Positions 1-64,000 of a stretch of 64,000 bases of DNA are shown here, in pieces (within the stretch, counting starts at the first letter, position 1; each line of letters begins with the position of its first letter). Location of the stretch: assembly GCA_017307165.1 (NCBI GenBank), contig JAFKGK010000001.1:372001-436000 (forward strand), read 5' to 3'. The notes below the pieces were generated by a model. That model searched no databases and was not told the DNA's origin. It worked only from the letters and a program-made list of their open reading frames with translations. The translations under genes and the position numbers were made by a program. The stretch is from Candidatus Melainabacteria bacterium. GTDB taxonomy: Bacteria > Cyanobacteriota > Vampirovibrionia > Obscuribacterales > Obscuribacteraceae.

Positions 1-796
1 TGACGGTCAGGACTGAAGTCGTTTTTGTCTTGCCAGCATCCTGGCACTCCAGGCGCGCTATAAATAGCTCGTGTTCATTTTTAACATCGTTGGCTTGCAG
101 CCGTGAATGGACAATGAGTGCACCAAAAAGTCCCCTGTCGCGCTGGTCGTAATGAATGACCTGTGGATGGTAGAGATAGGTGCCTGGTTCTTTGGCGATA
201 AATTGATAGACAAAGTTGTCCTGAGGCTTGAGTAGTCTTTCGGCTTGTCTATCGGCAGATCCTGATCTAGGCAAGCCATCTACCGCATGTGGTGCCTGTA
301 GGCCATGCAGGTGCAGGCTGGTGGGCAGGTTGGATTCGTTATGCAGGACTATCTTGACAGGCTGGCCTTCCATTACGTGCAATGTGGGACCGGGGATCTT
401 GTTGTTATAAGTCAGCGCTAGAGATTTGATCCCAGGTGCCACTTCTACTTGTTGATTGCGAGCAAAGAGATGGATCTCCTGGACAGGCAAAGCCTGCCGC
501 CCTGTGGGTTGATTGGGGCCGCCGTTTAGATTGAGATTGCGCATGGCGTCACGCGCGCTATCTATTTCTTGATTGATATCGTCGAGTTCGCCTTTCATCT
601 TGCGCAACTCTTCTTTTTCTTTGGCCTGCTCTGCTGCGACGTCATCGATAGTGTCCCAAAAGGCAGGCTCTTGTTTGGGAGCCTCGGTCTGGGGCGCTTT
701 TTGCGCTGCCGGAGCGGCAAGGCCGGCCTCGCCGACAGGCACCAAAAGAGATACCAAAAATGCGGCCAGGCACAGCGCAGTTTTTCTAGATTTCAT
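1..796 (-). CDS. Exported multicopper-oxidase-like protein (3' end outside window)
   Basis: Only the N-terminal 265 residues are inside the window; the frame is open to base 1. ATG at 796 is followed by a signal peptide (charged MKSRK, then a hydrophobic stretch to about residue 28), a charged coiled-coil-like spacer (about 52-85), and a cupredoxin domain. The domain shows the multicopper oxidase signatures YNNKIPGPTL (130-139) and HLHG (162-165). A second copper motif reads YHPQ (His210, Gln212), followed by DQRDRGLFGAL. In the family the second motif is normally H-x-H, giving two type-3 copper ligands; here the second His is Gln. The C-terminal copper motifs are out of view, so activity cannot be judged. 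The N-terminal coiled-coil spacer is unusual. It probably acts in the periplasm or outer envelope. A non-catalytic cupredoxin scaffold or a nitrite-reductase-like two-domain protein is possible. Confidence 0.75.
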   Translation of the reverse strand, partial: MKSRKTALCLAAFLVSLLVPVGEAGLAAPAAQKAPQTEAPKQEPAFWDTIDDVAAEQAKEKEELRKMKGELDDINQEIDSARDAMRNLNLNGGPNQPTGRQALPVQEIHLFARNQQVEVAPGIKSLALTYNNKIPGPTLHVMEGQPVKIVLHNESNLPTSLHLHGLQAPHAVDGLPRSGSADRQAERLLKPQDNFVYQFIAKEPGTYLYHPQVIHYDQRDRGLFGALIVHSRLQANDVKNEHELFIARLECQDAGKTKTTSVLTV

Positions 797-829
797 CGAG
801 CAATCCTTTTTGTCCCGCATGCTTTGAGC

Positions 830-1747
830 TTATCTGGCAAGCAGCACGGCCTGCTCCGCATGCGATACCACACGATCGGCAACATGTCCTAGCAAGATGT
901 GCTTTACAGCGCCCTTGCCCTGGGCCCCAAGGATGATGAGGCGTGCTGATTTTTCGTTTGCAATATCCATTATATTTTGGGCCGCATCGCCTTGCTTTAG
1001 CACTATCTCGATATTGGTGAAGCCGGCTTCTGAAAGTGTCGTCTTGGCTCGCGTGAGGTGCACCTCACCTTCCATGAGGAGGTTTTCGGTGAGCTGAGTA
1101 GAAAAAGCCAGAGGAGTCAGCGCTGCCATCACGGGTGATATCTGCACCGAGTGCACGAGATAGATGGGGGTGTCGCGTGGCAAGCCAGCATGCCCGCAAA
1201 TGACCCGGGTGACTGCCTGATGGCAGTGTTGGCTGCCATCCAGTCCGATGACTATAGCTTTGTCTGAGCTTGGCTGCGATTTTGTTTGGGCTGCCATCTG
1301 CAAGACGAGAGTGTTACTACGATTGTGACGTGATACTGCTTGTGATACCGAGCCTAGATTAAAGATGCCAGGTGTATGACGGCGTGTCACAATTACCAGG
1401 TCGACCTTCAGGTCTTGAGCGATCTCCTGGATAGTCAAGGCCACCGAACCGCTGGCCAGTTGTATCTTGCATGTTGCACCATGTGCTTGCAGTCTGGCGG
1501 CCAGTGCACCCAAGACATTTTGCGCTCTGTCCTCTAGTAATTTGTTGAGGTCGTCGCTAAATTCACCTTGAGTTGCCGACACGCTTTCGTATGAGGGCAA
1601 TTCTTCTTTTACGTAAAGAAGAGTAATCTCCTGTCCCTTGAGAGCGATCAGTCTGTTGAGATCCTCTAGCGAAACGATCTCTTGAGAAGCCTGGGCGGGG
1701 TCTTCGGGCAATTGCTGAAATACGTCGCAGGCAAGCAGGATTTTCAT
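830..1747 (-). CDS. Universal stress protein with two tandem Usp domains
   Basis: 305 residues, twice the length of a single UspA domain. The N-terminal half (about 1-145) is a diverged Usp fold. The C-terminal half (about 160-305) opens with VIGLDGSQHCHQAV and carries the ATP-binding signature G-x2-G-x9-(S/T), seen as GAQGKGAVKHILLGHVAD, so the second domain probably binds ATP. Family members are cytoplasmic stress-response proteins, often regulatory. It is divergent from purB, leaving about 94 bases for two promoters. It lies 34 bases downstream of the start of the multicopper-oxidase-like gene on the same strand, so it would be transcribed first and could form an operon with it. Confidence 0.85.
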   Translation of the reverse strand: MKILLACDVFQQLPEDPAQASQEIVSLEDLNRLIALKGQEITLLYVKEELPSYESVSATQGEFSDDLNKLLEDRAQNVLGALAARLQAHGATCKIQLASGSVALTIQEIAQDLKVDLVIVTRRHTPGIFNLGSVSQAVSRHNRSNTLVLQMAAQTKSQPSSDKAIVIGLDGSQHCHQAVTRVICGHAGLPRDTPIYLVHSVQISPVMAALTPLAFSTQLTENLLMEGEVHLTRAKTTLSEAGFTNIEIVLKQGDAAQNIMDIANEKSARLIILGAQGKGAVKHILLGHVADRVVSHAEQAVLLAR

Positions 1748-1827
1748 GGGCGGTTCCTTTAGTCTATTTGAGAGAGAATTTTACCCGATAATTTTGTATC
1801 ATTGCAGAGCTCGATTCCAAGCGCTTC

Positions 1828-1834
1828 AGGGGGA
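1828..1834 (+). promoter_or_regulatory. Ribosome binding site fixing a TTG start for purB
   Basis: AGGGGGA lies 7 bases before TTG at 1842. The frame is open upstream to 1746, but the extra residues do not resemble adenylosuccinate lyase, whereas translation from TTG gives the family-typical MIDRYTRKEMGDIW start. Confidence 0.7.
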
Positions 1835-1841
1835 TTTTTGT

Positions 1842-3155
1842 TTGATAGACAGGTATACCAGGAAAGAAATGGGTGACATCTGGTCGCTCCAATCCAAGTT
1901 TCAAACCTATCTGGATGTCGAGATCGCTGTCTGCGAGGCACAATGCGAGATGGGACTGGTGCCAGCTGAAGCGCTCGCAGCCATCAAGTCCAAAGCTAGA
2001 TTTGACGTTGCTCGGATCGATGAGATCGAACTCGAAGTAAAGCATGACGTGATCGCCTTTTTGACCAATGTCAATGAAAACGTCGGCGAGTATTCGCGTT
2101 TTATCCATATGGGTTTGACTAGCAGTGATGTCATCGATACGGCGCTTGCTTTGCAAATGCTTAGAGCTGCCAAGATCATCGAGAAAGGCATGGATCGATT
2201 GACTGCGGCAATTGAGATGCAAGCTGAAAAGCACAGGCATACGGTGATGATCGGTCGCTCGCATGGCATACATGCCGAGCCCATCACTCTGGGCTTTAAG
2301 ATGCTGGTTTGGCTCGAAGAGATGAGGCGCAACAAAAAGCGCTTTGCCGAAGCCGTAGCCACCATATCTGTCGGGCAGATGTCCGGCCCCGTAGGCACTT
2401 TTTCCAATATTTCACCAGAAGTCGAGGAGCGAGCACTCAAGCATCTTGGTCTCAAATGCGCCAAGGTCTCGACCCAGATCATCCAGCGAGATCGCCATGC
2501 TCATTTTATGACTACACTGGCTTTGATCGCCGGTACGCTCGAAAAGTTTGCTGTCGAGATCAGGCATTTGCAAAGGACTGATGTGCTCGAATTAGAGGAA
2601 CCATTTTCTCAAGGGCAAAAGGGGTCTTCGGCCATGCCTCACAAGCGCAATCCTGTCGCCAGCGAAAATATCTCCGGACTTGCCCGTGTGGTGCGTGCCA
2701 ATGCTCTTGCAGCAATGGAAAACGTCGCTCTCTGGCACGAGCGAGATATATCTCACAGCTCGGTAGAGCGCATCATCTTGCCGGACTCGACTATATTGAT
2801 CGATTATATGCTCAATCGCTTTGCTGGCGTCATCGAAGGTCTTGTCGCCTATCCACAAAACATGCAAGCCAATATGGACAAATTTGGTGGCGTTATATTT
2901 TCGCAGTCGGTCATGCTGCGCCTGATCGAGACCGGCCTCTCGCGCGAGGAGGCTTACAAAATCACTCAGGACAATGCCATGGCTGCCTGGAACAAAATAG
3001 ACGGCAATTTTAAGGCTAATTTGTTGGCAGATGAGAGAGTGACAGCAAGATTGAGTAAAGAACAAGTATTGGCTTGTTTTGATCCAGCCACATACCTCAA
3101 AAATCTCGATCATGTTTATGCGAGAGTTGGTGTTGCTTGTGGTGTCAAAGTCTAA
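1842..3155 (+). CDS. purB: Adenylosuccinate lyase
   Basis: 437 residues from the TTG at 1842, matching the usual length of about 430. It cleaves SAICAR to AICAR and fumarate, and adenylosuccinate to AMP and fumarate, in purine synthesis. The protein begins IDRYTRKEMGDIW and contains TSSDVIDTALALQ, the catalytic-region motif GRSHGIHAEP and the fumarase/lyase superfamily signature GSSAMPHKRNP. Both catalytic loops are intact and the gene is complete. It is followed after 38 bases by malQ on the same strand. No other purine genes are present in the window. Confidence 0.95.
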   Translation: MIDRYTRKEMGDIWSLQSKFQTYLDVEIAVCEAQCEMGLVPAEALAAIKSKARFDVARIDEIELEVKHDVIAFLTNVNENVGEYSRFIHMGLTSSDVIDTALALQMLRAAKIIEKGMDRLTAAIEMQAEKHRHTVMIGRSHGIHAEPITLGFKMLVWLEEMRRNKKRFAEAVATISVGQMSGPVGTFSNISPEVEERALKHLGLKCAKVSTQIIQRDRHAHFMTTLALIAGTLEKFAVEIRHLQRTDVLELEEPFSQGQKGSSAMPHKRNPVASENISGLARVVRANALAAMENVALWHERDISHSSVERIILPDSTILIDYMLNRFAGVIEGLVAYPQNMQANMDKFGGVIFSQSVMLRLIETGLSREEAYKITQDNAMAAWNKIDGNFKANLLADERVTARLSKEQVLACFDPATYLKNLDHVYARVGVACGVKV

Positions 3156-3193
3156 GATAAACCGGATTGGTTAATAAGGAGCAAGAGGCTGAA

Positions 3194-5002
3194 ATGGCTG
3201 ATATCAAGAGTGATGCCAGAGTTGATGCTGCAAACGATAAAAAGGCTCTGACCCCAAAAATCAAGGCGCATGTGACTGCTCCGCGGCCCATGCAAAAGCG
3301 CATCGATCCTAACAAAAAGAAAGCTGGTTTGCTATTACCCGTATTTGCCTTGCGATCTGCCAAGGGTACTGACCTCGGCGTTGGCGACACTGCCTGTGTC
3401 ATTGAGGCCCTACATTCGATCAAATCCTGGGGCATGTCGGTCCTGCAGCTTTTACCGATCAATGAGACCGGCCCGGATAACAGTCCTTACAATGCCATTT
3501 CCTCGATCGCTTTAGATCCGGTCTATATCACAATTGACGAGACCGTGCCTGGATACCATAAGGATATGATCCAAAAGCATTTGTCAGCAGAGGAGGCTCA
3601 GTCTCTGCGCTCCAAAGCCGTGCAATATGCCAGGGTCAAGTCGCTTAAATTAAACTTGCTGCACGATTGCTGGGAGAGCTTTAAAAAGTTTGAGGGCCAA
3701 GGCGATGACTCTCAGTTTAAGTCTTTTGAAAAATTTGAGCTCGACGAAAAAGACTGGCTGCAGCCTTATTCGGTTTTTAGAGTGCTTGTGGAGCAAAATC
3801 ACGGCAATGTCTGCTGGACCATGTGGCCCAAAGAATACCAGGATCCAGAGTCCGCCCTCCAGTCTATCTATCAACAGAGCACGGATTTACTCAATCGCGC
3901 GCGTTTCTATCGCTATGTGCAGTGGGTAGCCTTTAGTCAATGGGCTAGAGTCAAAGAGATCGCAGACGACCTCGGTCTCCAATTGATGGGTGATATCCCC
4001 TTTGGTGTCAGTCGGTATTCGGCTGATGTCTGGTCTGATCGAGCTACATTTGACCTCAAATGGAGCGGAGGAGCGCCGCCTGAACGTTATTTTCAATCGG
4101 ACCGCTTTACGCAGATGTGGGGCCAAAACTGGGGTATACCGCTCTATAACTGGACTTACCTTGGCACCTGCGATTATGCATTTTGGCGAAGGAGAGTGCA
4201 AAAGACCACGCAAGTCTTTCACCATTTTCGCATAGATCATGTCCTGGGATTTTTTCGCATCTATGCTTTTCCCTGGATTCCCGAACGTAATGGCGAGTTT
4301 CTCGATTTGAGCGAAGAAGAAGCAGAGCTCATCACCGGTGGAGTCTTGCCGCATTTTATCGAGCGCGATGATGAGACGATCGAAAACTGCAATCTCAATT
4401 GCCAACAGGGCGAAAAACTACTGAGCATGATCCTTGATACCGCCGGTGATTGCGGCGTGGTTGCCGAGGATCTCGGGGTGGTGCCGGACTATGTCCGTCC
4501 ATGTCTAAAGGCTCTTGGGATACCGGGCTTCACCATCCCCATTTTTGAGCGTGTCGAAGAAGATCGGTCCTTTAAGGCACTGGACAGTCAGGAGCCACTG
4601 TCCCTGGTGACTTATGGTACCCACGATCATGATCCAGTGCGGGTCTTTTATGAAAACCTCTGCAAGGTTTGGCATGGTCCGGATGGGCACCAGGGGTGGT
4701 TAGAGGTACAGCGCTTTATGAAATTTATCGGTTGGGATGAAAACTCTCCGCCTGACACCTTTAGCGAAGCACTGCATGAGCGATTGCTCGAGGTCTTGAT
4801 GCAATCACCTTGCTGGTTGGCCGTCCTGATGGTTTCTGATTTGTTTGGGACGAGCCAGAGGTTTAACGTGCCTGGTATTGCCGGTGATAGTAACTGGTCC
4901 GAGCGGCTGGAAATGTCCTTTGCAGATTACGAAAGGACAGAACCTTATATGAGCAAGATCGCGGCTCTCAAAAAATACATAAAAGAGACGTCGCGTATCT
5001 AG
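3194..5002 (+). CDS. malQ: 4-alpha-glucanotransferase (amylomaltase, GH77)
   Basis: 602 residues from ATG 3194, with AAGGAG at 3176-3181 and a nearer GAGG at 3186-3189; a TTG at 3167 would add nine residues. The enzyme transfers alpha-1,4-glucan segments in glycogen or maltodextrin metabolism. GH77 landmarks appear in order: LLLPVFALRSAKGTDLGVGD, LQLLPINETGPDNSPYNAIS, MGDIPFGVSRYSADVW, WGIPLYNW, FRIDHVLGFFR (nucleophile Asp), VAEDLGVVP (acid/base Glu), and THDHDPVR. The usual THDND is THDHD here, but both Asp positions are kept. It is about 100 residues longer than Thermus or E. coli enzymes because of a charged N-terminal extension and some insertions. It probably shares a transcript with the unknown gene that starts 4 bases after its stop. 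Confidence 0.93.
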   Translation: MADIKSDARVDAANDKKALTPKIKAHVTAPRPMQKRIDPNKKKAGLLLPVFALRSAKGTDLGVGDTACVIEALHSIKSWGMSVLQLLPINETGPDNSPYNAISSIALDPVYITIDETVPGYHKDMIQKHLSAEEAQSLRSKAVQYARVKSLKLNLLHDCWESFKKFEGQGDDSQFKSFEKFELDEKDWLQPYSVFRVLVEQNHGNVCWTMWPKEYQDPESALQSIYQQSTDLLNRARFYRYVQWVAFSQWARVKEIADDLGLQLMGDIPFGVSRYSADVWSDRATFDLKWSGGAPPERYFQSDRFTQMWGQNWGIPLYNWTYLGTCDYAFWRRRVQKTTQVFHHFRIDHVLGFFRIYAFPWIPERNGEFLDLSEEEAELITGGVLPHFIERDDETIENCNLNCQQGEKLLSMILDTAGDCGVVAEDLGVVPDYVRPCLKALGIPGFTIPIFERVEEDRSFKALDSQEPLSLVTYGTHDHDPVRVFYENLCKVWHGPDGHQGWLEVQRFMKFIGWDENSPPDTFSEALHERLLEVLMQSPCWLAVLMVSDLFGTSQRFNVPGIAGDSNWSERLEMSFADYERTEPYMSKIAALKKYIKETSRI

Positions 5003-5006
5003 ACTA

Positions 5007-5963
5007 TTGCGGTATGCTTTTGCTGGTGCTACCAACTGCGCGGACGATCATATGCTTCCAGCCTTTTTACTCAGAGCCGGTGTCGACTGGGTGAGACATC
5101 TCCCAGAGTTTGCCAACAGCAATCCATACGCTAGATGCGAACAAGCGATCAAGGTCTGCGACCGTCTACTCAGCGAGAGCTATAGCTCTCTGGAGACCAG
5201 CCTGGTCGAGGTTGCCAGTGCTACAGCCTACTGGGAAGAATTTTTTCAGGCAGAAGACCCTCTACCTGACGAAAAAGAATGGCGCGATGGCCTCACCAAG
5301 CGCTCAGCTCAATACGAAAATTTTGAGGACTGGCAGCAGTGGTTTAAAAAGAGCTACGCCAAGGTCTACACCGACAACAATGTCTGGGCATCTCTAGTCA
5401 TGACTTCCTGGGCGACTACTCACCAGTATCAACTAGCCTATACCGAAGATTCGTGGGATTTTGAGCCATCGCGTTCTTATCTGCCCACGAGTACATTTTG
5501 GTCTTTGAGACCCCATTTGCTGGTTGCTATGGAGGTCCTGAAAGAGTTTTGGATCACCGAATCAAAAAAATTTGAAGATGCCGGTTTTGCGGTAGTCGAA
5601 GAGCGCAAACAATTTTTGGGTCGAGTCGAATGTCTAGGTTTCGACACCAAAAAATATGTAGTCACCTGGCCAGCAAAAACCAAATTGCCTGCCGAAGAGC
5701 TCAATCTCGGCGCTCTGGTAGCGGATATCATCCTTCCAGTCGGAGATGCTTGGTTTAGGCGTCCTGATAGCGTCATCTTTGCTCACGATCATCTCGACGT
5801 CACCAGTTTGCTCAACCGAGCCAACTACGTCTTAGGCAGCAAGCTAAGGCTGTATGAGCTTGCCGCGGAGATCGGCATGGAAAAGGCCAGACAGCAGGTC
5901 CTGGCCGAAGGCTGGTTGCTCGAAGATGCAGAAAAAGTCGCCCTGGAATCGGCACAGGCCTGA
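5007..5963 (+). CDS. Unknown protein downstream of malQ
   Basis: I do not recognise this 318-residue protein. Two starts are possible: TTG 5007, four bases after the malQ stop, or ATG 5052 (MLPAFLLRAGVDWVRHL). Neither has a convincing ribosome binding site, and translational coupling to malQ would suit the first. There is no signal peptide or membrane segment. The protein is acidic, rich in Trp, Phe and Tyr, and mostly helical by composition, with the aromatic cluster EDWQQWFKKSYAKVY near residue 110. The C-terminal part suggests a compact alpha/beta domain. Its position suggests a role linked to glucan metabolism, but that is context only. Confidence 0.6.
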   Translation: MRYAFAGATNCADDHMLPAFLLRAGVDWVRHLPEFANSNPYARCEQAIKVCDRLLSESYSSLETSLVEVASATAYWEEFFQAEDPLPDEKEWRDGLTKRSAQYENFEDWQQWFKKSYAKVYTDNNVWASLVMTSWATTHQYQLAYTEDSWDFEPSRSYLPTSTFWSLRPHLLVAMEVLKEFWITESKKFEDAGFAVVEERKQFLGRVECLGFDTKKYVVTWPAKTKLPAEELNLGALVADIILPVGDAWFRRPDSVIFAHDHLDVTSLLNRANYVLGSKLRLYELAAEIGMEKARQQVLAEGWLLEDAEKVALESAQA

Positions 5964-5987
5964 TCTTTATCTTTGCCTTGCCTATAT

Positions 5988-6740
5988 TTAGCCGCTTATG
6001 GCCTTCCAGTTGCGGGGAAAGGTATGCGGGATACGCTTTTGTTTGGTCAGGCGCAAGAGCCTAAAATCTTGCAGCTGAGGACTGCGCTCGGCTACTGTTT
6101 CGATCTCACCTATTTCAAAAAACAGTTTGCCAAGCATCATTCGGGCTTCTATGATTTCGTCTTCGATGCGACTCTGCGTCTTTTGTGCCATAAAGACACC
6201 TTCTGGAGCCAAAAAACCAGCTACTAACTCGGCCGAGATTTTGAGGGAAGCCACCGCTTTGGCTGTGGCAACGTGAAAGATTTCTCTCAGCTCGGGCTGA
6301 TGGGCAATCTCTTCTGCTCTCCCGCACATGACCTTGAGTCTGTGCGAGATTTGTAGTTTATTGGCAGCCTCTTGGAGAAACGTGCATTTTTTAGCCGTCG
6401 AATCGATGAGAGTAAATTTGCTCTTGCTCAGGCAGATGGCCACTATCATCGCCGGAAAACCTCCTCCGGATCCGACATCTACGATCCTATCCTGCTTGGG
6501 CAGACCTTGAATTGCCTGAGCCAAAAGTATCGAATCGAGGGCGTGTTTACCGACCAAGTTTTCAGGAGTAATGCTGGCAGTGAGGTTAAATTTTTTGTTT
6601 GTCTGGGCCATAAAGTCCAGAAAGATGGCAATCTTGTCGAGTTGGGCGTCTGATAAATCAAGCACGTTCAGGTTTTCTTGTTGCAGTGCTTGATCGAGGT
6701 GCTCCCTGTAGGCGGCTCTCGAGTAAATCTCGCTTTCCAA
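5988..6740 (-). CDS. rsmG: 16S rRNA (guanine-527-N7)-methyltransferase
   Basis: 250 residues, slightly longer than the usual 210-240. RsmG (GidB) methylates N7 of G527 in 16S rRNA using S-adenosylmethionine. It shows the Rossmann motif I form VDVGSGGGFPAMIVAI, the following FTLIDSTAKKCTFL, and the N-terminal NLTASITPENLVGKHALDS typical of the family. The gene is complete, and converges on the malQ follower with 24 bases between the stop codons. The intergenic region at 6741-6897 must carry promoters for this gene and the divergent 6898 gene. Confidence 0.92.
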   Translation of the reverse strand: MESEIYSRAAYREHLDQALQQENLNVLDLSDAQLDKIAIFLDFMAQTNKKFNLTASITPENLVGKHALDSILLAQAIQGLPKQDRIVDVGSGGGFPAMIVAICLSKSKFTLIDSTAKKCTFLQEAANKLQISHRLKVMCGRAEEIAHQPELREIFHVATAKAVASLKISAELVAGFLAPEGVFMAQKTQSRIEDEIIEARMMLGKLFFEIGEIETVAERSPQLQDFRLLRLTKQKRIPHTFPRNWKAISG

Positions 6741-6897
6741 ATATTGCTCCTTTTGTCGGATCCGGTTTGCCAGGAGATATATATTATTTGGCTTTTTGTC
6801 TCTCTTAAGTCATGAGCTTTGATATTAGCTTTTATCTTTACGTTCTTACGGGCAGATTATTATTACAATTTAGGCTTTTACCAGGGTCTTTCTGCAA

Positions 6898-9123
6898 GTG
6901 ATAAACGTGGGTAATCTCAATCAAGCCGATATGGATGCCAGTCTCAGTCGAGACCGTCTGGAGCTCGAGACCAGGGTCTTGGCAGCTGCCTTGAGACAGT
7001 CCCTCGAGATTGGCGATACTGTGGGATCCAACTTGGCTCATGAGCAGATCTTTTTGCTGATCAAAAGATCTCAGGATCTGGATAGCCAGGTTCCAGTCAA
7101 TTTTCCTCGCGAACTGCATGTCGAGCGCAAGCGTCAGATGCCTGACATCGACTGGGGCTCTGATGACGAGACTGTCTCGGAGGAGCCAGCGTCAAACCAT
7201 GAGATAGAGCCAGTGGCGTTTGAGGTCGAGCCGAGCTTTGGCGATGCTCAACCCTTACAACCAGAAGCCCTCCAGCAATTTATGCAAATCTGGAATAATC
7301 CAGAGACTACTGAGGTCTTTAATTTTGGAGCCGCTCAAGAAGACGAAGCAAGGGAGACTGCTCTGGATGTGGAGCCTTTTGTCGTACCAGAAGCTGATGA
7401 AGAGGATTTTGTATCAGGATTGCAGTTGTCCGAGCTCAGTCAGCCAAAATCAGACGTGCAACAAGAGCAAGAATTAGCGCCAGAACCAGAACCAGAAGTA
7501 GAGCCAGGACCAGAAGCAGAACCAGAACCAGAACCAGAAGTAGAAGTAGAGTCAGAACCAGAAGCAGAACCAGCACCAGAGCCAAAACCAGAAATAGCAC
7601 CAGAACCTGCAAGATCTAATTTTCAACAGGACATTGCTGCACAGCTTGCCGCTATGCAGACCAGCTTTGCTCCGCCTCAATCTGATGTCAATGATGCGTC
7701 TGCCGCAGTGCAACCCAAGGTTGGTGCATCTGTAGAGCAAGATCAACTCGCCAAGCAGGCGTCCGTCGGTCCAATGGATCTTTACGCCATTCTGGGAGTC
7801 GATGAAAAGGCCGATGCTGCAAGCATTGAACGGACCTTCCTCTCCAGGGTCAAGGCTTTTTTGCGTACTCCCGGCATTTTGACAGGTCAAGATCGCAAGG
7901 CCGACTATAAAAAACTGCAATCACTCTGGATCGCCCGCGATATACTTTTTGATCCGGTAACGCGCACGGACTTTGATTTCCGTCGTCTCGGCCTGCGTTC
8001 AGACGAGGATACCAATACACGCGATCATCTGAACAAATCCAAGATCAGGATCGGCGAGCTGCTTTTGTGTGCTGGTTTGCTCGAGGAAACCGAACTCGAG
8101 ATTGCTGCCGATATGCATAGAGCCATGCCCGAAATGCTGTTTGGGGCTTTTCTTGTAAAGCAAGAGTTTATCCAAGATGCAGATCTAGACTGTGTCTTGC
8201 TTGGGCAGCAGCTAATCCGCGATGGCTTGCTTTCGACGGCGCAATTTAAAGAAGTAATGGAAGCTCGTAAGGATAACGGAATGGAAATGTCCGATATCTT
8301 GCTGCAAGGTGATTTTGTGAGTCAGGATCAGCTGCAGGAGGCATATAGAGCTCAATCCGAAGATACCCTGGTTAAAGTACCAGTCGTGCCAATCAGCCGG
8401 TTGCGGATTTCTGCCACCACTCCTAGCAAGGATGCAGAGCCGGTGCCTGCACCGGATGTAGTGCCTGCGATCGACCTCAATAAAGCTGTTCCTTCCTGGA
8501 AGGATCAATTAGATTGGAGCATGGATGAACAAGAACAAGAACAAGAACCAGAACTAGAACTAGAACTAGAACCAGAACCAGAAAAAATTGAGCTGGCTCC
8601 GGAGCCAGAATTAGATCCAGAGCAAGAGTCAATTACAGAGCAAGAACTAGAACCGTCTCTCGATCCAGAATCAGAAATCGAGGCAGACTTTGTCGACCAG
8701 ATGGCTCAGTTAGATGCCGCAGTACAAGCTGTTCAAGAGGCAGATGATGATCTGATCTTTGATGACACTTTGCTGTCCGAGCGCAAACGTGAAACCGATA
8801 AATCCGATAGATCAGAAAAGATAGATAAATCTGAGCGTAGTCAAAGCAACTCAGATAGCTGGTCTATAGTATCGCTGCCGGCATCAGCAATGGCGCATCT
8901 TTTGATGGACGACGAACTGCCACCGGATACTCCTGCCAATTTTGCGGAGCAGGCTGGTGCGGACGAGCCTAAAATTGACTCTAATATTGACCCTAGAATT
9001 GACTCTAATAATAATGAGAGTAATGATTTTAGTAATCAACAAGCTGCGTCCAAGCCGAGCGATCAAGCAGCCTCTGGCAAAAGAGAGAAAGTGCGTAATA
9101 AAAAGGCAAAGAAAAAGCGCTAG
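6898..9123 (+). CDS. Acidic Pro-Glu repeat protein with J-like and MshEN-like regions
   Basis: 741 residues from GTG 6898; GTG 6907 is an alternative. The layout is: an N-terminal helical region (1-70); an acidic linker; a Pro-Glu/Val-Glu repeat block (about 190-238); a DnaJ-like region (about 295-370) beginning MDLYAILGVDEKADAASIE; and two stretches resembling the MshEN/GspE N-terminal domain (about 380-485), with motifs RIGELLLCAGLLEETELE and GQQLIRDGLLSTAQFKE. A second acidic repeat (about 543-585) and a Lys-rich tail (KREKVRNKKAKKKR) follow. The J-like part lacks a clear HPD, so Hsp70 stimulation is doubtful. MshEN domains in other bacteria bind cyclic di-GMP or assemble type II/IV machinery; whether these copies do so is unknown. 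There is no signal peptide, so it is probably a cytoplasmic scaffold or regulator. Confidence 0.7.
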   Translation: MINVGNLNQADMDASLSRDRLELETRVLAAALRQSLEIGDTVGSNLAHEQIFLLIKRSQDLDSQVPVNFPRELHVERKRQMPDIDWGSDDETVSEEPASNHEIEPVAFEVEPSFGDAQPLQPEALQQFMQIWNNPETTEVFNFGAAQEDEARETALDVEPFVVPEADEEDFVSGLQLSELSQPKSDVQQEQELAPEPEPEVEPGPEAEPEPEPEVEVESEPEAEPAPEPKPEIAPEPARSNFQQDIAAQLAAMQTSFAPPQSDVNDASAAVQPKVGASVEQDQLAKQASVGPMDLYAILGVDEKADAASIERTFLSRVKAFLRTPGILTGQDRKADYKKLQSLWIARDILFDPVTRTDFDFRRLGLRSDEDTNTRDHLNKSKIRIGELLLCAGLLEETELEIAADMHRAMPEMLFGAFLVKQEFIQDADLDCVLLGQQLIRDGLLSTAQFKEVMEARKDNGMEMSDILLQGDFVSQDQLQEAYRAQSEDTLVKVPVVPISRLRISATTPSKDAEPVPAPDVVPAIDLNKAVPSWKDQLDWSMDEQEQEQEPELELELEPEPEKIELAPEPELDPEQESITEQELEPSLDPESEIEADFVDQMAQLDAAVQAVQEADDDLIFDDTLLSERKRETDKSDRSEKIDKSERSQSNSDSWSIVSLPASAMAHLLMDDELPPDTPANFAEQAGADEPKIDSNIDPRIDSNNNESNDFSNQQAASKPSDQAASGKREKVRNKKAKKKR
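7471..7608 (+). repeat. In-frame GAACCA-type repeat encoding (Glu-Pro)n
   Basis: Degenerate hexanucleotide units (GAACCA, GAAGTA, GAAGCA) encode a run alternating Glu with Pro, Val or Ala. Such tracts can change length by slippage in units of six bases without breaking the frame. Confidence 0.8.
8524..8655 (+). repeat. Second in-frame acidic hexanucleotide repeat
   Basis: GAACAA, GAACCA and GAACTA units encode alternating Glu with Gln, Pro or Leu. It is the same repeat style as the tract 1 kb upstream in the same gene, separated from it by the J-like and MshEN-like regions. Confidence 0.75.
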
Positions 9124-9140
9124 ATTTGCCTCTAAGCTGC

Positions 9141-10079
9141 TTATCTATACTGATTAGTCTGGACGTTGAGCTCCATCAGTCTCAGTACGACTGACAATTG
9201 TTCGCCGATCAGGCGGACTACTTTTTGATCGCCAGGCTTAAATATCTGTTGTGGATTAGGGACTACGATCATCACTCCCAGACGTTGGCCCGTGATATCG
9301 ATTGGCTGTGTGAGGCTGTTCTCGGGCATGTAATGCCCCCTGGCGATTTCTTCTCTAAAGGGCGGCAAACCGAGCTGGCTGGCTATCCTGGCAACATAAC
9401 CTTTTAATCCTTGCTTGTTTGGATCGCCGGATCTTTGATTGTTGGAGGCATCAAGACGTATTACAGAGTGCGTGCCTTGATTGAGCACCAAGCCTAGCGC
9501 CTGATAATCAAGTATGGACGACATCAACTCAAACAATCTCTCGGTGACATTGTCTATATCTAGTGCATCTTCTGCGATCTTGCGGACCTCGTCTACGATA
9601 GTCGCCTCAAAGAGCAATCTCTCCAATAGTTGATTGAGTCTGTTATTGACGTCCTCGACGCTCAAGCTTTTAGTAGGCTCGCCTATCACCCTGAGGCGTG
9701 GCTTGAGCACCGCCTCGGCAAGAAGCTCTCGCGTTGCTTTGATCAGACTGGTAAAACCAGGCTCTTTAGGTATATATCGATCGGCACCTGATTTGAAGCC
9801 CCAAAATCTATCTATAGAGCCGTCAAGTTTGGTCAGCAAAATAACAGGGGTGGCGCAAAGGTCCGGGTCGTTTTTGACCAGTCGACAGAGCTGATAACCA
9901 TTTATGCCAGTCATCACCACATCGGAAATGATCAGATCAGGTAACTCGTGGTAGGCCCTGGCCAGGCCTTCGGCACCGCTCTTGGCCTCTATCACCGTAT
10001 AACCCTCGGCTTCGAGGGTCTTGGCGATGGTGATCAATTGGGTCGGACTATCTTCTATTAATAGTAATCTTAGGGACAT
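9141..10079 (-). CDS. Response regulator with receiver and GAF-like output domain
   Basis: 312 residues. The receiver (about 4-120) has the acidic pair in LLLIEDSPTQL, the phosphoacceptor Asp in DLIISDVVMTGINGYQL, the LLTK switch position and the conserved Lys in YIPKEP. A linker helix leads to a C-terminal GAF-like domain (about 155-305, with QPIDITGQRLGVMIVV) and no DNA-binding motif, so output is probably by protein or ligand interaction. It starts nine bases after the stop of the spermidine-synthase-like membrane protein, so the two are likely co-transcribed. It is tail-to-tail with the acidic repeat gene. No dedicated kinase is adjacent; the nearest histidine kinase is at 17.8 kb. Confidence 0.85.
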   Translation of the reverse strand: MSLRLLLIEDSPTQLITIAKTLEAEGYTVIEAKSGAEGLARAYHELPDLIISDVVMTGINGYQLCRLVKNDPDLCATPVILLTKLDGSIDRFWGFKSGADRYIPKEPGFTSLIKATRELLAEAVLKPRLRVIGEPTKSLSVEDVNNRLNQLLERLLFEATIVDEVRKIAEDALDIDNVTERLFELMSSILDYQALGLVLNQGTHSVIRLDASNNQRSGDPNKQGLKGYVARIASQLGLPPFREEIARGHYMPENSLTQPIDITGQRLGVMIVVPNPQQIFKPGDQKVVRLIGEQLSVVLRLMELNVQTNQYR

Positions 10080-10088
10080 TTACCAAAC

Positions 10089-12758
10089 CTAAATGCTATT
10101 GCAAGTGCTCTCATCTGAAGCCTGCTGTAAAACAGCTCTGATTGCCCGGGATGCCGTCGATATGTCGACTCGAGATGCCCAGCTAGTCTGTGCTAGCAAT
10201 TGCCGTACTGGCTCGGGTGCCGTCGGTCTGAGATTGGCGTATGCCGTCTGCCTGTCTCTCCTGAACCAGGCGTGCAACACGGCGCAGGAATAGTTTGCCG
10301 CACTTTGCCTGCAAAGTCTATGTGCATTTTTTATGGATTGCGCGGCTCGGTCGTATTGTCCTCCGCATAGCTCGATCATGGCTGCCACCAGCTGTGTCTC
10401 ATGATCGTCGGGATAGATCGATAAGGATGCCTCGACATTATTGTTCCCAAGTTTCAAATCTTTCTCGTGCATGGTGGTCAAAAAATTGTCCAGGCTTTCT
10501 CTGCTAGACTTTCTAAGCTTCAGGACATCCAAATTTTGGGGCAGAAAACTCGTAGGTATTTTTTCCGGGCCTTCTGACAAACACTCAGTATTTTTAGAAA
10601 ATTTACTTTTGTTCAAAACTTGCAAATTAGTTTGTATCTGGTTCTCCAGTTTTTGTGAGTCGGTAGAAGGCACTAGATATTGCAGATAAGGCATATCTTT
10701 TGTATTGATGCGACAAGCCTTGGTGTGCAAAGACTGGATGCCATCACAAAGCAAAATTGATCGGTCTATCGACTTTCTATCAAAAAAACCGCAACTCGCC
10801 CACATCCTGAGTGCTGTTTCTGAGCCACCCAGGTTTTGCAGTAGTCTTGAGCGACTGACAGCCCTGTCGTTTTTAGATGCGAGGACGATTATTTCGCCTG
10901 CATGTGGAGGGTGAAAGATCATGATATGGCCGAAAGAATCATTTATGGTGGCAAGCAGACCGGCAAGGGATTGTTGGTCCAGGCCATAGAGCTGGACCCA
11001 TTGCGCAAAGATGCCATTGGCATGCAGTCTGTCGGCTGCAAGGTCAAAAAATTCTTTTGTGTATAAAGGCCCGGAGCCATTGATAAAGGGCTCTGAAGGT
11101 TGACTGATGATTGCATCATATTTTGTGCTCGCTGGCAGAAGACTTAAATAGGCGGCTGCATCGAGTAAATGTATCTTTTTGCCTGAGTCCACCAGATCTT
11201 GAGCTAATTTTGGATGAAAGCAAGCAGATGCTCTCACCACCGCATCGTCCAGCTCGACTACATCAGCAGGCATTTTGAGATCGATGGCAGTCATTGCCGT
11301 AGTGCCGGAGCCCATGCCAATTATCAAGGCATCGATAGGTTGCTGTCCCTGCACTGCATTTGCGAGTGTGTAAGGAACTAAGGCCAGCAACCGCTGTGTT
11401 GGTATATCCGAATTAGGGTGAGGCTGTGACAAGTCGATAGGGATGGACGCCTCAATCTTGCCATTGCTGCTGAGAGTGAGGAGGTTTTGCTCCTGGTCTT
11501 TGTCTACTGCTATCTTTGCTAGATAGCTATCCTGCAAAAATACAGTGTTAGCACTATGTCTTAGCTCTATCTGCTGTATTGAGTTGACCAAGCCTATCAT
11601 GAGTAAAAGGCCTGATAAAATGCGCACCCCCTGTATGTTCGAAGTGGACATTAGTACAAACAATGCGCACAATGCCACCATCGCCCAGACGATAGCCATC
11701 GCCGGCCAGGTGCTGATAATGCCTATTTTGATAAATCCTATAAACAGCAGAGGGCCGATCAGACTCCCCACGGTGCTGGCTGCATAGAGGCCAGCAAAGT
11801 CTCTTTGCGAGATGGCACTGGGATTAGGGGTGAGTAAAAGATGGGGAAATATCAGCGCGGCGACAGTCATTTGCACGAGGTACCTTAATCTGTCGAAGCC
11901 AATCAAGGCTGGCAATGCTATTAGCAAAATACAGAGGAGGAGTATCTTTTTTGTCTTGCTTGCGATAGCAAGGGCTCCTGAGCCTATGGTCAAGGCCACT
12001 ATGGCTAGTGCCAGCATGATCGTCGTACTGGCGTAGTTGCTCCCAACGGATGTAGCAACCTGACGCATCACCGCCGATTCGACCAAGATAAATGCCAGGC
12101 CTGCAGCCAGTGCCGCAAGACGATGCCGCTTGCTCAAAGGGCGCAGTGCAATCTCCTCTGCCACTACTGGTGATGGTGCGGCCGTTTCTTTATGTTTTAC
12201 GTTTATGCTTGCGCAAATCAAATTTAGTATCGAAAACACGATCGCAAATGTATATGTGGATGTCATCCCTCCCGAAACAAGGGGCAGTGAGAGAGCCAGC
12301 CCAAGTAGGGCCCCCAGGTTGAAGACAGTGAGTGCTTGCATCGGCGGAATCCTGCGAGCCTGCTCGACGGTCAGCATGCTCGGCAAAGTACGCCCGGCTG
12401 CAATAGCTGCGATCGTGAGGCAGGCCATATTGAGCAAGACCGGCAAAAATGTTATCTGTGAGAGAGCCGTGACTGGAGTCAAAAAGCAGCGGTCAAACAA
12501 GTAATATTGGATCGCTGTAGCAGTCAACAGCATTATCCCCCCGGCTCTTGGGCCGAGTACACGGGTGATGCCACTGGCGCCGATAGCAAATCCGGCCATG
12601 TAGCTAAAGAGCGCAAGGCTCATGGCAAGTGCACCAGGCAGGCCCAGGGGACCAGCCAGATCGATGCCCCTCGATTGGACTATCATGCTAGCTGCCGCTG
12701 CCGCAAAAATGGCGGTAAAGAGCCTGATGGGCGCATTTTTATCGTCTTTGCTGCTCAT
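10089..12758 (-). CDS. Polytopic membrane protein fused to a spermidine-synthase-like domain
   Basis: 889 residues from ATG 12758 (MSSKDDKNAPIRLF); upstream codons would overlap the divergent sbcC start. The first 400 or so residues form about 12 hydrophobic segments. A Rossmann aminopropyltransferase-like domain follows (about 455-700), with the SAM-binding motif ALIIGMGSGTTAM, the acidic VVELDDAVV and the later ISQPSEPFINGSGPLYT. The spermidine synthase catalytic Asp region (normally DxxDP) reads IISQPSEP here, so classical putrescine aminopropyltransferase chemistry is doubtful. A helical C-terminal extension (about 700-889) follows, with features of a degenerate TPR. Membrane-anchored SpeE-like fusions are known in many genomes but their substrates are mostly untested. 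It is likely in an operon with the downstream response regulator. Confidence 0.8.
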   Translation of the reverse strand: MSSKDDKNAPIRLFTAIFAAAAASMIVQSRGIDLAGPLGLPGALAMSLALFSYMAGFAIGASGITRVLGPRAGGIMLLTATAIQYYLFDRCFLTPVTALSQITFLPVLLNMACLTIAAIAAGRTLPSMLTVEQARRIPPMQALTVFNLGALLGLALSLPLVSGGMTSTYTFAIVFSILNLICASINVKHKETAAPSPVVAEEIALRPLSKRHRLAALAAGLAFILVESAVMRQVATSVGSNYASTTIMLALAIVALTIGSGALAIASKTKKILLLCILLIALPALIGFDRLRYLVQMTVAALIFPHLLLTPNPSAISQRDFAGLYAASTVGSLIGPLLFIGFIKIGIISTWPAMAIVWAMVALCALFVLMSTSNIQGVRILSGLLLMIGLVNSIQQIELRHSANTVFLQDSYLAKIAVDKDQEQNLLTLSSNGKIEASIPIDLSQPHPNSDIPTQRLLALVPYTLANAVQGQQPIDALIIGMGSGTTAMTAIDLKMPADVVELDDAVVRASACFHPKLAQDLVDSGKKIHLLDAAAYLSLLPASTKYDAIISQPSEPFINGSGPLYTKEFFDLAADRLHANGIFAQWVQLYGLDQQSLAGLLATINDSFGHIMIFHPPHAGEIIVLASKNDRAVSRSRLLQNLGGSETALRMWASCGFFDRKSIDRSILLCDGIQSLHTKACRINTKDMPYLQYLVPSTDSQKLENQIQTNLQVLNKSKFSKNTECLSEGPEKIPTSFLPQNLDVLKLRKSSRESLDNFLTTMHEKDLKLGNNNVEASLSIYPDDHETQLVAAMIELCGGQYDRAAQSIKNAHRLCRQSAANYSCAVLHAWFRRDRQTAYANLRPTAPEPVRQLLAQTSWASRVDISTASRAIRAVLQQASDESTCNSI

Positions 12759-12776
12759 ACCTGTTAATCTAAACAC

Positions 12777-15700
12777 GTGATAGTCAATTCTATACACCTA
12801 CACAATTTTATGAGTTATGCCGACGCTCGGCTTGACCTGGCCGGCTGCCCGGTGGTTTGCCTGACCGGTAGTAATGGAGCAGGCAAGTCTGCTCTGCTGG
12901 ATGGCCTTAGTTGGGCTCTTTGGGAAGAAGGTCGTGGCTCCAGCGATGATCTTGTGCGCTTGGGCGAAAGAGAAATGTGGGTTGAGGTCGTATTAGAGCA
13001 CGAGGGGCGCCAATACCGCATAAAACGATCGCGCCACAAGCAAGGCAAGGCCGGCGGCAAAGGCATTTCCAAGGGCAATCTCGATTTTCAAGTGCAGACT
13101 CAGAATGGTAGTTGGCAAAGTATGACCGCCGCCAGCATGAAAGAGACCACAAAAAATATCAGTGACCTCTTACGCATGGACTTCGACACTTTCATCAACT
13201 CTGCTTATCTAAAACAGGGAAGAGCCGAAGAATTTACGACCCGCGCCCCACAAGAGCGCAAGCAGGTCTTATGCGAAATACTAGGATTGTCGTTTTTTGA
13301 TCGTCTACAAGAAGAGGCACGAGCTCAAGCCAAGCGTACCAAAGTCACTATCGAGGCAATGGAGTTGAGCCTTGGCCGGTATGATGGACTCTTGGCTGAA
13401 ATGCAGCAGATTGATGCTGAGGAGGCAGTGGATCGCGAGAGCTTTGAAAATCGCTCCGAAGAATCATCCGGCCTTGAAAGAGAAATTGCCGCTCTCGAGG
13501 CATCGCAGGTGGAGGGGCGTTTGCACGCCCAAAATTTGGCGCGTCAAAAAGATGACCTTGCAATCAATACCCGCCAGGCCGAAAAATTGAAGGCAGAGCG
13601 AGATCGCCTGCTCAAGCGGGATAGCGAGCTCAATCTACAACTGGCTGATATGTCAGACCTAAAGATCAAGGTAGAGATGTTTCAAACGGTTCGACAAAAA
13701 GTCGAGCAGTTTGACAATCTTTTTGCCAAACAGCAAGATCTGCAAGAAACAAAAATACAGTTGGTCAATAAGCTCGCCAATTTGCGCAGTCGTCTCGAGG
13801 TCCAACTCGAGGGCCTAAAGCGCGAAGAGCAAGATGCTTTAAAAGAACAGGAGCGACTCGACAAAGAATTACAGGATGTTGAAAAGGTCAAGAAGACCTA
13901 TGCCGAGTATCGAGCATCAGTGGCGGAAGAGGCAAAGCAACTGGGCAATCAGGAGGCTTTTAACCAGCTTAGTAAAAGGGTCAACGAATTAAACACCATT
14001 ATCGGTGAACAAAAGATCAGGCTCGAAGTAGAGCTGGGGCAAAAAGAAAGACAGCTAAAGGATTTTGCCGAGATCGTGCGATCGAATGAGAGCCTGGATC
14101 GCGAGGGCCTGGAGTTGGCCGAACGCAGAGAGGAGCTGGATAAGTACGAAACCGAGTTTGAACTCGTCGAAAAGCAAGGCATCACTTTTCGCAATGATAT
14201 CGAATCGGCCAATCTTAAAATCCAAGAATGCAAGCAGCGGCAGATCGAAAACCTAAAAAAAGTCGAAGAGCTCAAGCAGCACGAGCATAGTCCGCTCTGT
14301 CCCCTCTGCTCGGCTCCCATAGTCGACCGGGCCAAAGTGATCGACTCGTATCTCGATGGCAATCGCACCCTCGATCGAGAGATAGATGAGCTAGAAGCCA
14401 GAGTCGGCACTCTAGAAGAAGAAAGGCAGAAGGCGCGCAAAAAGTATATGGAGCTCAAACGAGAGCTGGATCAGCGTAAAGAGCTCGATCGTCGCATAGG
14501 GCAATACAACGAAAAACTATCGTCTCTGGATAGGGCTAGAACCAATTTTGATAAGCTCAAGTCGGATTGCGACAAGATCAAGGATGATCTAGCAGGCGAA
14601 AATTTTGCGCAAGTAGAAAAAGAAAGTCTCATCAATGTCAAAGCCGAGTTGATCAAGCTAGACTTTGATCCTGCTGTCTTTGCCAGCCTCCAGTCGCAAA
14701 TCAGGCTCAAGCGTCACATAGAGGGCCGTTACCAGCAACTTGAGCGAGACCTGGTGCGCAAAGGCGAGCTTGCGGCAAAGATACCGGATTTGGTGGCAAG
14801 GATAGCCGCCCTCACTCAAGAGTTGCAAGGCGAGACCTATGGGCAGCAAGAAAGGGCACATTTGGCCGAGATACTGGCTTCGATCAAGACCCTTGCCTAC
14901 GATCGCGAAGAACATGCCAGACTCAAAAAGGAGCTCGGACAACTTTTTGAGGCAAACGAAAAATCGCAAGAATTATCGCGCGCCATGGCTGAGAAACCCC
15001 TGATCGAAAGCCAGCTCTTGCAGCTGCAGGATAACCTCAATGAGGTCGAAGCCCGGCGGACTGCATTGGCTGCCCAAGTCATCGTGCTCGAGCGCAATGT
15101 CTCGGATCTGCCAGCGGTCGATAGCAAGATCGCTCAATTGAGACCTGCTCTGTCTATTTGTCTGGAGGCCCGAGCTAAGGCCAGCGAAAAACTGGCTGTC
15201 CTGGCCAATCGCAGAGAGAGGCTGAGCCAGGAAGTCGCCCGCATGGATAGCGAGCGCAATATGCTTTTGGATAAAAAGAAAGATCTAGAAGATCTGCAGT
15301 TTCTTTCCGAAGCTTTTGGTAAAAAAGGCATCCAGGCGGTGATCATAGAAAACGCCATACCCGAGATCGAAGCCGAGGCCAATCGCATCCTCAGTCGCTT
15401 GACCGAAAACCGTATGCATATTGCCCTGGTGACCCAGGCCAAGACCAAAGCCGGGACTATCTCCGAAACCCTCGAGATAGTGATTGGAGATGAGGTAGGC
15501 ACTCGCAATTATGAGCTTTACAGTGGCGGTGAAGCCTTTAAGGTCAATTTTGCCTTGCGTATTGCCCTATCTCGGCTGCTTGCCAGGCGTGCCGGTGCTA
15601 AGCTAGAAACACTCATTATCGATGAGGGTTTTGGCTCTCAAGACGATGGCAGTCGCGACAAATTGGTCAAAGCCATTCGTTTGATCCAGCAAGATTTTTC

Positions 15701-15806
15701 GCGCGTCATCATCATCACGCATATCCAGGATGTACGTGAGATGTTTCCCGTGCAGATCCTCGTCGAAAAGAAGCACGGCATCTCTGCTCTCAAGCTCATA
15801 TCCTAA
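12777..15806 (+). CDS. sbcC: SbcC/Rad50-type SMC nuclease-complex ATPase
   Basis: 1009 residues from GTG 12777; the start MIVNSIHLHNFMSY is family-typical. Walker A is GSNGAGKSALL. Long coiled coils (about 180-480 and 520-840) flank a zinc-hook C-P-L-C (Cys508, Cys511). The C-terminal lobe has the ABC signature YSGGEAFKVNFALRIALSRL, Walker B LIIDEGFGSQD and the His switch IIITHIQD. SbcC with the nuclease SbcD processes DNA ends and hairpins. No sbcD is in the window: the neighbours are a divergent membrane protein and a convergent DUF2142 gene. Only 18 bases separate its start from the divergent start, so at least one promoter must lie inside the other gene. No ribosome binding site is visible, so leaderless translation is possible. 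Confidence 0.93.
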   Translation: MIVNSIHLHNFMSYADARLDLAGCPVVCLTGSNGAGKSALLDGLSWALWEEGRGSSDDLVRLGEREMWVEVVLEHEGRQYRIKRSRHKQGKAGGKGISKGNLDFQVQTQNGSWQSMTAASMKETTKNISDLLRMDFDTFINSAYLKQGRAEEFTTRAPQERKQVLCEILGLSFFDRLQEEARAQAKRTKVTIEAMELSLGRYDGLLAEMQQIDAEEAVDRESFENRSEESSGLEREIAALEASQVEGRLHAQNLARQKDDLAINTRQAEKLKAERDRLLKRDSELNLQLADMSDLKIKVEMFQTVRQKVEQFDNLFAKQQDLQETKIQLVNKLANLRSRLEVQLEGLKREEQDALKEQERLDKELQDVEKVKKTYAEYRASVAEEAKQLGNQEAFNQLSKRVNELNTIIGEQKIRLEVELGQKERQLKDFAEIVRSNESLDREGLELAERREELDKYETEFELVEKQGITFRNDIESANLKIQECKQRQIENLKKVEELKQHEHSPLCPLCSAPIVDRAKVIDSYLDGNRTLDREIDELEARVGTLEEERQKARKKYMELKRELDQRKELDRRIGQYNEKLSSLDRARTNFDKLKSDCDKIKDDLAGENFAQVEKESLINVKAELIKLDFDPAVFASLQSQIRLKRHIEGRYQQLERDLVRKGELAAKIPDLVARIAALTQELQGETYGQQERAHLAEILASIKTLAYDREEHARLKKELGQLFEANEKSQELSRAMAEKPLIESQLLQLQDNLNEVEARRTALAAQVIVLERNVSDLPAVDSKIAQLRPALSICLEARAKASEKLAVLANRRERLSQEVARMDSERNMLLDKKKDLEDLQFLSEAFGKKGIQAVIIENAIPEIEAEANRILSRLTENRMHIALVTQAKTKAGTISETLEIVIGDEVGTRNYELYSGGEAFKVNFALRIALSRLLARRAGAKLETLIIDEGFGSQDDGSRDKLVKAIRLIQQDFSRVIIITHIQDVREMFPVQILVEKKHGISALKLIS

Positions 15807-15816
15807 ACAGTCTATT

Positions 15817-17115
15817 TTAGTAGCTGCGAGCCAAGCTCAAGCCAAAGCTTGATACCAGCATGACGGTGGCACATACGGTGCCGGCTGTCAAAAGAGCCAG
15901 CAAAGCGCATGTGGCCACTAGAGCTGTTTTGCCTGGTAGACGAGAGAGTCCGCGCAACATCCAGGCAAAAACAAAGATTTCGCAAGGAAATAGATAACGC
16001 CCCTGTCCGCCCCCGAGATTTTGCATCTGCGCATAGACCATGGCTGCAAAATTGAGGATTATGGCTGCACCCATATACAACCAAAACAGTTGATTTTCCT
16101 CTTTCTCCTGGCCTTTCAGACATAAGGCCCCGGTGCTCAAGATGATCATGCCAAGAAAAGATTGATAGAGAAAGTTTGGTAGAGGCATGTCCAGGTAGCC
16201 GAAGCAGCCATAAAACGAATTGAACCACAATTGCCACCATGTTCTTTCTTTGAGTACATGGGCAAGGCTTTGCGTGGCCGTGGGGTCTTTGTGATATATC
16301 TCGGCCCAGTGAGCAACCATGGTGCGAGTCCCGAGAAAATCTCCGTCAAAGACATCTCCGTTGCGCAAAAAGCACCAGACACTGATACTACCAGCAATGG
16401 CAGTTATTAGTATCGCATGAGTGATCGTCTTAAATCGCCTTGGCTGGTCGGTATCATGTCGGGCTGCCTGATCCCTCGCCTCTTGCCAATACAAGATGGC
16501 AAAGACCATTGCAACGGCCGGCAAGATGCAATATCCAGAAAATTTTGACAGCAGCAAATAGCCTACAGCCAGTCCCAGGCAGAGACTACGCGAAGCGCTG
16601 ATGCCTGCTTTCAGGATCTTGTAGATCAAGACAGCGATGATGGCTGAGATGCAAGCTGTGCTGGCGTCATTATTGGCATAAGCAGTGACGTAGTTGAACT
16701 GTGGGTGCAAAGCCACGGCTAGCGGTAATGCCCAGCGGATCAAAGGGTGGTAAGGAGGAGGAAAGAGTTTTTGACCCAGGTAATGAGCGCAAGCAATTGT
16801 GATTAGCCCGCATACGACAGAGCCAAGCCTGATCCAGCGAGTGAAATCCATGAGTTGGGCGCCATGGTCCACCAGCCGAGATAGCCAACCCCAGGCCACA
16901 TGTGGGAGATAGCCCATTGCCGGCATTGAGCCGTACACGGCCGATGCTCCGCCATCGTGCACTTCAGCTGCATATGGCAATCGCGCATGCGAGACCATAA
17001 AATCAATCATCCAGTAATGCGCAAACTCATCTGGTGCCTTGACCATTGGAATGGCCATGACCCAGATCAGATGGAGGATGGCAGATGCCGATAGTAAAAG
17101 GATCAGTGGCCTCAA
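15817..17115 (-). CDS. DUF2142-type multipass membrane protein
   Basis: 432 residues with about nine to ten hydrophobic segments. The N-terminal segment is followed by KAPDEFAHYWMIDFM, matching the (P)PDE-x-AH motif of DUF2142 proteins, which resemble GT-C glycosyltransferases; in that fold acidic residues in the first periplasmic loop are catalytic. A later FLGTRTMVAHWAEIY and a C-terminal GGQGRYLFPCEIFVFAWML (R-Y-L-F-P) fit that fold. The substrate is unknown; envelope polysaccharide or protein glycosylation is the usual proposal. The ATG overlaps the stop of the upstream uridine-kinase-like gene by four bases, so the two are translationally coupled. Confidence 0.78.
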   Translation of the reverse strand: MRPLILLLSASAILHLIWVMAIPMVKAPDEFAHYWMIDFMVSHARLPYAAEVHDGGASAVYGSMPAMGYLPHVAWGWLSRLVDHGAQLMDFTRWIRLGSVVCGLITIACAHYLGQKLFPPPYHPLIRWALPLAVALHPQFNYVTAYANNDASTACISAIIAVLIYKILKAGISASRSLCLGLAVGYLLLSKFSGYCILPAVAMVFAILYWQEARDQAARHDTDQPRRFKTITHAILITAIAGSISVWCFLRNGDVFDGDFLGTRTMVAHWAEIYHKDPTATQSLAHVLKERTWWQLWFNSFYGCFGYLDMPLPNFLYQSFLGMIILSTGALCLKGQEKEENQLFWLYMGAAIILNFAAMVYAQMQNLGGGQGRYLFPCEIFVFAWMLRGLSRLPGKTALVATCALLALLTAGTVCATVMLVSSFGLSLARSY

Positions 17116-17678
17116 GCAAGCATGCCGCCGTGCATTTCTTCGCCCATCAAAATCAAATCCGCCAGACTCTTCATTGGCTCGACATATCTCGAATAAGCGT
17201 CTTCGACTTGCAGCGAGCGGGCAATAGTCTCTCGTGATGATCTCCCTCTCTGGACATCGCGGCGCAATCTGCGGGCCATTCTCTGATCGATTGGAGTATC
17301 GATAAAGATCTTGAGGGAGGCGATCTCGTCCATCGGGCTATGAAAGGCAAAGATGCCCTCGACCACGATAATACCGCTCTTGGGCGGAGGTACTGTCTGC
17401 TTGCCCTCGCGCTTGCAGGAAAGCATGCTGTAGACCGGAATATCGACAGCTTCTCCAGAGGCCAGAGTGAGGCAGGCCTGAGCTAGTTCGTCTAAGGCGA
17501 CGGTGGAAGGATGGTCAAAATCGTAAGTACCGTCTTGGCGAGGGGTGAGGTCCTCGAGATCTTTATAAAAACTGTCAGTGGCGAGGATCGCGGCTTGCAA
17601 AAATTTGCGGGCCAGAGTCGATTTGCCTGAGCCGGAACCGCCGCATATGGCTATGATCTGGGATTGTCTGTTTTTCAT
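17112..17678 (-). CDS. Uridine-kinase-like P-loop phosphotransferase
   Basis: 188 residues, slightly shorter than Udk (about 210). It has Walker A GGSGSGKSTLA, then ATDSFYKDLEDL and DFDHPSTV, which match the uridine kinase/phosphoribulokinase family (D-F-D-H-P). The family's IVVEGIFAF strand and a lid-like RMARRLRRDVQRGRS follow. It likely phosphorylates uridine or a similar small molecule. The product could be another member such as a nucleoside-like kinase, since Udk-specific C-terminal residues are not all present. It overlaps the DUF2142 gene by four bases. The kinase at 17777 is divergent, with a 98-base spacer. Confidence 0.82.
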   Translation of the reverse strand: MKNRQSQIIAICGGSGSGKSTLARKFLQAAILATDSFYKDLEDLTPRQDGTYDFDHPSTVALDELAQACLTLASGEAVDIPVYSMLSCKREGKQTVPPPKSGIIVVEGIFAFHSPMDEIASLKIFIDTPIDQRMARRLRRDVQRGRSSRETIARSLQVEDAYSRYVEPMKSLADLILMGEEMHGGMLA

Positions 17679-17765
17679 CAGTTAAGGTTTTGGGGTGGGG
17701 CGTGAGCTATGATCAAAAAATACAAGCTTACAGTAAATAACTAGAAACTATCTTTTTGCTCTAGC

Positions 17766-17770
17766 AGGAG
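17766..17770 (+). promoter_or_regulatory. Ribosome binding site for an ATT-initiated kinase
   Basis: AGGAG lies six bases before ATT 17777, the spacing expected for a bacterial start. The frame has a TAG at 17762-17764, and no ATG, GTG or TTG occurs in frame between there and ATG 17909. Confidence 0.6.
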
Positions 17771-17776
17771 TTACTT

Positions 17777-20700
17777 ATTGCTATCAGTCATAAACCTGAT
17801 CCCAATCTCGAGCATCTCAAGATACTCGTTGATAGTGTCGCGGCCATAATCTGGGAAGAAAATTTTGACTCTAGTAAACTGCACTTTGTCTCGGATTATG
17901 TCGAGACGATGCTTGGTTATCCAGTTGCTGATTGGTACCAGGACGAGAGTCTCTGGATGCGTATCTGCTATCCGGATGATATTGAGCGGGTCAGAGCAGT
18001 AAAGGCTGCCGCAACTCCCCAGAACGATCGATACGAGATCGTGTATAGGCTCAGGACCGCTCAAGGGGAGTGGCTCTGGATCATGGATCGAGTGCAGGTC
18101 GAGTTTGTCGATGGCGTGCCTGTGCGCTGTCGTGGCATCAGTTATGACGTGAGCGAGAGACGTCGTATCGAAGATGCTCTCAGCCTGGTCGTGGATGTCG
18201 CCGTAGAAGCCGGTGAGCTGAGCTCGCTCGATGATATCTTTGTGCACTGTCTAAACCGCATTGGCAGCTCGGGCTGCTGGATATTGGGCCAGGTCTGGGT
18301 CCCGAGCTCAATGCCTGGCCACAATGGCCTCAATGGGATGGATGGTCCTCTGGTCTGTAATCCCAATGCCGTATTTTATGGTCGATCTCTCGATCTAGAG
18401 TCGATCAGGCAGGAGAGTCTGGAGACTACTTTTGGTTTGGGGCAGGGGCTGCCTGGACATGCTGCTTTTGTCGGCTCATCGATTTTTTTGGATGCCATAG
18501 ACGAAGAACCCCGCCTATCCCTCAAAGACTCGGGCATTATTTCGAGCGGATTTGCTTTTCCTGTGCGTCGTGGTAATGAGGTCATGGCTGTCTTTGAGTT
18601 TTTTGGCGATGTACGCCAGAGACCGGACAAGTATTTTTTAAATGCAATCGAAGAAATCGGTGCTCATCTTGCTGTTTTGATAGATAAGCGCCAGACGCAG
18701 GAGCTGTTGGTCAGGCAAATTGCTCAAGAACAGGTTGTGATCGATTCGACTCCGGCCTTTGTCTTTTTTAAAGACCGCCGTAATCGAGTCATTCGTGTCA
18801 ATCAAGCAGTAATCGATGCTCTGGGCATCAGTAACGAAAAACTCGTGGGCATGGACCTGGCCGATATTTTTCCGATGCAGGCCGAAGAATACTATCGTGA
18901 TGATCTCGAGGTGATGTCTACAGGGCAGCCCAAGCTAGGCATTATCGAACAAGTAACCTGGACCGGGCGGCAAGAGGATCTGCAGTGGGTCTCCACTGAT
19001 AAGGTGCCTTATCGCGATCATAATGGCCAAATAATAGGCATTATTGCATTTGCGGTAGACATCACCAAGCTCAAGGCAACCGAAGACCAGCTTTTGGCCA
19101 GCCAGCAGGATCTAGAGCTCAAGGTCGAGGAGAGGACCAAGGAGCTCGAAGAAGCCAATATTTTTTTCAATCTATCACGCGATCTTTTATGTATAGCCGA
19201 TTCTACAGGGCATTTTAAACGCATCAACAAAGCCTGGTCGGAAAAATTGGGATATGCGCAAGAAGAGCTGCTGAGTCGGCCGTTTTTTGAGCTCGTGCAC
19301 CCCGAAGACCTCAATGCGTCGATGGGTGCTCAGCAATATGTCCTCGATGGCAACGCGCTCTTTGAGTTTCAAAACAGGTATATCTGCAAGGATGGATCGA
19401 TAATCTGGTTGCAGTGGTCGGCCGTCCGCAATCCAGACTCGGGCATGATATTTGGTGTCGCATATGATATCACCGATCGCAAAAAGGCCGAGGATGAGCT
19501 GCTGGACATCTCTCATGCCCTCAAAAATGCAGTGGAGGGCATTGCCAAAGTAGATGTCGATGGCCGTTATCTCTCGGTGAACCAGAGCTATGCCAATCTT
19601 TTGGGCTTTGAGCAGGAGCAGATGGTGGGCATGAGTATTCGTGATGCCATATATGGTGCGGATCTGGCCAAGTTCGATCAGTGTTTTAGCGATATGCTCG
19701 AAGCCAATAAGGGAGAAACGGAGCTATTAGGCCGGCGTTCGGATGGTCGTATCTTTCACGAGGCCATCACCCTGGTGAGGGTCAATGATAAAAGAGGCAA
19801 GTATACGGGGTTTTATATCTTTAACAAGGACATCTCCGTGCGCAAGGAGATAGAGGTTTCGCTCCAGCAGTCAGAAGCCCGATTTAATCAGCTTTCGGCT
19901 CATGTACCTGGTGGCATCTATCAATATGTGCATGCTGCCGATGGACGTGATTATTTTCCCTATATGAGCCAGAGCTGCAAGTCTATCCTCGAAGTAGATC
20001 CTGTAGACATCATGCGCGATCCTATGCTTGCCTACGAAAATGTCTATCAAGAAGACCTGCCAGGATTATTAGAAGCCAATCGTCAGGCCAATATCAATCT
20101 TGCGACCTTTTCTCACGAGTGGCGTATCCATCTGCCTTCTGGTGGCATGAAATGGGTACGCGCCACCAGTTCTCCTGAGAGACTGGACAATGGCGATATA
20201 TTGTTTAACGGACTTTTGACCGATATCACGCAAGAGAGATTGTCCGAAGAAAAAATCAAACAGCTCAATGTCGACCTCAGTGAGCGTGTACAAAATCTGG
20301 CTTCGGTCAATAGCGAACTCGAAACACTTACACGCAAGCTCGAGGTGGCTTACGACGCGGCTTTAGAGGCGTCCAAGCTCAAGAGCGAGTTTGTCGCAAA
20401 CATCTCGCATGAGATCCGTACTCCTATCTCTGCCGTGATCGGCATGTCCGAGCTATTGCTCGATAGTCCTCTTTCGGACGAACAAAAGCAACTGACCAAT
20501 ATGGTCAAAGACTCGGCAAAGTCGCTCTTGACCATCATCAACGACATCCTCGACTTTTCAAAAATAGAAGCCGGGCACATAGAGCTCGATATCATCGAGT
20601 TTAACCTATTAGAATTGATGGAGGATTGCGCTCTTTTATTGGCGCCAGCAGCGCGCAAAAAAGGCCTCAATCTCTACACCTGGATAGACCCGCGCCTGCC

Positions 20701-22582
20701 GCTATTTTTGCGCGGCGATCCAGTGCGTATCAGGCAAATACTGCTCAATCTCGCTGGCAATGCAGTCAAGTTTACACGTAAAGGCGAGGTCTTGATCAGG
20801 GCTGACTATATCAACCAGGACAATGCCGGCGACAAGTGCAATCTCAGGATCACCGTAGAAGACACCGGCGTCGGAATGTCTGATGCGGCTCGCAGCCGCT
20901 TGTTTAAGCCTTTTGTGCAGGCCGATGGATCGACGACGCGCAAGTTTGGCGGTACCGGTCTCGGTTTGTCTATCAGTCGCTTGCTCGTTGATATCATGGG
21001 TGGTGAAATCGATTTTGCCAGCCAACTCTCCGTGGGTTCGTCTTTTTGGTTTAAACTGGCATTGGATCGAGCCAGCGATCACATCACCGTAGGGCAAAAG
21101 GTCTTTGCCAGCAAGTCGATCGCTCGGGCCGGGGGGGGCGATGGCGATCCTCGTCCACTGCTGATCGTAGCCGGCAGCAATCGACTTTGTAGTCTCTTGA
21201 GTGGTTACCTCGGTTATCTCGGCATTCCATGCGTCATAAAAAATTCTCCAGCCGAGTTTCGCCGTGCCATGACAGCACCGGATGAAGGCCCATCTAAATA
21301 CCGTGCCTGCATCTATGATTTTTCGGCAGCTATAAAGCGCCACAATATTTCTGTCACGACATCATCTAGCCCTGCCAAAAATACCATCTCAGGCAGTTTC
21401 CTCATCAGACCCAACCCCATCGAGATAGAGGGGTTGATCAAAATGAGCGACTATCTTGAGGAGGCTGGAGCCAAAATCCCACTCCTTGTGCTTGGACTTG
21501 GAGATCTATCCAGCGATGCGCGACTCAACAGGTTTCAGGATGTACCGCGGCTATTAAAGCCATTTAGGTTGAGCGATCTCGTCGTAGGCATCAAAAAGAT
21601 ACTCAAGTCTAGCGTCACAAACTCCGGCCAGGACTCAAGAGATCGAGCTTGTAATCTCGATGACTATGACGACTCCGGCTCGCATGAACAATTGAAGCAA
21701 AAGGTCCAATTTGTTGTCAAGGGTAGGGGCGTTCCTGTCCAGGGCTCGCAACAGTCTGCTTTGCGTGTTCTTGTAGCCGAGGACAACCCAGTGATGCGCG
21801 AATTAGCCCTGAGGCAGCTGGAAAAGCTTGGCCTGGAGGCTGATGGTGTGGCCAATGGCAATCTGGCCGCCAGGGCAGCTGCTAGTGGTCGCTATGCCGT
21901 TATTTTGATGGACTGCCAGATGCCAGAGATGGATGGCTATGAGGCTACGATCAAGATACGCAAAGAAGAAGCTATGCATGGTGGACATATCCCCATCATT
22001 GCCATGACAGCTTCGGCAATGAGCGGGGACCGCGAAAAATGCATCGCGACAGGCATGGACGATTATCTGAGCAAACCAGTCAGTCGCGAGCAATTGATGC
22101 ATGTTTTGGCACAGTGGCTGCCGTCAGACCTTTACAGTCTCAAAAGCAATATTATTAGCCGAGAACAAAAGGATCAGGCACCAGGGCCAGATTTGCAGCA
22201 GGCCAATGCGCCTGATAATGTAAAACTTGCAGATCCTGATCCGCAGATTTTAGAAAATCCCCCGATCGATCTGGATTCTTTGGTCAATCTCTACGGCGAG
22301 GATGGGCTGGAATCTTTGCTTGACAGCTTTAGGCGCGAATGCGAAGAGCTCATGGCAGGGATCAAGAGCAGCCTAGATGCAAATCAATATCTCGAATTGG
22401 TCAGACTGGCCCACCAACTCAAAGGGCTAGCCGTGGTCATGACAGCTCAAACTTTGGGCGACAAAGCCCTGGCTCTGGAGTCTCAGGGCCGAAAAGGACA
22501 GGGCGCCGACCAACCTTTGTCAGAGCTTTGCCAAAGCGTCGAAGCCGAGTTGGCAGCGACGCTCGCCTATCTCGATCGATGA
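17777..22582 (+). CDS. Giant hybrid histidine kinase (PAS-GAF-PASx4-HisKA-HATPase-REC-REC-Hpt)
   Basis: 1601 residues if translation begins at ATT 17777, with AGGAG six bases upstream. Starting at the first ATG (17909) would cut off the first strands of PAS 1, whose sequence (AAIIWEENFDSS, then HFVSDYVETMLGYP) is clearly coding. Domains: PAS (about 8-135), GAF (140-290), four further PAS (about 305-820), coiled coil, HisKA with His878 in ANISHEIRTP, HATPase with N, G1 (VEDTGVGM) and G2 (GGTGLGLSI) boxes, a degenerate receiver lacking the Asp (about 1125-1260), a canonical receiver with Asp1379 in LMDCQMPEMDGY, and Hpt with His1546 in LAHQLKG. There are no transmembrane segments, so it senses cytoplasmic cues. 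It is a self-contained phosphorelay; the final regulator is unknown. Confidence 0.9.
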   Translation: MAISHKPDPNLEHLKILVDSVAAIIWEENFDSSKLHFVSDYVETMLGYPVADWYQDESLWMRICYPDDIERVRAVKAAATPQNDRYEIVYRLRTAQGEWLWIMDRVQVEFVDGVPVRCRGISYDVSERRRIEDALSLVVDVAVEAGELSSLDDIFVHCLNRIGSSGCWILGQVWVPSSMPGHNGLNGMDGPLVCNPNAVFYGRSLDLESIRQESLETTFGLGQGLPGHAAFVGSSIFLDAIDEEPRLSLKDSGIISSGFAFPVRRGNEVMAVFEFFGDVRQRPDKYFLNAIEEIGAHLAVLIDKRQTQELLVRQIAQEQVVIDSTPAFVFFKDRRNRVIRVNQAVIDALGISNEKLVGMDLADIFPMQAEEYYRDDLEVMSTGQPKLGIIEQVTWTGRQEDLQWVSTDKVPYRDHNGQIIGIIAFAVDITKLKATEDQLLASQQDLELKVEERTKELEEANIFFNLSRDLLCIADSTGHFKRINKAWSEKLGYAQEELLSRPFFELVHPEDLNASMGAQQYVLDGNALFEFQNRYICKDGSIIWLQWSAVRNPDSGMIFGVAYDITDRKKAEDELLDISHALKNAVEGIAKVDVDGRYLSVNQSYANLLGFEQEQMVGMSIRDAIYGADLAKFDQCFSDMLEANKGETELLGRRSDGRIFHEAITLVRVNDKRGKYTGFYIFNKDISVRKEIEVSLQQSEARFNQLSAHVPGGIYQYVHAADGRDYFPYMSQSCKSILEVDPVDIMRDPMLAYENVYQEDLPGLLEANRQANINLATFSHEWRIHLPSGGMKWVRATSSPERLDNGDILFNGLLTDITQERLSEEKIKQLNVDLSERVQNLASVNSELETLTRKLEVAYDAALEASKLKSEFVANISHEIRTPISAVIGMSELLLDSPLSDEQKQLTNMVKDSAKSLLTIINDILDFSKIEAGHIELDIIEFNLLELMEDCALLLAPAARKKGLNLYTWIDPRLPLFLRGDPVRIRQILLNLAGNAVKFTRKGEVLIRADYINQDNAGDKCNLRITVEDTGVGMSDAARSRLFKPFVQADGSTTRKFGGTGLGLSISRLLVDIMGGEIDFASQLSVGSSFWFKLALDRASDHITVGQKVFASKSIARAGGGDGDPRPLLIVAGSNRLCSLLSGYLGYLGIPCVIKNSPAEFRRAMTAPDEGPSKYRACIYDFSAAIKRHNISVTTSSSPAKNTISGSFLIRPNPIEIEGLIKMSDYLEEAGAKIPLLVLGLGDLSSDARLNRFQDVPRLLKPFRLSDLVVGIKKILKSSVTNSGQDSRDRACNLDDYDDSGSHEQLKQKVQFVVKGRGVPVQGSQQSALRVLVAEDNPVMRELALRQLEKLGLEADGVANGNLAARAAASGRYAVILMDCQMPEMDGYEATIKIRKEEAMHGGHIPIIAMTASAMSGDREKCIATGMDDYLSKPVSREQLMHVLAQWLPSDLYSLKSNIISREQKDQAPGPDLQQANAPDNVKLADPDPQILENPPIDLDSLVNLYGEDGLESLLDSFRRECEELMAGIKSSLDANQYLELVRLAHQLKGLAVVMTAQTLGDKALALESQGRKGQGADQPLSELCQSVEAELAATLAYLDR

Positions 22583-22604
22583 TTTATAATAAGCCGGTCT
22601 CTGC

Positions 22605-25052
22605 TTGTCGGAATATATATTGATCAGAGTCTTTATCATCATCTTTGCTGTGGCGGTACTCATTGCTTCGGGTGGTTTTTTTGCCATGCAAAACAGCCTG
22701 CCGGAGTTAGATGGAGTCAAGTCCATCCCGCAAATGGCATCTGCCGGTTCGGTCAAGTTTGATGCACGGCAAGTGCCGTATATCGAGAGCGCATCCGATA
22801 TCGACGCTTATCGGATACAGGGCTATATGACGGCTCAAGACCGTCTCTTTCAGATGGACATGCAGAGGCGAGCAGCTCAGGGGCTCTTGTCAGAGGTATT
22901 TGGTGCTAGCACGGTGCCTCACGACAAATTGGTGCGTACCATAGGCATCAATAGAGCCGCCAAGCAGGAGCTCAAACAAGTCTCGCACGAGACCCTAGCT
23001 GCTTTAGAGGCCTACAGCCAGGGAGTCAATGCTTTTCTTGACGCTGCTGGCAGCAAAATGCCGATGGAGTTTTTGCTCTTTTCTTATAAGCCGCAACCAT
23101 GGACTCCTCTCGATTCGATTGCGATCGCCAAATACAAGCAATACGAGCTAGACGAATCCTGGCGTTTGGACGATTTGAGGCAGAGGATCCTTGACAAAGC
23201 CGGAGCTCCCTTTGCTAGTTATCTCTTTCAGAGGACTTTTAGCGCACCACCAGCGGTGAGCATCAGGACAGATGCGGACAGACCCAGTCTAGCCAGTCTG
23301 CCTGAGCGTGAGAGCGATGGCATGTCTATCGGCTCTAATGCTTTTGCCGTAGGCAAAAAGATCGCTGCATCGCAAAATTCGCAAGCAGGCCACACGGCTC
23401 TTTTGGCTCTCGACAGACATGCAAAGCTGACGGCGCCTTGTGATTATTATTTGATTTCGATGCGCACTCCTACCATGCATGTTGCTGGGGCGAGTTGGCC
23501 AGGCATGCCGGGTGTCTTTGCCGGACGCAACGATGAGATAGGCTTTGCTGCGACCTCTTTAAAGGCTGATATGCAAGATCTCTTTCTCGAGCAATTTTCA
23601 CCACAATTTCCCAATAAATACCGCACTCCTCAGGGATGGTCCACTGCAGAGGAAATAGTCGAAGAAATACCGGTGAGGTTTTCCAAAAACTTATTTTTTA
23701 CCTCCAATCTTTTGCATAAAATCACGATCACCAGACATGGCCCTGTGCTAGCCAGGCAGGACGACAATGCAACGGCTCTGGCTTGGGCCGGACTCAATCT
23801 GCCTATACCGGAAAAATCTCATGGCTTGATCGAAGCAACTCTGATGATAAACAAGGCCGTCGATTGGCCCGGCTTTATAAAGATCCTCGATCAATACAAA
23901 GGGACGGCTTTTACTTTTACCTTTGCCAATAGGCAGGGCGATATCGGTATGGCAGAGGCTGGCGCAGTGCCTATTAGATTTAATCCGGACAAGTTTGGCA
24001 AGTTTGAAAATCTGCTTCTCAATCCTGGTTGGGCTAGTGCTGGCGATTGGGTCGGTCTGGCCAGCAATGCCGATTTTAGTCGTGTATACAATCCTGGCTC
24101 ATCGTATGTGGTGGCTAACTCCTCCCCTGGTCGATTGCCACTCAATCTCAATACGATGCGTGGCGAGCGCATACAACAAGTCTTGATGGCACTCGCTCAA
24201 AAGAGCGGCACACGCAAGATCGATCTGAGCGATCTTGCTCTCCTGCAAGGTGACATGCAGGCTCCTTTGGCGGATCTTGTCAAAAGCACCATCGCCGAAA
24301 CCGTAGGCAAGAGTGAATTGATAGATCAATATCAGATCAATGCTTTTGAAGTCTTGAGCAAGTGGGATGGAGTACTCTCGGCCGATAGCGAGGCTGCCGC
24401 CATTTATGAGTCGTTTTTACGAACAGTCATGAGGCGGATCATCGTGACTAGATTGGATGTGCAGTTGGCCAATGAATATTTTGATCGCTATCCTGCAGTA
24501 TCCGATGTCGCAAGGCGGTTTTTGACCGAGCGCAGAGTGGATTGGCTGCCTGCAGAAGAAAGGACATTTAAAAACTTTGTCATAAGCTCGTTTGTGCAGT
24601 CTCTCAAGGACCTGCGCATGGCGCAGGGGAACGAAGCCAATGGACAAAATAGCAAAAAGATAGTCTGGGGCGATCTGCACCAGATGACGGTAAAGTCTAT
24701 ATTGCCAACCGAAGCTCCAATCTTGAGCGAGATAATGGCGCCATTTCGCAATATACCGGTTTTGCCTGTAGGTGGGGACGGCGACACAGTGGTGACCAAT
24801 CAGGCCCTAGCCAGACGAGGATCATCCAGTTTTGCCTGTCAGCATGGCCCGACCATGCGTCTGGTCGTTGATATGTCTGATCAAGACAAGTTTTATCAAA
24901 ATCTGTATCTGGGCCAGTCTGGTCAAGCAAACTCTGGCGCTGCACGTGACCAGCTCAATGCCTGGATGTCGCTCAAGCCTTTGCCGATGGCTTTTTCGAC
25001 AGACACAGAAAGCAAGTTGTCTCAGCATAGATTGCTCTTTGGTGCTAGATGA
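22605..25052 (+). CDS. Penicillin-acylase family N-terminal-nucleophile hydrolase
   Basis: 815 residues from TTG 22605; TTG 22620 would shorten it by five. An N-terminal hydrophobic segment (about 8-30) acts as signal or anchor. The alpha-subunit part has PYIESASDIDAYRIQGYMTAQDRLFQMDM, split here as PYIESASDIDAYRIQGY and TAQDRLFQMDM, typical of the family. The autocatalytic site is GSNAF with Ser244 as the new N-terminal nucleophile after spacer removal; the later GRNDEIGFAAT and VVTNQALARRGSSS-type regions fit the beta subunit. Family enzymes cleave amide bonds (penicillins, acyl-homoserine lactones, other acylated amines). The substrate cannot be read here. Its stop overlaps the ATG of the DUF3160 gene. 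Confidence 0.88.
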   Translation: MSEYILIRVFIIIFAVAVLIASGGFFAMQNSLPELDGVKSIPQMASAGSVKFDARQVPYIESASDIDAYRIQGYMTAQDRLFQMDMQRRAAQGLLSEVFGASTVPHDKLVRTIGINRAAKQELKQVSHETLAALEAYSQGVNAFLDAAGSKMPMEFLLFSYKPQPWTPLDSIAIAKYKQYELDESWRLDDLRQRILDKAGAPFASYLFQRTFSAPPAVSIRTDADRPSLASLPERESDGMSIGSNAFAVGKKIAASQNSQAGHTALLALDRHAKLTAPCDYYLISMRTPTMHVAGASWPGMPGVFAGRNDEIGFAATSLKADMQDLFLEQFSPQFPNKYRTPQGWSTAEEIVEEIPVRFSKNLFFTSNLLHKITITRHGPVLARQDDNATALAWAGLNLPIPEKSHGLIEATLMINKAVDWPGFIKILDQYKGTAFTFTFANRQGDIGMAEAGAVPIRFNPDKFGKFENLLLNPGWASAGDWVGLASNADFSRVYNPGSSYVVANSSPGRLPLNLNTMRGERIQQVLMALAQKSGTRKIDLSDLALLQGDMQAPLADLVKSTIAETVGKSELIDQYQINAFEVLSKWDGVLSADSEAAAIYESFLRTVMRRIIVTRLDVQLANEYFDRYPAVSDVARRFLTERRVDWLPAEERTFKNFVISSFVQSLKDLRMAQGNEANGQNSKKIVWGDLHQMTVKSILPTEAPILSEIMAPFRNIPVLPVGGDGDTVVTNQALARRGSSSFACQHGPTMRLVVDMSDQDKFYQNLYLGQSGQANSGAARDQLNAWMSLKPLPMAFSTDTESKLSQHRLLFGAR

Positions 25053-27325
25053 GACTCGTCAATATATTTTTGAGCTTACTCTTATTAGAGCCAATGTTAC
25101 AGCCATTTTTGCAAGTGCCCGTACTCGCGCAGAGCAAGGTCACCGGCGATACTTATGGGCCAGGATTAGGACTCGACGGCACGCGCAAGATGAAAGAGAT
25201 CAAGCTCACAGATGATGCAGGATCTGCTCCTCGCAAGTTTGACGGTCTGCATATAAAAGACGTTTTTCCTATTGTGACATTTAACTATACGCCACCGAAT
25301 CCGGTGGCTCTGCAAGGGATGCGCATCGACACTCTGACCGATCGTGCTAAGCAGATACTCGGCTATAACCAGTTTGTTGTCTATCAAGGCAGCGATTTTG
25401 CCAATGCTGCGACCATGTATCGCAATCTCAAAGCCGAAAACCGTCCCAATCTAGTCACTGCTGACGCGATCACTCATTGCTATTTTTCACAGATCAATCT
25501 AATCACGGTCAAAGTCATAGAAGGATATCTTTTTGAGAGACTCGAAGCTTTTTTGAGCGCTTTGATCCAGGCTCAGATCAAGGATTACCGTCAGACTGAG
25601 TTTGCCGAGGTCAAAGACGACATACAGCGTAATCTGGCTTATGCTATCGTCGCCTTACGCCTGCTCAAGCCCGACGTCAAGCTCCCCGATCTTGGAGGCG
25701 CTACAGATCTGGCTCTTGCCGAAGGCAAATTGATCGAGCAAGGCAAAGTAGCGCGATCGGTTATTTTTAACCGTCTCGAAGACTATGGCTTCTATGTGCC
25801 AATCGGTTTTTATGCCCGCACAGAGCGTGCCGCTAGATTTTATAAGGCTCAGGTATTTTTGAGTCGCATGAGGTTTCAGTTCGCCGACCTTACAGACAAT
25901 TCGGAGACCGGTGGTGGCAACGCTTTTAGACGCGCCATCCTCTTGTACCGGGCAATCGAGCTAGGCAGGGTCAAGTCGGCCAATGGTGAGTCCGTACCGC
26001 TCTTAAAGCTCTGGCAGGAGATATTTGATGTGGCAAACGTGCTTTGCCAAAATCAAAGCACACTGGGGCAGACTGTCTATCCCAGCGACATGAAAAATAT
26101 GTTTCAACGGCAGAGTCTCGATATCGGCGATGTCCTGAAGGCCCTCGGGCAGCCGCTCTCTCGCGCCCGCATGCTGTTGGCCGTCAAGAAGCAGCGTCCG
26201 CAAGGGCTTAATAGCACGAGCATTTTTCAGGTAAATAGACTCAAGCTCGAAGAAGAAAATGCTACCTCGATGCGTTTGCTACCTCAAATAATTCCGACTG
26301 AGCTGGACTGGCTCAAGCAATTGACCAACAACTTTAAAGAAGAGTCGAGCGATAATCCCTTCAATCCTCTTTCTCTTTTTATCCTCTATGCCTGGGGCTC
26401 TGGCCAGGCCAGCAATCTATTGGCCGCTGATGCCGAAGGTCTAGAGCAGAGGCTTGCCTCGGAGATGCGATTGGTCGATCAGGTGCCCGCGCTCGTCAGC
26501 GTTATGGGGACTCGCAAGGTCGACCCATCTCCCACTGCTGAGGTCAATCTGGTCGATAGACGCTGGGCTCTGATCACGGAGTATTTTAGGCCTTACCGCA
26601 AAAACGTACAGCCGGCCTTTAACTCAGAGGCCTGGGCCAATCAACGTCTGTGCAGTGCCTCGGCGGCCTATTTGGACTCATATCTTGCAGTGCGCAAGGC
26701 CAAGGGCGAGGCTGCCAAAAACGTAAGCGAAAGCCCTAAGCCAAACAATCGACCCTCCAATTTTCACTACCTGGAGCCCTGTCCTGAGATGTATCGCAAG
26801 ATGGCGGGATTTTTGCAATATACCGAGTCTGAGTTGACGAGGCACTCTGCCTTTCCAGATGATGAACGTGGCTTGTTTAACGACTTTTCTCGTCTATTAG
26901 GTCGTCTGGCTCAGATCAGCGATCGCGAATTGTCCAATGAACCATTGCCGGTAGTCGATTTTAATCTGCTTGCCAATATAGATAAAGTGCTGGAGCCAAT
27001 CGACAGCGATTGGGCTGGCAGCATGCACCTTTCAGGTGCCAAGCAAGGAGCCAATCTGGTTTTGTCCGATCCTTCAGAAGTATTTTTTGTCATGAATACG
27101 ACCAAGGGTGCCTATCTCACCCGTGGTGCCATCTACTCATACTTTGAGCTGCAGGGTAATGCGCTTAAAAACGAGCATATCTCACGTAAAAAAGCCTTTG
27201 GTTTTTTGCGACCGCCATCCTGGGTAAGTCGTTATGCCTTTGCCAGGGAAACGCCAGAAAGTCCCGATAAGGCAAAGGCTCCGGGCCAGACTCCAGTTCA
27301 AAATAGAGGAGCGATCAAACAGTGA
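25049..27325 (+). CDS. Exported DUF3160-family protein
   Basis: 758 residues. A signal peptide (about 1-28, ending VLAQS) precedes a large helical domain. It matches the DUF3160 pattern I know: GYNQFVVYQGSDFANAAT followed by NLVTADAITHCYFSQINLI, then long helices. Near residue 575 the sequence NFHYLEPCPEMYRKM fits the family's conserved E-P core. The function of DUF3160 is not established; members are exported, large and common in cyanobacteria and related phyla. The start overlaps the acylase stop and its own stop overlaps the next GTG, so the three genes are tightly coupled and probably act in the same envelope process. Confidence 0.75.
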   Translation: MRLVNIFLSLLLLEPMLQPFLQVPVLAQSKVTGDTYGPGLGLDGTRKMKEIKLTDDAGSAPRKFDGLHIKDVFPIVTFNYTPPNPVALQGMRIDTLTDRAKQILGYNQFVVYQGSDFANAATMYRNLKAENRPNLVTADAITHCYFSQINLITVKVIEGYLFERLEAFLSALIQAQIKDYRQTEFAEVKDDIQRNLAYAIVALRLLKPDVKLPDLGGATDLALAEGKLIEQGKVARSVIFNRLEDYGFYVPIGFYARTERAARFYKAQVFLSRMRFQFADLTDNSETGGGNAFRRAILLYRAIELGRVKSANGESVPLLKLWQEIFDVANVLCQNQSTLGQTVYPSDMKNMFQRQSLDIGDVLKALGQPLSRARMLLAVKKQRPQGLNSTSIFQVNRLKLEEENATSMRLLPQIIPTELDWLKQLTNNFKEESSDNPFNPLSLFILYAWGSGQASNLLAADAEGLEQRLASEMRLVDQVPALVSVMGTRKVDPSPTAEVNLVDRRWALITEYFRPYRKNVQPAFNSEAWANQRLCSASAAYLDSYLAVRKAKGEAAKNVSESPKPNNRPSNFHYLEPCPEMYRKMAGFLQYTESELTRHSAFPDDERGLFNDFSRLLGRLAQISDRELSNEPLPVVDFNLLANIDKVLEPIDSDWAGSMHLSGAKQGANLVLSDPSEVFFVMNTTKGAYLTRGAIYSYFELQGNALKNEHISRKKAFGFLRPPSWVSRYAFARETPESPDKAKAPGQTPVQNRGAIKQ

Positions 27326-27981
27326 TTTTTTGCAAATACCTTATCTGTCTCTTTGCCTTTCTATCACTCACTGCTGCATCCAATTTCTGTCTTGCGGCCA
27401 ATCCTGCAAATACAGATTTTGCACCAGAGGCACCATTGAAAGTACAGATGCGAGATCTGGATGAGTGCTTGTCTCGCACCCGACGCGCTCTGGAGGATAT
27501 CGGGCGCGAGGCGGGACGGCGGCAGCAGCCGAGGGGCATGTATCCTAGCGGCTACGCCATGAATCCTCTGAACGGCAGTGACACCGGATGGCCCATGATC
27601 TGGCAAGATGCCCAAAGCACGGATACACCATATCTGGTGCCTCGTAAGGATTGGCTGGAAAAGTCTGCTAGTCAACTCGACGATCTATTGGCCCGGGCTA
27701 GAGTGCTCGAGGCTTTGATAGATAAGGATGTGGCCACCCTCAAGGATCAAGATCAGAAAAAATATGAGAAGGCCAGAGTCGAGCTGGATGTGGTTGGGGA
27801 TGCGCAAAAGCAATTGGAGGCAGGCATTGCTGATTTGAAGAGCATAATCGCTAAGCCCGATCTATCAGGTAGTAATGTCGATTTGGGACGCCGGACCCAC
27901 GCTTTATTGACCATTTTGAAAGGTATGTCCAAGAGCGCAGACAATGCCTGGGATTTGTTGCATATCCGAAATGATAATTAA
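27322..27981 (+). CDS. Small exported helical protein, function unknown
   Basis: 219 residues from GTG 27322, which overlaps the DUF3160 TGA; GGAG lies about ten bases upstream. A signal peptide (about 1-26, ending NFCLAAN; the Cys is not a clear lipobox) is followed by a helical stretch, a Gly/Pro/Asn-rich loop (RQQPRGMYPSGYAMNP) and a C-terminal coiled coil (about 110-200). I recognise no family. Coupling to the acylase and DUF3160 genes suggests a periplasmic partner. Confidence 0.65.
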   Translation: MIFCKYLICLFAFLSLTAASNFCLAANPANTDFAPEAPLKVQMRDLDECLSRTRRALEDIGREAGRRQQPRGMYPSGYAMNPLNGSDTGWPMIWQDAQSTDTPYLVPRKDWLEKSASQLDDLLARARVLEALIDKDVATLKDQDQKKYEKARVELDVVGDAQKQLEAGIADLKSIIAKPDLSGSNVDLGRRTHALLTILKGMSKSADNAWDLLHIRNDN

Positions 27982-28066
27982 AGGCCGTCTTGTCAAAGTT
28001 CACCTGCAGGAATAACATTGCAGGACTTGAGCTAGGTAACCAAATTCCCGTCGGGGCGCATCTTAA

Positions 28067-28870
28067 ATGTTTCAAGACGAAACCACCCTTTTAAACACTC
28101 TCACGGTTTCGAGAACCGCGCTGGGGCCAAAGCATCCAACCGCTATCAAGCATCTCGACGAGCTTTGCCGCTTTTATCTGCATACGGGCGCCGAAGCAAT
28201 AGATAAAGCCGAGTTTTATCTTGAGCAGCAATTGGATCTCCTCAAGGAGATCGGTGCCGACTACCATATCATCAAGCATGTCGTGCAATCGCTATCATGC
28301 GTCTACGAAAAACGCGATGAAAAGCTTCGTGGCGAAAAGCTGTATCTCTGCCTTATGCGCAGGCAAGAAAAGCTATATGGTGCTACCCATGAGACTACGC
28401 GGGACGCCTTGGACAAATTGGCTGGATACTATTATCGTACCGGGTCATTTTGCCAGGCAAGATCAGCCTGGGAAGAATTGGTCGACTTGACCGAGAGCGC
28501 TCTGGGCCATGAGCAAGTCTTGTATGCTCAGGCGGTAGCACCAGTGCTCAGCGATCTGGCTGCAGTATTGGGACGCATGGAGCTACGAGCGGACCAGGTA
28601 ATCGCCCTCGAAAAGCAGGTACGCATCCTCGAAGCGGCCGGCAACGCTAATGTCGCCCTGGCTAGTGCCCTCACGCGTCTTGCCGATGTATTGATCTGCC
28701 TGCATGATATCGAGCAGGTCGAGTCTCTCAATGAGCGTGCTGAGCTTTGCTATCGCCGTGCTCTGGATATACTTAAAGCATGCGATCGTATGATCGGAGC
28801 CAATGCTGCCGAAAAGATGACAATCAGCAATCTCGAGAGCAGGCTAAACGGCCTGGCTGTTTTAGTCTGA
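28067..28870 (+). CDS. Tetratricopeptide-like protein
   Basis: 267 residues, no signal peptide. It contains repeated helix pairs of TPR type, for example FYLEQQLDLLKEIGADYH, KLYLCLMRRQEKLYGATHE and ALDKLAGYYYRTGSFCQA, with a spacing of about 42 residues as in kinesin-light-chain-like TPRs. Probably a cytoplasmic protein-protein adaptor. It lies 85 bases after the previous gene, so it may belong to the same transcript. A hairpin overlaps its stop codon, and it converges on the SpoIID gene with 21 bases between the stops. Confidence 0.75.
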   Translation: MFQDETTLLNTLTVSRTALGPKHPTAIKHLDELCRFYLHTGAEAIDKAEFYLEQQLDLLKEIGADYHIIKHVVQSLSCVYEKRDEKLRGEKLYLCLMRRQEKLYGATHETTRDALDKLAGYYYRTGSFCQARSAWEELVDLTESALGHEQVLYAQAVAPVLSDLAAVLGRMELRADQVIALEKQVRILEAAGNANVALASALTRLADVLICLHDIEQVESLNERAELCYRRALDILKACDRMIGANAAEKMTISNLESRLNGLAVLV

Positions 28871-28885
28871 GCCCAGCCAGACTAA
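28862..28885. terminator. Stem-loop between convergent genes
   Basis: TTAGTCTG and CAGACTAA form a perfect 8-base-pair stem with an 8-base loop. It overlaps the TGA of the TPR gene and lies just before the stop of the convergent SpoIID gene. There is no good T-run, so termination efficiency is uncertain. Confidence 0.45.
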
Positions 28886-28891
28886 GGCTCT

Positions 28892-30244
28892 TTAAAAATT
28901 TTGCCAGGGATCCTTTTCTTTATCTTTGTCTTGCTCTTGTCTATCCCTGGTTTTTTCGGTCTCGGCAGGCTCGTCGTGCTTTTCTTGAGCCTTTTTATCG
29001 ACTTCGATCAGAGGGCCTCTGGCAGGATGATTGCTAGTCTTGGGCGGTTTGGAAATGGTCATCGGGCGATTGAGCTGCAGATACTGAGCCAATGCCTTGT
29101 GGCTGTCTAAAAGATCGAGACGCAAGCGACCGTCGGGATCTTGATAATACTGCTGCAGGATCTGCTCAAACCGCCAACCATTGTTTGCTAATTTGTTTGC
29201 ACCGTTTTGGCTCAAGCCGCGGGACCCATTGCCAGGCCCTCTAAAAGTAAAGTCCCAATTGTTGCCGTTTTCTCTTATGTCCAAAATACCTGCCGTGTCA
29301 AAATTGAGCCAGCGAGCAAGGACCTTGCCGTCCACATCACGGCTGCCCTTGGTGCCGAGGACCTGGACCGAGACTGCATTGAGGTTGGCGTCGTATTGCT
29401 TGACTGATACGCCTGCTATGTCTTTGACGCCAGTGATTTTTTCGAGCAAGTGCTTGGACACTGATTTTTTGCGGATATTAAAGTTGGACTGGTCATCATC
29501 GCCCACCCAGGCCCGATAAAAGCCGGCCTTGACGCGACCGGAGTCTTTTAATACCAGGCCGCTCGTGGATTTGACTGCTATATAGGTCGATTTGGCCTCT
29601 GCTGCCATGCCTTTATAGGCCTGGTCGCGCACGTCCGGGACCAGATCAAAGCCCTCGCTCTGCCATTTGCTGTTTTTGCCCAGGTGAGCCGACGCATAGC
29701 TGCGCGCTGCCACCGCCTGGCATTTGAGAGCCTCAAGATGCCAGCTCGATGGCATCTCGGAAGGCACAACACCCAAGAGATAGTCTTCTAGATCCAGGAC
29801 GTCTATAGCATTGAGAGAGCCATTTTTGACTAGCAGCTCCAAGGAGCCCCTGAACCAGCCCTTGGACCAAAATCTATAGTCTGTGGCAGCAATTGTGATG
29901 CGTTTGTCGATGGGCCAGCTGTAGCTCTCGCCTGTGGATAGCTCGGTGATCTTGCCAGGAGTGACGGCATAGATGAGTTGGGGTTTGATGGGAAAGACCG
30001 GTTGGTTGTCGATGAACATGCTGCCATGGGACCAGATGGCAAAACGCACCACTGGGGCGCGAGTCGCCAGACCGATGCGGATTGGGATCAGCATGCCAAC
30101 CTGATAGGGCGAAAAGCTGAGGACCTGGCGCGTAGTGGCCTTATGCCCAGGAGCTGTCGAGGTGGTTTTGGCCAGGGCCGACAAGGCTGGATCGAGCAGT
30201 CCGGCGAGCAATGATAGCGTTACCATCGCGATTGGTGCTCTCAT
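28892..30244 (-). CDS. SpoIID/LytB-domain exported protein
   Basis: 450 residues from ATG 30244 (MRAPIAMVTLSLLAG signal peptide); TTG 30268 would add eight. The SpoIID core (about 160-330) shows LEDYLLGVVPSEMPSSWHLEALKCQAVAARSYA, given here as LEDYLLGVVPSEMP and ALKCQAVAARSYA, plus FYRAWVGDD and the C-terminal GPGNGSRGLSQNGANKLA. SpoIID is a lytic transglycosylase acting on denuded glycan in endospore formers; the same domain occurs widely in non-sporulating cyanobacteria-like phyla, where it presumably remodels peptidoglycan. Catalytic Glu is likely in PSEMP. The tail is charged and Lys/Glu/Asp-rich (about 400-450). It is divergent from an OmpR-type regulator. Confidence 0.87.
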   Translation of the reverse strand: MRAPIAMVTLSLLAGLLDPALSALAKTTSTAPGHKATTRQVLSFSPYQVGMLIPIRIGLATRAPVVRFAIWSHGSMFIDNQPVFPIKPQLIYAVTPGKITELSTGESYSWPIDKRITIAATDYRFWSKGWFRGSLELLVKNGSLNAIDVLDLEDYLLGVVPSEMPSSWHLEALKCQAVAARSYASAHLGKNSKWQSEGFDLVPDVRDQAYKGMAAEAKSTYIAVKSTSGLVLKDSGRVKAGFYRAWVGDDDQSNFNIRKKSVSKHLLEKITGVKDIAGVSVKQYDANLNAVSVQVLGTKGSRDVDGKVLARWLNFDTAGILDIRENGNNWDFTFRGPGNGSRGLSQNGANKLANNGWRFEQILQQYYQDPDGRLRLDLLDSHKALAQYLQLNRPMTISKPPKTSNHPARGPLIEVDKKAQEKHDEPAETEKTRDRQEQDKDKEKDPWQNF

Positions 30245-30308
30245 GCAAATCTGGGATTTTGCGCTCAATTTGTAAAACCTGCTCTAAGCCCGTGTGAGGA
30301 GCGCCTTA

Positions 30309-30335
30309 AAAATACGGTGTATTTTAGCAAAATAC
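30309..30335. promoter_or_regulatory. Three half-site operator-like repeat with 10-base period
   Basis: AAAATAC (30309), its reverse complement GTATTTT (30319) and AAAATAC (30329) start exactly 10 bases apart, between divergent SpoIID and OmpR-type regulator genes and 37 bases before the regulator ATG. OmpR-family regulators usually bind half-sites one helical turn apart, so autoregulation is a reasonable inference. Confidence 0.45.
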
Positions 30336-30371
30336 GGCCGCCCTCTGGCATAGCTCGCTAACAGTGTTACT

Positions 30372-31064
30372 ATGATCCGTATGAAAAAACTCTTGATCGT
30401 CGATGACGAAGTGGATATCGCCGCCAGCATCCAGTATCTCTTGACCCAGGAGGGTTTTGCTACCATCCTGGCACATGATGGCAATAAGGCCATGCAGATG
30501 TACGAAAACGAAAAGCCGGATCTCATCATCCTCGACCTGATGATGCCGGGGATCGATGGCTACGAGGTCTGCAGACGGATAAGGGCAAATGACAAGCGCA
30601 CGCCCATCCTGATGCTGACTGCACGTACTTCGGAGATAGATACTGTAGTAGGCCTGGAACTGGGTGCAAATGATTACATCGCCAAGCCAGTCAGGCTGCG
30701 CGAACTGGTTGCCCGAGTCAAGGCGCATTTGCGCGAGTCTCCTCAGGTGCAGGATCATGGCAAGGGCATCAGGCTCGGAGATCTCGCCATAGACACCGAG
30801 AGTCGCACTGTTACAGTCGGAGATCGCCTCATCGACTTGACCTTCAAAGAGTTCGAATTACTTTTGGCCATGGCCAGGCAGCCCAATCGTGTTTTTTCTC
30901 GCGATCAGCTCTTTGCTCAGGTCTGGGGCTCTGATTTTTTAGGCGAGTCACGCACGGTCGATGTGCATATCAGGTATCTGAGAGAAAAATTGGAAGCCAA
31001 TCCCAGTCAGCCTAAGCACATATTGACAGTCCGTGGCGTGGGATATCGTCTGGTCTGGGACTAG
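30372..31064 (+). CDS. OmpR/PhoB-type response regulator
   Basis: 230 residues; ATG 30372, with ATG 30381 (MKKLLIVDDE) equally plausible. The receiver has the acidic pair in IVDDEVD, phosphoacceptor Asp in DLIILDLMMPGIDGYEV, the LTA switch and Lys in YIAKPV. The C-terminal winged helix (about 135-230) has LTFKEFELL, the recognition-helix region RTVDVHIRYLREKLE and GVGYRLV. No kinase gene is adjacent, so its partner is elsewhere. Divergence from the SpoIID gene across the three-half-site repeat suggests it may control that gene and itself. Confidence 0.93.
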   Translation: MIRMKKLLIVDDEVDIAASIQYLLTQEGFATILAHDGNKAMQMYENEKPDLIILDLMMPGIDGYEVCRRIRANDKRTPILMLTARTSEIDTVVGLELGANDYIAKPVRLRELVARVKAHLRESPQVQDHGKGIRLGDLAIDTESRTVTVGDRLIDLTFKEFELLLAMARQPNRVFSRDQLFAQVWGSDFLGESRTVDVHIRYLREKLEANPSQPKHILTVRGVGYRLVWD

Positions 31065-31156
31065 AGATTAATTATCGCCGAGCGTAATTTTCCCAGTGAC
31101 TTACAGGGTATGAATTAATAGACTGTAATCGCAGGGCTTATTGGCGTCTCAAACTT

Positions 31157-32431
31157 ATGGACTCTATGCAAAACGGAAAGATCTTGTTGATTGGCGTCAA
31201 TCTGGCCGCCAGCGTGCCGCTATTGATTGCCGGTCAAGCACAGGCCCAGAGTCCTGGCCAGTCTCAAGCTACCGCGTCCAGCACTTTGGCTGAGACACTC
31301 AAGCATGTCGTCGCTGACAAGGCTGTGGCCAAGAGCCTCGATAGCACATCTCAGACTCCAGCTCTCAAGTCGCCGATGCATTCGGGATCTCTTTATGGAG
31401 CTGGTGCTCGCAGCAAATCCATCGAGGATCTTTCTGCTCCGAGGGCAATGGAGACACGCAATACCATGGGCAATGCCATGGGGTCCATCGACGGCACCAA
31501 GCTCCGCCCCTTTAAAGCCAATCGCAGATTGCCCAGCGCGGGAGATCTTGCGGTACTGACTCCACAATTGGACAATACTACGCAGGCCAGCCCTCTGAGT
31601 GGCAGCGTCAATCAGTATTATTCGCCTTTTGCTGCCAGTGGCCTTAGCAATATCAAAGACCAGGCTCGCAACAGGCTCAAACAAGCTGCGAGCGCTGCCA
31701 CCAGATTTGAGCACAAGCCCGCCAGTCGTGTCACTGCCAATGCCAGTCCTGCTACGCCAGGTCAGGTCGGCCATCCATGCGCTCCAACCGGCGTCCCCAA
31801 CATGTCTACCTCAAACAATATCTCCAGCGATGCTCTCAACGAAGAGCAAGAGATGAATAGCCTTGCCAACGAATTGAACAATGACAAGCAAATCTTTGAT
31901 GGCTTGCACAAACAAGCTGCCCTCGAGAATGCAGCCAGTGCCAGCCATGCAGGTCCCGCGCCATTTCCTCTCAATCTCATCCCCGAGGCCTCTCTCAAGC
32001 AGTTTCTCGGTGGTGGGCACAATGCTGGTGTTGCTCACCCTAGTCCTGCCTCTGGTTTAGGCGCAGGATCCAATGCCAGTGCAATGGGTGCGCCTGCCTC
32101 TGCCCCCAAGCAAGCCAGTTATTTTGGCTCCTGGAAGCAAGGACAACCCTCTAGCGGATCTAATTTTGCTAGCGCTCATGGCCACGGCAATCTTGCTCCT
32201 TCAGGCTTTCATACCAATATCAACGGATCAGGTGGGGCTAAGTCCTTTGCCAAGGCTTATTCACCCATAGCCTATCGCAAGGGAGCCAAGGGCAAGTTGG
32301 CTACCACGGTCTCCCAGATCAAGCCCTCTCAAAACCAGAGTAAGGGCGGGTCTGCAAACGCCAGAGCTCAGACGCGTCCCTCCATGTCTGTGGCCACCTA
32401 TGGCCCCTATGTCTCCAACCCCAGTCTCTGA
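31157..32431 (+). CDS. Exported low-complexity Ala/Ser/Asn/Gly-rich protein
   Basis: 424 residues; ATG 31157, or ATG 31166 (MQNGKILL). A signal peptide (about 1-30, ending AGQAQAQS) precedes a chain rich in Ala, Ser, Asn, Gly, Gln and Pro with few hydrophobic residues, so it is probably mostly disordered. No domain is recognised. A short charged helix (NEEQEMNSLANELNNDKQIF, near 230) is the only structured-looking stretch. Candidates are a surface or matrix-associated linker protein. It precedes the TPR-CHAT gene by 60 bases on the same strand. Confidence 0.6.
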   Translation: MDSMQNGKILLIGVNLAASVPLLIAGQAQAQSPGQSQATASSTLAETLKHVVADKAVAKSLDSTSQTPALKSPMHSGSLYGAGARSKSIEDLSAPRAMETRNTMGNAMGSIDGTKLRPFKANRRLPSAGDLAVLTPQLDNTTQASPLSGSVNQYYSPFAASGLSNIKDQARNRLKQAASAATRFEHKPASRVTANASPATPGQVGHPCAPTGVPNMSTSNNISSDALNEEQEMNSLANELNNDKQIFDGLHKQAALENAASASHAGPAPFPLNLIPEASLKQFLGGGHNAGVAHPSPASGLGAGSNASAMGAPASAPKQASYFGSWKQGQPSSGSNFASAHGHGNLAPSGFHTNINGSGGAKSFAKAYSPIAYRKGAKGKLATTVSQIKPSQNQSKGGSANARAQTRPSMSVATYGPYVSNPSL

Positions 32432-32491
32432 TACTGTCCAAAATATTGCTGTTTCGTGTATAAACTGGTAATCCGCCATAGAGGATCAGTC

Positions 32492-35143
32492 GTGCACGGT
32501 GATATCGATAGCTTTATACAGGCAGGTTTCGACTCCTTGAGTCGCAATGAGCTCGTCGATGCCCTTGCAAGCTTTGCATCTGCTCGGGATTTATTGTGCG
32601 GCGAAGCGGATCAGTCACTGCTGGAGCCAATTGAGCGTGATGCCCGGCTGGCGATCGTCTGTACTTATCTAGGGCATGCGTATGCTCTCAGCGAGGATCC
32701 GCGCGCTCAAGACACATTGCATCAAGCTATCGAGATTGCTGGCCGGTCCCAAAATCTGTTTGCACCTGTAGAGTTGCAAGCTAGATTGTTTCTTGCGGAG
32801 CATTATACAGACAAGGGCTTATATGCTCGTGCTCTGACTCAGTTTGATATAGCCTACAATCTAGCTGCTTTTTTGCATGACAAAACAGCCATGGAATTGT
32901 CCGCTGGTCATCTTGGCTCGATCTGCCTCTACACGTCTCGACTGGAGCAGGCTTGCGATTGGTTTTTGGTGGCACTGGAGCTTGCTGGTGATGATGGCGC
33001 CAACAAAAAGGTCTGGCTCGGTAGTCTTGGCTTGAGCTTTAGCGAGCTAGGGCAATACGATCGCGCCATCGACTATTATCAGAGCGCATTTGCTGTGGCG
33101 CAAGATAGTGGAGATAGGGAGACCATGTCTATTTGTCTCGGAGCTCAGGGCAATGCGCGATTTGAGCAAGAGCGTTATGACGAGGCCCAGATGCTCTACG
33201 AACAAGCGCAGGAAATAGCCACCGCATGTGGTGATAGGCGCCGTCTCAATGTCTGGCTTGGCAACCAGGGTATTGCCTTGTTGAGGCAAAACCAGCCGCA
33301 AAAGGCCAGCGAAAAAATCGAACAGGCGATTACCATAGCCCGCCAGGACGCTGACTTGCGCAGTCTCGCCGCTCATCTGGATAGCCTCTCCGAATGCAAA
33401 ATAGCCAAAGGTGAAATGCAAGGTGCATTTGCTGCCGAATTGGAGGCACTGGACTTGTCGCGTCAGGTCTTTGATCGCCTGGGAGAGCGGATCTATCTGA
33501 CAAATCTCGGCAAGATCAAGGCTAGAGGTGGAGAACTCAATCCAGCCTTTGCCTTTTTTAAAGAGGCTGTCGATCTCTTTGACGAGCAAAGAGCCACAAT
33601 CAAGGCCGATGATCTCAAGACTACATTTGCCAATCGTGGACAGGATCTGTACAGGCAGATCATCGAAGTGTGCTTTCGCATGGGCCGACGAGTCGAGGCC
33701 CTCGAATATGTGGGCAGAGCCAAGTCGCGAGCGCTCATCGATCTGCTCGCCAATAGCCCCGTCGATATTAGCGAATTGGATATAGAGTCTGATAGCTCGA
33801 TTGCTGCGCTCAAGCACAGAGAAGCCGATCTCAGAGCTCAAATTGCTGCGCTCGAAAGGCTTTTGGTCGAAGACGAAGGTAATGTATCCAGAGAAACCGA
33901 TAACAAGAACAGTGATGATAAGGATGGGTTGAGACGCGCGCAGCCCAGTCAGACTGATACTCGCAAGCTCTACGGCGAATGGAGAGAGGTCGTCAATCAG
34001 CTTAAGCGCCGCCACCCTGATTATGCCAGCCTGATCGCTACCAGCACCCTGACATATGACGATATGCGCAAGCTCTGGCTCGATAAGATGCTCGAGGATG
34101 GGACATGCGTGGTCGAGTTTTATTATGCTAGCGACTATTTGCTGGTCTCTCTCATCACAAAAGACAATGAGCTGATCACTCATCATATAGATGATGCTGA
34201 GACCCTCGACGATCTGCAAAATGATCTGTTCTCGTTTTTTGAGATGAGCAGCACAGAAGGCTGGGAGGTGCCAGTCAGTCTCTCCAAGCGCCTATATAAG
34301 ACTCTGTTTGGTCAATTGTTTGCAAGCCTCCCTGATGGTGGTAACTCTATCGACCGTTTGATCGTGGTGCCTCACGGCAATCTCTATCATTTCCCCTTTG
34401 CCGCTCTCCATGACGGCCATGGCTATCTCTGCCAGAGCAAAGCTGTGAGCTATCTCCCGGCCATTTCCCTCATACCGATCCTCAAGGCCTCTGGTGGCGC
34501 ATCCGGTGCCTCAAAATACCTGGTCTCCGCCATCAGCGATTATTCTGCGACCCGCAAGAATGGCATGGTGTTTAGCTCTACGCTGCGGTCTTCGGCCGGT
34601 CTAGAAGACCTCACCTATACGATGGAAGAGGCCCAGTCTATCAAGTCTCTCAGCGATGCCGTGCTCCTTACAAACGAAGAGGTCAAAGAAGCTCTGCCCG
34701 AGATTTTTGGCCAATACGAAGTGGTACATTTTGCCGGACACGCTATCTTTAACAACGAAGAACCGATGGCTTCGGGTCTCGTGCTCAATGACGGGTCAAT
34801 TTTGTCTGCAGCAGCCATCCTGGAGGGCAGTGCCCTGCGTACACGCATGGGCAAGCTCCTGGTCTTATCGGCCTGCCAGACCGGCGTCAATGCGGTCACT
34901 CAGGGTGGCGAGATCCTTGGTCTTGCAAGGGCACTCATGTACGCAGGCATGCCCAATCTGGTTTTATCGCTCTGGGAGGTCGCCGATAGATCCACGGCCA
35001 GCTTAATGGAAGATTTTCATGCGCTCTGGCAGGGGGGCAAGATCTCAGTCGCTCAAGCATTGAGGCAGGCACAGATGCATGCCATCGACAAAAAGCAACC
35101 TGTACATGCATGGGCGCCATTTATACATTTTGGAATCGACTAG
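32492..35143 (+). CDS. TPR-CHAT protein (caspase-like peptidase domain)
   Basis: 883 residues from GTG 32492, which has AGAGGA about seven bases upstream; GTG 32456 would add twelve. The N-terminal two-thirds is a TPR array (about 1-400; motifs WLGSLGLSFSELGQYDRAI, CLGAQGNARFEQERYDEA, WLGNQGIALLRQNQPQKA). The C-terminal CHAT domain (about 520-883) keeps the caspase-like dyad: His750 in HFAGHA and Cys795 in LSACQTG, followed by GEILGLARALMYAGMPN and LWEVADRSTA. CHAT proteins are the peptidase module in some anti-phage and gasdermin-type systems, but most in such multigene phyla are unassigned. No gasdermin, TIR or effector-like gene is adjacent. No signal peptide is seen. Confidence 0.9.
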   Translation: MHGDIDSFIQAGFDSLSRNELVDALASFASARDLLCGEADQSLLEPIERDARLAIVCTYLGHAYALSEDPRAQDTLHQAIEIAGRSQNLFAPVELQARLFLAEHYTDKGLYARALTQFDIAYNLAAFLHDKTAMELSAGHLGSICLYTSRLEQACDWFLVALELAGDDGANKKVWLGSLGLSFSELGQYDRAIDYYQSAFAVAQDSGDRETMSICLGAQGNARFEQERYDEAQMLYEQAQEIATACGDRRRLNVWLGNQGIALLRQNQPQKASEKIEQAITIARQDADLRSLAAHLDSLSECKIAKGEMQGAFAAELEALDLSRQVFDRLGERIYLTNLGKIKARGGELNPAFAFFKEAVDLFDEQRATIKADDLKTTFANRGQDLYRQIIEVCFRMGRRVEALEYVGRAKSRALIDLLANSPVDISELDIESDSSIAALKHREADLRAQIAALERLLVEDEGNVSRETDNKNSDDKDGLRRAQPSQTDTRKLYGEWREVVNQLKRRHPDYASLIATSTLTYDDMRKLWLDKMLEDGTCVVEFYYASDYLLVSLITKDNELITHHIDDAETLDDLQNDLFSFFEMSSTEGWEVPVSLSKRLYKTLFGQLFASLPDGGNSIDRLIVVPHGNLYHFPFAALHDGHGYLCQSKAVSYLPAISLIPILKASGGASGASKYLVSAISDYSATRKNGMVFSSTLRSSAGLEDLTYTMEEAQSIKSLSDAVLLTNEEVKEALPEIFGQYEVVHFAGHAIFNNEEPMASGLVLNDGSILSAAAILEGSALRTRMGKLLVLSACQTGVNAVTQGGEILGLARALMYAGMPNLVLSLWEVADRSTASLMEDFHALWQGGKISVAQALRQAQMHAIDKKQPVHAWAPFIHFGID

Positions 35144-35198
35144 ACACGGGTGCTAAAATCTAGATCCTCAGATCAGTATCCATACTCAAGGATCACAA

Positions 35199-35687
35199 AT
35201 GCGCCTTGTAAAAACGCCTACTCAGCTTTTGCTCATCGCTCTAGCATGCTTCCCGTCATTTTTTGCAGGCAACTCTGTCTGCGCTCAAGATGGTGCGCCA
35301 AAAAGCAATTTTGCACCACATCCGACACTGCCTGGGTCAGAAATCAATCGTCATGATCCTGTTGCGATCTATAAAGAGGCGGGCATCGATAAGGAACAAG
35401 AGTCGCGTATCAGACAGATGGCACGCGAGTTTGAAGACATGCAGGCGGTGCGCTTAAAGAGGCTTTCCAACCTATCCATGCAGCTCAAGGCTATTTCGCT
35501 GGAGACCGATCCAGATGAAAAAGACGCCATGGCCAAGCAAGACGAGATCAACAAGGCTCTCAATGAGATGGCTAATGCCCGGCTCAAACTCTTGCTTGAT
35601 ATCAGGCAGGTGCTTGACCACGATCAAAAAGAAAGATTAGTTCAGCTTTTGAGAAGCCGACCTTCGGGTACCAGGGAAATAAAATGA
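35199..35687 (+). CDS. Periplasmic Spy/CpxP-like small protein
   Basis: 162 residues; AAGGAT lies a few bases before ATG 35199. A signal peptide (about 1-29, ending CAQD) is followed by a long helical, strongly charged protein. The EAGIDKEQESRIRQM repeat and the later DIRQVLDHDQKERLVQLL match the LTxxQ-type motif of Spy/CpxP-like periplasmic chaperones and metal sensors. No metal-binding His/Cys cluster is visible. It may stabilise envelope proteins. Its 3' end overlaps the convergent phosphatase gene by 46 bases. Confidence 0.65.
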   Translation: MRLVKTPTQLLLIALACFPSFFAGNSVCAQDGAPKSNFAPHPTLPGSEINRHDPVAIYKEAGIDKEQESRIRQMAREFEDMQAVRLKRLSNLSMQLKAISLETDPDEKDAMAKQDEINKALNEMANARLKLLLDIRQVLDHDQKERLVQLLRSRPSGTREIK

Positions 35688-36340
35688 ACGCTTGCGAAAT
35701 TGGCACTAAAGTCTACCCGACTGATAGAGCCAGTCGGGATCGATAGGCGCCAAAAATCAGCAGTTTGCATGTTGAGCGCCTGCATTAGTATTGTCCGGAT
35801 GATGCCAGAATGAGTGACCAGAGCGATCTTGCAACCGGCAAAGGTATTGTCCGCCAAAAGAAGAGCTAGCCGGTCTTTAATGCGCTGCATCATCTGGGCT
35901 ACTGATTCGCCTCCTGGAGGTGCGTTGCTGATCGGGTCAGCACACCAGGCCTTATATATCTCAGGCTCATTTTTTTTGATATCCAGATAGGTGCGGCCTT
36001 CCCATTGGCCTACCTGCCATTCATCCAGGCCCTCCAATGTCTGCATTTTCATCCCCAGCTCCTGAGCGATGGGCTCGGCCGTGGAGATAGCCCTCAGAGC
36101 AGTGCCTGTGACTAAATGATCGATCTTGTACTGCGACATATGCAGGGCGAGGTTTTTGGCTTGTTGGAAGCCTTTGTCTGTCAATGGGGTAGAGCGATCG
36201 CAGTAGAGCAATCCATCTTGTGTAGCCTGGGTATGGCCGTGCCTGATGAGATAGAGTGTCGTCACCGTCTCTGGTGGATGCAATTCTTCTTTTTTTTGTG
36301 TTTGATCTTTAGTCATTGATATTTTATTGCTCCTGGTCAT
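35642..36340 (-). CDS. Histidine phosphatase / phosphoglycerate-mutase-like protein
   Basis: 232 residues from ATG 36340, or 224 from ATG 36316. It has the RHG catalytic motif in LIRHGHTQATQDG, the SxxxRAxxTA-type site as TALRAISTAEPIAQ, the downstream LDEWQVGQWEGR and the second catalytic His in LVTHSGIIRTIL. It is a phosphomonoesterase of the cobC/GpmB group; the substrate is unknown. Its start overlaps the stop of the upstream aldolase gene by 17 bases, so the two probably form an operon. Confidence 0.88.
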   Translation of the reverse strand: MTRSNKISMTKDQTQKKEELHPPETVTTLYLIRHGHTQATQDGLLYCDRSTPLTDKGFQQAKNLALHMSQYKIDHLVTGTALRAISTAEPIAQELGMKMQTLEGLDEWQVGQWEGRTYLDIKKNEPEIYKAWCADPISNAPPGGESVAQMMQRIKDRLALLLADNTFAGCKIALVTHSGIIRTILMQALNMQTADFWRLSIPTGSISRVDFSANFASVHFISLVPEGRLLKS

Positions 36341-37052
36341 TTGGTCCTGTCAGCCAACCATTCAGCTTATGCTCCAGCTCCTCGGCGGTGGATGGTGTCA
36401 TACCATATACGGTGCTGATCTCGTATAGCCTGGTCAATTGCGAGCGGCTCAACATACGTGGTGAAGCCAGTGTAGATGCAAGATAAAGAGTCCTTGCATG
36501 ATGCTCCAGCGACTCGAGTCGATAGAATGCGTCCCAGAGATCCTCACCTAGAACCAGCGCTCCATGGTGGGCCAGAACGATAGTCTTGTTGTGAGGCAGG
36601 AGTCCTTGTAGCGACGCTACCAGGTCCTGAGTGCTCGGTGTGGCGTAGGGAGCAACACCCAGGCCCCCCAATGTGAGGACCGCCTCGGGGCTGATGGCAC
36701 GATTGAGAGGCAGTCCAGCGATAGTAAAGGCGACTGCATGGGCTGGATGCGCATGCACGATCGCTCTAATGTCTGGGCGGGCCGCATAGGCTGCGAGGTG
36801 CATTTTGAGTTCGGTGGAAGGGCGGCAAGAAATACCATCCTTAGTCACGGGCTCTCCTTGTAGATTTGTTACTACAAGACTAGACGGCTTTAATCTGCCT
36901 TTATTGCAACCCGCAGGCGTGGTCAATAAAGTTTTTTCATCTAAGCGCAAACTAAAATTGCCTTCTAGTCCGCAAATATAGCCTTTCTGATAGCAGAGCT
37001 CACCGATTTGGACCATCTGATCCCGAGCGGTCGCCTGATCTATTTGTTGCAA
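36324..37052 (-). CDS. Class II aldolase/adducin family protein
   Basis: 242 residues from TTG 37052, which has AGAGG about five bases upstream. The zinc-binding set of class II aldolases is present: HAHPAH, the later AHHGAL and the acidic residue in ISPEAVLTLGG. The N-terminal LEGNFSLRLDE and TPAGCNKGRL fit the phosphate-binding loops of fuculose- or rhamnulose-phosphate aldolases. It could equally be a methylthioribulose-1-phosphate dehydratase relative; specificity cannot be read. The neighbouring phosphatase suggests sugar-phosphate turnover. It is divergent from the zinc-ribbon gene, 43 bases away. Confidence 0.85.
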   Translation of the reverse strand: MQQIDQATARDQMVQIGELCYQKGYICGLEGNFSLRLDEKTLLTTPAGCNKGRLKPSSLVVTNLQGEPVTKDGISCRPSTELKMHLAAYAARPDIRAIVHAHPAHAVAFTIAGLPLNRAISPEAVLTLGGLGVAPYATPSTQDLVASLQGLLPHNKTIVLAHHGALVLGEDLWDAFYRLESLEHHARTLYLASTLASPRMLSRSQLTRLYEISTVYGMTPSTAEELEHKLNGWLTGPNDQEQ

Positions 37053-37095
37053 ATTTACCTCTGCTCTTTAAAACCTATTTGAGACAAGATCATTT

Positions 37096-39315
37096 TTGGC
37101 TCAGGCTGAGTATTATATAGTCGGCTATCCCGGTCAGGAAAAGCCGAATGATCTAATCAGGCGGCTGCTAGCAAAATATATGCGTTGTCCAAAATGCGAA
37201 ACTAGAAATTCTGTTGCTGCCTCCAAGTGCAAGGAGTGTGGCGAAAGACTCAAGAGCAAGTCGGTCAAGTTTAGTCTCGGCAGCAATAGAGCGGCCATAG
37301 AGAGTCTGGACGAGCAAGCCGTGTCTCCAATCGAGACGCCTCAAGACCATCTATTTAATGTCGAGGAGCGCTCTGTCGAGTCCAGGCCTGCTCCTGTTGC
37401 TAGTCCTGATGCTGTTTCTGCTCCTGTTTCTAGTCCTATACCTGTCGAACCAGTATCGATTGGTCTGCCGCGCAGACCTCTGCCGATCAAAAAGTATGCA
37501 GCTGCTGCCGGGGTAGTAGCAGGCGTCGTAGTCTTGGGCCTGGCTGCAATGGCTGTCGTGCCATCGATGTTTGATAGCGAGCAACATCTACAAAAATTGG
37601 CCAAGAGAGTAGCTAAAGGACCAAAAGACTTTCAAGAAGCCATGCGCATGAAAGGCGAATTGGAAGCCGGATTTCAAGACTTTTTAAACAAGAACAAAAT
37701 GCTCAGCGCAAAAGAATTGCAGGAGAAACTGCAAAAGATCTTGCCGAGCTCCGCTTATGAAGTGCATATTTTTGATTTGCCCAATAGCTCCAAACTTGTC
37801 GAGCTGGACACGCTTTTGCAGTCAAGCAGTTTTATCGTATCGCAAAAGCGAGCGGCGCTCCTCAAGGGCTTTGACGTATATGACGCTGCTCGTACAGTAG
37901 AAGCAGGGCCTGATGAGAGCAAGGATCAAAACTACATGGTCTTGCTTGGGCACCAGAACGCACAATCCGGTCGTAAGCCGCAGATCAAGGTGCTGAGTCT
38001 GAAGGGCGATGATTTTAACGATATATCCAGCAATGCCGTACCTAGTTTTACAGGGGACGGTTCGGCAACATTTGCCAAGACCGGTGCTGATATCTCAATG
38101 GAATTATCCATTGCATCCAAGGCAACCACGGAAAAACTCTTTGCTATATCTGGTATCACTGCCAGTGGCTTGCCCGACGAGACCGTCAAGGCCTCTATGA
38201 CATTTAACCAGGGCAAATATACGCTGCAGGAGGCATCGGGCAAGGATAAACTGGCCTGCTTGCGAGCGGTGGCTTTTGTTTTGGCAGATCCTACACAAAA
38301 GGATCGTTTCTACAAATATTTTCCGGCCGTTGCCGGTCGCCTGGTGGGTGCAAAACCTTTGAGCAAGCGCAACCAGCCACTTTTTTATATAAGTGCTAAC
38401 GGCTCTGGAGCCGTTGCTAAAGAGATCGTCAAGCAAAGCGATGATGGCGATGACGATAAGCGAGGTCGCCATCGTAAAAACAGAAGGCGCCGTCATAGAC
38501 AAGTCGAAAAGATCACCGTCAATCAGACGACTAACAAATTTAAGATCTATAACGACGATGATGCCTTTGCACTGAGCCTAGCCCGTGATAATGGCATGTA
38601 CGTCTGCGTCGATTTTAAGCGGGTGGCCACAACGCCTGAAGGCAGCGGCAAGCAGGGTGCCATAGCCCAGGGATACGAAAATCAGACCTCTAGCCTCGTT
38701 GATAGATTCCTCGACGCGCCAAATGCTCCTGACTCTGCCATTTCTACTGGTGGCCCCGTCGAAATTAGCAGTCCGTCCAAGATCGTCGAGCGTAGAGCCG
38801 CCTCTCAATCGGGCACTATCACCTCCAATCTTTCCAGCCCCACGGTCAAACTGAGAGCGGGGGCGGGTACTGGCAACCGTATAGTTGGCGAGATCCCCAA
38901 GGGCAGTCCTCTCGAGATCATCGGCAAGCAAGACGGCTGGTACAAGATCAGGTCCAATAATAAAGAGGGCTATGTCTACGGTGGTTTTGTCCTATGCACG
39001 ACCGCCGATGCCTATACCACCGCTACAGCCCGGCGAGATGCCTCGATCAGGGACGAAAACAACAACCGCATCGGCCATGCCGACGCTGGTGATCGTTTTG
39101 TAATGATTGGCAGCGCAGAACGTAACAAATACAAAGTGCAATTATCCAGCGGTCGATTTGGCTATATCGAGAGGTCGGCACTTGATGTCGGAGGCGATGG
39201 TACTGTGCCGGAAGCCCCAGCCAGTGCAGCTCCTGTCGTCAGGCCTAGCAGGCCCGGGCGAGAGGTCAAGAAGCCTGAAGTCAAATCTGAAGCAAAGCCT
39301 CAGTTTATGCCTTGA
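37096..39315 (+). CDS. Zinc-ribbon, single-transmembrane protein with C-terminal SH3 domains
   Basis: 739 residues from TTG 37096; no clear ribosome binding site, and ATG 37180 (MRCPKC) is the first ATG. An N-terminal zinc ribbon (MRCPKC, then KCKECGERLK) is cytoplasmic. One transmembrane helix follows (about 135-160, AAAGVVAGVVVLGLAAMAVV). A large extracytoplasmic region with no family I recognise has a Lys/Arg-rich patch (DDKRGRHRKNRRRRHRQ, near 455). The C-terminus carries a bacterial SH3_3 domain (about 580-640, VKLRAGAGTGNRIVGEIPKG) and a second SH3-like unit (to about 705). SH3 domains of this type usually bind cell wall, so a wall-sensing or anchoring protein is likely. Confidence 0.7.
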   Translation: MAQAEYYIVGYPGQEKPNDLIRRLLAKYMRCPKCETRNSVAASKCKECGERLKSKSVKFSLGSNRAAIESLDEQAVSPIETPQDHLFNVEERSVESRPAPVASPDAVSAPVSSPIPVEPVSIGLPRRPLPIKKYAAAAGVVAGVVVLGLAAMAVVPSMFDSEQHLQKLAKRVAKGPKDFQEAMRMKGELEAGFQDFLNKNKMLSAKELQEKLQKILPSSAYEVHIFDLPNSSKLVELDTLLQSSSFIVSQKRAALLKGFDVYDAARTVEAGPDESKDQNYMVLLGHQNAQSGRKPQIKVLSLKGDDFNDISSNAVPSFTGDGSATFAKTGADISMELSIASKATTEKLFAISGITASGLPDETVKASMTFNQGKYTLQEASGKDKLACLRAVAFVLADPTQKDRFYKYFPAVAGRLVGAKPLSKRNQPLFYISANGSGAVAKEIVKQSDDGDDDKRGRHRKNRRRRHRQVEKITVNQTTNKFKIYNDDDAFALSLARDNGMYVCVDFKRVATTPEGSGKQGAIAQGYENQTSSLVDRFLDAPNAPDSAISTGGPVEISSPSKIVERRAASQSGTITSNLSSPTVKLRAGAGTGNRIVGEIPKGSPLEIIGKQDGWYKIRSNNKEGYVYGGFVLCTTADAYTTATARRDASIRDENNNRIGHADAGDRFVMIGSAERNKYKVQLSSGRFGYIERSALDVGGDGTVPEAPASAAPVVRPSRPGREVKKPEVKSEAKPQFMP

Positions 39316-39356
39316 TCGCTTTAAGATGGTAAAATAGGCAATCTGCATGCAGTTTT

Positions 39357-39430
39357 CGGGACGTAGCGCAGCTTGGTAGCGCGGCTGCTTTGGGAGCAGT
39401 AGGTCGCAGGTTCAAATCCTGTCGTCCCGA
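39357..39430 (+). tRNA. tRNA-Pro (anticodon TGG)
   Basis: 74 bases folding as a normal cloverleaf. The acceptor stem is CGGGACG/CGTCCCG with discriminator A. The D stem is GCGC/GCGC. The anticodon stem is GCTGC/GCAGT with loop TTTGGGA (TGG), and the T loop is TTCAAAT. CCA is not encoded. Its 3' third is duplicated at 41530, marking it as an integration site. Confidence 0.95.
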
Positions 39431-39431
39431 G
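39400..39431 (+). repeat. attL-like repeat within tRNA-Pro
   Basis: The left copy is the intact T arm and 3' acceptor strand of tRNA-Pro plus one base. It differs from the right copy at two positions: 39411 (T versus G) and 39427 (C versus T). Confidence 0.75.
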
Positions 39432-39549
39432 ATTTTTAAATTTGGCACTTTGATCTTGAAGCATCAAATTTCCCTCGTGTACTCAGCGCGGAGCAATCTT
39501 GCCGTCGGCCAGCAGCTCGACGAGCAAGCAATAAGAGGCGGAACACGGG

Positions 39550-40690
39550 ATGATGAGGAACTTTTTTGAGAGCATCCGTGTTCCAAATAAATGCCCTTCA
39601 AAACGCCTAGCTACCCTTATTCACGGATTGGCTCTTTGTTTTGTGGCCACTATTCTAGCGGCGTGCGATGTTCAGCCGGGCGACCACGTTGTCTGGTCTC
39701 CAGACGAAAGGACCATGGCATTACTTGCAGGAGATGGGCTCCATTTATTTGAAGCTCATGCGAAAGGCGTTTGGGACAGATGTGACCTCATTGATTTCTG
39801 CGGACGTCCACGTAGTTAAGCTTGTTGCGCTGTCATGGACATCAATGATTCTCGACAAAGAATTATTCTTCATACGCAAGCCGATCAAAGAAATCCGCGT
39901 CGCTCCAAATGGCAAAGTGGTGGCAATTGTAACTGACATTGATGAAGCCTTTGACCGCTTTCGCATTGCGGTTGTATCGCTTGCCACTAACGACCTTCAG
40001 GTTGTGACTGAAGCGGGGAGCGAATATCCAGATTGGTCAGCTGATTCGCAGAATCTGCTTTACTTTCAAAAGATGTGGGCAAGCTCAAAGGAGTCAGAGG
40101 ATGAATTACCGAGTTTTGGTGCACTGTCGAAAACCAGAGTTTGTGACGACGCCGGTCATTTACTGAGAGACAAACAACCGTCAGAACAACTGGCTGTTGT
40201 TGCTTATTCAAGCGTAAATCGAGTGTGCGATACAGCCGACGGCCGAATATTTTTCTCTTGTCCGGTACTAAAGTTGCCGGCGGCACGACCTCAGCATTCG
40301 TATACGCAAGGACTATTTGCATTAGATCCTTCACGCTTTTACGCAACGATTCCACTGATCGACCAATCTGATTCCAATCTTGTCTGCCAAGCTTTTGAAT
40401 CGTCACGCGACGGAAAAACCGTCGCAATTCCCGAAAAGAACGGCACCACTCACTTGCTCTCGGTGCTCACGGGCAAAATCGAGGAGATTGAGTCTGGACC
40501 GCCTTGGGGAAGGCTAATCGTATTTCCTGCATTTCGCTCCAATAATGAATTAACCTATGTCCGCCAATTAGGTGACTCTACAAAGACGAGTACCGCCAAG
40601 CTCGTTCTATGGGACATTGAAGCCGGAGACGGACGAGACTTGTCGGCTAATTGGCCCGCTTTGCTGAAATCCCAGTGGCTGTACAAATAA
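39550..40690 (+). pseudogene. Frameshifted beta-propeller-like lipoprotein gene
   Basis: From ATG 39550 a lipoprotein signal with lipobox LAAC leads into a propeller blade (HVVWSPDERTMALLAGDGLHLF). That frame stops at 39819 after unrelated residues. The same kind of sequence resumes one frame over (phase +1) from about 39780 (LISADVHVVKL, IKEIRVAPNGKVVAIV, EYPDWSADSQNLLYF) and runs to 40690. The crossover lies at about 39765-39790 and looks like one extra base. The intact product would have been a lipid-anchored WD40/PD40-like protein of about 375 residues. A sequencing error is possible, but the surrounding island also contains broken genes. Confidence 0.7.
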
Positions 40691-40704
40691 TAGAATATGT
40701 GCAG

Positions 40705-40830
40705 CTTGGCATTGAACTGTCTGCCGGATTTCAGCACGCCATAAATTATGTGCAGTGACTTGCGCATCGCACCGCCAAGTGCCACCATTTTGCTTTTTGA
40801 ATTTGCAGATGTCTGTTCCAATAAACGCAT
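40705..40830 (-). pseudogene. IS110-family transposase C-terminal remnant
   Basis: About 42 codons read RLLEQTSANSKSKMVALGG followed by AMRKSLHIIYGVLKSGRQFN. This matches the C-terminal end of IS110-family transposases, typically (K)SKMVALGAAMRKLLHIIYGVLKSG, from memory. Residues before and after do not resemble the family, and no start or terminal repeats are visible. It is a relic, not a working element. Confidence 0.65.
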
Positions 40831-40927
40831 CAGTACCGTCGCGAGTTGAATATCAGCAGAGCGGTCAAGCCGGTCCTTACAATTTGCAGGCTCTGGACAA
40901 AAGCGATACCAGCAGACTCTTTCGCTC

Positions 40928-41110
40928 CTAAGCGCTCTCTGACTTCCGCACGTCCGCTGGTGTCTCTTTCACCAGCGCGCCGTCACGCATTACTACAATC
41001 TTCGTGCCTGTTTTCCTGGCCAACTCTCTTGCACGTTGTGCGGCTCGCTTAAGCGCGGCCGTCGCCCCATCTTGCAGCTTCTTCAGTTGGTTTTGCTTGT
41101 CTGGACTCAT
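40928..41110 (-). CDS. Small antitoxin-like partner of a zeta-type toxin
   Basis: 60 residues; its ATG overlaps the toxin-relic stop by four bases. The sequence is Lys/Arg-rich with a helix (AALKRAAQRARELARKTG) and the ending IVVMRDGALVKETPADV. It resembles the small proteins commonly encoded beside COG4185 ATPases, which end with a strand like (P)V-x-V-W-R-D-G-K-V. It still has a full-length frame while the toxin is broken. Whether it is made or needed is unknown. Confidence 0.6.
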   Translation of the reverse strand: MSPDKQNQLKKLQDGATAALKRAAQRARELARKTGTKIVVMRDGALVKETPADVRKSESA

Positions 41111-41541
41111 GGATTAGTTCCTTCATCAATGATCTCAAGCACGTCACCGCTGTTATTATACCGCCGCCAGAAATCTACCTCTTTCCGGTATAAAGTCTCA
41201 AAATTCCGTGAGCCGGCTGCAAACCGTCGCCGAATAACATCCTCCGGGATATTATGACCGCCCTGTGCGACACGTTTCGCCACTCGTGCAATCGCCTCCT
41301 CTGGACTTGCCAAGGAGAGAAAGAACATCACAACTAAGTAGCCATCGCTGCGCCATTGGCGGATCAGTCTGACATAGCCGCGCCCGGAAAGCGTTGTCTC
41401 AAAAGAAAAGCTCTGCCCACGTCTTGCGTGGTTAGCAATTTGCAGAAACTCGCGCGCAAATGTCGTCTTTCCTGCACCATTCGGACCTGCAATAACGATG
41501 ATTTCTTTATGCTGCCAAGTGCCTGTCTGTAGGTCGCAGGG
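41107..41541 (-). pseudogene. Truncated zeta-toxin-like ATPase lacking a start codon
   Basis: The frame has Walker A (IIVIAGPNGAGKTTFAREF), then SFSFETTLSGRGYVRLI, FFLSLASPEEAIARVAKRV and GGHNIPEDVIRRRFAAGSRNF, all signatures of the COG4185 zeta-toxin-like group. Upstream the frame meets TGA (41544-41542) inside the right att-like repeat, with no ATG, GTG or TTG before the Walker A, so translation could only begin at GTG 41331, after the P-loop is lost. About 30-40 residues normally between FAREF and FETTL, including the N-A-D catalytic-base region, are also missing. The gene is therefore broken twice. Confidence 0.75.
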
Positions 41542-41561
41542 TCAAATCCTGTCGTCTCGAG
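41530..41561 (+). repeat. attR-like copy of the tRNA-Pro 3' end
   Basis: Direct copy of 39400-39431 with 30 of 32 bases identical. Its sequence continues into unrelated DNA on both sides. It supplies the TGA that precedes the truncated toxin frame on the minus strand. Confidence 0.75.
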
Positions 41562-41608
41562 TATAGAATAAGAAAACGATAAATGCCTGCCTCTGCGCAG
41601 CAAGAAGA

Positions 41609-42280
41609 GTGTCAAATAATCTATCTGATACAGAAAAAGCAAAACTAGTCCTTGCCATCATGAGAGGCGATCTTACTTTCGAAGACGCTTGTGCAAGTAC
41701 TTCTGTAGCTGCAGACTCACTGCGGAACTGGATAGACGATGCCATCGCATCCGTTGGTTCACGTCGCGCTGTTTACGAAAAATTGGGCAAGATCAAAACC
41801 GTCGCTAAAATGTTTGTCCTTCCAGGTGGAGCACTGGCTTGCATTCGTCTGCATGATCGTGAGGCGCCTTTCGGTGAAAAGTCCGGTTATTGGAGTTCAG
41901 CTATTCAGCTGGCCGATCTTGCTGATGGCGAAGTGATCCTCAATTATTCGTGGATGGGCTGTCGTATTGAGGAAATTGACATTGTCTTTCCCCGCCTGTG
42001 CCTGCCTCCGCAGTTTGCGGGTAGCGAGACTGAGACATCAAGATTTTCGGTTGAAATGGAACTAGATTTCAAACGCAAGACCGCAAAAATCAGATTCGCT
42101 CGCCCAAGCAAGATTCAGACCCAAGAAGGACCCTTGACTTCTGTATGTTTTGTACTGCCAGCTCCACTAATCGGAACCGTATTCCTTTCTGTAGATAACG
42201 CAAGTGAGCGTCTCTACAACATAGAGTTTTCCCATGCCGACCAGACGCTGCCACAACACTTGTTTGCGCCAGAGACTTAG
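41609..42280 (+). CDS. Unknown protein with N-terminal helix-turn-helix-like segment
   Basis: 223 residues from GTG 41609, with weak AAGAAGA upstream. Residues about 6-46 (EKAKLVLAIMRGDLTFEDACA, then VAADSLRNWIDDAI) look like the helix-turn-helix of transposase OrfA/DUF1153-like regulators. The rest (about 65-223) is a beta-rich domain with no family I recognise. It shares motifs with the next gene (IEEIDIVFPRLCL here, GIEIYYARFCL there; VGT/IGT-V near the C-terminus), so the two look like paralogues. It lies 48 bases outside the island repeat. Possibly acquired. Confidence 0.55.
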   Translation: MSNNLSDTEKAKLVLAIMRGDLTFEDACASTSVAADSLRNWIDDAIASVGSRRAVYEKLGKIKTVAKMFVLPGGALACIRLHDREAPFGEKSGYWSSAIQLADLADGEVILNYSWMGCRIEEIDIVFPRLCLPPQFAGSETETSRFSVEMELDFKRKTAKIRFARPSKIQTQEGPLTSVCFVLPAPLIGTVFLSVDNASERLYNIEFSHADQTLPQHLFAPET

Positions 42281-42282
42281 AT

Positions 42283-42741
42283 ATGAAGCAAGCATTCACG
42301 ATGCAGTTAATGAAAGGCGCCATGATCGGCTATATTCCGATTGACGATTACACAAGTACGATTGAACGCAAGTCAAAAACCTGGACCCAAGTATATTCGT
42401 TCGAAAAGCCTGTCCTAGGGCAAATTGGATTCAATTTCAGTAAGTCTGACAATAGGCTACTTGGCATAGAAATCTATTATGCGAGGTTTTGCCTAAGCAA
42501 TGAATATGTAGAGTTTGCCGAATATTTTCGAGATAAGGAAACGGCAGAGATTCAATTCGATACATCCCCAGGGTTGACACTGTTTTATTTCGACTGCGAT
42601 TCAGAAGGCACTAGAACAAAGCAAATAATTTACGTCGCACCACCCGCAGTCGGAACTGCGGTGATTGCCTTTAGAGAAGAAAAACTTTGTTGTATTGAAC
42701 TGATCGGCTTTGATTGCGCTTTGGAAAAACTTGCTCTTTAA
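42283..42741 (+). CDS. Unknown protein, paralogue of the preceding gene
   Basis: 152 residues; ATG 42283, two bases after the preceding stop, so probably translationally coupled. It lacks the helix-turn-helix head but keeps the beta-rich domain: LLGIEIYYARFCL, TAEIQFD, PPAVGTAVIAFREEKLCCIEL. The shared core suggests tandem duplication with loss of the N-terminus. There is no signal peptide or membrane segment. The stop overlaps the convergent small membrane gene by four bases. Confidence 0.55.
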   Translation: MKQAFTMQLMKGAMIGYIPIDDYTSTIERKSKTWTQVYSFEKPVLGQIGFNFSKSDNRLLGIEIYYARFCLSNEYVEFAEYFRDKETAEIQFDTSPGLTLFYFDCDSEGTRTKQIIYVAPPAVGTAVIAFREEKLCCIELIGFDCALEKLAL

Positions 42742-42944
42742 ACGCCTTTTTCGCTACCTAATGTCGGATGGGGCGTCGGCTCGACAGGATTGAACAAATT
42801 GAGATACATCGCGCCCATCAAAGTGATTAAGCCAAGGACAATCATGATCATCACGTGATGATGCTTAAGCGAGCGTGTGGCCTGTTCGGTCGCATCTGGT
42901 TGCGAATCTATATTTGTCATTGTATTTTTGGTCATTGTATTCAT
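42738..42944 (-). CDS. Small single-pass membrane protein
   Basis: 68 residues from ATG 42944, with GAGGG eight bases upstream; longer readings from 43058 lack a good start. One transmembrane helix (about 32-50, VMIMIVLGLITLMGAMYL) is preceded by HHH and a Thr/Asn/Asp-rich N-terminus. The short C-terminus is Pro-rich. I recognise no family. Function unknown. Confidence 0.55.
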   Translation of the reverse strand: MNTMTKNTMTNIDSQPDATEQATRSLKHHHVMIMIVLGLITLMGAMYLNLFNPVEPTPHPTLGSEKGV

Positions 42945-43078
42945 GATACTAACCCTCATCTTTTGCCTAGGTCGACAAGGCTCACAAGCAAAAGTTCCGG
43001 ATTTTAAACTCTGCAATTTGAACTTTTTGAATAGATGAAGCGTTATAGATAAAACCATCAGATGCAGAGGGAGTGATT

Positions 43079-44062
43079 ATGCATATGCGAGCTTTTTGTA
43101 CTCTTAGCCTGGCACTTTTGACTTGTATTTGCTCGATGCCCTTTGCGACTACTGCGGCTTATAGCCAGGGCGCAGGCCTCTTAGCGCGCATCAATGAGCG
43201 GCGTCAGGCTCGTGCATTGCAGCAACAGGCCCTGGGGCAGGTAAGAGCTGGCAATAGCATCCAGAGCGATCTCCCTGCCGATGTGCGTCCCTATTTTGAT
43301 ATTGCTTATGGCAGCGACAAACTGCAAAAGCTAGATTTGTTTGCTCCAGCATCCCCCAAGACCAACCGCATGCCTGTTGTGTTTTTTGTCCATGGTGGAG
43401 GCTGGCGCATGGGTGACAAGCTCCAGCACGGCAAGCGCAGCGCGGCCTATACGAGGCACGGAGTCATCTTTGTTAGTGTCAACTATCGTTTGGCGCCGAC
43501 TGTGCATCATCCAGATCAGATCCAAGATATTGCAAAAGCATTTGCCTGGCTCAAAGCCAATGCCACAAGATATGGTGGCGATCCAGGTCGCATCTATGTG
43601 ATGGGCCATTCAGCAGGTGCTCATCTCGTCGATCTCTTAGCCACCAACGATACTTATCTCAAGGATGTTTCCTGTAGTCTGGCTGATATCAAAGGAGTTA
43701 TTTCACTCGATACAGCCAGTCTCAATCTGACTACAAAAGTGCAGGGGCTGTCACAAGAGGACAAAATGGTCGGAGGTATGATCCGTGCTGCTTTTGGTTC
43801 TGACCCAAGAGTACTGGCCGAGGCATCGCCTACGCTCAATCTCGTGCCCGGCAAGGCCTATCCGCCATTTCTCCTGTATTGCGGCAGTAGTCGCATTGCT
43901 GCCTTGAGAGAGCAGGAGCTCTTTAGTCAGGCCGCTAAAAAGGTGGGAGCGAGCGTATTAGTCAGATCTCTGCCTAACACTCACCGCGAGATAGGAGCAA
44001 ACGCCCTAGATGAGAGCACGCCGCAGTTTGCCGAGATAATGCAATTTATTTCTCAGCATTAG
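43079..44062 (+). CDS. Exported alpha/beta-hydrolase (esterase-like)
   Basis: 327 residues from ATG 43079, with AGAGGG seven bases upstream. The signal peptide (about 1-28) precedes a hydrolase with oxyanion motif HGGGW, nucleophile elbow GHSAGAH (Ser), and a likely His in PNTHREIG near the end. It matches the COG0657/BD-FAE-like esterase group that includes kynurenine formamidase and carboxylesterases. The substrate is unknown. It overlaps the convergent SPFH gene by 17 bases. Confidence 0.85.
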   Translation: MHMRAFCTLSLALLTCICSMPFATTAAYSQGAGLLARINERRQARALQQQALGQVRAGNSIQSDLPADVRPYFDIAYGSDKLQKLDLFAPASPKTNRMPVVFFVHGGGWRMGDKLQHGKRSAAYTRHGVIFVSVNYRLAPTVHHPDQIQDIAKAFAWLKANATRYGGDPGRIYVMGHSAGAHLVDLLATNDTYLKDVSCSLADIKGVISLDTASLNLTTKVQGLSQEDKMVGGMIRAAFGSDPRVLAEASPTLNLVPGKAYPPFLLYCGSSRIAALREQELFSQAAKKVGASVLVRSLPNTHREIGANALDESTPQFAEIMQFISQH

Positions 44063-44795
44063 CATCTTGATTGGGCAAGTGTATGACCAGACTCGTATTA
44101 GGATAGGTCGCGCCCATCTGCAAAGCTCGTAGAGTCGTTAGCGCAGGGTTGTTTTCCATCATCTTGGCAGTATTGGCGAGACTCCGCATAGCGGCTGCCT
44201 CTCCGCGAGCACGTTCCAGAGCTGCCTCTGCTTCTTTGCGCGCCTTTATGACTTCGGTATAGACGCGTTTGATGTCACCTGATAGTGTCAAATCGCGCAG
44301 GTCGACCCTCATCAATTCGAGCCCCCATTCGCTGGCTTGAGCGCTGACCTTCTCTTTTATTATCTCGCCAATGCCCTCGCGTCCAGATAGCAAATCGTCG
44401 AGGCTGCGTGTGATTACTGCTTCGCGTAGAGCAAGCTGCACGGCAGTATAGAGACTAGAAGCGTAGCCTTGGGTCGTTTGCACTACTTTTAGAGCATCGA
44501 CGATGCGCCAGGCGGCAACAACAGAAGCCTTGATCGGTACGTTGTCCTGGCTCAGCAGATCCTGGCCGGATATGACAGTAGTCGTCTCGCGTTTATCGTA
44601 AGCATAGATATTTTGAAATTTTGGGAAATAGCCGTGACGGCCTGGCGGTAATCTCTTTTTAAATTTGCCATTTTCGTACATTAGCCCCAGCTGCCACTCT
44701 TTGACTAGCAAATAGGCCCTCTTGCCCCAGATGATCAGATACAGCATTACCGCAATGAAGGTGGAAAAAACGCTGAATGCAAGGATTACTTTCAT
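44046..44795 (-). CDS. SPFH/band-7 (slipin-like) membrane protein
   Basis: 249 residues: one N-terminal transmembrane helix (about 3-24), then an SPFH domain (about 35-200). Typical features are GRHGYFPKFQNIYAYDKRE, DNVPIKASVVAAWRIVDA, AVQLALREAVITRSLDDLLSGRE and the coiled-coil ARKEAEAALERARGEAAAM. SPFH proteins form large membrane-associated oligomers involved in microdomain organisation or quality control. No NfeD-type partner gene is adjacent. It overlaps the convergent esterase. The upstream 245 bases (44796-45040) hold no gene I can see. Confidence 0.88.
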   Translation of the reverse strand: MKVILAFSVFSTFIAVMLYLIIWGKRAYLLVKEWQLGLMYENGKFKKRLPPGRHGYFPKFQNIYAYDKRETTTVISGQDLLSQDNVPIKASVVAAWRIVDALKVVQTTQGYASSLYTAVQLALREAVITRSLDDLLSGREGIGEIIKEKVSAQASEWGLELMRVDLRDLTLSGDIKRVYTEVIKARKEAEAALERARGEAAAMRSLANTAKMMENNPALTTLRALQMGATYPNTSLVIHLPNQDANAEK

Positions 44796-45040
44796 TGGAG
44801 AATAGAGCTTTTGTGTATGGTGCTATAAGAAAACAAAACAATGGTCCGATGGATCCCGATTTTGAGGTGGAGATTTTATCTGCAGGACCTCTCGGTCGTT
44901 GAGGATCCACCGGTGCCGATTGTTTTTGCTTGATGGCTAGTTACGAGCTAGATGCCGCAAACGACGTTCGATATTTGTTGACTACGTCACCAAATAGATA
45001 GAAGACGGCTTACAAATAACACCATAAAACCACCGATTTT

Positions 45041-45793
45041 TCAAGATTTGCGCAAGCCGTTCCAAAAGACTGACACCGCATCTAGCATGGCTTTTGAGCC
45101 TGCTATAAATGCTTCTTCATCAAAATCAGGTTTGGCAAAGGCAGCCTCGAGCTCGTCGTCGGTGTGTGCCGCGTGCTGGTCCTCGATCTGGTCGTGAAAG
45201 ACCCAGAATGCCAGAGGTAGATCCGGCATACGATCTTGTTTGATGATCTGGAGGCCAGCGATCAATTCTTTCCAGAATCCAGCAGCAGCCCAGTTTTCGA
45301 TGGCATGAGAGGCTCCGGCCTGTGTCGATTCGCATTCGGCACCGTACCACTCCATTAGTGCATCGCAAAAGGCGAGTGTGGTAGCGCTACCGTGCCTGCG
45401 TTTGCCAATTTCACCAAAGCTTAGACCTTGAGCCTCTGCAAATTGGAGCAGCCACTCAAAGTGTGCAGCATCAAATTTGAAGCGGCCATTGTCGATTGAA
45501 CCTGCCCTTGTAAAGCCGACTCCGAGTTCGTTCATCAAAATCTCTTTGCTGGCTCTGTAGCTCTGGAGATCAACAGCATTGATGCACTTGCGCAATTGGG
45601 CCTCTATAAACAAATGGCTAAAGACCGAAAACTGCACGGTGAAATCGCGGAGCTCTTGATCTGTGGCTTTACCCTGAGCAAACCACGAGGTAAAAGCGTT
45701 ATTGGTGACGATTGGATGATTGGCAATCAGATCATCCACTCTGCTTTTAAATCGGCTCAATTGGTCTTGTACTGGTCTATTAAGTGTTTGCAT
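45041..45793 (-). CDS. Heme-oxygenase-like diiron (CADD/PqqC-like) protein
   Basis: 250 residues, all-helical by composition. It resembles the TENA/PqqC/CADD superfamily: LFIEAQLRKCINAV, LMNELGVGF, and the later HDQIEDQHAAHTDDEL with Glu/His spacing expected for metal binding. CADD from Chlamydia makes p-aminobenzoate; other members are oxidases or oxygenases, and specificity is unclear here. The protein has no signal peptide. A strong hairpin (45831-45874) lies upstream of the gene on this strand. Confidence 0.7.
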   Translation of the reverse strand: MQTLNRPVQDQLSRFKSRVDDLIANHPIVTNNAFTSWFAQGKATDQELRDFTVQFSVFSHLFIEAQLRKCINAVDLQSYRASKEILMNELGVGFTRAGSIDNGRFKFDAAHFEWLLQFAEAQGLSFGEIGKRRHGSATTLAFCDALMEWYGAECESTQAGASHAIENWAAAGFWKELIAGLQIIKQDRMPDLPLAFWVFHDQIEDQHAAHTDDELEAAFAKPDFDEEAFIAGSKAMLDAVSVFWNGLRKS

Positions 45794-45830
45794 GATCCAT
45801 CTACCCTTTGTTTGATTTGCTGAGATTTGC

Positions 45831-45874
45831 CCAAGACAAAAAAGCCACCTCTGAGGAGGCGGCTTTTGTCTTGG
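45831..45874. terminator. Strong, probably bidirectional intrinsic terminator
   Basis: CCAAGACAAAA(AA)GCC pairs with GGCTTTTGTCTTGG around an inner CCTC/GAGG stem with T/A runs on both sides. It lies between two minus-strand genes and would end the methyltransferase transcript. Confidence 0.75.
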
Positions 45875-45894
45875 ATATGGAGATTGTCGACTGA

Positions 45895-45928
45895 TCTATC
45901 TATTTATCTGTCTGTCTATCTGTCTATC
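45895..45928 (+). repeat. TCTA/TCTG tetranucleotide tract
   Basis: About eight to nine tandem TCTA, TCTG and TTTA units in intergenic DNA between the terminator and the methyltransferase stop. A short AGTAAT/AATAAT tract follows at about 45963. The rest of 45794-46100 holds no gene I can support. Confidence 0.7.
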
Positions 45929-46100
45929 ATGACTAAAGCTACGCGCCCCCTGCGGGTCCGCGGTAGTAATAGTAATAATAGCTATTGACTGATCTCGACA
46001 TATCAGCAGGCTAACAGAAAGATCAGAGCAAGGCAAGCAAAATTTTTTTGCCCTGGTTACATTTCTATAAGGGTTGCACCACATTTGGTGCCAAGCTGTT

Positions 46101-46745
46101 TTAAATTTCTCTTTTTGCAAACACACAGATCCATGAGAGATGTTGCTCACCGTCGGGCAGGACAAAATATCCTCGATCGATCTTGATGACCTCAAAATAG
46201 GGCTCGACGGCCGTTACTATCTCGAGTGCGCTGAGTTGGGGCGGTCCGGCTAGCGGGTTTTGGCGGGCTTCGTCTTTGCTGCCGGCAATGCATAGCCATC
46301 TGCCGCCAGCCTTGAGCGCTTTGGCTGCTCTCCTTGCAAATGTCTCGCGTCCCTCTGACTCGAGCACATGAAAGACTCCACGATCAAAGACAAAATCTTG
46401 ACTTGCGTCATCTGCTGGGGCTTGTGCCAAGATGTCCGCGACCTTAAACGTCAAGCGCTCATCGTCAATCCCTGCCTGGGCCTTTTTTTGCTCGGCCATT
46501 TCGATAGCCTTGGGAGACAAATCGGTGCTCAGGACCTTGATGTTTTGCTGAGCCATCCAGATTGCATTGGTGCCTGAGCCGCAGCCTATTTCGAGGGCGT
46601 TTTTGATCCTTGCATTATCATTGCCGCTCTTCCCAGCGGCATGCTCTTTGATGTATGCTGCAAGTTCCGGTGCGACCAGACCGGTATCCCAGGGCAACTG
46701 ACGTTCTTCGCGATATGCCTTGTCCCAATCGATTTTGTGCAGCAT
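46101..46745 (-). CDS. Class I SAM-dependent methyltransferase
   Basis: 214 residues from ATG 46745, which has AAAGGAG five bases upstream. Start MLHKIDWDKAYREE is followed by the motif I form ALEIGCGSGTNAIWMA, VLSTDLSPKAIEMA and the acidic DFVFDRGVFHVL. It resembles the TehB/thiopurine-methyltransferase-like group. The substrate is unknown; some members detoxify tellurite or thiols. Divergent from the DUF4253-type operon, 51 bases away. Confidence 0.85.
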   Translation of the reverse strand: MLHKIDWDKAYREERQLPWDTGLVAPELAAYIKEHAAGKSGNDNARIKNALEIGCGSGTNAIWMAQQNIKVLSTDLSPKAIEMAEQKKAQAGIDDERLTFKVADILAQAPADDASQDFVFDRGVFHVLESEGRETFARRAAKALKAGGRWLCIAGSKDEARQNPLAGPPQLSALEIVTAVEPYFEVIKIDRGYFVLPDGEQHLSWICVFAKREI

Positions 46746-46796
46746 TTTTTCTCCTTTGTGGTACAAAAGCCTGAGAACTATCTCTGAGACTTTAAT

Positions 46797-47849
46797 ATGG
46801 ATAAACTAAAGAGTATCTTTGCCTCTCTCGGCTTGGATGGCGATCTGAGGAGAGGACCATCTGTCGATGGAGAGATTATCCCATTTATCCGCATCCCAAA
46901 GACTCAGGCCTTTAAGACCTGGCGCAGCCTTGCGACCAGCGAGATGGTTCAGGAGACGGGGTTTTATCCCGTACTGATCCGTGACGAAACCGAGATCCAT
47001 GATCTTGTCGATCAGGCCTGGACACCTGCTCCCGAAGCCCAGGCCAGCTATGATGAGCAGATCGCTGCTATGGCGAGGACATTTGGCGAGTCTGTCGAGC
47101 AGGTAGAAGCCAGGATGTCCGGGGTTTTAAAGCTCAAATCTATAGAAAATTGCGGTCTTTCTCAGACCGCGACTATAGACGATATCGTGAGAGCAGGGCT
47201 TGTTTTGCCATTGATAGATTGGTTTGATTTGCGTCGAGCCGAGTATCAAGGACTGGTTGTCGACCAGGGTACCATGGATATGCCTCTTGAACTCAAGCCC
47301 AAGCAGGTGCTCGATCTTCTGCGCCCAGAGTTTGGCTTCTCAGGGCCTTCGATCTCAGGGGGTGGGGCGACGCCATCTTCTGGTCTTGATCTTGGACTCA
47401 ATGCCGACTTTTTCAATCTCTTTCCAAAACCTGATGCACAGCCAGATCCAGATCAGGACCCTTATTTGATCACCAGTATTTCTCACAAGATCACCGAGTC
47501 AGAAGCGCAGCCGACTGGCAAATGCGTGCTCGCAATGATCAAGGTGGCGGCAGGTCATCATGTGCCTGCGTTTTTTAGATTTGGTGGCTACAATGCCTGC
47601 CCTCCACCAACGGTTCATACAGCCTGCCTTTATCGCTGGCAGGAGTTGTATCGCGCGCAGATTGCAGTAATCGGTCACGATACCCTGGAGATCGTCTTGC
47701 CCGAGCCGCCTGGCTACAAATCGCTCGATTCGATCAAAGACGAGTTGTTTCTCTACTGTCCAGACATTGTAGAGCAGGGTTTTGGCGACCTGAGGATCTT
47801 TAAACGCGAGTTGGATGGGAGCACCGTCTGGTCGTTTTGGTGGGATTGA
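46797..47849 (+). CDS. DUF4253-type protein
   Basis: 350 residues from ATG 46797. The C-terminal third matches DUF4253 as I know it: FGGYNACPPPTVHTACLYRW, then AQIAVIGHDTLEIVLPEPP, ELFLYCPDIVEQGFGDL and the Trp-rich end VWSFWWD. The N-terminal part (about 1-230) has no family I recognise. There is no signal peptide. DUF4253 proteins are common in actinobacteria and myxobacteria with no assigned function. It is the first gene of a three-gene operon (gaps 13 and 15 bases), and the third gene ends with a similar domain. Confidence 0.8.
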   Translation: MDKLKSIFASLGLDGDLRRGPSVDGEIIPFIRIPKTQAFKTWRSLATSEMVQETGFYPVLIRDETEIHDLVDQAWTPAPEAQASYDEQIAAMARTFGESVEQVEARMSGVLKLKSIENCGLSQTATIDDIVRAGLVLPLIDWFDLRRAEYQGLVVDQGTMDMPLELKPKQVLDLLRPEFGFSGPSISGGGATPSSGLDLGLNADFFNLFPKPDAQPDPDQDPYLITSISHKITESEAQPTGKCVLAMIKVAAGHHVPAFFRFGGYNACPPPTVHTACLYRWQELYRAQIAVIGHDTLEIVLPEPPGYKSLDSIKDELFLYCPDIVEQGFGDLRIFKRELDGSTVWSFWWD

Positions 47850-47862
47850 TAGACAAAGAGAG

Positions 47863-48858
47863 ATGAAAGAAATGGATGCGGATGCGGAAGCCCAGATCCC
47901 TGTGTTTGTACAGCCTCTGGCGAGAGTGCTGGCTCAGGCGGAGAGCCAGTGCAAGAGATTGCTTACAGAGGATGAGGTGGTGCGCATTCGTGACTCTGCG
48001 GCTTGTATCATGTTGAGCGCAAGCGAAGCCAGTGAACTGCAAAAAAATAGAGGCTATCGCGATGTCGATCCCAAAGACGTCTGGATGGACTGGCATCGTG
48101 CGCGTTGCGAAATTTATGGTGCCGGACGCTTGCCTTCTGTGGCACTGACCATATTGTCGCCGCAGCACGCTATCAATCATTTGATTGCCATCTGCGAACG
48201 CGACGATCTACCTTATGTTGCAGGACCAAGAGATCCCCAGATCTCCCTCGAATTTGAAAAAAAGCGTTCGACTCTCAGACCGACCGCGACCGAGGTGCAT
48301 GGTGATGAGATCGCCAGGCACGAGGCGGTCCTCAAGGTCGAGACCAGGCCTTTTAATGCAGAACAGGCGCCAGTAGCCTGTTACCATGCCTTGCAGATGA
48401 TCCAGCGATTTTTAGAGATGGCCGCTACTGCAATCGTCTGCGACAGCTCTATGATCAGTCATGCCAACGACAATTGGGTGGGCTTGTCAAAGCGAGCGTC
48501 CACTGCCTTTCGCTTGCATGGTGCTTCTGGCGATGAGTTTTGGGAGCCTATGTTCAGGGCCTTCGTACAATTTCCTGTTTTTGATCAAGCATCTGGCGAC
48601 CTGTTTACGGTCGGCATGCATCTTTTGGGCCAACCAGAAATAGCCATATCTACGGAGCGCTTGCAGCAAGCCGGTATTGGTCAGCAACAAGACGCTATAA
48701 ACGATCTTTTTACTCGTTTTGCCCTCCATCAGCTGGCGCAAAAAGACGCTGCGACCTTTGTCGCTGGTTGTGACTTTGAGGTGATCTGGGAGCCGCAATC
48801 ACGCTTTGAAGATGATGATGCCAGATATGATTATCTGGGGCAATGGCGCATTAAATAG
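47863..48858 (+). CDS. Unknown protein, middle gene of the DUF4253-type operon
   Basis: 331 residues from ATG 47863, 13 bases after the preceding stop. It is acidic, has no signal peptide or membrane segments, and I recognise no family. It has an N-terminal helical region (QPLARVLAQAESQCKRLLTED) and a C-terminal alpha/beta domain with motif MFRAFVQFPVFDQASGDLF followed by VGMHLLGQPEIAI, faintly like DUF4261-type proteins. Its place between two DUF4253-like genes suggests a shared process. Confidence 0.6.
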   Translation: MKEMDADAEAQIPVFVQPLARVLAQAESQCKRLLTEDEVVRIRDSAACIMLSASEASELQKNRGYRDVDPKDVWMDWHRARCEIYGAGRLPSVALTILSPQHAINHLIAICERDDLPYVAGPRDPQISLEFEKKRSTLRPTATEVHGDEIARHEAVLKVETRPFNAEQAPVACYHALQMIQRFLEMAATAIVCDSSMISHANDNWVGLSKRASTAFRLHGASGDEFWEPMFRAFVQFPVFDQASGDLFTVGMHLLGQPEIAISTERLQQAGIGQQQDAINDLFTRFALHQLAQKDAATFVAGCDFEVIWEPQSRFEDDDARYDYLGQWRIK

Positions 48859-48873
48859 GAGATAGGATAAATA

Positions 48874-49821
48874 ATGGACGAGACCAGAGACCACGTGGAG
48901 ACTGCCATCGATCTAGCCCGGGCGGCCGGCGGATATGGTTTTGCCAACGGCGATCTGGTGCCACCGCGCTTTCACGCCGATCTAGACTCAGGGTACACAT
49001 CGCAAATAGACCTCGCTAACGATCGTATCTGTCTGCAGGCAGAGGATGTGCCTGATTTTGTCTCGGTATTGCCTCCTGCTTGTGCCGATCTCAAAAATGC
49101 TCTGATCAACCAGCGCATTCCTGGCGGTCAGGTGCTCATGTTTGATCTGGGCAGCATGGTGGAGACCTATGGCCAAAAGACCGTAGAGACTCTCAAAGAT
49201 GATTTTAAAGCAGTGCTGGATGCTGGAGAGGCGCCACTACCTGTGGTTAAGTTTTTTGTCGATGGTGAGCGCTGGTACGAGACTCTGGCCAGACTACAAG
49301 ACGATCTCGCTCCTCTCGGCTATGCTTGCTACAAATACGCCTTTACTGATTTTGATCTGGGAGAGTTTGATTCTCGAGCCGAGCTCGATGATTTTATTGC
49401 CGCCAATGGTCTGACAGAGGCGCATTATCAGGTCGTAGAGGAAAAAGGCAGAAACAATCGCGGCGGTCGAGACAGCACCGTGCATCGCTTGATCTTTCAA
49501 GCACATGAGTGTTTTCTCGCCTTTGCCCTGGATGCATTTAGTTTTATGCGAAAAGCCCGGACCAGTGCCCCTGCCTACGGTCTGAGCGGCATTGATATCG
49601 CGCTCAAATTGCGTAACCTGGACGAGAGGTATGGTCTCAAAATAGTGTTTGCATCTAGCGATTCGCTTAGCGTAGTACTAGATCGTGCGCCCGAAAATGC
49701 CGATGAATTTTTGGCAGAACTGCTCAATTTTGATCCTGATTTTAACCAGGTCAACTACAAGCAAAAGCTCATGGAGCACAATTTTATAGAGTTTTACTGG
49801 GATGATGAGCTGCAAGACTGA
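48874..49821 (+). CDS. DUF4253-like protein (diverged)
   Basis: 315 residues; GGAGATAGGAT lies just before ATG 48874. The C-terminal part has the same layout as DUF4253: IALKLRNLDERYGLKIVFAS, SLSVVLDRAPENADEFLAEL, and an aromatic end HNFIEFYWDDE. The key Trp cluster and CPPP loop of the first gene are missing. The N-terminal 200 residues are unrecognised. No export signal. Likely a diverged paralogue sharing the operon. Nine bases separate its stop from the convergent lyxose isomerase. Confidence 0.6.
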   Translation: MDETRDHVETAIDLARAAGGYGFANGDLVPPRFHADLDSGYTSQIDLANDRICLQAEDVPDFVSVLPPACADLKNALINQRIPGGQVLMFDLGSMVETYGQKTVETLKDDFKAVLDAGEAPLPVVKFFVDGERWYETLARLQDDLAPLGYACYKYAFTDFDLGEFDSRAELDDFIAANGLTEAHYQVVEEKGRNNRGGRDSTVHRLIFQAHECFLAFALDAFSFMRKARTSAPAYGLSGIDIALKLRNLDERYGLKIVFASSDSLSVVLDRAPENADEFLAELLNFDPDFNQVNYKQKLMEHNFIEFYWDDELQD

Positions 49822-49829
49822 TCTATAGC

Positions 49830-50537
49830 CTATCGATAATCCGATATTAGCAGATATTTTTTTTCTTGGTCCTCGATTATTTCTCTGTCCACGCAACGAC
49901 ACATAAAACAATTGTCCTTGCTGTCATCGTTTAAAGAGCTGATCTCGCCGGCCAAAACTACCTGGTCTTTGGGGTGAGCATAAAACTGGTGGCACATGCG
50001 AGGTGGGATGCAAACTGACTCGCCTGGTTGCAAGGTCAGGCTTTCTCCGCCTTTCATGCGCCTTTCGATGCCGTCCACTCTGACAGTAAAATCCTCGGAT
50101 GAGACTGATTTTTCGTCTGATGATGCCATACCCAATTGCACGACTAGTCTGCCTCCACCACGATTGAGGAGGTCCTCGGTCTTGTCCCAGTGAAAATGCC
50201 AGGGCGTTACCTGGCCGGGTTGGATGACCATTGCTTTTTCGGCATAGGTCTTGCCACAATTTGGTTTACCGTTTGCTATCAAACCGTTGCGGATGATCAA
50301 GAGCAAGAGGCCCATTTTTGCAAAAGTACTGGAGCCAAAGTCGGTGATATTCCATCCAAGACCATTGCGCTTTATTTCTGAATGATCGGGACTCTCACCA
50401 TTATCGTGAGCAGCATCGATTTTTTGCCACATGGACGCATCCCATGATGCCCAGCCTGGGACGTGATAATTTAGCTTGCTAAATAGCTCCAGAGCTTGGT
50501 CGATGGTCTGGTCGATAGCCGATCTGCTTATGCTCAT
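49830..50537 (-). CDS. D-lyxose isomerase (cupin)
   Basis: 235 residues. The enzyme interconverts D-lyxose and D-xylulose (and related sugars such as mannose/fructose) using a divalent metal. The cupin metal set is HFHW, Glu in KTEDLLNRGGG, and His in RMCHQFYA. The preceding YAEKAMVIQPGQVTPW and later GESVCIPPRM fit the family. Complete. The neighbouring class II aldolase is 13 kb away, so a shared pentose pathway is only a suggestion. Confidence 0.88.
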   Translation of the reverse strand: MSISRSAIDQTIDQALELFSKLNYHVPGWASWDASMWQKIDAAHDNGESPDHSEIKRNGLGWNITDFGSSTFAKMGLLLLIIRNGLIANGKPNCGKTYAEKAMVIQPGQVTPWHFHWDKTEDLLNRGGGRLVVQLGMASSDEKSVSSEDFTVRVDGIERRMKGGESLTLQPGESVCIPPRMCHQFYAHPKDQVVLAGEISSLNDDSKDNCFMCRCVDREIIEDQEKKYLLISDYR

Positions 50538-50666
50538 GTTTATTTGCCTGCCTTCAATTTTAATCTGCCATATCCTAAATAGGTAGTTTCACCGATACTA
50601 CGTTACCCCACCTTGGGGAATAATATAAGTAAGGGTATCTCTCGCATTTGCGAAACTGGGGGCTAA

Positions 50667-50882
50667 ATGACTAAAAACAACTTACTAGATAGATATGTCT
50701 CAGACGAGTGCGGCCAGGGTATCACCGAATACGGTGCTATTCTCGCCTTTGTTGCCATTCTCGTCGCTGTGGTATTTTCGATTACTCGTGGCGCTCTGAC
50801 TGGCGCTATCTCCAAGGCTTTTTCGTCTGTAGTCAGCCAGCTCAACAACTTATCAAACGTAGCTGCTAGCGCATCATCCTAG
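50667..50882 (+). CDS. Flp/Fap-type pilin
   Basis: 71 residues. It has a short basic leader, the Flp-like cleavage region with GQGITEYGAILAF (Gly before Gln, Glu at position 5) and a 20-residue hydrophobic helix. GGGGG lies four bases before ATG 50667. An inverted repeat CCCC-ACCTT-GGGG (50606-50618) and an AT-rich box TAATAT just after it are upstream and may be part of the promoter. No Tad assembly genes are in the window. It overlaps the convergent L,D-transpeptidase-like gene by 17 bases. Confidence 0.87.
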   Translation: MTKNNLLDRYVSDECGQGITEYGAILAFVAILVAVVFSITRGALTGAISKAFSSVVSQLNNLSNVAASASS

Positions 50883-51597
50883 TCATAGCATCCTGCATTG
50901 CCGCGTACCTGCGTTGTAGCTCCGAGTGGCCGACCAGAGTGCGCGGCATTGTCGCTAGTATGCGGGCACGCATTGCATCGTCAGTCAAATCACACGGTGC
51001 AAAGATCAAGCCAATATGTGGCAAGCCCGTATCCCAGGCCAGTACAAATAAGTCGGCAATGGCATCATTACCCATGGCCAGGCATCCCGTAGACCATTTG
51101 CTGCCGTGGATCAAGATGTCTTTGCCGAGTCTGCCTCGTGCACGCTTGTCATAAGCAGGATTAAAAACGCGGTCTTGTTGATTTGGGTAGTCGACATCCA
51201 TGCCGATGCCGGCTACGAGAGCTGGTCTAAAGCCAGTCAGTCGATAAAAACCCTCGGGTATCTGACCGTCGCCCTCGCGTATCTTTGGACCTGGGCCGCC
51301 TGATGTGCCGATAATTGGAAAATCCGCAAGGCGGACCCAGTGTTTTTTATGATCGCGGGCGAAGAGCAAAAGTCGCTTTTCGTGCTTTGAGCAAATCCAC
51401 TCCATTGCTCTGGGCGGATAAGCGACATTTTTTTCAGCGCATACTTTCTGCCATTTCTCTCTAGCTGCTCTGCCATAGTGGGCAATGACAGCCTGGTTGC
51501 TGGCAAAGTTTGGATTTGCTGCCCTTGTTGGTCGGCAGTCAAAGCACAGAGCAGATAGTGCAATTGAAAGCACAAGAGTGACCGATAAGGCTCTCAT
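50866..51597 (-). CDS. L,D-transpeptidase-like (YkuD) exported protein
   Basis: 243 residues from ATG 51597 (MRALSVTLVLSIALSALC signal peptide); ATG 51645 would overlap the preceding gene and add 16. The catalytic signature HGSKWSTGCLAMG (HG...SxGCxxM) is intact with Cys and His. The neighbouring IPEGFYRLTGF matches the YafK/YkuD group. It may cross-link peptidoglycan or attach lipoproteins, or, as an YafK relative, cleave such links. It lies seven bases after the stop of the membrane-anchored gene. Confidence 0.85.
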   Translation of the reverse strand: MRALSVTLVLSIALSALCFDCRPTRAANPNFASNQAVIAHYGRAAREKWQKVCAEKNVAYPPRAMEWICSKHEKRLLLFARDHKKHWVRLADFPIIGTSGGPGPKIREGDGQIPEGFYRLTGFRPALVAGIGMDVDYPNQQDRVFNPAYDKRARGRLGKDILIHGSKWSTGCLAMGNDAIADLFVLAWDTGLPHIGLIFAPCDLTDDAMRARILATMPRTLVGHSELQRRYAAMQDAMTRMMR

Positions 51598-51604
51598 GCA
51601 CTTA

Positions 51605-52168
51605 TCACATAGCAGCCAGAGGGCCGAGATGCCGTAAGAGCTCAAAATTGGTCTTGGCCATCATATAGTCGATTGCGGGATCGTGTATCTGTACTTGTGT
51701 TTGAAACAGATTGGAATCATCCGGCAAAAATCTCCAGTGGGCCTTAGTTTGATTGCCGTGTTTGGTGACGTCTATGCGGACGACCATCTGTATATGGTCC
51801 TTTTTAGGGTCGATATAAGCGCTTTGCATGGGGGAGCGGCGAGTGATGGGGACTTCGGTGGTGCCTTCTATGCGTATCGACTCCTCGATGGGATCGGGGA
51901 CGGCTATTACCTTGATCCGGTATCGCAAACGGCCATGATGCGAGGTCATTGCGCGCTGAGCAGCTGCCACTGCCTCACGAAACTCTTTTTTGCTGATCAC
52001 CGGCTTTGGCATATATGGCGTTGGCCCAAGCCTGATCTCGGTAAATTTTTTTAAAAAGAGCAGCTCGAGATACCGCCAAAGTCGCGGCAGGACAAAAAGA
52101 CCGGCGGCCAGGACCAGGACGACGGCGGCGATCAATTCGTAGGTGGGCAGAGAGAGGTTGAAAGGCAC
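51605..52168 (-). CDS. Membrane-anchored protein of unknown function
   Basis: 187 residues: one N-terminal transmembrane helix (about 10-30, LIAAVVLVLAAGLFVLPRL), then a soluble region with beta-rich segments (LRYRIKVIAVPDPIEESIRI, HIQMVVRIDVTKHG, KAHWRFLPDDS). No family recognised. It precedes the L,D-transpeptidase-like gene by seven bases, so the two probably act together at the envelope. It is divergent from panE, 82 bases away. Confidence 0.65.
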   Translation of the reverse strand: MPFNLSLPTYELIAAVVLVLAAGLFVLPRLWRYLELLFLKKFTEIRLGPTPYMPKPVISKKEFREAVAAAQRAMTSHHGRLRYRIKVIAVPDPIEESIRIEGTTEVPITRRSPMQSAYIDPKKDHIQMVVRIDVTKHGNQTKAHWRFLPDDSNLFQTQVQIHDPAIDYMMAKTNFELLRHLGPLAAM

Positions 52169-52250
52169 GATTTTCCTCGTCTGGGATTTTAAACTAATAT
52201 TCCCTGCCTGTTCTAAAATCTCCTTATCGACAATTTTTTTAGGGGGTAAG

Positions 52251-53201
52251 GTGAAAGCGGCATTTATCGGCGCGGGGGCGGTTGGAGGTTATTTTGGCGG
52301 CTTGCTTGCCAGAGCAAGAGGGCAAGATTTATCTGTCGCTCTCGTTGGGCGACCGGCATTTTGCAAGGCCGTGCTCGAGAAGGGGCTCGTGTTGGACACA
52401 GTGGCGTTCAAGGACACGATTGCTGCTGGCGAGGACCGGCCTCTCACCGTGACCACCGAAATCTCTGATTGTGCCGATGCCGATTTGATCTTTCTTTGCG
52501 TCAAAACATACGACACAAGGCAGACTGTCGAGACCCTGATACGATCGATGCCTGTCGATGCAAAACCCATCATCATCAGCATGCAGAACGGAGTAGACAA
52601 TCAGAATCAAATCGAGGCCGTTGCCCACCAGAGCCATGCTGGCATCAAGGTATTGCCGGCTGCTGTCTACGTGGCTTGCTCCATGCCGGAGCCAGGTTAT
52701 ATCAAGCATGTCGGACGAGGAGACATAGTCCTGAGTCGTAGCGCTGAGGCGCAAATTGTGCAGGATGTTTTTAATGCCGCGGGTATCGCATGCAAGCAAG
52801 TGCAAAATATCGATAGCGAGCTCTGGACCAAATTTATCTGGAACTGCGCTGCCAATGGCATTAGCGGGTTGCTCGAAATGGACTATGGCGATCTGACTGT
52901 ATCCGAGCACGGTTTTGCCTTGATCGAGCGTTTGGTCGACGAACTATATATGGTGGCACGTCAAAAAGGCATCGCTCTCGATCTGACGGCCAGACAGGTA
53001 GCGGACAAGCTGCATGCCGAGATGCCGCGCGCTCTCTCCAGTACCTGTCGCGATCTCATCAGCGGCAAGCCGACAGAGATCGAAGCTCTCAATGGCTATA
53101 TCTATCGCCAGGGGCGCCAGTTAGGGCTCGATTGCGCAGTCAACGAGACAATCTATAGACTCGTGGCCATGAAAGAAACTAAGCAGCGTTCCCAAAATTA
53201 G
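52251..53201 (+). CDS. panE: 2-dehydropantoate 2-reductase (ketopantoate reductase)
   Basis: 316 residues from GTG 52251; AGGGGG lies five bases upstream, and the longer frame from 52143 adds non-homologous residues. The NADPH-binding start [16 protein letters not shown], the [11 protein letters not shown] segment, [10 protein letters not shown], the catalytic Lys region [14 protein letters not shown] and the C-terminal [15 protein letters not shown] fit the family. It reduces ketopantoate to pantoate for coenzyme A. It overlaps the convergent cstA by four bases. Confidence 0.9.
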
Positions 53202-55330
53202 CAACAGCGCAAGATTGGGCTTTCGGCCTGATCTTGATCTTTGTTATGCCCCTGCTGCGCGCCTCTGGCTCTGGCTTCCGCCATTTCCCTTGCCAGTATC
53301 TCCGAGTCCTCTCCCAGGCCGGTTGGGGTAAAGCCGCCTTTGCTCTTTTTGATCCAGGTGCGGATAGAGTCTAAGACGATGATGGTGACTAGCACTACAA
53401 AGAGCGTTCCCAATGCTGCATCGAGATAGTCGTTAAAGACCAGGACGCGCGTGGTGGCATTAGCCTCGGCGCTGGCTGTGGCCATTTGGGCCTCCAGCAT
53501 TTTTGCGTGGCTTAGGAAGCCCAACTTGGGATTGTCGGAAAAAATCTTGAGAAAGGCAGCGCTATAGGTCACGGTCAAGAGCCAGGTGAGGGGCACGATG
53601 GTGACAAATGAGTAGCGGATGCGGCCCATGGAAATGATGCAGGAGGTGCCTACGCATAGAGCCACCACTGCAAGCAGCTGGTTGGAGATGCCGAAGAGCG
53701 GCCAGAGGCTGTTGATGCCGCCCAGAGGGTCGATCACGCCTTGATAGAGAAAGTATCCCCAACCGGCCACGACGAGTGCCGAACTCAGTATCACCGCTGG
53801 ATACCATTCGGTGCGGCCGAGCGGCTTCCAGATAAGGCCGAGAAAATCCTGCAGGAGAAACCTGCCTACTCGAGTCCCTGCATCAAGGCAGGTGAGGATA
53901 AAGAGCGCCTCGAACATAATGGCAAAGTGATACCAGAATGATATGGTGGTATCGTCCTTCATGATACGTGTAAAGATCTGCGCCATGCCTACGGCAAGGG
54001 TCGGACCGCCCCCTGTGCGGGCCCACAGTGAATCTTCGCCGACTTGAGCGGCGAGATCGGCCATACCTTTGGGGCTGACTGGATAACCCCAGGATGTGAT
54101 CTTGGCGGCCGCCTCTACGGGGACCTGACCGACGACTCCCTTGGGACTATTGATGGCAAAATACTGTCCTGGCTCCAGTGAGCAAGCCGAGACGATAGCC
54201 ATGATGGCGACGGCTGCTTCGCAAAGCATGCCGGCATAGCCGATCGGTCTGGCATGCGACTCTTTGCTGATCATCTTGGGCGAGGTGCCGGATGATACCA
54301 GGGAGTGAAATCCAGAAATGGCACCACAGGCGATGGTGATAAAGCAGAAGGGAAAGATGCCGCCAGAGAATAATGGCCCCTGGCCGTTGACAAAGACCGT
54401 CAGTGCGGGCATCTCGAGTACCGGTTGCAAGACCATTATGCCGAGCGCCAGCATGCCGATAACGCCAATTTTGAGAAAGGCGGATAGATAATCTCGGGGT
54501 GCGAGCAGGATCCAGACTGGGAGGACTGAGGCGACAAAACCGTAGAGCATCACCGAAACTGAAAGCGCCGGACCATCCAGAGTAAAGATCGGAGCCCAGA
54601 AGGGATCCTGTCCGATCCATTTGCCTGCCACTACAGCCAGTATCGTAAGGACGACGCCGATTATCGATCCTTCCATTACTTTGTGAGGTCTGATCATTTT
54701 CATATAGATGCCGACCACCATAGCGATTGGTATGGTGGCAGCCAAGGTAAAAGTGCCCCAGGGGCTTGCTTTTAGTGCATTGACGATGACCAGGGCCAGG
54801 ACGGCCATGAGGATCATCATGATCAAGAGTATGGCGATGAGAGCGATCGTACCGGCCAGAGGGCTGATCTCGTCACGCGCCAATTGGCCGAGCGACTTGC
54901 CGCGTCTACGCATCGAGGAGCAGAGTATGACAAAGTCTTGAACAGCCCCTGCGAGCACTACACCGGCGATGATCCAGAGCGTGCCCGGCAAATAGCCAAA
55001 CTGAGAGGCGAGGATCGGTCCGACAAGTGGGCCTGCACCGGCGATGGCGGCAAAATGGTGGCCAAACAAAACCCATTTGTGTGTGGGCACAAAATCTTTG
55101 CCATCATCTATTGAGGTCGCTGGTGTTTGATGCCTGTCATCCAGACTAAAAACACGTTCGGCGATAAATCTTGCATAAAAACGATAAGCCGCCGAAAAAG
55201 TACATGCTGCAGCCAATACCAACCAGACGGCATTGATCTTTTCGTGTCTGACCGAGGCTATGGTGTAGAGCGCGTACAGGCCCAAAAGGGCGATCGGTAC
55301 CCAGATGATGAGGCCCTTTTTATCTTTCAA
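53198..55330 (-). CDS. cstA: Carbon starvation protein A (CstA family transporter)
   Basis: 710 residues, about 16-18 hydrophobic segments. Family landmarks include [26 protein letters not shown] (shown as [19 protein letters not shown]), [28 protein letters not shown] and [14 protein letters not shown]. CstA proteins take up peptides or pyruvate under carbon limitation. The charged C-terminus is longer than usual. It is followed upstream by a CNT nucleoside transporter, 21 bases away on the same strand, suggesting a nutrient-uptake operon. Confidence 0.93.
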
Positions 55331-55351
55331 GACTCGCTCCTGTTGCGTTTA

Positions 55352-56647
55352 TCAATTAGTCAAAAGGCCTGCCAGACAGGCCGAGAGATAGCTAGCCATA
55401 GTACCGCAGAGGAGAGCCTTGAGACCGAGCTTGGCAAGGTCCTCGCGTCGGCTGGGGGCAATTTCGCCAATTCCACCGATCTGCATGGCCACTGAGGATA
55501 GATTGGCAAAGCCGCACAAGGCAAAGGTAGCAATGGTTTCTGCCTTGGGACTTAGTGTCCGTACACCCTCTTTTACCATTTCGGCCAGATCAGTAAAAGC
55601 GAGAAACTCATTGATGACAATTTTTTCTCCCATGAGCATACCCACTGTCGATATGTCTCTGGCAGGCACGCCAAGCAAAAATGCTACTGGGGCAAACATG
55701 ACGCCAAAGAGATCCTTGATCTTGAGATGCGCTAGATCGAGTCCTATGCCATTGGCTCTCAGGCCCAGATTGTACAGGCCCGCCCCGATCGCACCGCAAG
55801 CAGCGTCGCACATAAAGATCAGGGCGATAAAGGCAATGAGCATAGCCACTACATTGAGGCCGATGCGGAGACCTTCGGAAGCACCATGGGCGGCAGCATC
55901 GATGATATTGGCCGCAGTGCGCTTTACCTCGATCGAGACCTTGCCGCGGGTCATTGATTCTTGCGTTTCGGGATAGATGATCTTGGAGATCACAAGTGCT
56001 CCCGGGGCCGCCATAACGCTGGCCGTTAACAGATAACTGGCCTTGATGCCCAGTCCTATATAGACTGCCAGTACCCCTCCGGATACGCATGCCATGGATC
56101 CAGCCATGGAGGCGAGGAGCTCGGAGCGAGTCATTGTCGGCACGTAAGGCTTGATCAAAAGTTGGGCTTCGACCTGGCCGACAAAGACCGAGGCGGCATT
56201 TGATAGGGCCTCCGCACCTGAGGCGCCCATGACCTTTGCCACCACGCGCGCCACTATCTCTACAGCCTTTTGCATGAGGCCGGTATAGTAGGAAATGCTG
56301 ACCAGGCTGGAGACAAAAATGATGGTGGGCACCACACGAAAGGCAAAAATGTAGCGCGCGTCGTTACCGACCAGCGCTGCTAGTCGATCGGTGGCTAGAG
56401 GCCCAAAGACAAATTTGGCGCCCTCGTCCGAAAAATGCAGGAGGCTGGTGATGCCATCGCCAATAGTGCGAAAGATTTGTTGACCGATATCAGTCTTGAG
56501 GATAAAGACCGCAAGGATGACCTGGAGGATGAATCCAGAGACGATCAGTCTGAGATTGATTGCTTTGCGATTGTTGGATAAGGCATAGGCCAGCCCAAAG
56601 ATCGAGGCGATACCCAATAGTCCCTGGCATTGTTCGGCAAGGCTCAT
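55352..56647 (-). CDS. Concentrative nucleoside transporter (CNT/NupC family)
   Basis: 431 residues with about ten hydrophobic segments. The CNT core includes SNAASVFVGQVEAQLLI, the MTRSELLASMAGSMA loop, LPLI-like helical segments and GFANLSSVAMQIGGIG. It imports nucleosides with sodium or protons. It lies four bases after the upstream helical gene's stop and is probably in the same operon with cstA. Confidence 0.93.
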   Translation of the reverse strand: MSLAEQCQGLLGIASIFGLAYALSNNRKAINLRLIVSGFILQVILAVFILKTDIGQQIFRTIGDGITSLLHFSDEGAKFVFGPLATDRLAALVGNDARYIFAFRVVPTIIFVSSLVSISYYTGLMQKAVEIVARVVAKVMGASGAEALSNAASVFVGQVEAQLLIKPYVPTMTRSELLASMAGSMACVSGGVLAVYIGLGIKASYLLTASVMAAPGALVISKIIYPETQESMTRGKVSIEVKRTAANIIDAAAHGASEGLRIGLNVVAMLIAFIALIFMCDAACGAIGAGLYNLGLRANGIGLDLAHLKIKDLFGVMFAPVAFLLGVPARDISTVGMLMGEKIVINEFLAFTDLAEMVKEGVRTLSPKAETIATFALCGFANLSSVAMQIGGIGEIAPSRREDLAKLGLKALLCGTMASYLSACLAGLLTN

Positions 56648-56650
56648 GGG

Positions 56651-57517
56651 TCAGGCTTTCAGTATCGGTTTGGGTTCAAAGGGCTCACCGGTGATCTGGC
56701 TCTTCTTTTTCTGCCAATCTTCTTGTGCTTGCTGTCTCAGCAATGCAGCCTCTCCTTTATTTCCCGCCAACTCCATAGCCCGGGCCATGACAAATTGTGC
56801 GGCTCCGATCTCAGACGCCTTTTGTAAAAGGGGTTGCTGTGCTTTTTGCAGGGTATCCATCGCTTGCTTTAGCTCGGTCTGGGCCTTGGTTATCTGGTCA
56901 AAGGCCTTGGCGGCGACAGGGTCTTTTTGGAGCTCTTTGCGCAGGCCTTCTTTTAATTTTGGATCGAGATCTGGTTTGCTCAATAGTTGCATGGTAGCTG
57001 TTGTTGCGGCTCTAGCTTCGGGTGAGAGGGTTTGCATGTGCTCGTTGAGTCCTTGTGCTGCCAATTGCATGGCCGGTCCCTTGGAGAGCATGATATCGCG
57101 TCTGGCCATGTTGAGGTCACCCCAATTTTGACTGACGGCCAGGCCATAGTCCGATTGGGTCTTTTGTATGGCATCCATAAACTGAGGTTGCATCTTTTCA
57201 AAGGCTGCACTCTTGTCTGGGGCAGCAGCAAACTTGTCGACTGTCTTGGCCAGGTCCTTTAGCCCATCGCCGACCTTATCCATCGGCATTGCTTTGAGGG
57301 CGGCAAACTCGTCAGGCTTTTGCTTGTCCTCTTGTATATGTAGAGTCTGCAAATCGTAATTAGTTGGTTTAAAATTTTCGTTATTGCGTCTTTGCGATAT
57401 GTCTGAGCTTGACATATCGAGTCTATTTATAAGCGCGTCATCGCCTTGCATGGCGGATGCCGCAATATTGGTGCGGTCGAGCCCAGCTCCTGTCTCATGG
57501 TCTAGATTTCTTGCCAT
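56651..57517 (-). CDS. Unknown helical cytoplasmic protein
   Basis: 288 residues, no signal peptide or transmembrane segment. Rich in Ala, Gln, Lys and Met with heptad-like stretches (KEGLRKELQKDPVAAKAF, FDQITKAQTELKQAMDTL), so mostly alpha-helical and probably oligomeric. I recognise no family. It ends three bases before the CNT transporter start and may be co-transcribed. Confidence 0.6.
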   Translation of the reverse strand: MARNLDHETGAGLDRTNIAASAMQGDDALINRLDMSSSDISQRRNNENFKPTNYDLQTLHIQEDKQKPDEFAALKAMPMDKVGDGLKDLAKTVDKFAAAPDKSAAFEKMQPQFMDAIQKTQSDYGLAVSQNWGDLNMARRDIMLSKGPAMQLAAQGLNEHMQTLSPEARAATTATMQLLSKPDLDPKLKEGLRKELQKDPVAAKAFDQITKAQTELKQAMDTLQKAQQPLLQKASEIGAAQFVMARAMELAGNKGEAALLRQQAQEDWQKKKSQITGEPFEPKPILKA

Positions 57518-57628
57518 AGACTAAACAATCCCCCTGCGCCGTTGTCAAGGGTAGAGTATGAGGCCATGCCCTCAGGGGGAAAAGGGGGATTCTACGAGGA
57601 GTTTTCGTATGCCCGATCTTATTGCTTG

Positions 57629-58783
57629 TCAGGTGCGCCAACGCAGGATTTTTTCTTTTATCGGGTTGATAAAAGCTCGTCCTTGCTCGTAAGCCTCGTT
57701 CCATTCTTTTTTGCAGAGAAAATACCAGTGTCCGGGCGTGCCGGCATCCTTGACCGTCATGATGATGCGTGGACTGTGCTTGGATAAGATCTGGTGCTGC
57801 ATCACGGCCATATCTTTATCTTGAGTCAAAAAGGTCGTGACGAAATAGTCGATGATGGGCTTGATCCAAGCTGTGCCCGGGATAGTCCAGTATGTCGTGT
57901 GATTGAGCTCTGTGTGCGTCTCATCGATCGGTGTCAATGTTGTGATACCAGCGATCAGTGTGCGGTTGCCCCAGCTGATATATTCGCGGCGGCAACCAGG
58001 CAATCTAAAGCTGATCTCGGTCTCTATAAAGCCACCGATCAATTTGAAAACGATCGAATGTTTGCTGGGTTGATGCTTAAGCATAGTCCAACCGGTGCCG
58101 TCCGGGACGTAAGTCTTGGCTTTTTCTTTTAGATTTTTGGCGGAGCGCCACCACCACGATTTGTGGACAAAGGGCACGTGCGCTGTGTCTATGAGGGCCG
58201 CAACGGCATAATCTATATGATGAGGTAGTTGGAGCGTGGTTGTGGTCTTGCTAAAGCTCATGCCATCGAGTCCCGGTGCATAAGGGATCTCTGGCAGGGT
58301 CGCCGGATCTGGATTGTTGGCGCCAAAGTAGACCCAGACCGAACCTAGTCTCTCGGCAGCAGGAAAACTCCTGGTCTTGATCGACTCAGTGCGCATTGAT
58401 TGATCTTTGCAGAGCGACGGGATCTCTGTGCAAGCTCCAGCCGTGTCAAAGCGCCAGCCATGAAAGGGGCACTCCAATTGCTTACCGTCAAAATGACCTG
58501 CTGATAGCTTTACCGCCTGGTGCGGACAGATATCGCGCATGGCAAAGACCTTGCCATTTTGATCGCGGCCTACCACTATCGGTTGACCGAGCATCTCTTT
58601 GGCGACCACGGCATTTTTTTTGAGGGCGCTGGATGGTACGGCAAAATACCACATGTTTTTGGTATAGGTCTTGCCGTAGGGAGAGTTAAACTGCTCCTCC
58701 CACTCGTATTTATCGTGCTCGAGGCCTATTTGTTGTAGGCCATCTACAAACTTGGTTTTGATATCGTCATAAGTGCTCGTCAT
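57629..58783 (-). CDS. Rieske non-heme iron oxygenase
   Basis: 384 residues. The N-terminal Rieske domain (about 30-140) has CPHQ and, 17 residues on, CPFHGW, binding the 2Fe-2S cluster. The C-terminal catalytic domain has the mononuclear iron motif D-x2-H-x4-H in LIDTAHVPFVH. The overall length and a WWWR region after the iron motif are like the pheophorbide-a-oxygenase/PaO and cyanobacterial Rieske oxygenase group more than like bacterial aromatic dioxygenases. The substrate is unknown. No ferredoxin or reductase gene is adjacent. Confidence 0.85.
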   Translation of the reverse strand: MTSTYDDIKTKFVDGLQQIGLEHDKYEWEEQFNSPYGKTYTKNMWYFAVPSSALKKNAVVAKEMLGQPIVVGRDQNGKVFAMRDICPHQAVKLSAGHFDGKQLECPFHGWRFDTAGACTEIPSLCKDQSMRTESIKTRSFPAAERLGSVWVYFGANNPDPATLPEIPYAPGLDGMSFSKTTTTLQLPHHIDYAVAALIDTAHVPFVHKSWWWRSAKNLKEKAKTYVPDGTGWTMLKHQPSKHSIVFKLIGGFIETEISFRLPGCRREYISWGNRTLIAGITTLTPIDETHTELNHTTYWTIPGTAWIKPIIDYFVTTFLTQDKDMAVMQHQILSKHSPRIIMTVKDAGTPGHWYFLCKKEWNEAYEQGRAFINPIKEKILRWRT

Positions 58784-58850
58784 GGTGCCAAGCTTACCGC
58801 AAGAGCTCTCAAAGGGAAATCAAGCGAAAGGATTATTTATCAAATTAAAA

Positions 58851-59252
58851 CTATTTTTCGAGGCATAGTCCGAGATAGTCCTGGCCTTCAAAATCGAGTG
58901 CCTTTTGAAAAGTACGATAGCCAGGCTTTCTAACCTCTAGTAAATGCCTGCCATTATTGAGATGACAGCGAAAGGCACCGCCCGACAGGCCAGAATTGTT
59001 GGCTCGTTTGACCTGTCCTGAAATGGCGCCATCTATAAAGACGTAGGCTCCGACAGATGCCGAATCACTATTGAGGAAAAAATTGGAGTTGCGCTTGCCA
59101 TTGCAGCGAGTCTGCAAAAAAATGATCGTCAATGATATCGTCGCGACCACGCTCCACAATAAGAGTGGGCGCGAGCGCCTGGGGGCCAGAGCGACAGGTA
59201 TATCGGGTGAGAGGAGCAGCCTATCTACCACTGCCGGCCTTGCCTTGCCCAT
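58851..59252 (-). CDS. Membrane-anchored PEGA-like protein
   Basis: 133 residues: cytoplasmic N-terminus, one transmembrane helix (about 29-46, LLLWSVVATISLTIIFL) and a C-terminal PEGA-like domain (about 65-125: AYVFIDGAISGQV, HLLEVRKPGYRTFQKAL). PEGA domains are surface-linked or peptidoglycan-associated sensing modules. Its ATG lies 32 bases inside the 3' end of the PBP gene in another frame, so it is probably translationally coupled to it. Confidence 0.65.
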   Translation of the reverse strand: MGKARPAVVDRLLLSPDIPVALAPRRSRPLLLWSVVATISLTIIFLQTRCNGKRNSNFFLNSDSASVGAYVFIDGAISGQVKRANNSGLSGGAFRCHLNNGRHLLEVRKPGYRTFQKALDFEGQDYLGLCLEK

Positions 59253-61542
59253 CCATAGGCATCCAGAGAGTAGGTGGATTGTAAGGATAAAGCCTGCCTC
59301 CTGACTGTGCGCCGTCCTTGCTGGGCATGGTCTGTGGTGCTGGATAGGCCGGAGGTGCTGGGGCGGGTGCAGGAGCGGCTTGCGGAGCGCTTGTCGGCCC
59401 TGGTGCTACCGGCGGTGCGGACGCATCACCATTGGTGTTGCCAGGCAAAGGCGCTACAGGTGTGCCATCACCAGAGTCTACTTGTGGCGATTGTGGTTGG
59501 CTCAAGCCTGGTTTGGCGTCTGTCTGAGTCGAATTATTGCTATTGTTGCTGTTGGCAGGATCCAAGGCTGGTTGCTGCGCATCTAGTGCTTGACCATCTG
59601 GAGCACTGGCGTTTGCTCCATTTTTTGCCTCACCCTCAGTGACAGGCGTGATGGGGGATGGGGTCATGAATGTGCCGGGTGGAGTGGGGCGAGCCTTGTA
59701 ATAGGCCTCATTGTAGTTGTGCCAGATCTTGGCCATGATCACGCCGCCAGTGACATTGTGGCCTGATATGGGCTTGTTTTCGTCATTACCACCCCAGACG
59801 GCTGTCACCATATCTGGTGTAAAGCCGATAAACCAGATGTCTTTGCCTTCATCGGCGGTACCTGTTTTGCCTGCCACTGGTCGATCGGCGAGCTTGGCAT
59901 TGGTGCCCGTGCCCCATTTGACTACATCTTGCATGCAGTCTACGACTCGCGCTACTGGTTCGACCTGGAACGCTCTGTCGGTCTTGGCTTCAAAGACTTC
60001 GATGATTTGTCCCCGATTGTTTTCGATTTTGCGCAAGACTTGAGGTTTGATCGAGATGCCAAAGCGAGCGAGGGTACCATAGGCGCCCGCCATCTCCAGC
60101 GGGCTGGCTGCAGAGGAGCCGAGAGCGAGTGAAAGATTGGGGTCTAGCTTGGCTGTGATGCCTGCTAATCTGGCCGTTTCTATGACGCTTTCCATACCCA
60201 CCATCTGGCCGATGCGTACGGCAGGTACGTTGCGCGATAGAGCAAGAGCGCGTCTTACTGTGATCTTGCCATAAAACTTGTGGTCAAAGTTTTTAGGAGC
60301 ATAGGCTGGAAGCCCCCAGGGTTGATTGATTACCAGGGGTGTGTCATCTATGGTGCTATCGGGAGCCAGGACGTTTTTGATGAAAGCAGTAAGGTAAACG
60401 AAAGGCTTGAAGCTAGAACCTACAGTGTGAGGATTGGTGGCACGATTAAACTGATTCTTCCAAAAATCACCCACTCCGCCGACCAGTGCCAGGACCTCGG
60501 CGTCACGCACCGATAGCGATACCAGTGCACCCTGAGTGACGCCCTTTGGTGCCTTCTTGATGCCTTCGTTGAGATATTTTTCGGCCAATTTCTGCGCTGT
60601 CGGATCGAGATTGGTATAGACCCTGAGTCCCTGTCTGCGCATCTCGGCCTGGCTAAATCTTTCTCTCAATAGCTGCAAGACGTAGCTGATGTAATAAGGA
60701 TATTGCTGGAGCGGGTTGATACCCTTTTTAAAGACCAGTGGCTTGGCCTTTGCTTCATCTGCCTGGGCTTTGGTGATATAGCCGTATTCGACCATCTTAT
60801 CGATGATCTCGGTTTGTCTTTCTATTGCTACTTTGCGATTTTGCGGAGCGCCGAGCTCCGACGGTGCTTTTACCAGGCCGGCAAGGAAGGCTGATTCGCC
60901 AATATTGAGCTGGCTGGCAGACTTGTCAAAATATCTAGAAGCCGCTCTTTCTATGCCATAGGCGTTGTTGCCAAAATAAACCTGGTTGAGATACATGTTG
61001 AGGATACGCTCTTTGCTATAGCGTCTCTCGAGTTCCCAGGCCGTGTAGGCTTCTTTTAGTTTGCGATCGTATGTCCTGCCGGCGTCGACAAAAAACAAAT
61101 TTTTTGCCAATTGCTGAGTGATAGTCGAGCCGCCTTCGCGCACGTGTCCAGCTTGCATATTGACGATGGTGGCACGAAAAATACTCACAGGGTTGATGCC
61201 CTTGTGCTCGTAAAAATGGTGATCTTCGGCTGCAAGGATTGCCTGCTGCATCTTGGTGGAGATCTGGTTGAGAGGCACTACTCGTCTGTCTTCGTCGCCC
61301 TCGACTGTACACACCAGATGGTCAAAACGATCAAAGATCTGGATCGCTTCTATAGGTTCGTAGCGTTCGACCATGGAGACATCCGGCATGTCTTGCATGT
61401 GCTTATAGACCGATGCTCCGACAAAGCCGCCGCCCAGGGCACCACCGACCAGGCCGATCATAACGATACGCCTAAACCAGAGCCTGGCAGGAGCCAGACG
61501 ACCTTGATGCTGTTTTCTGGCTTGCGAACGTCGCCTTGCCAT
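59221..61542 (-). CDS. Class A penicillin-binding protein (PBP1a-type)
   Basis: 773 residues. An N-terminal basic segment and one transmembrane helix (about 25-50) lead to a glycosyltransferase domain (AAEDHHFYEHKGINP, GGSTITQQLAKNLF) and a transpeptidase domain with SSFKPF (SxxK), SRN (SxN) and GKTGTADEGKDIWF (KTG). The C-terminal tail (about 640-773) is Pro, Ala, Gln and Asn-rich and probably disordered. It polymerises and cross-links peptidoglycan. A PEGA-like gene overlaps its 3' end. Confidence 0.93.
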   Translation of the reverse strand: MARRRSQARKQHQGRLAPARLWFRRIVMIGLVGGALGGGFVGASVYKHMQDMPDVSMVERYEPIEAIQIFDRFDHLVCTVEGDEDRRVVPLNQISTKMQQAILAAEDHHFYEHKGINPVSIFRATIVNMQAGHVREGGSTITQQLAKNLFFVDAGRTYDRKLKEAYTAWELERRYSKERILNMYLNQVYFGNNAYGIERAASRYFDKSASQLNIGESAFLAGLVKAPSELGAPQNRKVAIERQTEIIDKMVEYGYITKAQADEAKAKPLVFKKGINPLQQYPYYISYVLQLLRERFSQAEMRRQGLRVYTNLDPTAQKLAEKYLNEGIKKAPKGVTQGALVSLSVRDAEVLALVGGVGDFWKNQFNRATNPHTVGSSFKPFVYLTAFIKNVLAPDSTIDDTPLVINQPWGLPAYAPKNFDHKFYGKITVRRALALSRNVPAVRIGQMVGMESVIETARLAGITAKLDPNLSLALGSSAASPLEMAGAYGTLARFGISIKPQVLRKIENNRGQIIEVFEAKTDRAFQVEPVARVVDCMQDVVKWGTGTNAKLADRPVAGKTGTADEGKDIWFIGFTPDMVTAVWGGNDENKPISGHNVTGGVIMAKIWHNYNEAYYKARPTPPGTFMTPSPITPVTEGEAKNGANASAPDGQALDAQQPALDPANSNNSNNSTQTDAKPGLSQPQSPQVDSGDGTPVAPLPGNTNGDASAPPVAPGPTSAPQAAPAPAPAPPAYPAPQTMPSKDGAQSGGRLYPYNPPTLWMPMDGQGKAGSGR

Positions 61543-61621
61543 GGATATTTCCTATGCTCGTAATTTGAACCCAGTAATTATAAACGCCCTACAAATCTAT
61601 GCTCAATTCTTGCCTGCACTT

Positions 61622-61664
61622 AACAAAAGAGAGAGCTGTTGTTGAGTCAGCCCTCTCTCTTGTT
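61622..61664 (-). terminator. Hairpin terminator downstream of the Xer gene
   Basis: AAGAGAGAG and CTCTCTCTT arms, plus CTG/CAG, form a stem with a short loop. It lies between the xer stop (61685) and the PBP start (61542), with AACAAAA and TTGTTT flanks. It would end the xer transcript. Confidence 0.6.
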
Positions 61665-61684
61665 TAAAGTCTTATAAAACTAGA

Positions 61685-62779
61685 TCAAGCGCGAGGATGC
61701 GAATTGGTGTACACGCGGCGCAGACGATCCAGGCTGACGTGTGTATAGATCTGAGTGGTATTGATTGTTGTGTGACCGAGGAGGTCTTGTACAACTCTCA
61801 GATCCGCTCCGCCTTCGAGCAGATGCGTAGCAAATGTGTGACGCAGGGTGTGCGGGGTGATCGTCTTATTGATGCCTGCCTTGACGGCATGCTTCATGAC
61901 GATGCGGTGCACAGAGCGACTGGATAGACGAGTCGCTTGACGCGAGACAAACAAAGGATGTTCGCCCTGAGGTTGTCTGCCTTCGGCAAGCTTGGTCCAG
62001 TATTCGCTCAGATATTTTTTGAGCCAGTTGTGGGCTCCTTGATTGAGCAGGACGACTCGCTCTTTATTGCCCTTGCCCAGTACGCGCATTTCCATGGCTT
62101 CTTGATTGTAGTCTTGTACGCGCAAGCCGCAGAGTTCACTGACCCGCATGCCGGTGGCATAGAGGACCTCCATCAGTGCCCTATCCCGGACTCCCAGCAC
62201 GCTATTGGTGTCCGGTGACATCAATAAGCGAACGATTTCTTCTTTGTCCAGGCATGCTGGCAACTGACGAGTGAGTTTGGGACCGCGCACTTGTTTGGAG
62301 GGATCCTCGTCTATCAGTTGTTCGCGGCGGAGATAGCGACAAAAAGTACGGATTGCCGAGATCTTGCGCGCTACTGTGGGGCGAGAGTACTGCTCCTGGA
62401 TCTGTCTTATATAAGAGCGCAAACCTTCAGCGGCGAGCCAGCCACTAGATGCAGTGCCGCTCTCGCTATCCTCGATCACTTGATCTGTGGGCGAAGTCTG
62501 GGATATGGACGGGGTTTCGCTGTCCGACTCGATAAATTGCTTCAAGTCATTCATATAGGCTCTGATCGTGTGCGAAGAATAATTCCTTTCAACTTCCAGG
62601 TAGCCGGCAAATTGCTCCAACCAGGCCTCTCGGCTTACTTCTTGATTCATCGCTTTATGTCTATCCTCATAGTTTTGATTTTGATGCACAACAGAGTCGG
62701 CCGATGACATATCGGTCGAGCCGCTGGACGTGACATGAGCCAGCGAGCCCGCCGCATCGGCGACTGGATCGAAATTCAC
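61685..62779 (-). CDS. Tyrosine recombinase (XerC/XerD-like)
   Basis: 364 residues from GTG 62779; ATG 62650 (MNQEVSREAWLEQFAGYLE) is closer to the usual length of about 300. Core motifs are ATGMRVSELCGL (Arg), HTLRHTFATHLLEGG (His-x-x-Arg), LGHTTINTTQIYTH (His, Tyr). A Ser/Glu/Thr-rich insertion lies at about 83-115, between the first helices and the core-binding domain. It may be the chromosome-dimer resolvase or an unrelated integrase. It sits 20 kb from the tRNA-Pro island, so I do not link them. Confidence 0.87.
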   Translation of the reverse strand: MNFDPVADAAGSLAHVTSSGSTDMSSADSVVHQNQNYEDRHKAMNQEVSREAWLEQFAGYLEVERNYSSHTIRAYMNDLKQFIESDSETPSISQTSPTDQVIEDSESGTASSGWLAAEGLRSYIRQIQEQYSRPTVARKISAIRTFCRYLRREQLIDEDPSKQVRGPKLTRQLPACLDKEEIVRLLMSPDTNSVLGVRDRALMEVLYATGMRVSELCGLRVQDYNQEAMEMRVLGKGNKERVVLLNQGAHNWLKKYLSEYWTKLAEGRQPQGEHPLFVSRQATRLSSRSVHRIVMKHAVKAGINKTITPHTLRHTFATHLLEGGADLRVVQDLLGHTTINTTQIYTHVSLDRLRRVYTNSHPRA

Positions 62780-63343
62780 TTTTGAACCGACTTTCTAGGG
62801 TCTTTTAAAAAAATTGGTCAAGGACCAATCTAAACAACACACACACACAACACTCTAATTATGAGAAGTTTGAAAGCTTTGTAAAGCCCCCCGCTTTGGC
62901 CCAAAAAGTTGTCATGAGGCCGCTTGGGACCGATTTTTATCGCCTTGAGAAACCGATAATTGTGCCACCATTAGCGGCGTCACGCCTGGTGCATTTCTCT
63001 TAAAAGCCTGATCGAGTCTCATAAACCTGACCGATAAAATGCATGAAATATTTATGTTTTATGAAGATCTGCATAACTTATCGAAGTCTCATCTTCATTA
63101 AGAAATTGATAAGACATTAGCGAAATTTTATTAATTGAGTACGGTCCTGTTAGTATGAGCCTTAGGGGGTTTATGTGAAAGTTTTAAATAGCCTTGCCTT
63201 TCTATTGACTCTGTCACGATTCCATACATTTAGATTGACAGTAATATAGAAGGATTCGTATATTTGCTCCCCTGTGCCTGCATTTGCCCTGGGGGCAATG
63301 TGCATTCGTGCATGAGTACAGCCACAAACTACTGAGGTAACCG
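62780..63343 (+). other. Long intergenic region before rpoB
   Basis: 564 bases without a gene I can support. It contains a short ACAC dinucleotide run (about 62830-62850), a small hairpin with C loop (62883-62897), and an AT-rich stretch with interleaved inverted repeats (63061-63113). A sigma-70-like promoter lies at 63235-63264. It must also carry the promoter of the divergent Xer gene. Confidence 0.6.
63235..63264 (+). promoter_or_regulatory. Sigma-70-type promoter for rpoB
   Basis: TTGACA (63235-63240) and TATATT (63259-63264) are separated by 18 bases. Transcription would begin about 70 bases before the rpoB start. Confidence 0.65.
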
Positions 63344-64000
63344 ATGGCTTTAGAGTTGTCTGAGCGCGTCCGAACCTTCGGGGCTGGAAGCTCGCGTATT
63401 GCTGATCTTCCTGACCTTGCCGAGATTCAGAAAGCTTCGTTTAAATGGTTCATTGAAGAAGGCCTGGCCGAAGAGCTAAGAGCCTTTAGTCCTATCAAGG
63501 ACTATACCGGCAGACTCGAATTGCATTTTTTGACAAATTACAATTTCGAGGACCATACCGAACCTAACAAACCCAAAACCCCTGATGAGGCTAGAGCGCT
63601 AGACGCCAGTTTCACCAAGAAGCTCCGCATTCAGATGCGTCTTGTCAATAGAGAAATGGGCGAGATCAAAGAGCAAGAGATCTACGTCGGCGACATCCCG
63701 ATGATGACCGATCGCGGTACCTTCATCATCAACGGTGCCGAGCGTGTTATCGTCTCCCAGATCGTACGTAGTCCCGGTATCTACTTTAAGCGCGAAGTCG
63801 ACACCAATGGTAAGCGGACATTTTCTGCCACCATGATCCCCAACCGTGGGGCTTGGCTCAAGTTTGAGACCGATGTAAACGACATCATCTATGTAAAGAT
63901 CGACAAAAATCGCAAATTGCCTGCGACCACCCTCTTGCGTGCGCTCGGTTACTCCGACCAGGAGATGGAGTCGATATTCCGTCATAAGGAGTTTTTGAAA
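63344..64000 (+). CDS. rpoB: RNA polymerase beta subunit, N-terminal part
   Basis: 219 codons to the window end; the rest is outside. ATG 63344 has GAGGT about seven bases upstream. Typical features are SFKWFIEEGLAEELR, FSPIKDYTGRLEL, YVGDIPMMTDRGTFIINGAE and RVIVSQIVRSPGIYF. No rplL or other ribosomal-protein gene is directly upstream. Instead a Xer gene is divergent, and a 564-base region precedes rpoB. In cyanobacteria rpoB is also separate from rplL. Confidence 0.96.
   Translation, partial: MALELSERVRTFGAGSSRIADLPDLAEIQKASFKWFIEEGLAEELRAFSPIKDYTGRLELHFLTNYNFEDHTEPNKPKTPDEARALDASFTKKLRIQMRLVNREMGEIKEQEIYVGDIPMMTDRGTFIINGAERVIVSQIVRSPGIYFKREVDTNGKRTFSATMIPNRGAWLKFETDVNDIIYVKIDKNRKLPATTLLRALGYSDQEMESIFRHKEFLK

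What the first reader, a model, noticed from the sequence alone, without database searches (positions are those of the whole stretch)
17762..17911. Hybrid kinase probably initiated at an ATT codon
AGGAG lies six bases before ATT 17777, and a TAG at 17762 closes the frame upstream. The sequence between ATT and the first ATG (17909) encodes the opening strands of a PAS domain. ATT starts are rare and best known for infC, where they permit feedback control.
Basis: partly seen in the sequence, partly recalled or inferred. Interest (0 to 1): 0.6.

Follow-up and report, generated by a model that had tools for sequence, protein, structure and literature searches.

The report
Sensor kinase probably starting at ATT
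A large bacterial sensor-kinase gene has no usual start codon and very probably begins translation at the rare codon ATT, since all ten related genes found begin upstream of its first ATG; it is a new example of a known but rare kind of start that gene-finding software misses.

Summary
AGGAG (17766-17770) lies exactly 6 nt before ATT 17777; TAA 17738 and TAG 17762 close the frame; the first in-frame ATG/GTG/TTG is ATG 17909.

The 44 codons between ATT and ATG are coding: codon score +7.9, against 6.7±4.5 for coding and -9.8±4.6 for off-frame windows. They match an orthologue profile (E 2e-9). Ten syntenic family orthologues all start upstream of the ATG-17909 position. The two from the nearest genus have GTG exactly where this gene has ATT, 6 nt after GAGGG. 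AGGAG at 5-7 nt precedes only 0.2% of interior in-frame ATT codons in this genome; its 16S 3' end carries CCTCC. Among 1652 genes scanned this is the clearest intact gene lacking a usual start.

Best explanation: inefficient AUU initiation rescued by a strong SD, keeping the kinase scarce and probably IF3-sensitive (inferred). No feedback loop is shown; this genome's own infC has TTG. A base-call error and an overlapping out-of-frame TTG (17778) remain minor rivals.

By-product: a TIGR03960 radical-SAM gene upstream of an RNase E/G-like gene has GGAG-N7/8-AT(A/C/T), never ATG, in 27 of 33 family genomes.

The parts
17738..17740 (+). in-frame TAA, further upstream stop
   Evidence: translation from 17702
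17762..17764 (+). in-frame TAG, nearest upstream stop
17766..17770 (+). Shine-Dalgarno AGGAG
   Evidence: anti-SD CCTCCTTTC at the 16S 3' end of the same genome
17777..17779 (+). proposed start codon ATT, 6 nt after the SD
   Evidence: aligned with the GTG start of orthologues G025 and G004; chance 0.2% per ATT codon
17778..17849 (+). overlapping out-of-frame TTG ORF (23 codons then TAA) that could compete for the same SD
   Evidence: read from sequence; no coding signal in this frame
17777..17908 (+). 44 codons before the first ATG: N-terminal tail and opening part of PAS domain 1
   Evidence: codon score +7.9; orthologue profile hit E 2.3e-9 with Z=1000
17909..17911 (+). first in-frame ATG (Met45), inside PAS 1, no SD
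   Evidence: PAS_3 match begins at residue 37
17777..22582 (+). hybrid histidine kinase, 1601 aa: PAS, GAF, several PAS, HisKA, HATPase_c, receiver, Hpt
   Evidence: Pfam and NCBIfam scans
17112..17678 (-). divergent uridine-kinase-like gene, conserved neighbour of the orthologues (name from my own reading)
   Evidence: 67-73% identical homologue beside the kinase in 5 orthologous loci
22605..25052 (+). penicillin-acylase-like gene downstream, conserved neighbour (name from my own reading)

Best explanation
The gene is an intact hybrid sensor kinase whose translation starts at AUU 17777. A well-placed Shine-Dalgarno (AGGAG, 6 nt) holds the AUU in the ribosomal P site, where initiator fMet-tRNA pairs with it imperfectly, so the protein starts with fMet and is made at a low rate. 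The ancestral start at this position was probably GTG or ATG. Likely effect: the kinase is kept scarce and its synthesis depends on initiation stringency (IF3 activity). Shown here: reading frame, conserved coding sequence upstream of the ATG, position homologous to conventional starts of relatives, SD and anti-SD. Inferred: that AUU itself is used, the low rate, and the IF3 dependence.
For: AGGAG-6-ATT and stops confirmed. Upstream 44 codons coding; the first 18 codons from ATT score +2.4, reached by 0.7% of off-frame windows. Orthologue profile hits the 44 aa, E 2.3e-9; the TTG-frame peptide does not. Ten orthologues start upstream; GTG in G025 and G004 lies at the identical distance from the motif, 6 nt after GAGGG. 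Synteny conserved. Clearest intact gene without a usual start among 1652. Another gene of the family has conserved AUH starts. AUU starts are experimentally known: infC, repressed by IF3 (PMC5472188); pcnB and cvfC1 (PMC13009471); RcsD-Hpt (PMC10191623).
Against: No protein or ribosome data. One genome only: no congeneric genome was held, so a base-call error or strain variant cannot be excluded. ATT is not conserved in orthologues. A competing TTG sits 1 nt away in another frame. The sequence is from an incomplete 35-contig assembly.
Confidence: 0.75

Rival explanations
1. The ATT is a consensus error or a minority strain variant; the real population has ATG (or GTG) at 17777 and the start is ordinary.
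For: Single incomplete assembly, no second genome of the genus held. One substitution (ATG to ATT) would suffice. Orthologues have GTG, ATG or TTG.
Against: Per-base consensus error is normally rarer than natural AUU starts (own judgement); other genes of the same genome also lack a usual start (larE, TIGR03960, truB), and one of these is conserved as non-ATG across the family.
Confidence: 0.12
2. Initiation is at a neighbouring site: the out-of-frame TTG 17778 followed by a -1 frameshift, or another near-cognate codon (ATC 17783).
For: TTG 17778 is 7 nt after AGGAG and is a better start codon than ATT.
Against: The TTG frame has a negative coding score and no orthologue similarity; I saw no typical slippery heptamer by eye before its TAA 17847. 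ATC 17783 is 12 nt from the SD.
Confidence: 0.07
3. The start codon has been lost by mutation and the gene is a beginning pseudogene that is no longer made in useful amounts.
For: No usual start remains; nearest relatives have GTG.
Against: 1601 codons remain open with all catalytic domains recognisable, and the SD is well placed.
Confidence: 0.04
4. The true start is ATG 17909, the first conventional start and what an automatic gene caller would be expected to choose.
For: It is the first conventional start.
Against: It cuts the first PAS domain, has no SD, is not a Met in orthologues, and the upstream 44 codons look coding and conserved.
Confidence: 0.02

Closest known systems
E. coli infC (IF3), AUU start
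   Same: AUU start, probably IF3-sensitive
   Different: There the product is IF3 itself and closes a feedback loop; here the product is a sensor kinase, and this genome's own infC starts with TTG
RcsD-Hpt of Yersinia pestis, AUU start (PMC10191623)
   Same: AUU start with an upstream RBS in a phosphorelay (two-component) protein
   Different: An internal start making a short Hpt fragment, proven by mutation; here the start of a full-length 1601-aa hybrid kinase, predicted only
E. coli pcnB AUU; S. aureus cvfC1 AUU and ccpN AUA (PMC13009471)
   Same: Low-efficiency start backed by a good SD, limiting protein yield
   Different: The S. aureus cases are conserved and measured; here the ATT is seen in one genome and orthologues use GTG, ATG or TTG
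Streptomyces sigR, GTC start (PMC5472188)
   Same: A regulatory protein kept scarce by a non-canonical start
   Different: GTC, shown experimentally to be repressed by IF3

Membership tests
Bacterial genes with an AUU start codon | No ATG/GTG/TTG between the upstream stop and the conserved N-terminus | tested here: met
Bacterial genes with an AUU start codon | SD at functional spacing before the AUU, matching the genome's own anti-SD | tested here: met
   AGGAG, 6 nt; 16S 3' end CCTCC
Bacterial genes with an AUU start codon | Start position agrees with orthologues | tested here: met
   GTG of G025/G004 at the same position, 18 residues before the motif
Bacterial genes with an AUU start codon | Initiation at AUU shown by N-terminal peptide, toeprint, ribosome profiling or mutation | not testable with these tools
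   no experimental data
Bacterial genes with an AUU start codon | Non-canonical codon conserved in relatives (supporting, not required) | tested here: not met
   orthologues use GTG (3), ATG (5) or TTG (2) by my reading; no congeneric genome available
infC-type IF3 feedback genes | Product is IF3 | tested here: not met
   product is a histidine kinase; infC is elsewhere and starts with TTG
Hybrid histidine kinase with receiver and Hpt | HisKA, HATPase_c, Response_reg and Hpt domains above curated cut-offs, in order | tested here: met

The most novel reading that the evidence does not exclude
This bacterial family uses AUU/AUC/AUA starts as a regulatory class: the kinase (AUU) plus a TIGR03960 radical-SAM gene directly upstream of an RNase E/G-like gene, whose AUH start is conserved in 27 of 33 family genomes and never ATG, so that several genes respond together to initiation stringency (IF3 level or activity).
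Probability: 0.25. Interest if true: 0.65.

Novelty: new member of a known kind. Interest (0 to 1): 0.42.

Why it matters
AUU starts are known for only a handful of bacterial genes, and a reconstruction of start-codon evolution found just one AUG-to-AUU and one GUG-to-AUU switch among about 66,000 ancestral AUG and GUG starts (PMC5622118). A further case, in a sensor kinase of a poorly known lineage, would be a natural test of whether weak starts are used to keep regulators scarce. It also shows a cheap way to find starts that gene callers miss; that search turned up a far better conserved case (TIGR03960).

Tried and rejected
Start at ATG 17909: rejected by orthologues and coding signal. Frameshift from TTG 17778: no coding signal in that frame. 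infC precedent in this lineage: infC starts with TTG in this genome and, by reading, at a TTG in most relatives shown. Promoter scan of 17640-17960: nothing above chance. RNA fold of 17730-17830: z -1.1, no clear structure over the start. Single-sequence AlphaFold of the first 142 residues: mean pLDDT 46, not used. Genome-contig scan: no close orthologue. Literature: no paper naming TIGR03960 with radical SAM in the held library.

Full report
OBSERVATION. The DNA reads tctagcAGGAGttacttATTgctatc from 17760. AGGAG is 17766-17770 and ATT is 17777-17779, six bases between them. In the same frame TAG stands at 17762 and TAA at 17738, and the first ATG, GTG or TTG is ATG 17909. From ATT the frame runs 1601 codons to the stop ending at 22582 and encodes PAS, GAF, further PAS, HisKA, HATPase_c, response-regulator and Hpt domains.

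IS THE STRETCH BEFORE THE ATG TRANSLATED? Codon usage trained on the same genome gives +7.9 for the 44 codons from ATT to ATG; 44-codon coding windows give 6.7 +/- 4.5, off-frame windows -9.8 +/- 4.6, and none of the latter reached the observed value. The first 18 codons from ATT alone give +2.4 (coding mean 2.5; only 0.7% of off-frame windows as high). A profile built only from orthologues hits these 44 residues with E 2.3e-9 (Z=1000), while the peptide of the overlapping TTG frame gives nothing. The Pfam PAS_3 match begins at residue 37, eight residues before the ATG-encoded Met45, and the conserved NSVEAIIWE-type stretch lies wholly before it. ATG 17909 is therefore very unlikely to be the start of the normal protein.

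ORTHOLOGUES. Searching the family of the genome gave ten orthologues at 45-54% identity over the N-terminal region. All ten loci carry a homologue of the neighbouring gene at 15817-17115, and five also keep the divergent uridine-kinase-like gene, so they are positional orthologues. Their start codons, by my reading, are GTG (G025, G004, G009), ATG (G011, G029, G060, G062, G063) or TTG (G027, G035), 12-40 residues before the motif; none begins at the position of ATG 17909. In the two genomes of the nearest genus (G025, G004) the GTG lies 18 residues before the motif, as does the ATT here, and is preceded by GAGGG at the same six-base spacing.

IS ATT THE START? The 16S rRNA of this genome ends GGATCACCTCCTTTC, so AGGAG can pair. 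Six is the commonest AGGAG-to-ATG spacing in its genes. AGGAG at 5-7 bases precedes only 0.21% of interior in-frame ATT codons, and about 0.26% of all codons. With about three near-cognate codons (ATT, ATC, ATA) available before the motif, a chance match is under 1%. In 2.22 Mb of the genome (1652 genes of at least 150 aa) I looked for coding-like sequence upstream of the first usual start. This gene ranked second, behind a Rhs-like fragment at a contig end, and first among intact genes (for the first 871 genes). The scan also picked up prfB at its programmed frameshift (TAT CTT TGA C), an unplanned positive control.

MECHANISM. I think translation starts at AUU with fMet, at a low rate made possible by the SD, and that this keeps the kinase scarce. 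IF3 is known to repress non-canonical starts and infC is the classic AUU case (PMC5472188). pcnB and cvfC1 are AUU starts that limit yield (PMC13009471), and an AUU start of a phosphorelay protein, RcsD-Hpt, was proven by mutation (PMC10191623). IF3 sensitivity here is an inference from those cases. No feedback loop is suggested: this genome's infC starts with TTG. The TTG at 17778, one base inside the ATT, may compete for the same SD and lower the yield further; this is speculation.

RIVALS. A base-call error or strain variant remains the most serious one, because the genus has a single held genome. Frameshift from TTG 17778, a decaying gene and ATG 17909 are less likely for the reasons given above.

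BY-PRODUCT. Two other genes of this genome have clear coding sequence but no usual start before the conserved N-terminus: larE (G000:C1:12789) and a TIGR03960/TIGR03936 radical-SAM fusion directly upstream of an RNase E/G-like gene (larE and RNase E/G named by my own reading). truB is a weaker case. For the radical-SAM gene the pattern is family-wide: GGAG, seven bases (eight in three genomes), then ATC (12 genomes), ATA (12) or ATT (3), never ATG, in 27 of 33 family genomes from 12 genera. In several, a stop codon lies one to six codons upstream, and in G000 and G032 no usual start exists at all between the upstream stop and the domain. Members of other families of the class, where parsed, have an ATG. 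This conserved case deserves its own study. It also makes AUU initiation of the kinase more believable.

VERDICT. Observation confirmed, interpretation supported as a prediction (0.75). It is a new member of a known rare kind. Interest is moderate; the conserved TIGR03960 start raises the interest of the lineage.

Noticed in passing
G000:C1:524751 (L104:14751; L201) and loci L202-L215, L251-L267: TIGR03960/TIGR03936 radical-SAM gene, directly upstream of an RNase E/G-like gene, has GGAG-N7/8-AT(A/C/T) and never ATG as apparent start in 27 of 33 family genomes (12 genera); other families of the class, where parsed, have ATG.
   Followed up: partly
G000:C1:12789-13619 (L228): larE-like gene has no ATG/GTG/TTG before its conserved N-terminus; candidates are ATC or GTT after AAAGG, while relatives shown have ATG or GTG.
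   Followed up: partly
G000:C1 about 168370-168480, minus strand (L216): truB has no usual start before GFLNINKP; five relatives have GTG at what looks like the same place; CTG is a possible start.
   Followed up: partly
window 21131-21138: Run of eight G inside the kinase, in the linker between the ATPase and receiver domains; the frame is intact, but such a run could slip or be an assembly risk.
   Followed up: no
window 17771-18247, minus strand: A 158-codon antisense open frame covers the kinase N-terminus; its positive codon score is probably a shadow of the kinase frame.
   Followed up: no
G000:C19:14500-15567: prfB with the usual programmed frameshift site TAT CTT TGA C.
   Followed up: no
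infC loci L051-L080 and L121: infC appears to start with TTG rather than ATT/ATC/ATA in this genome and most of the family members read.
   Followed up: partly
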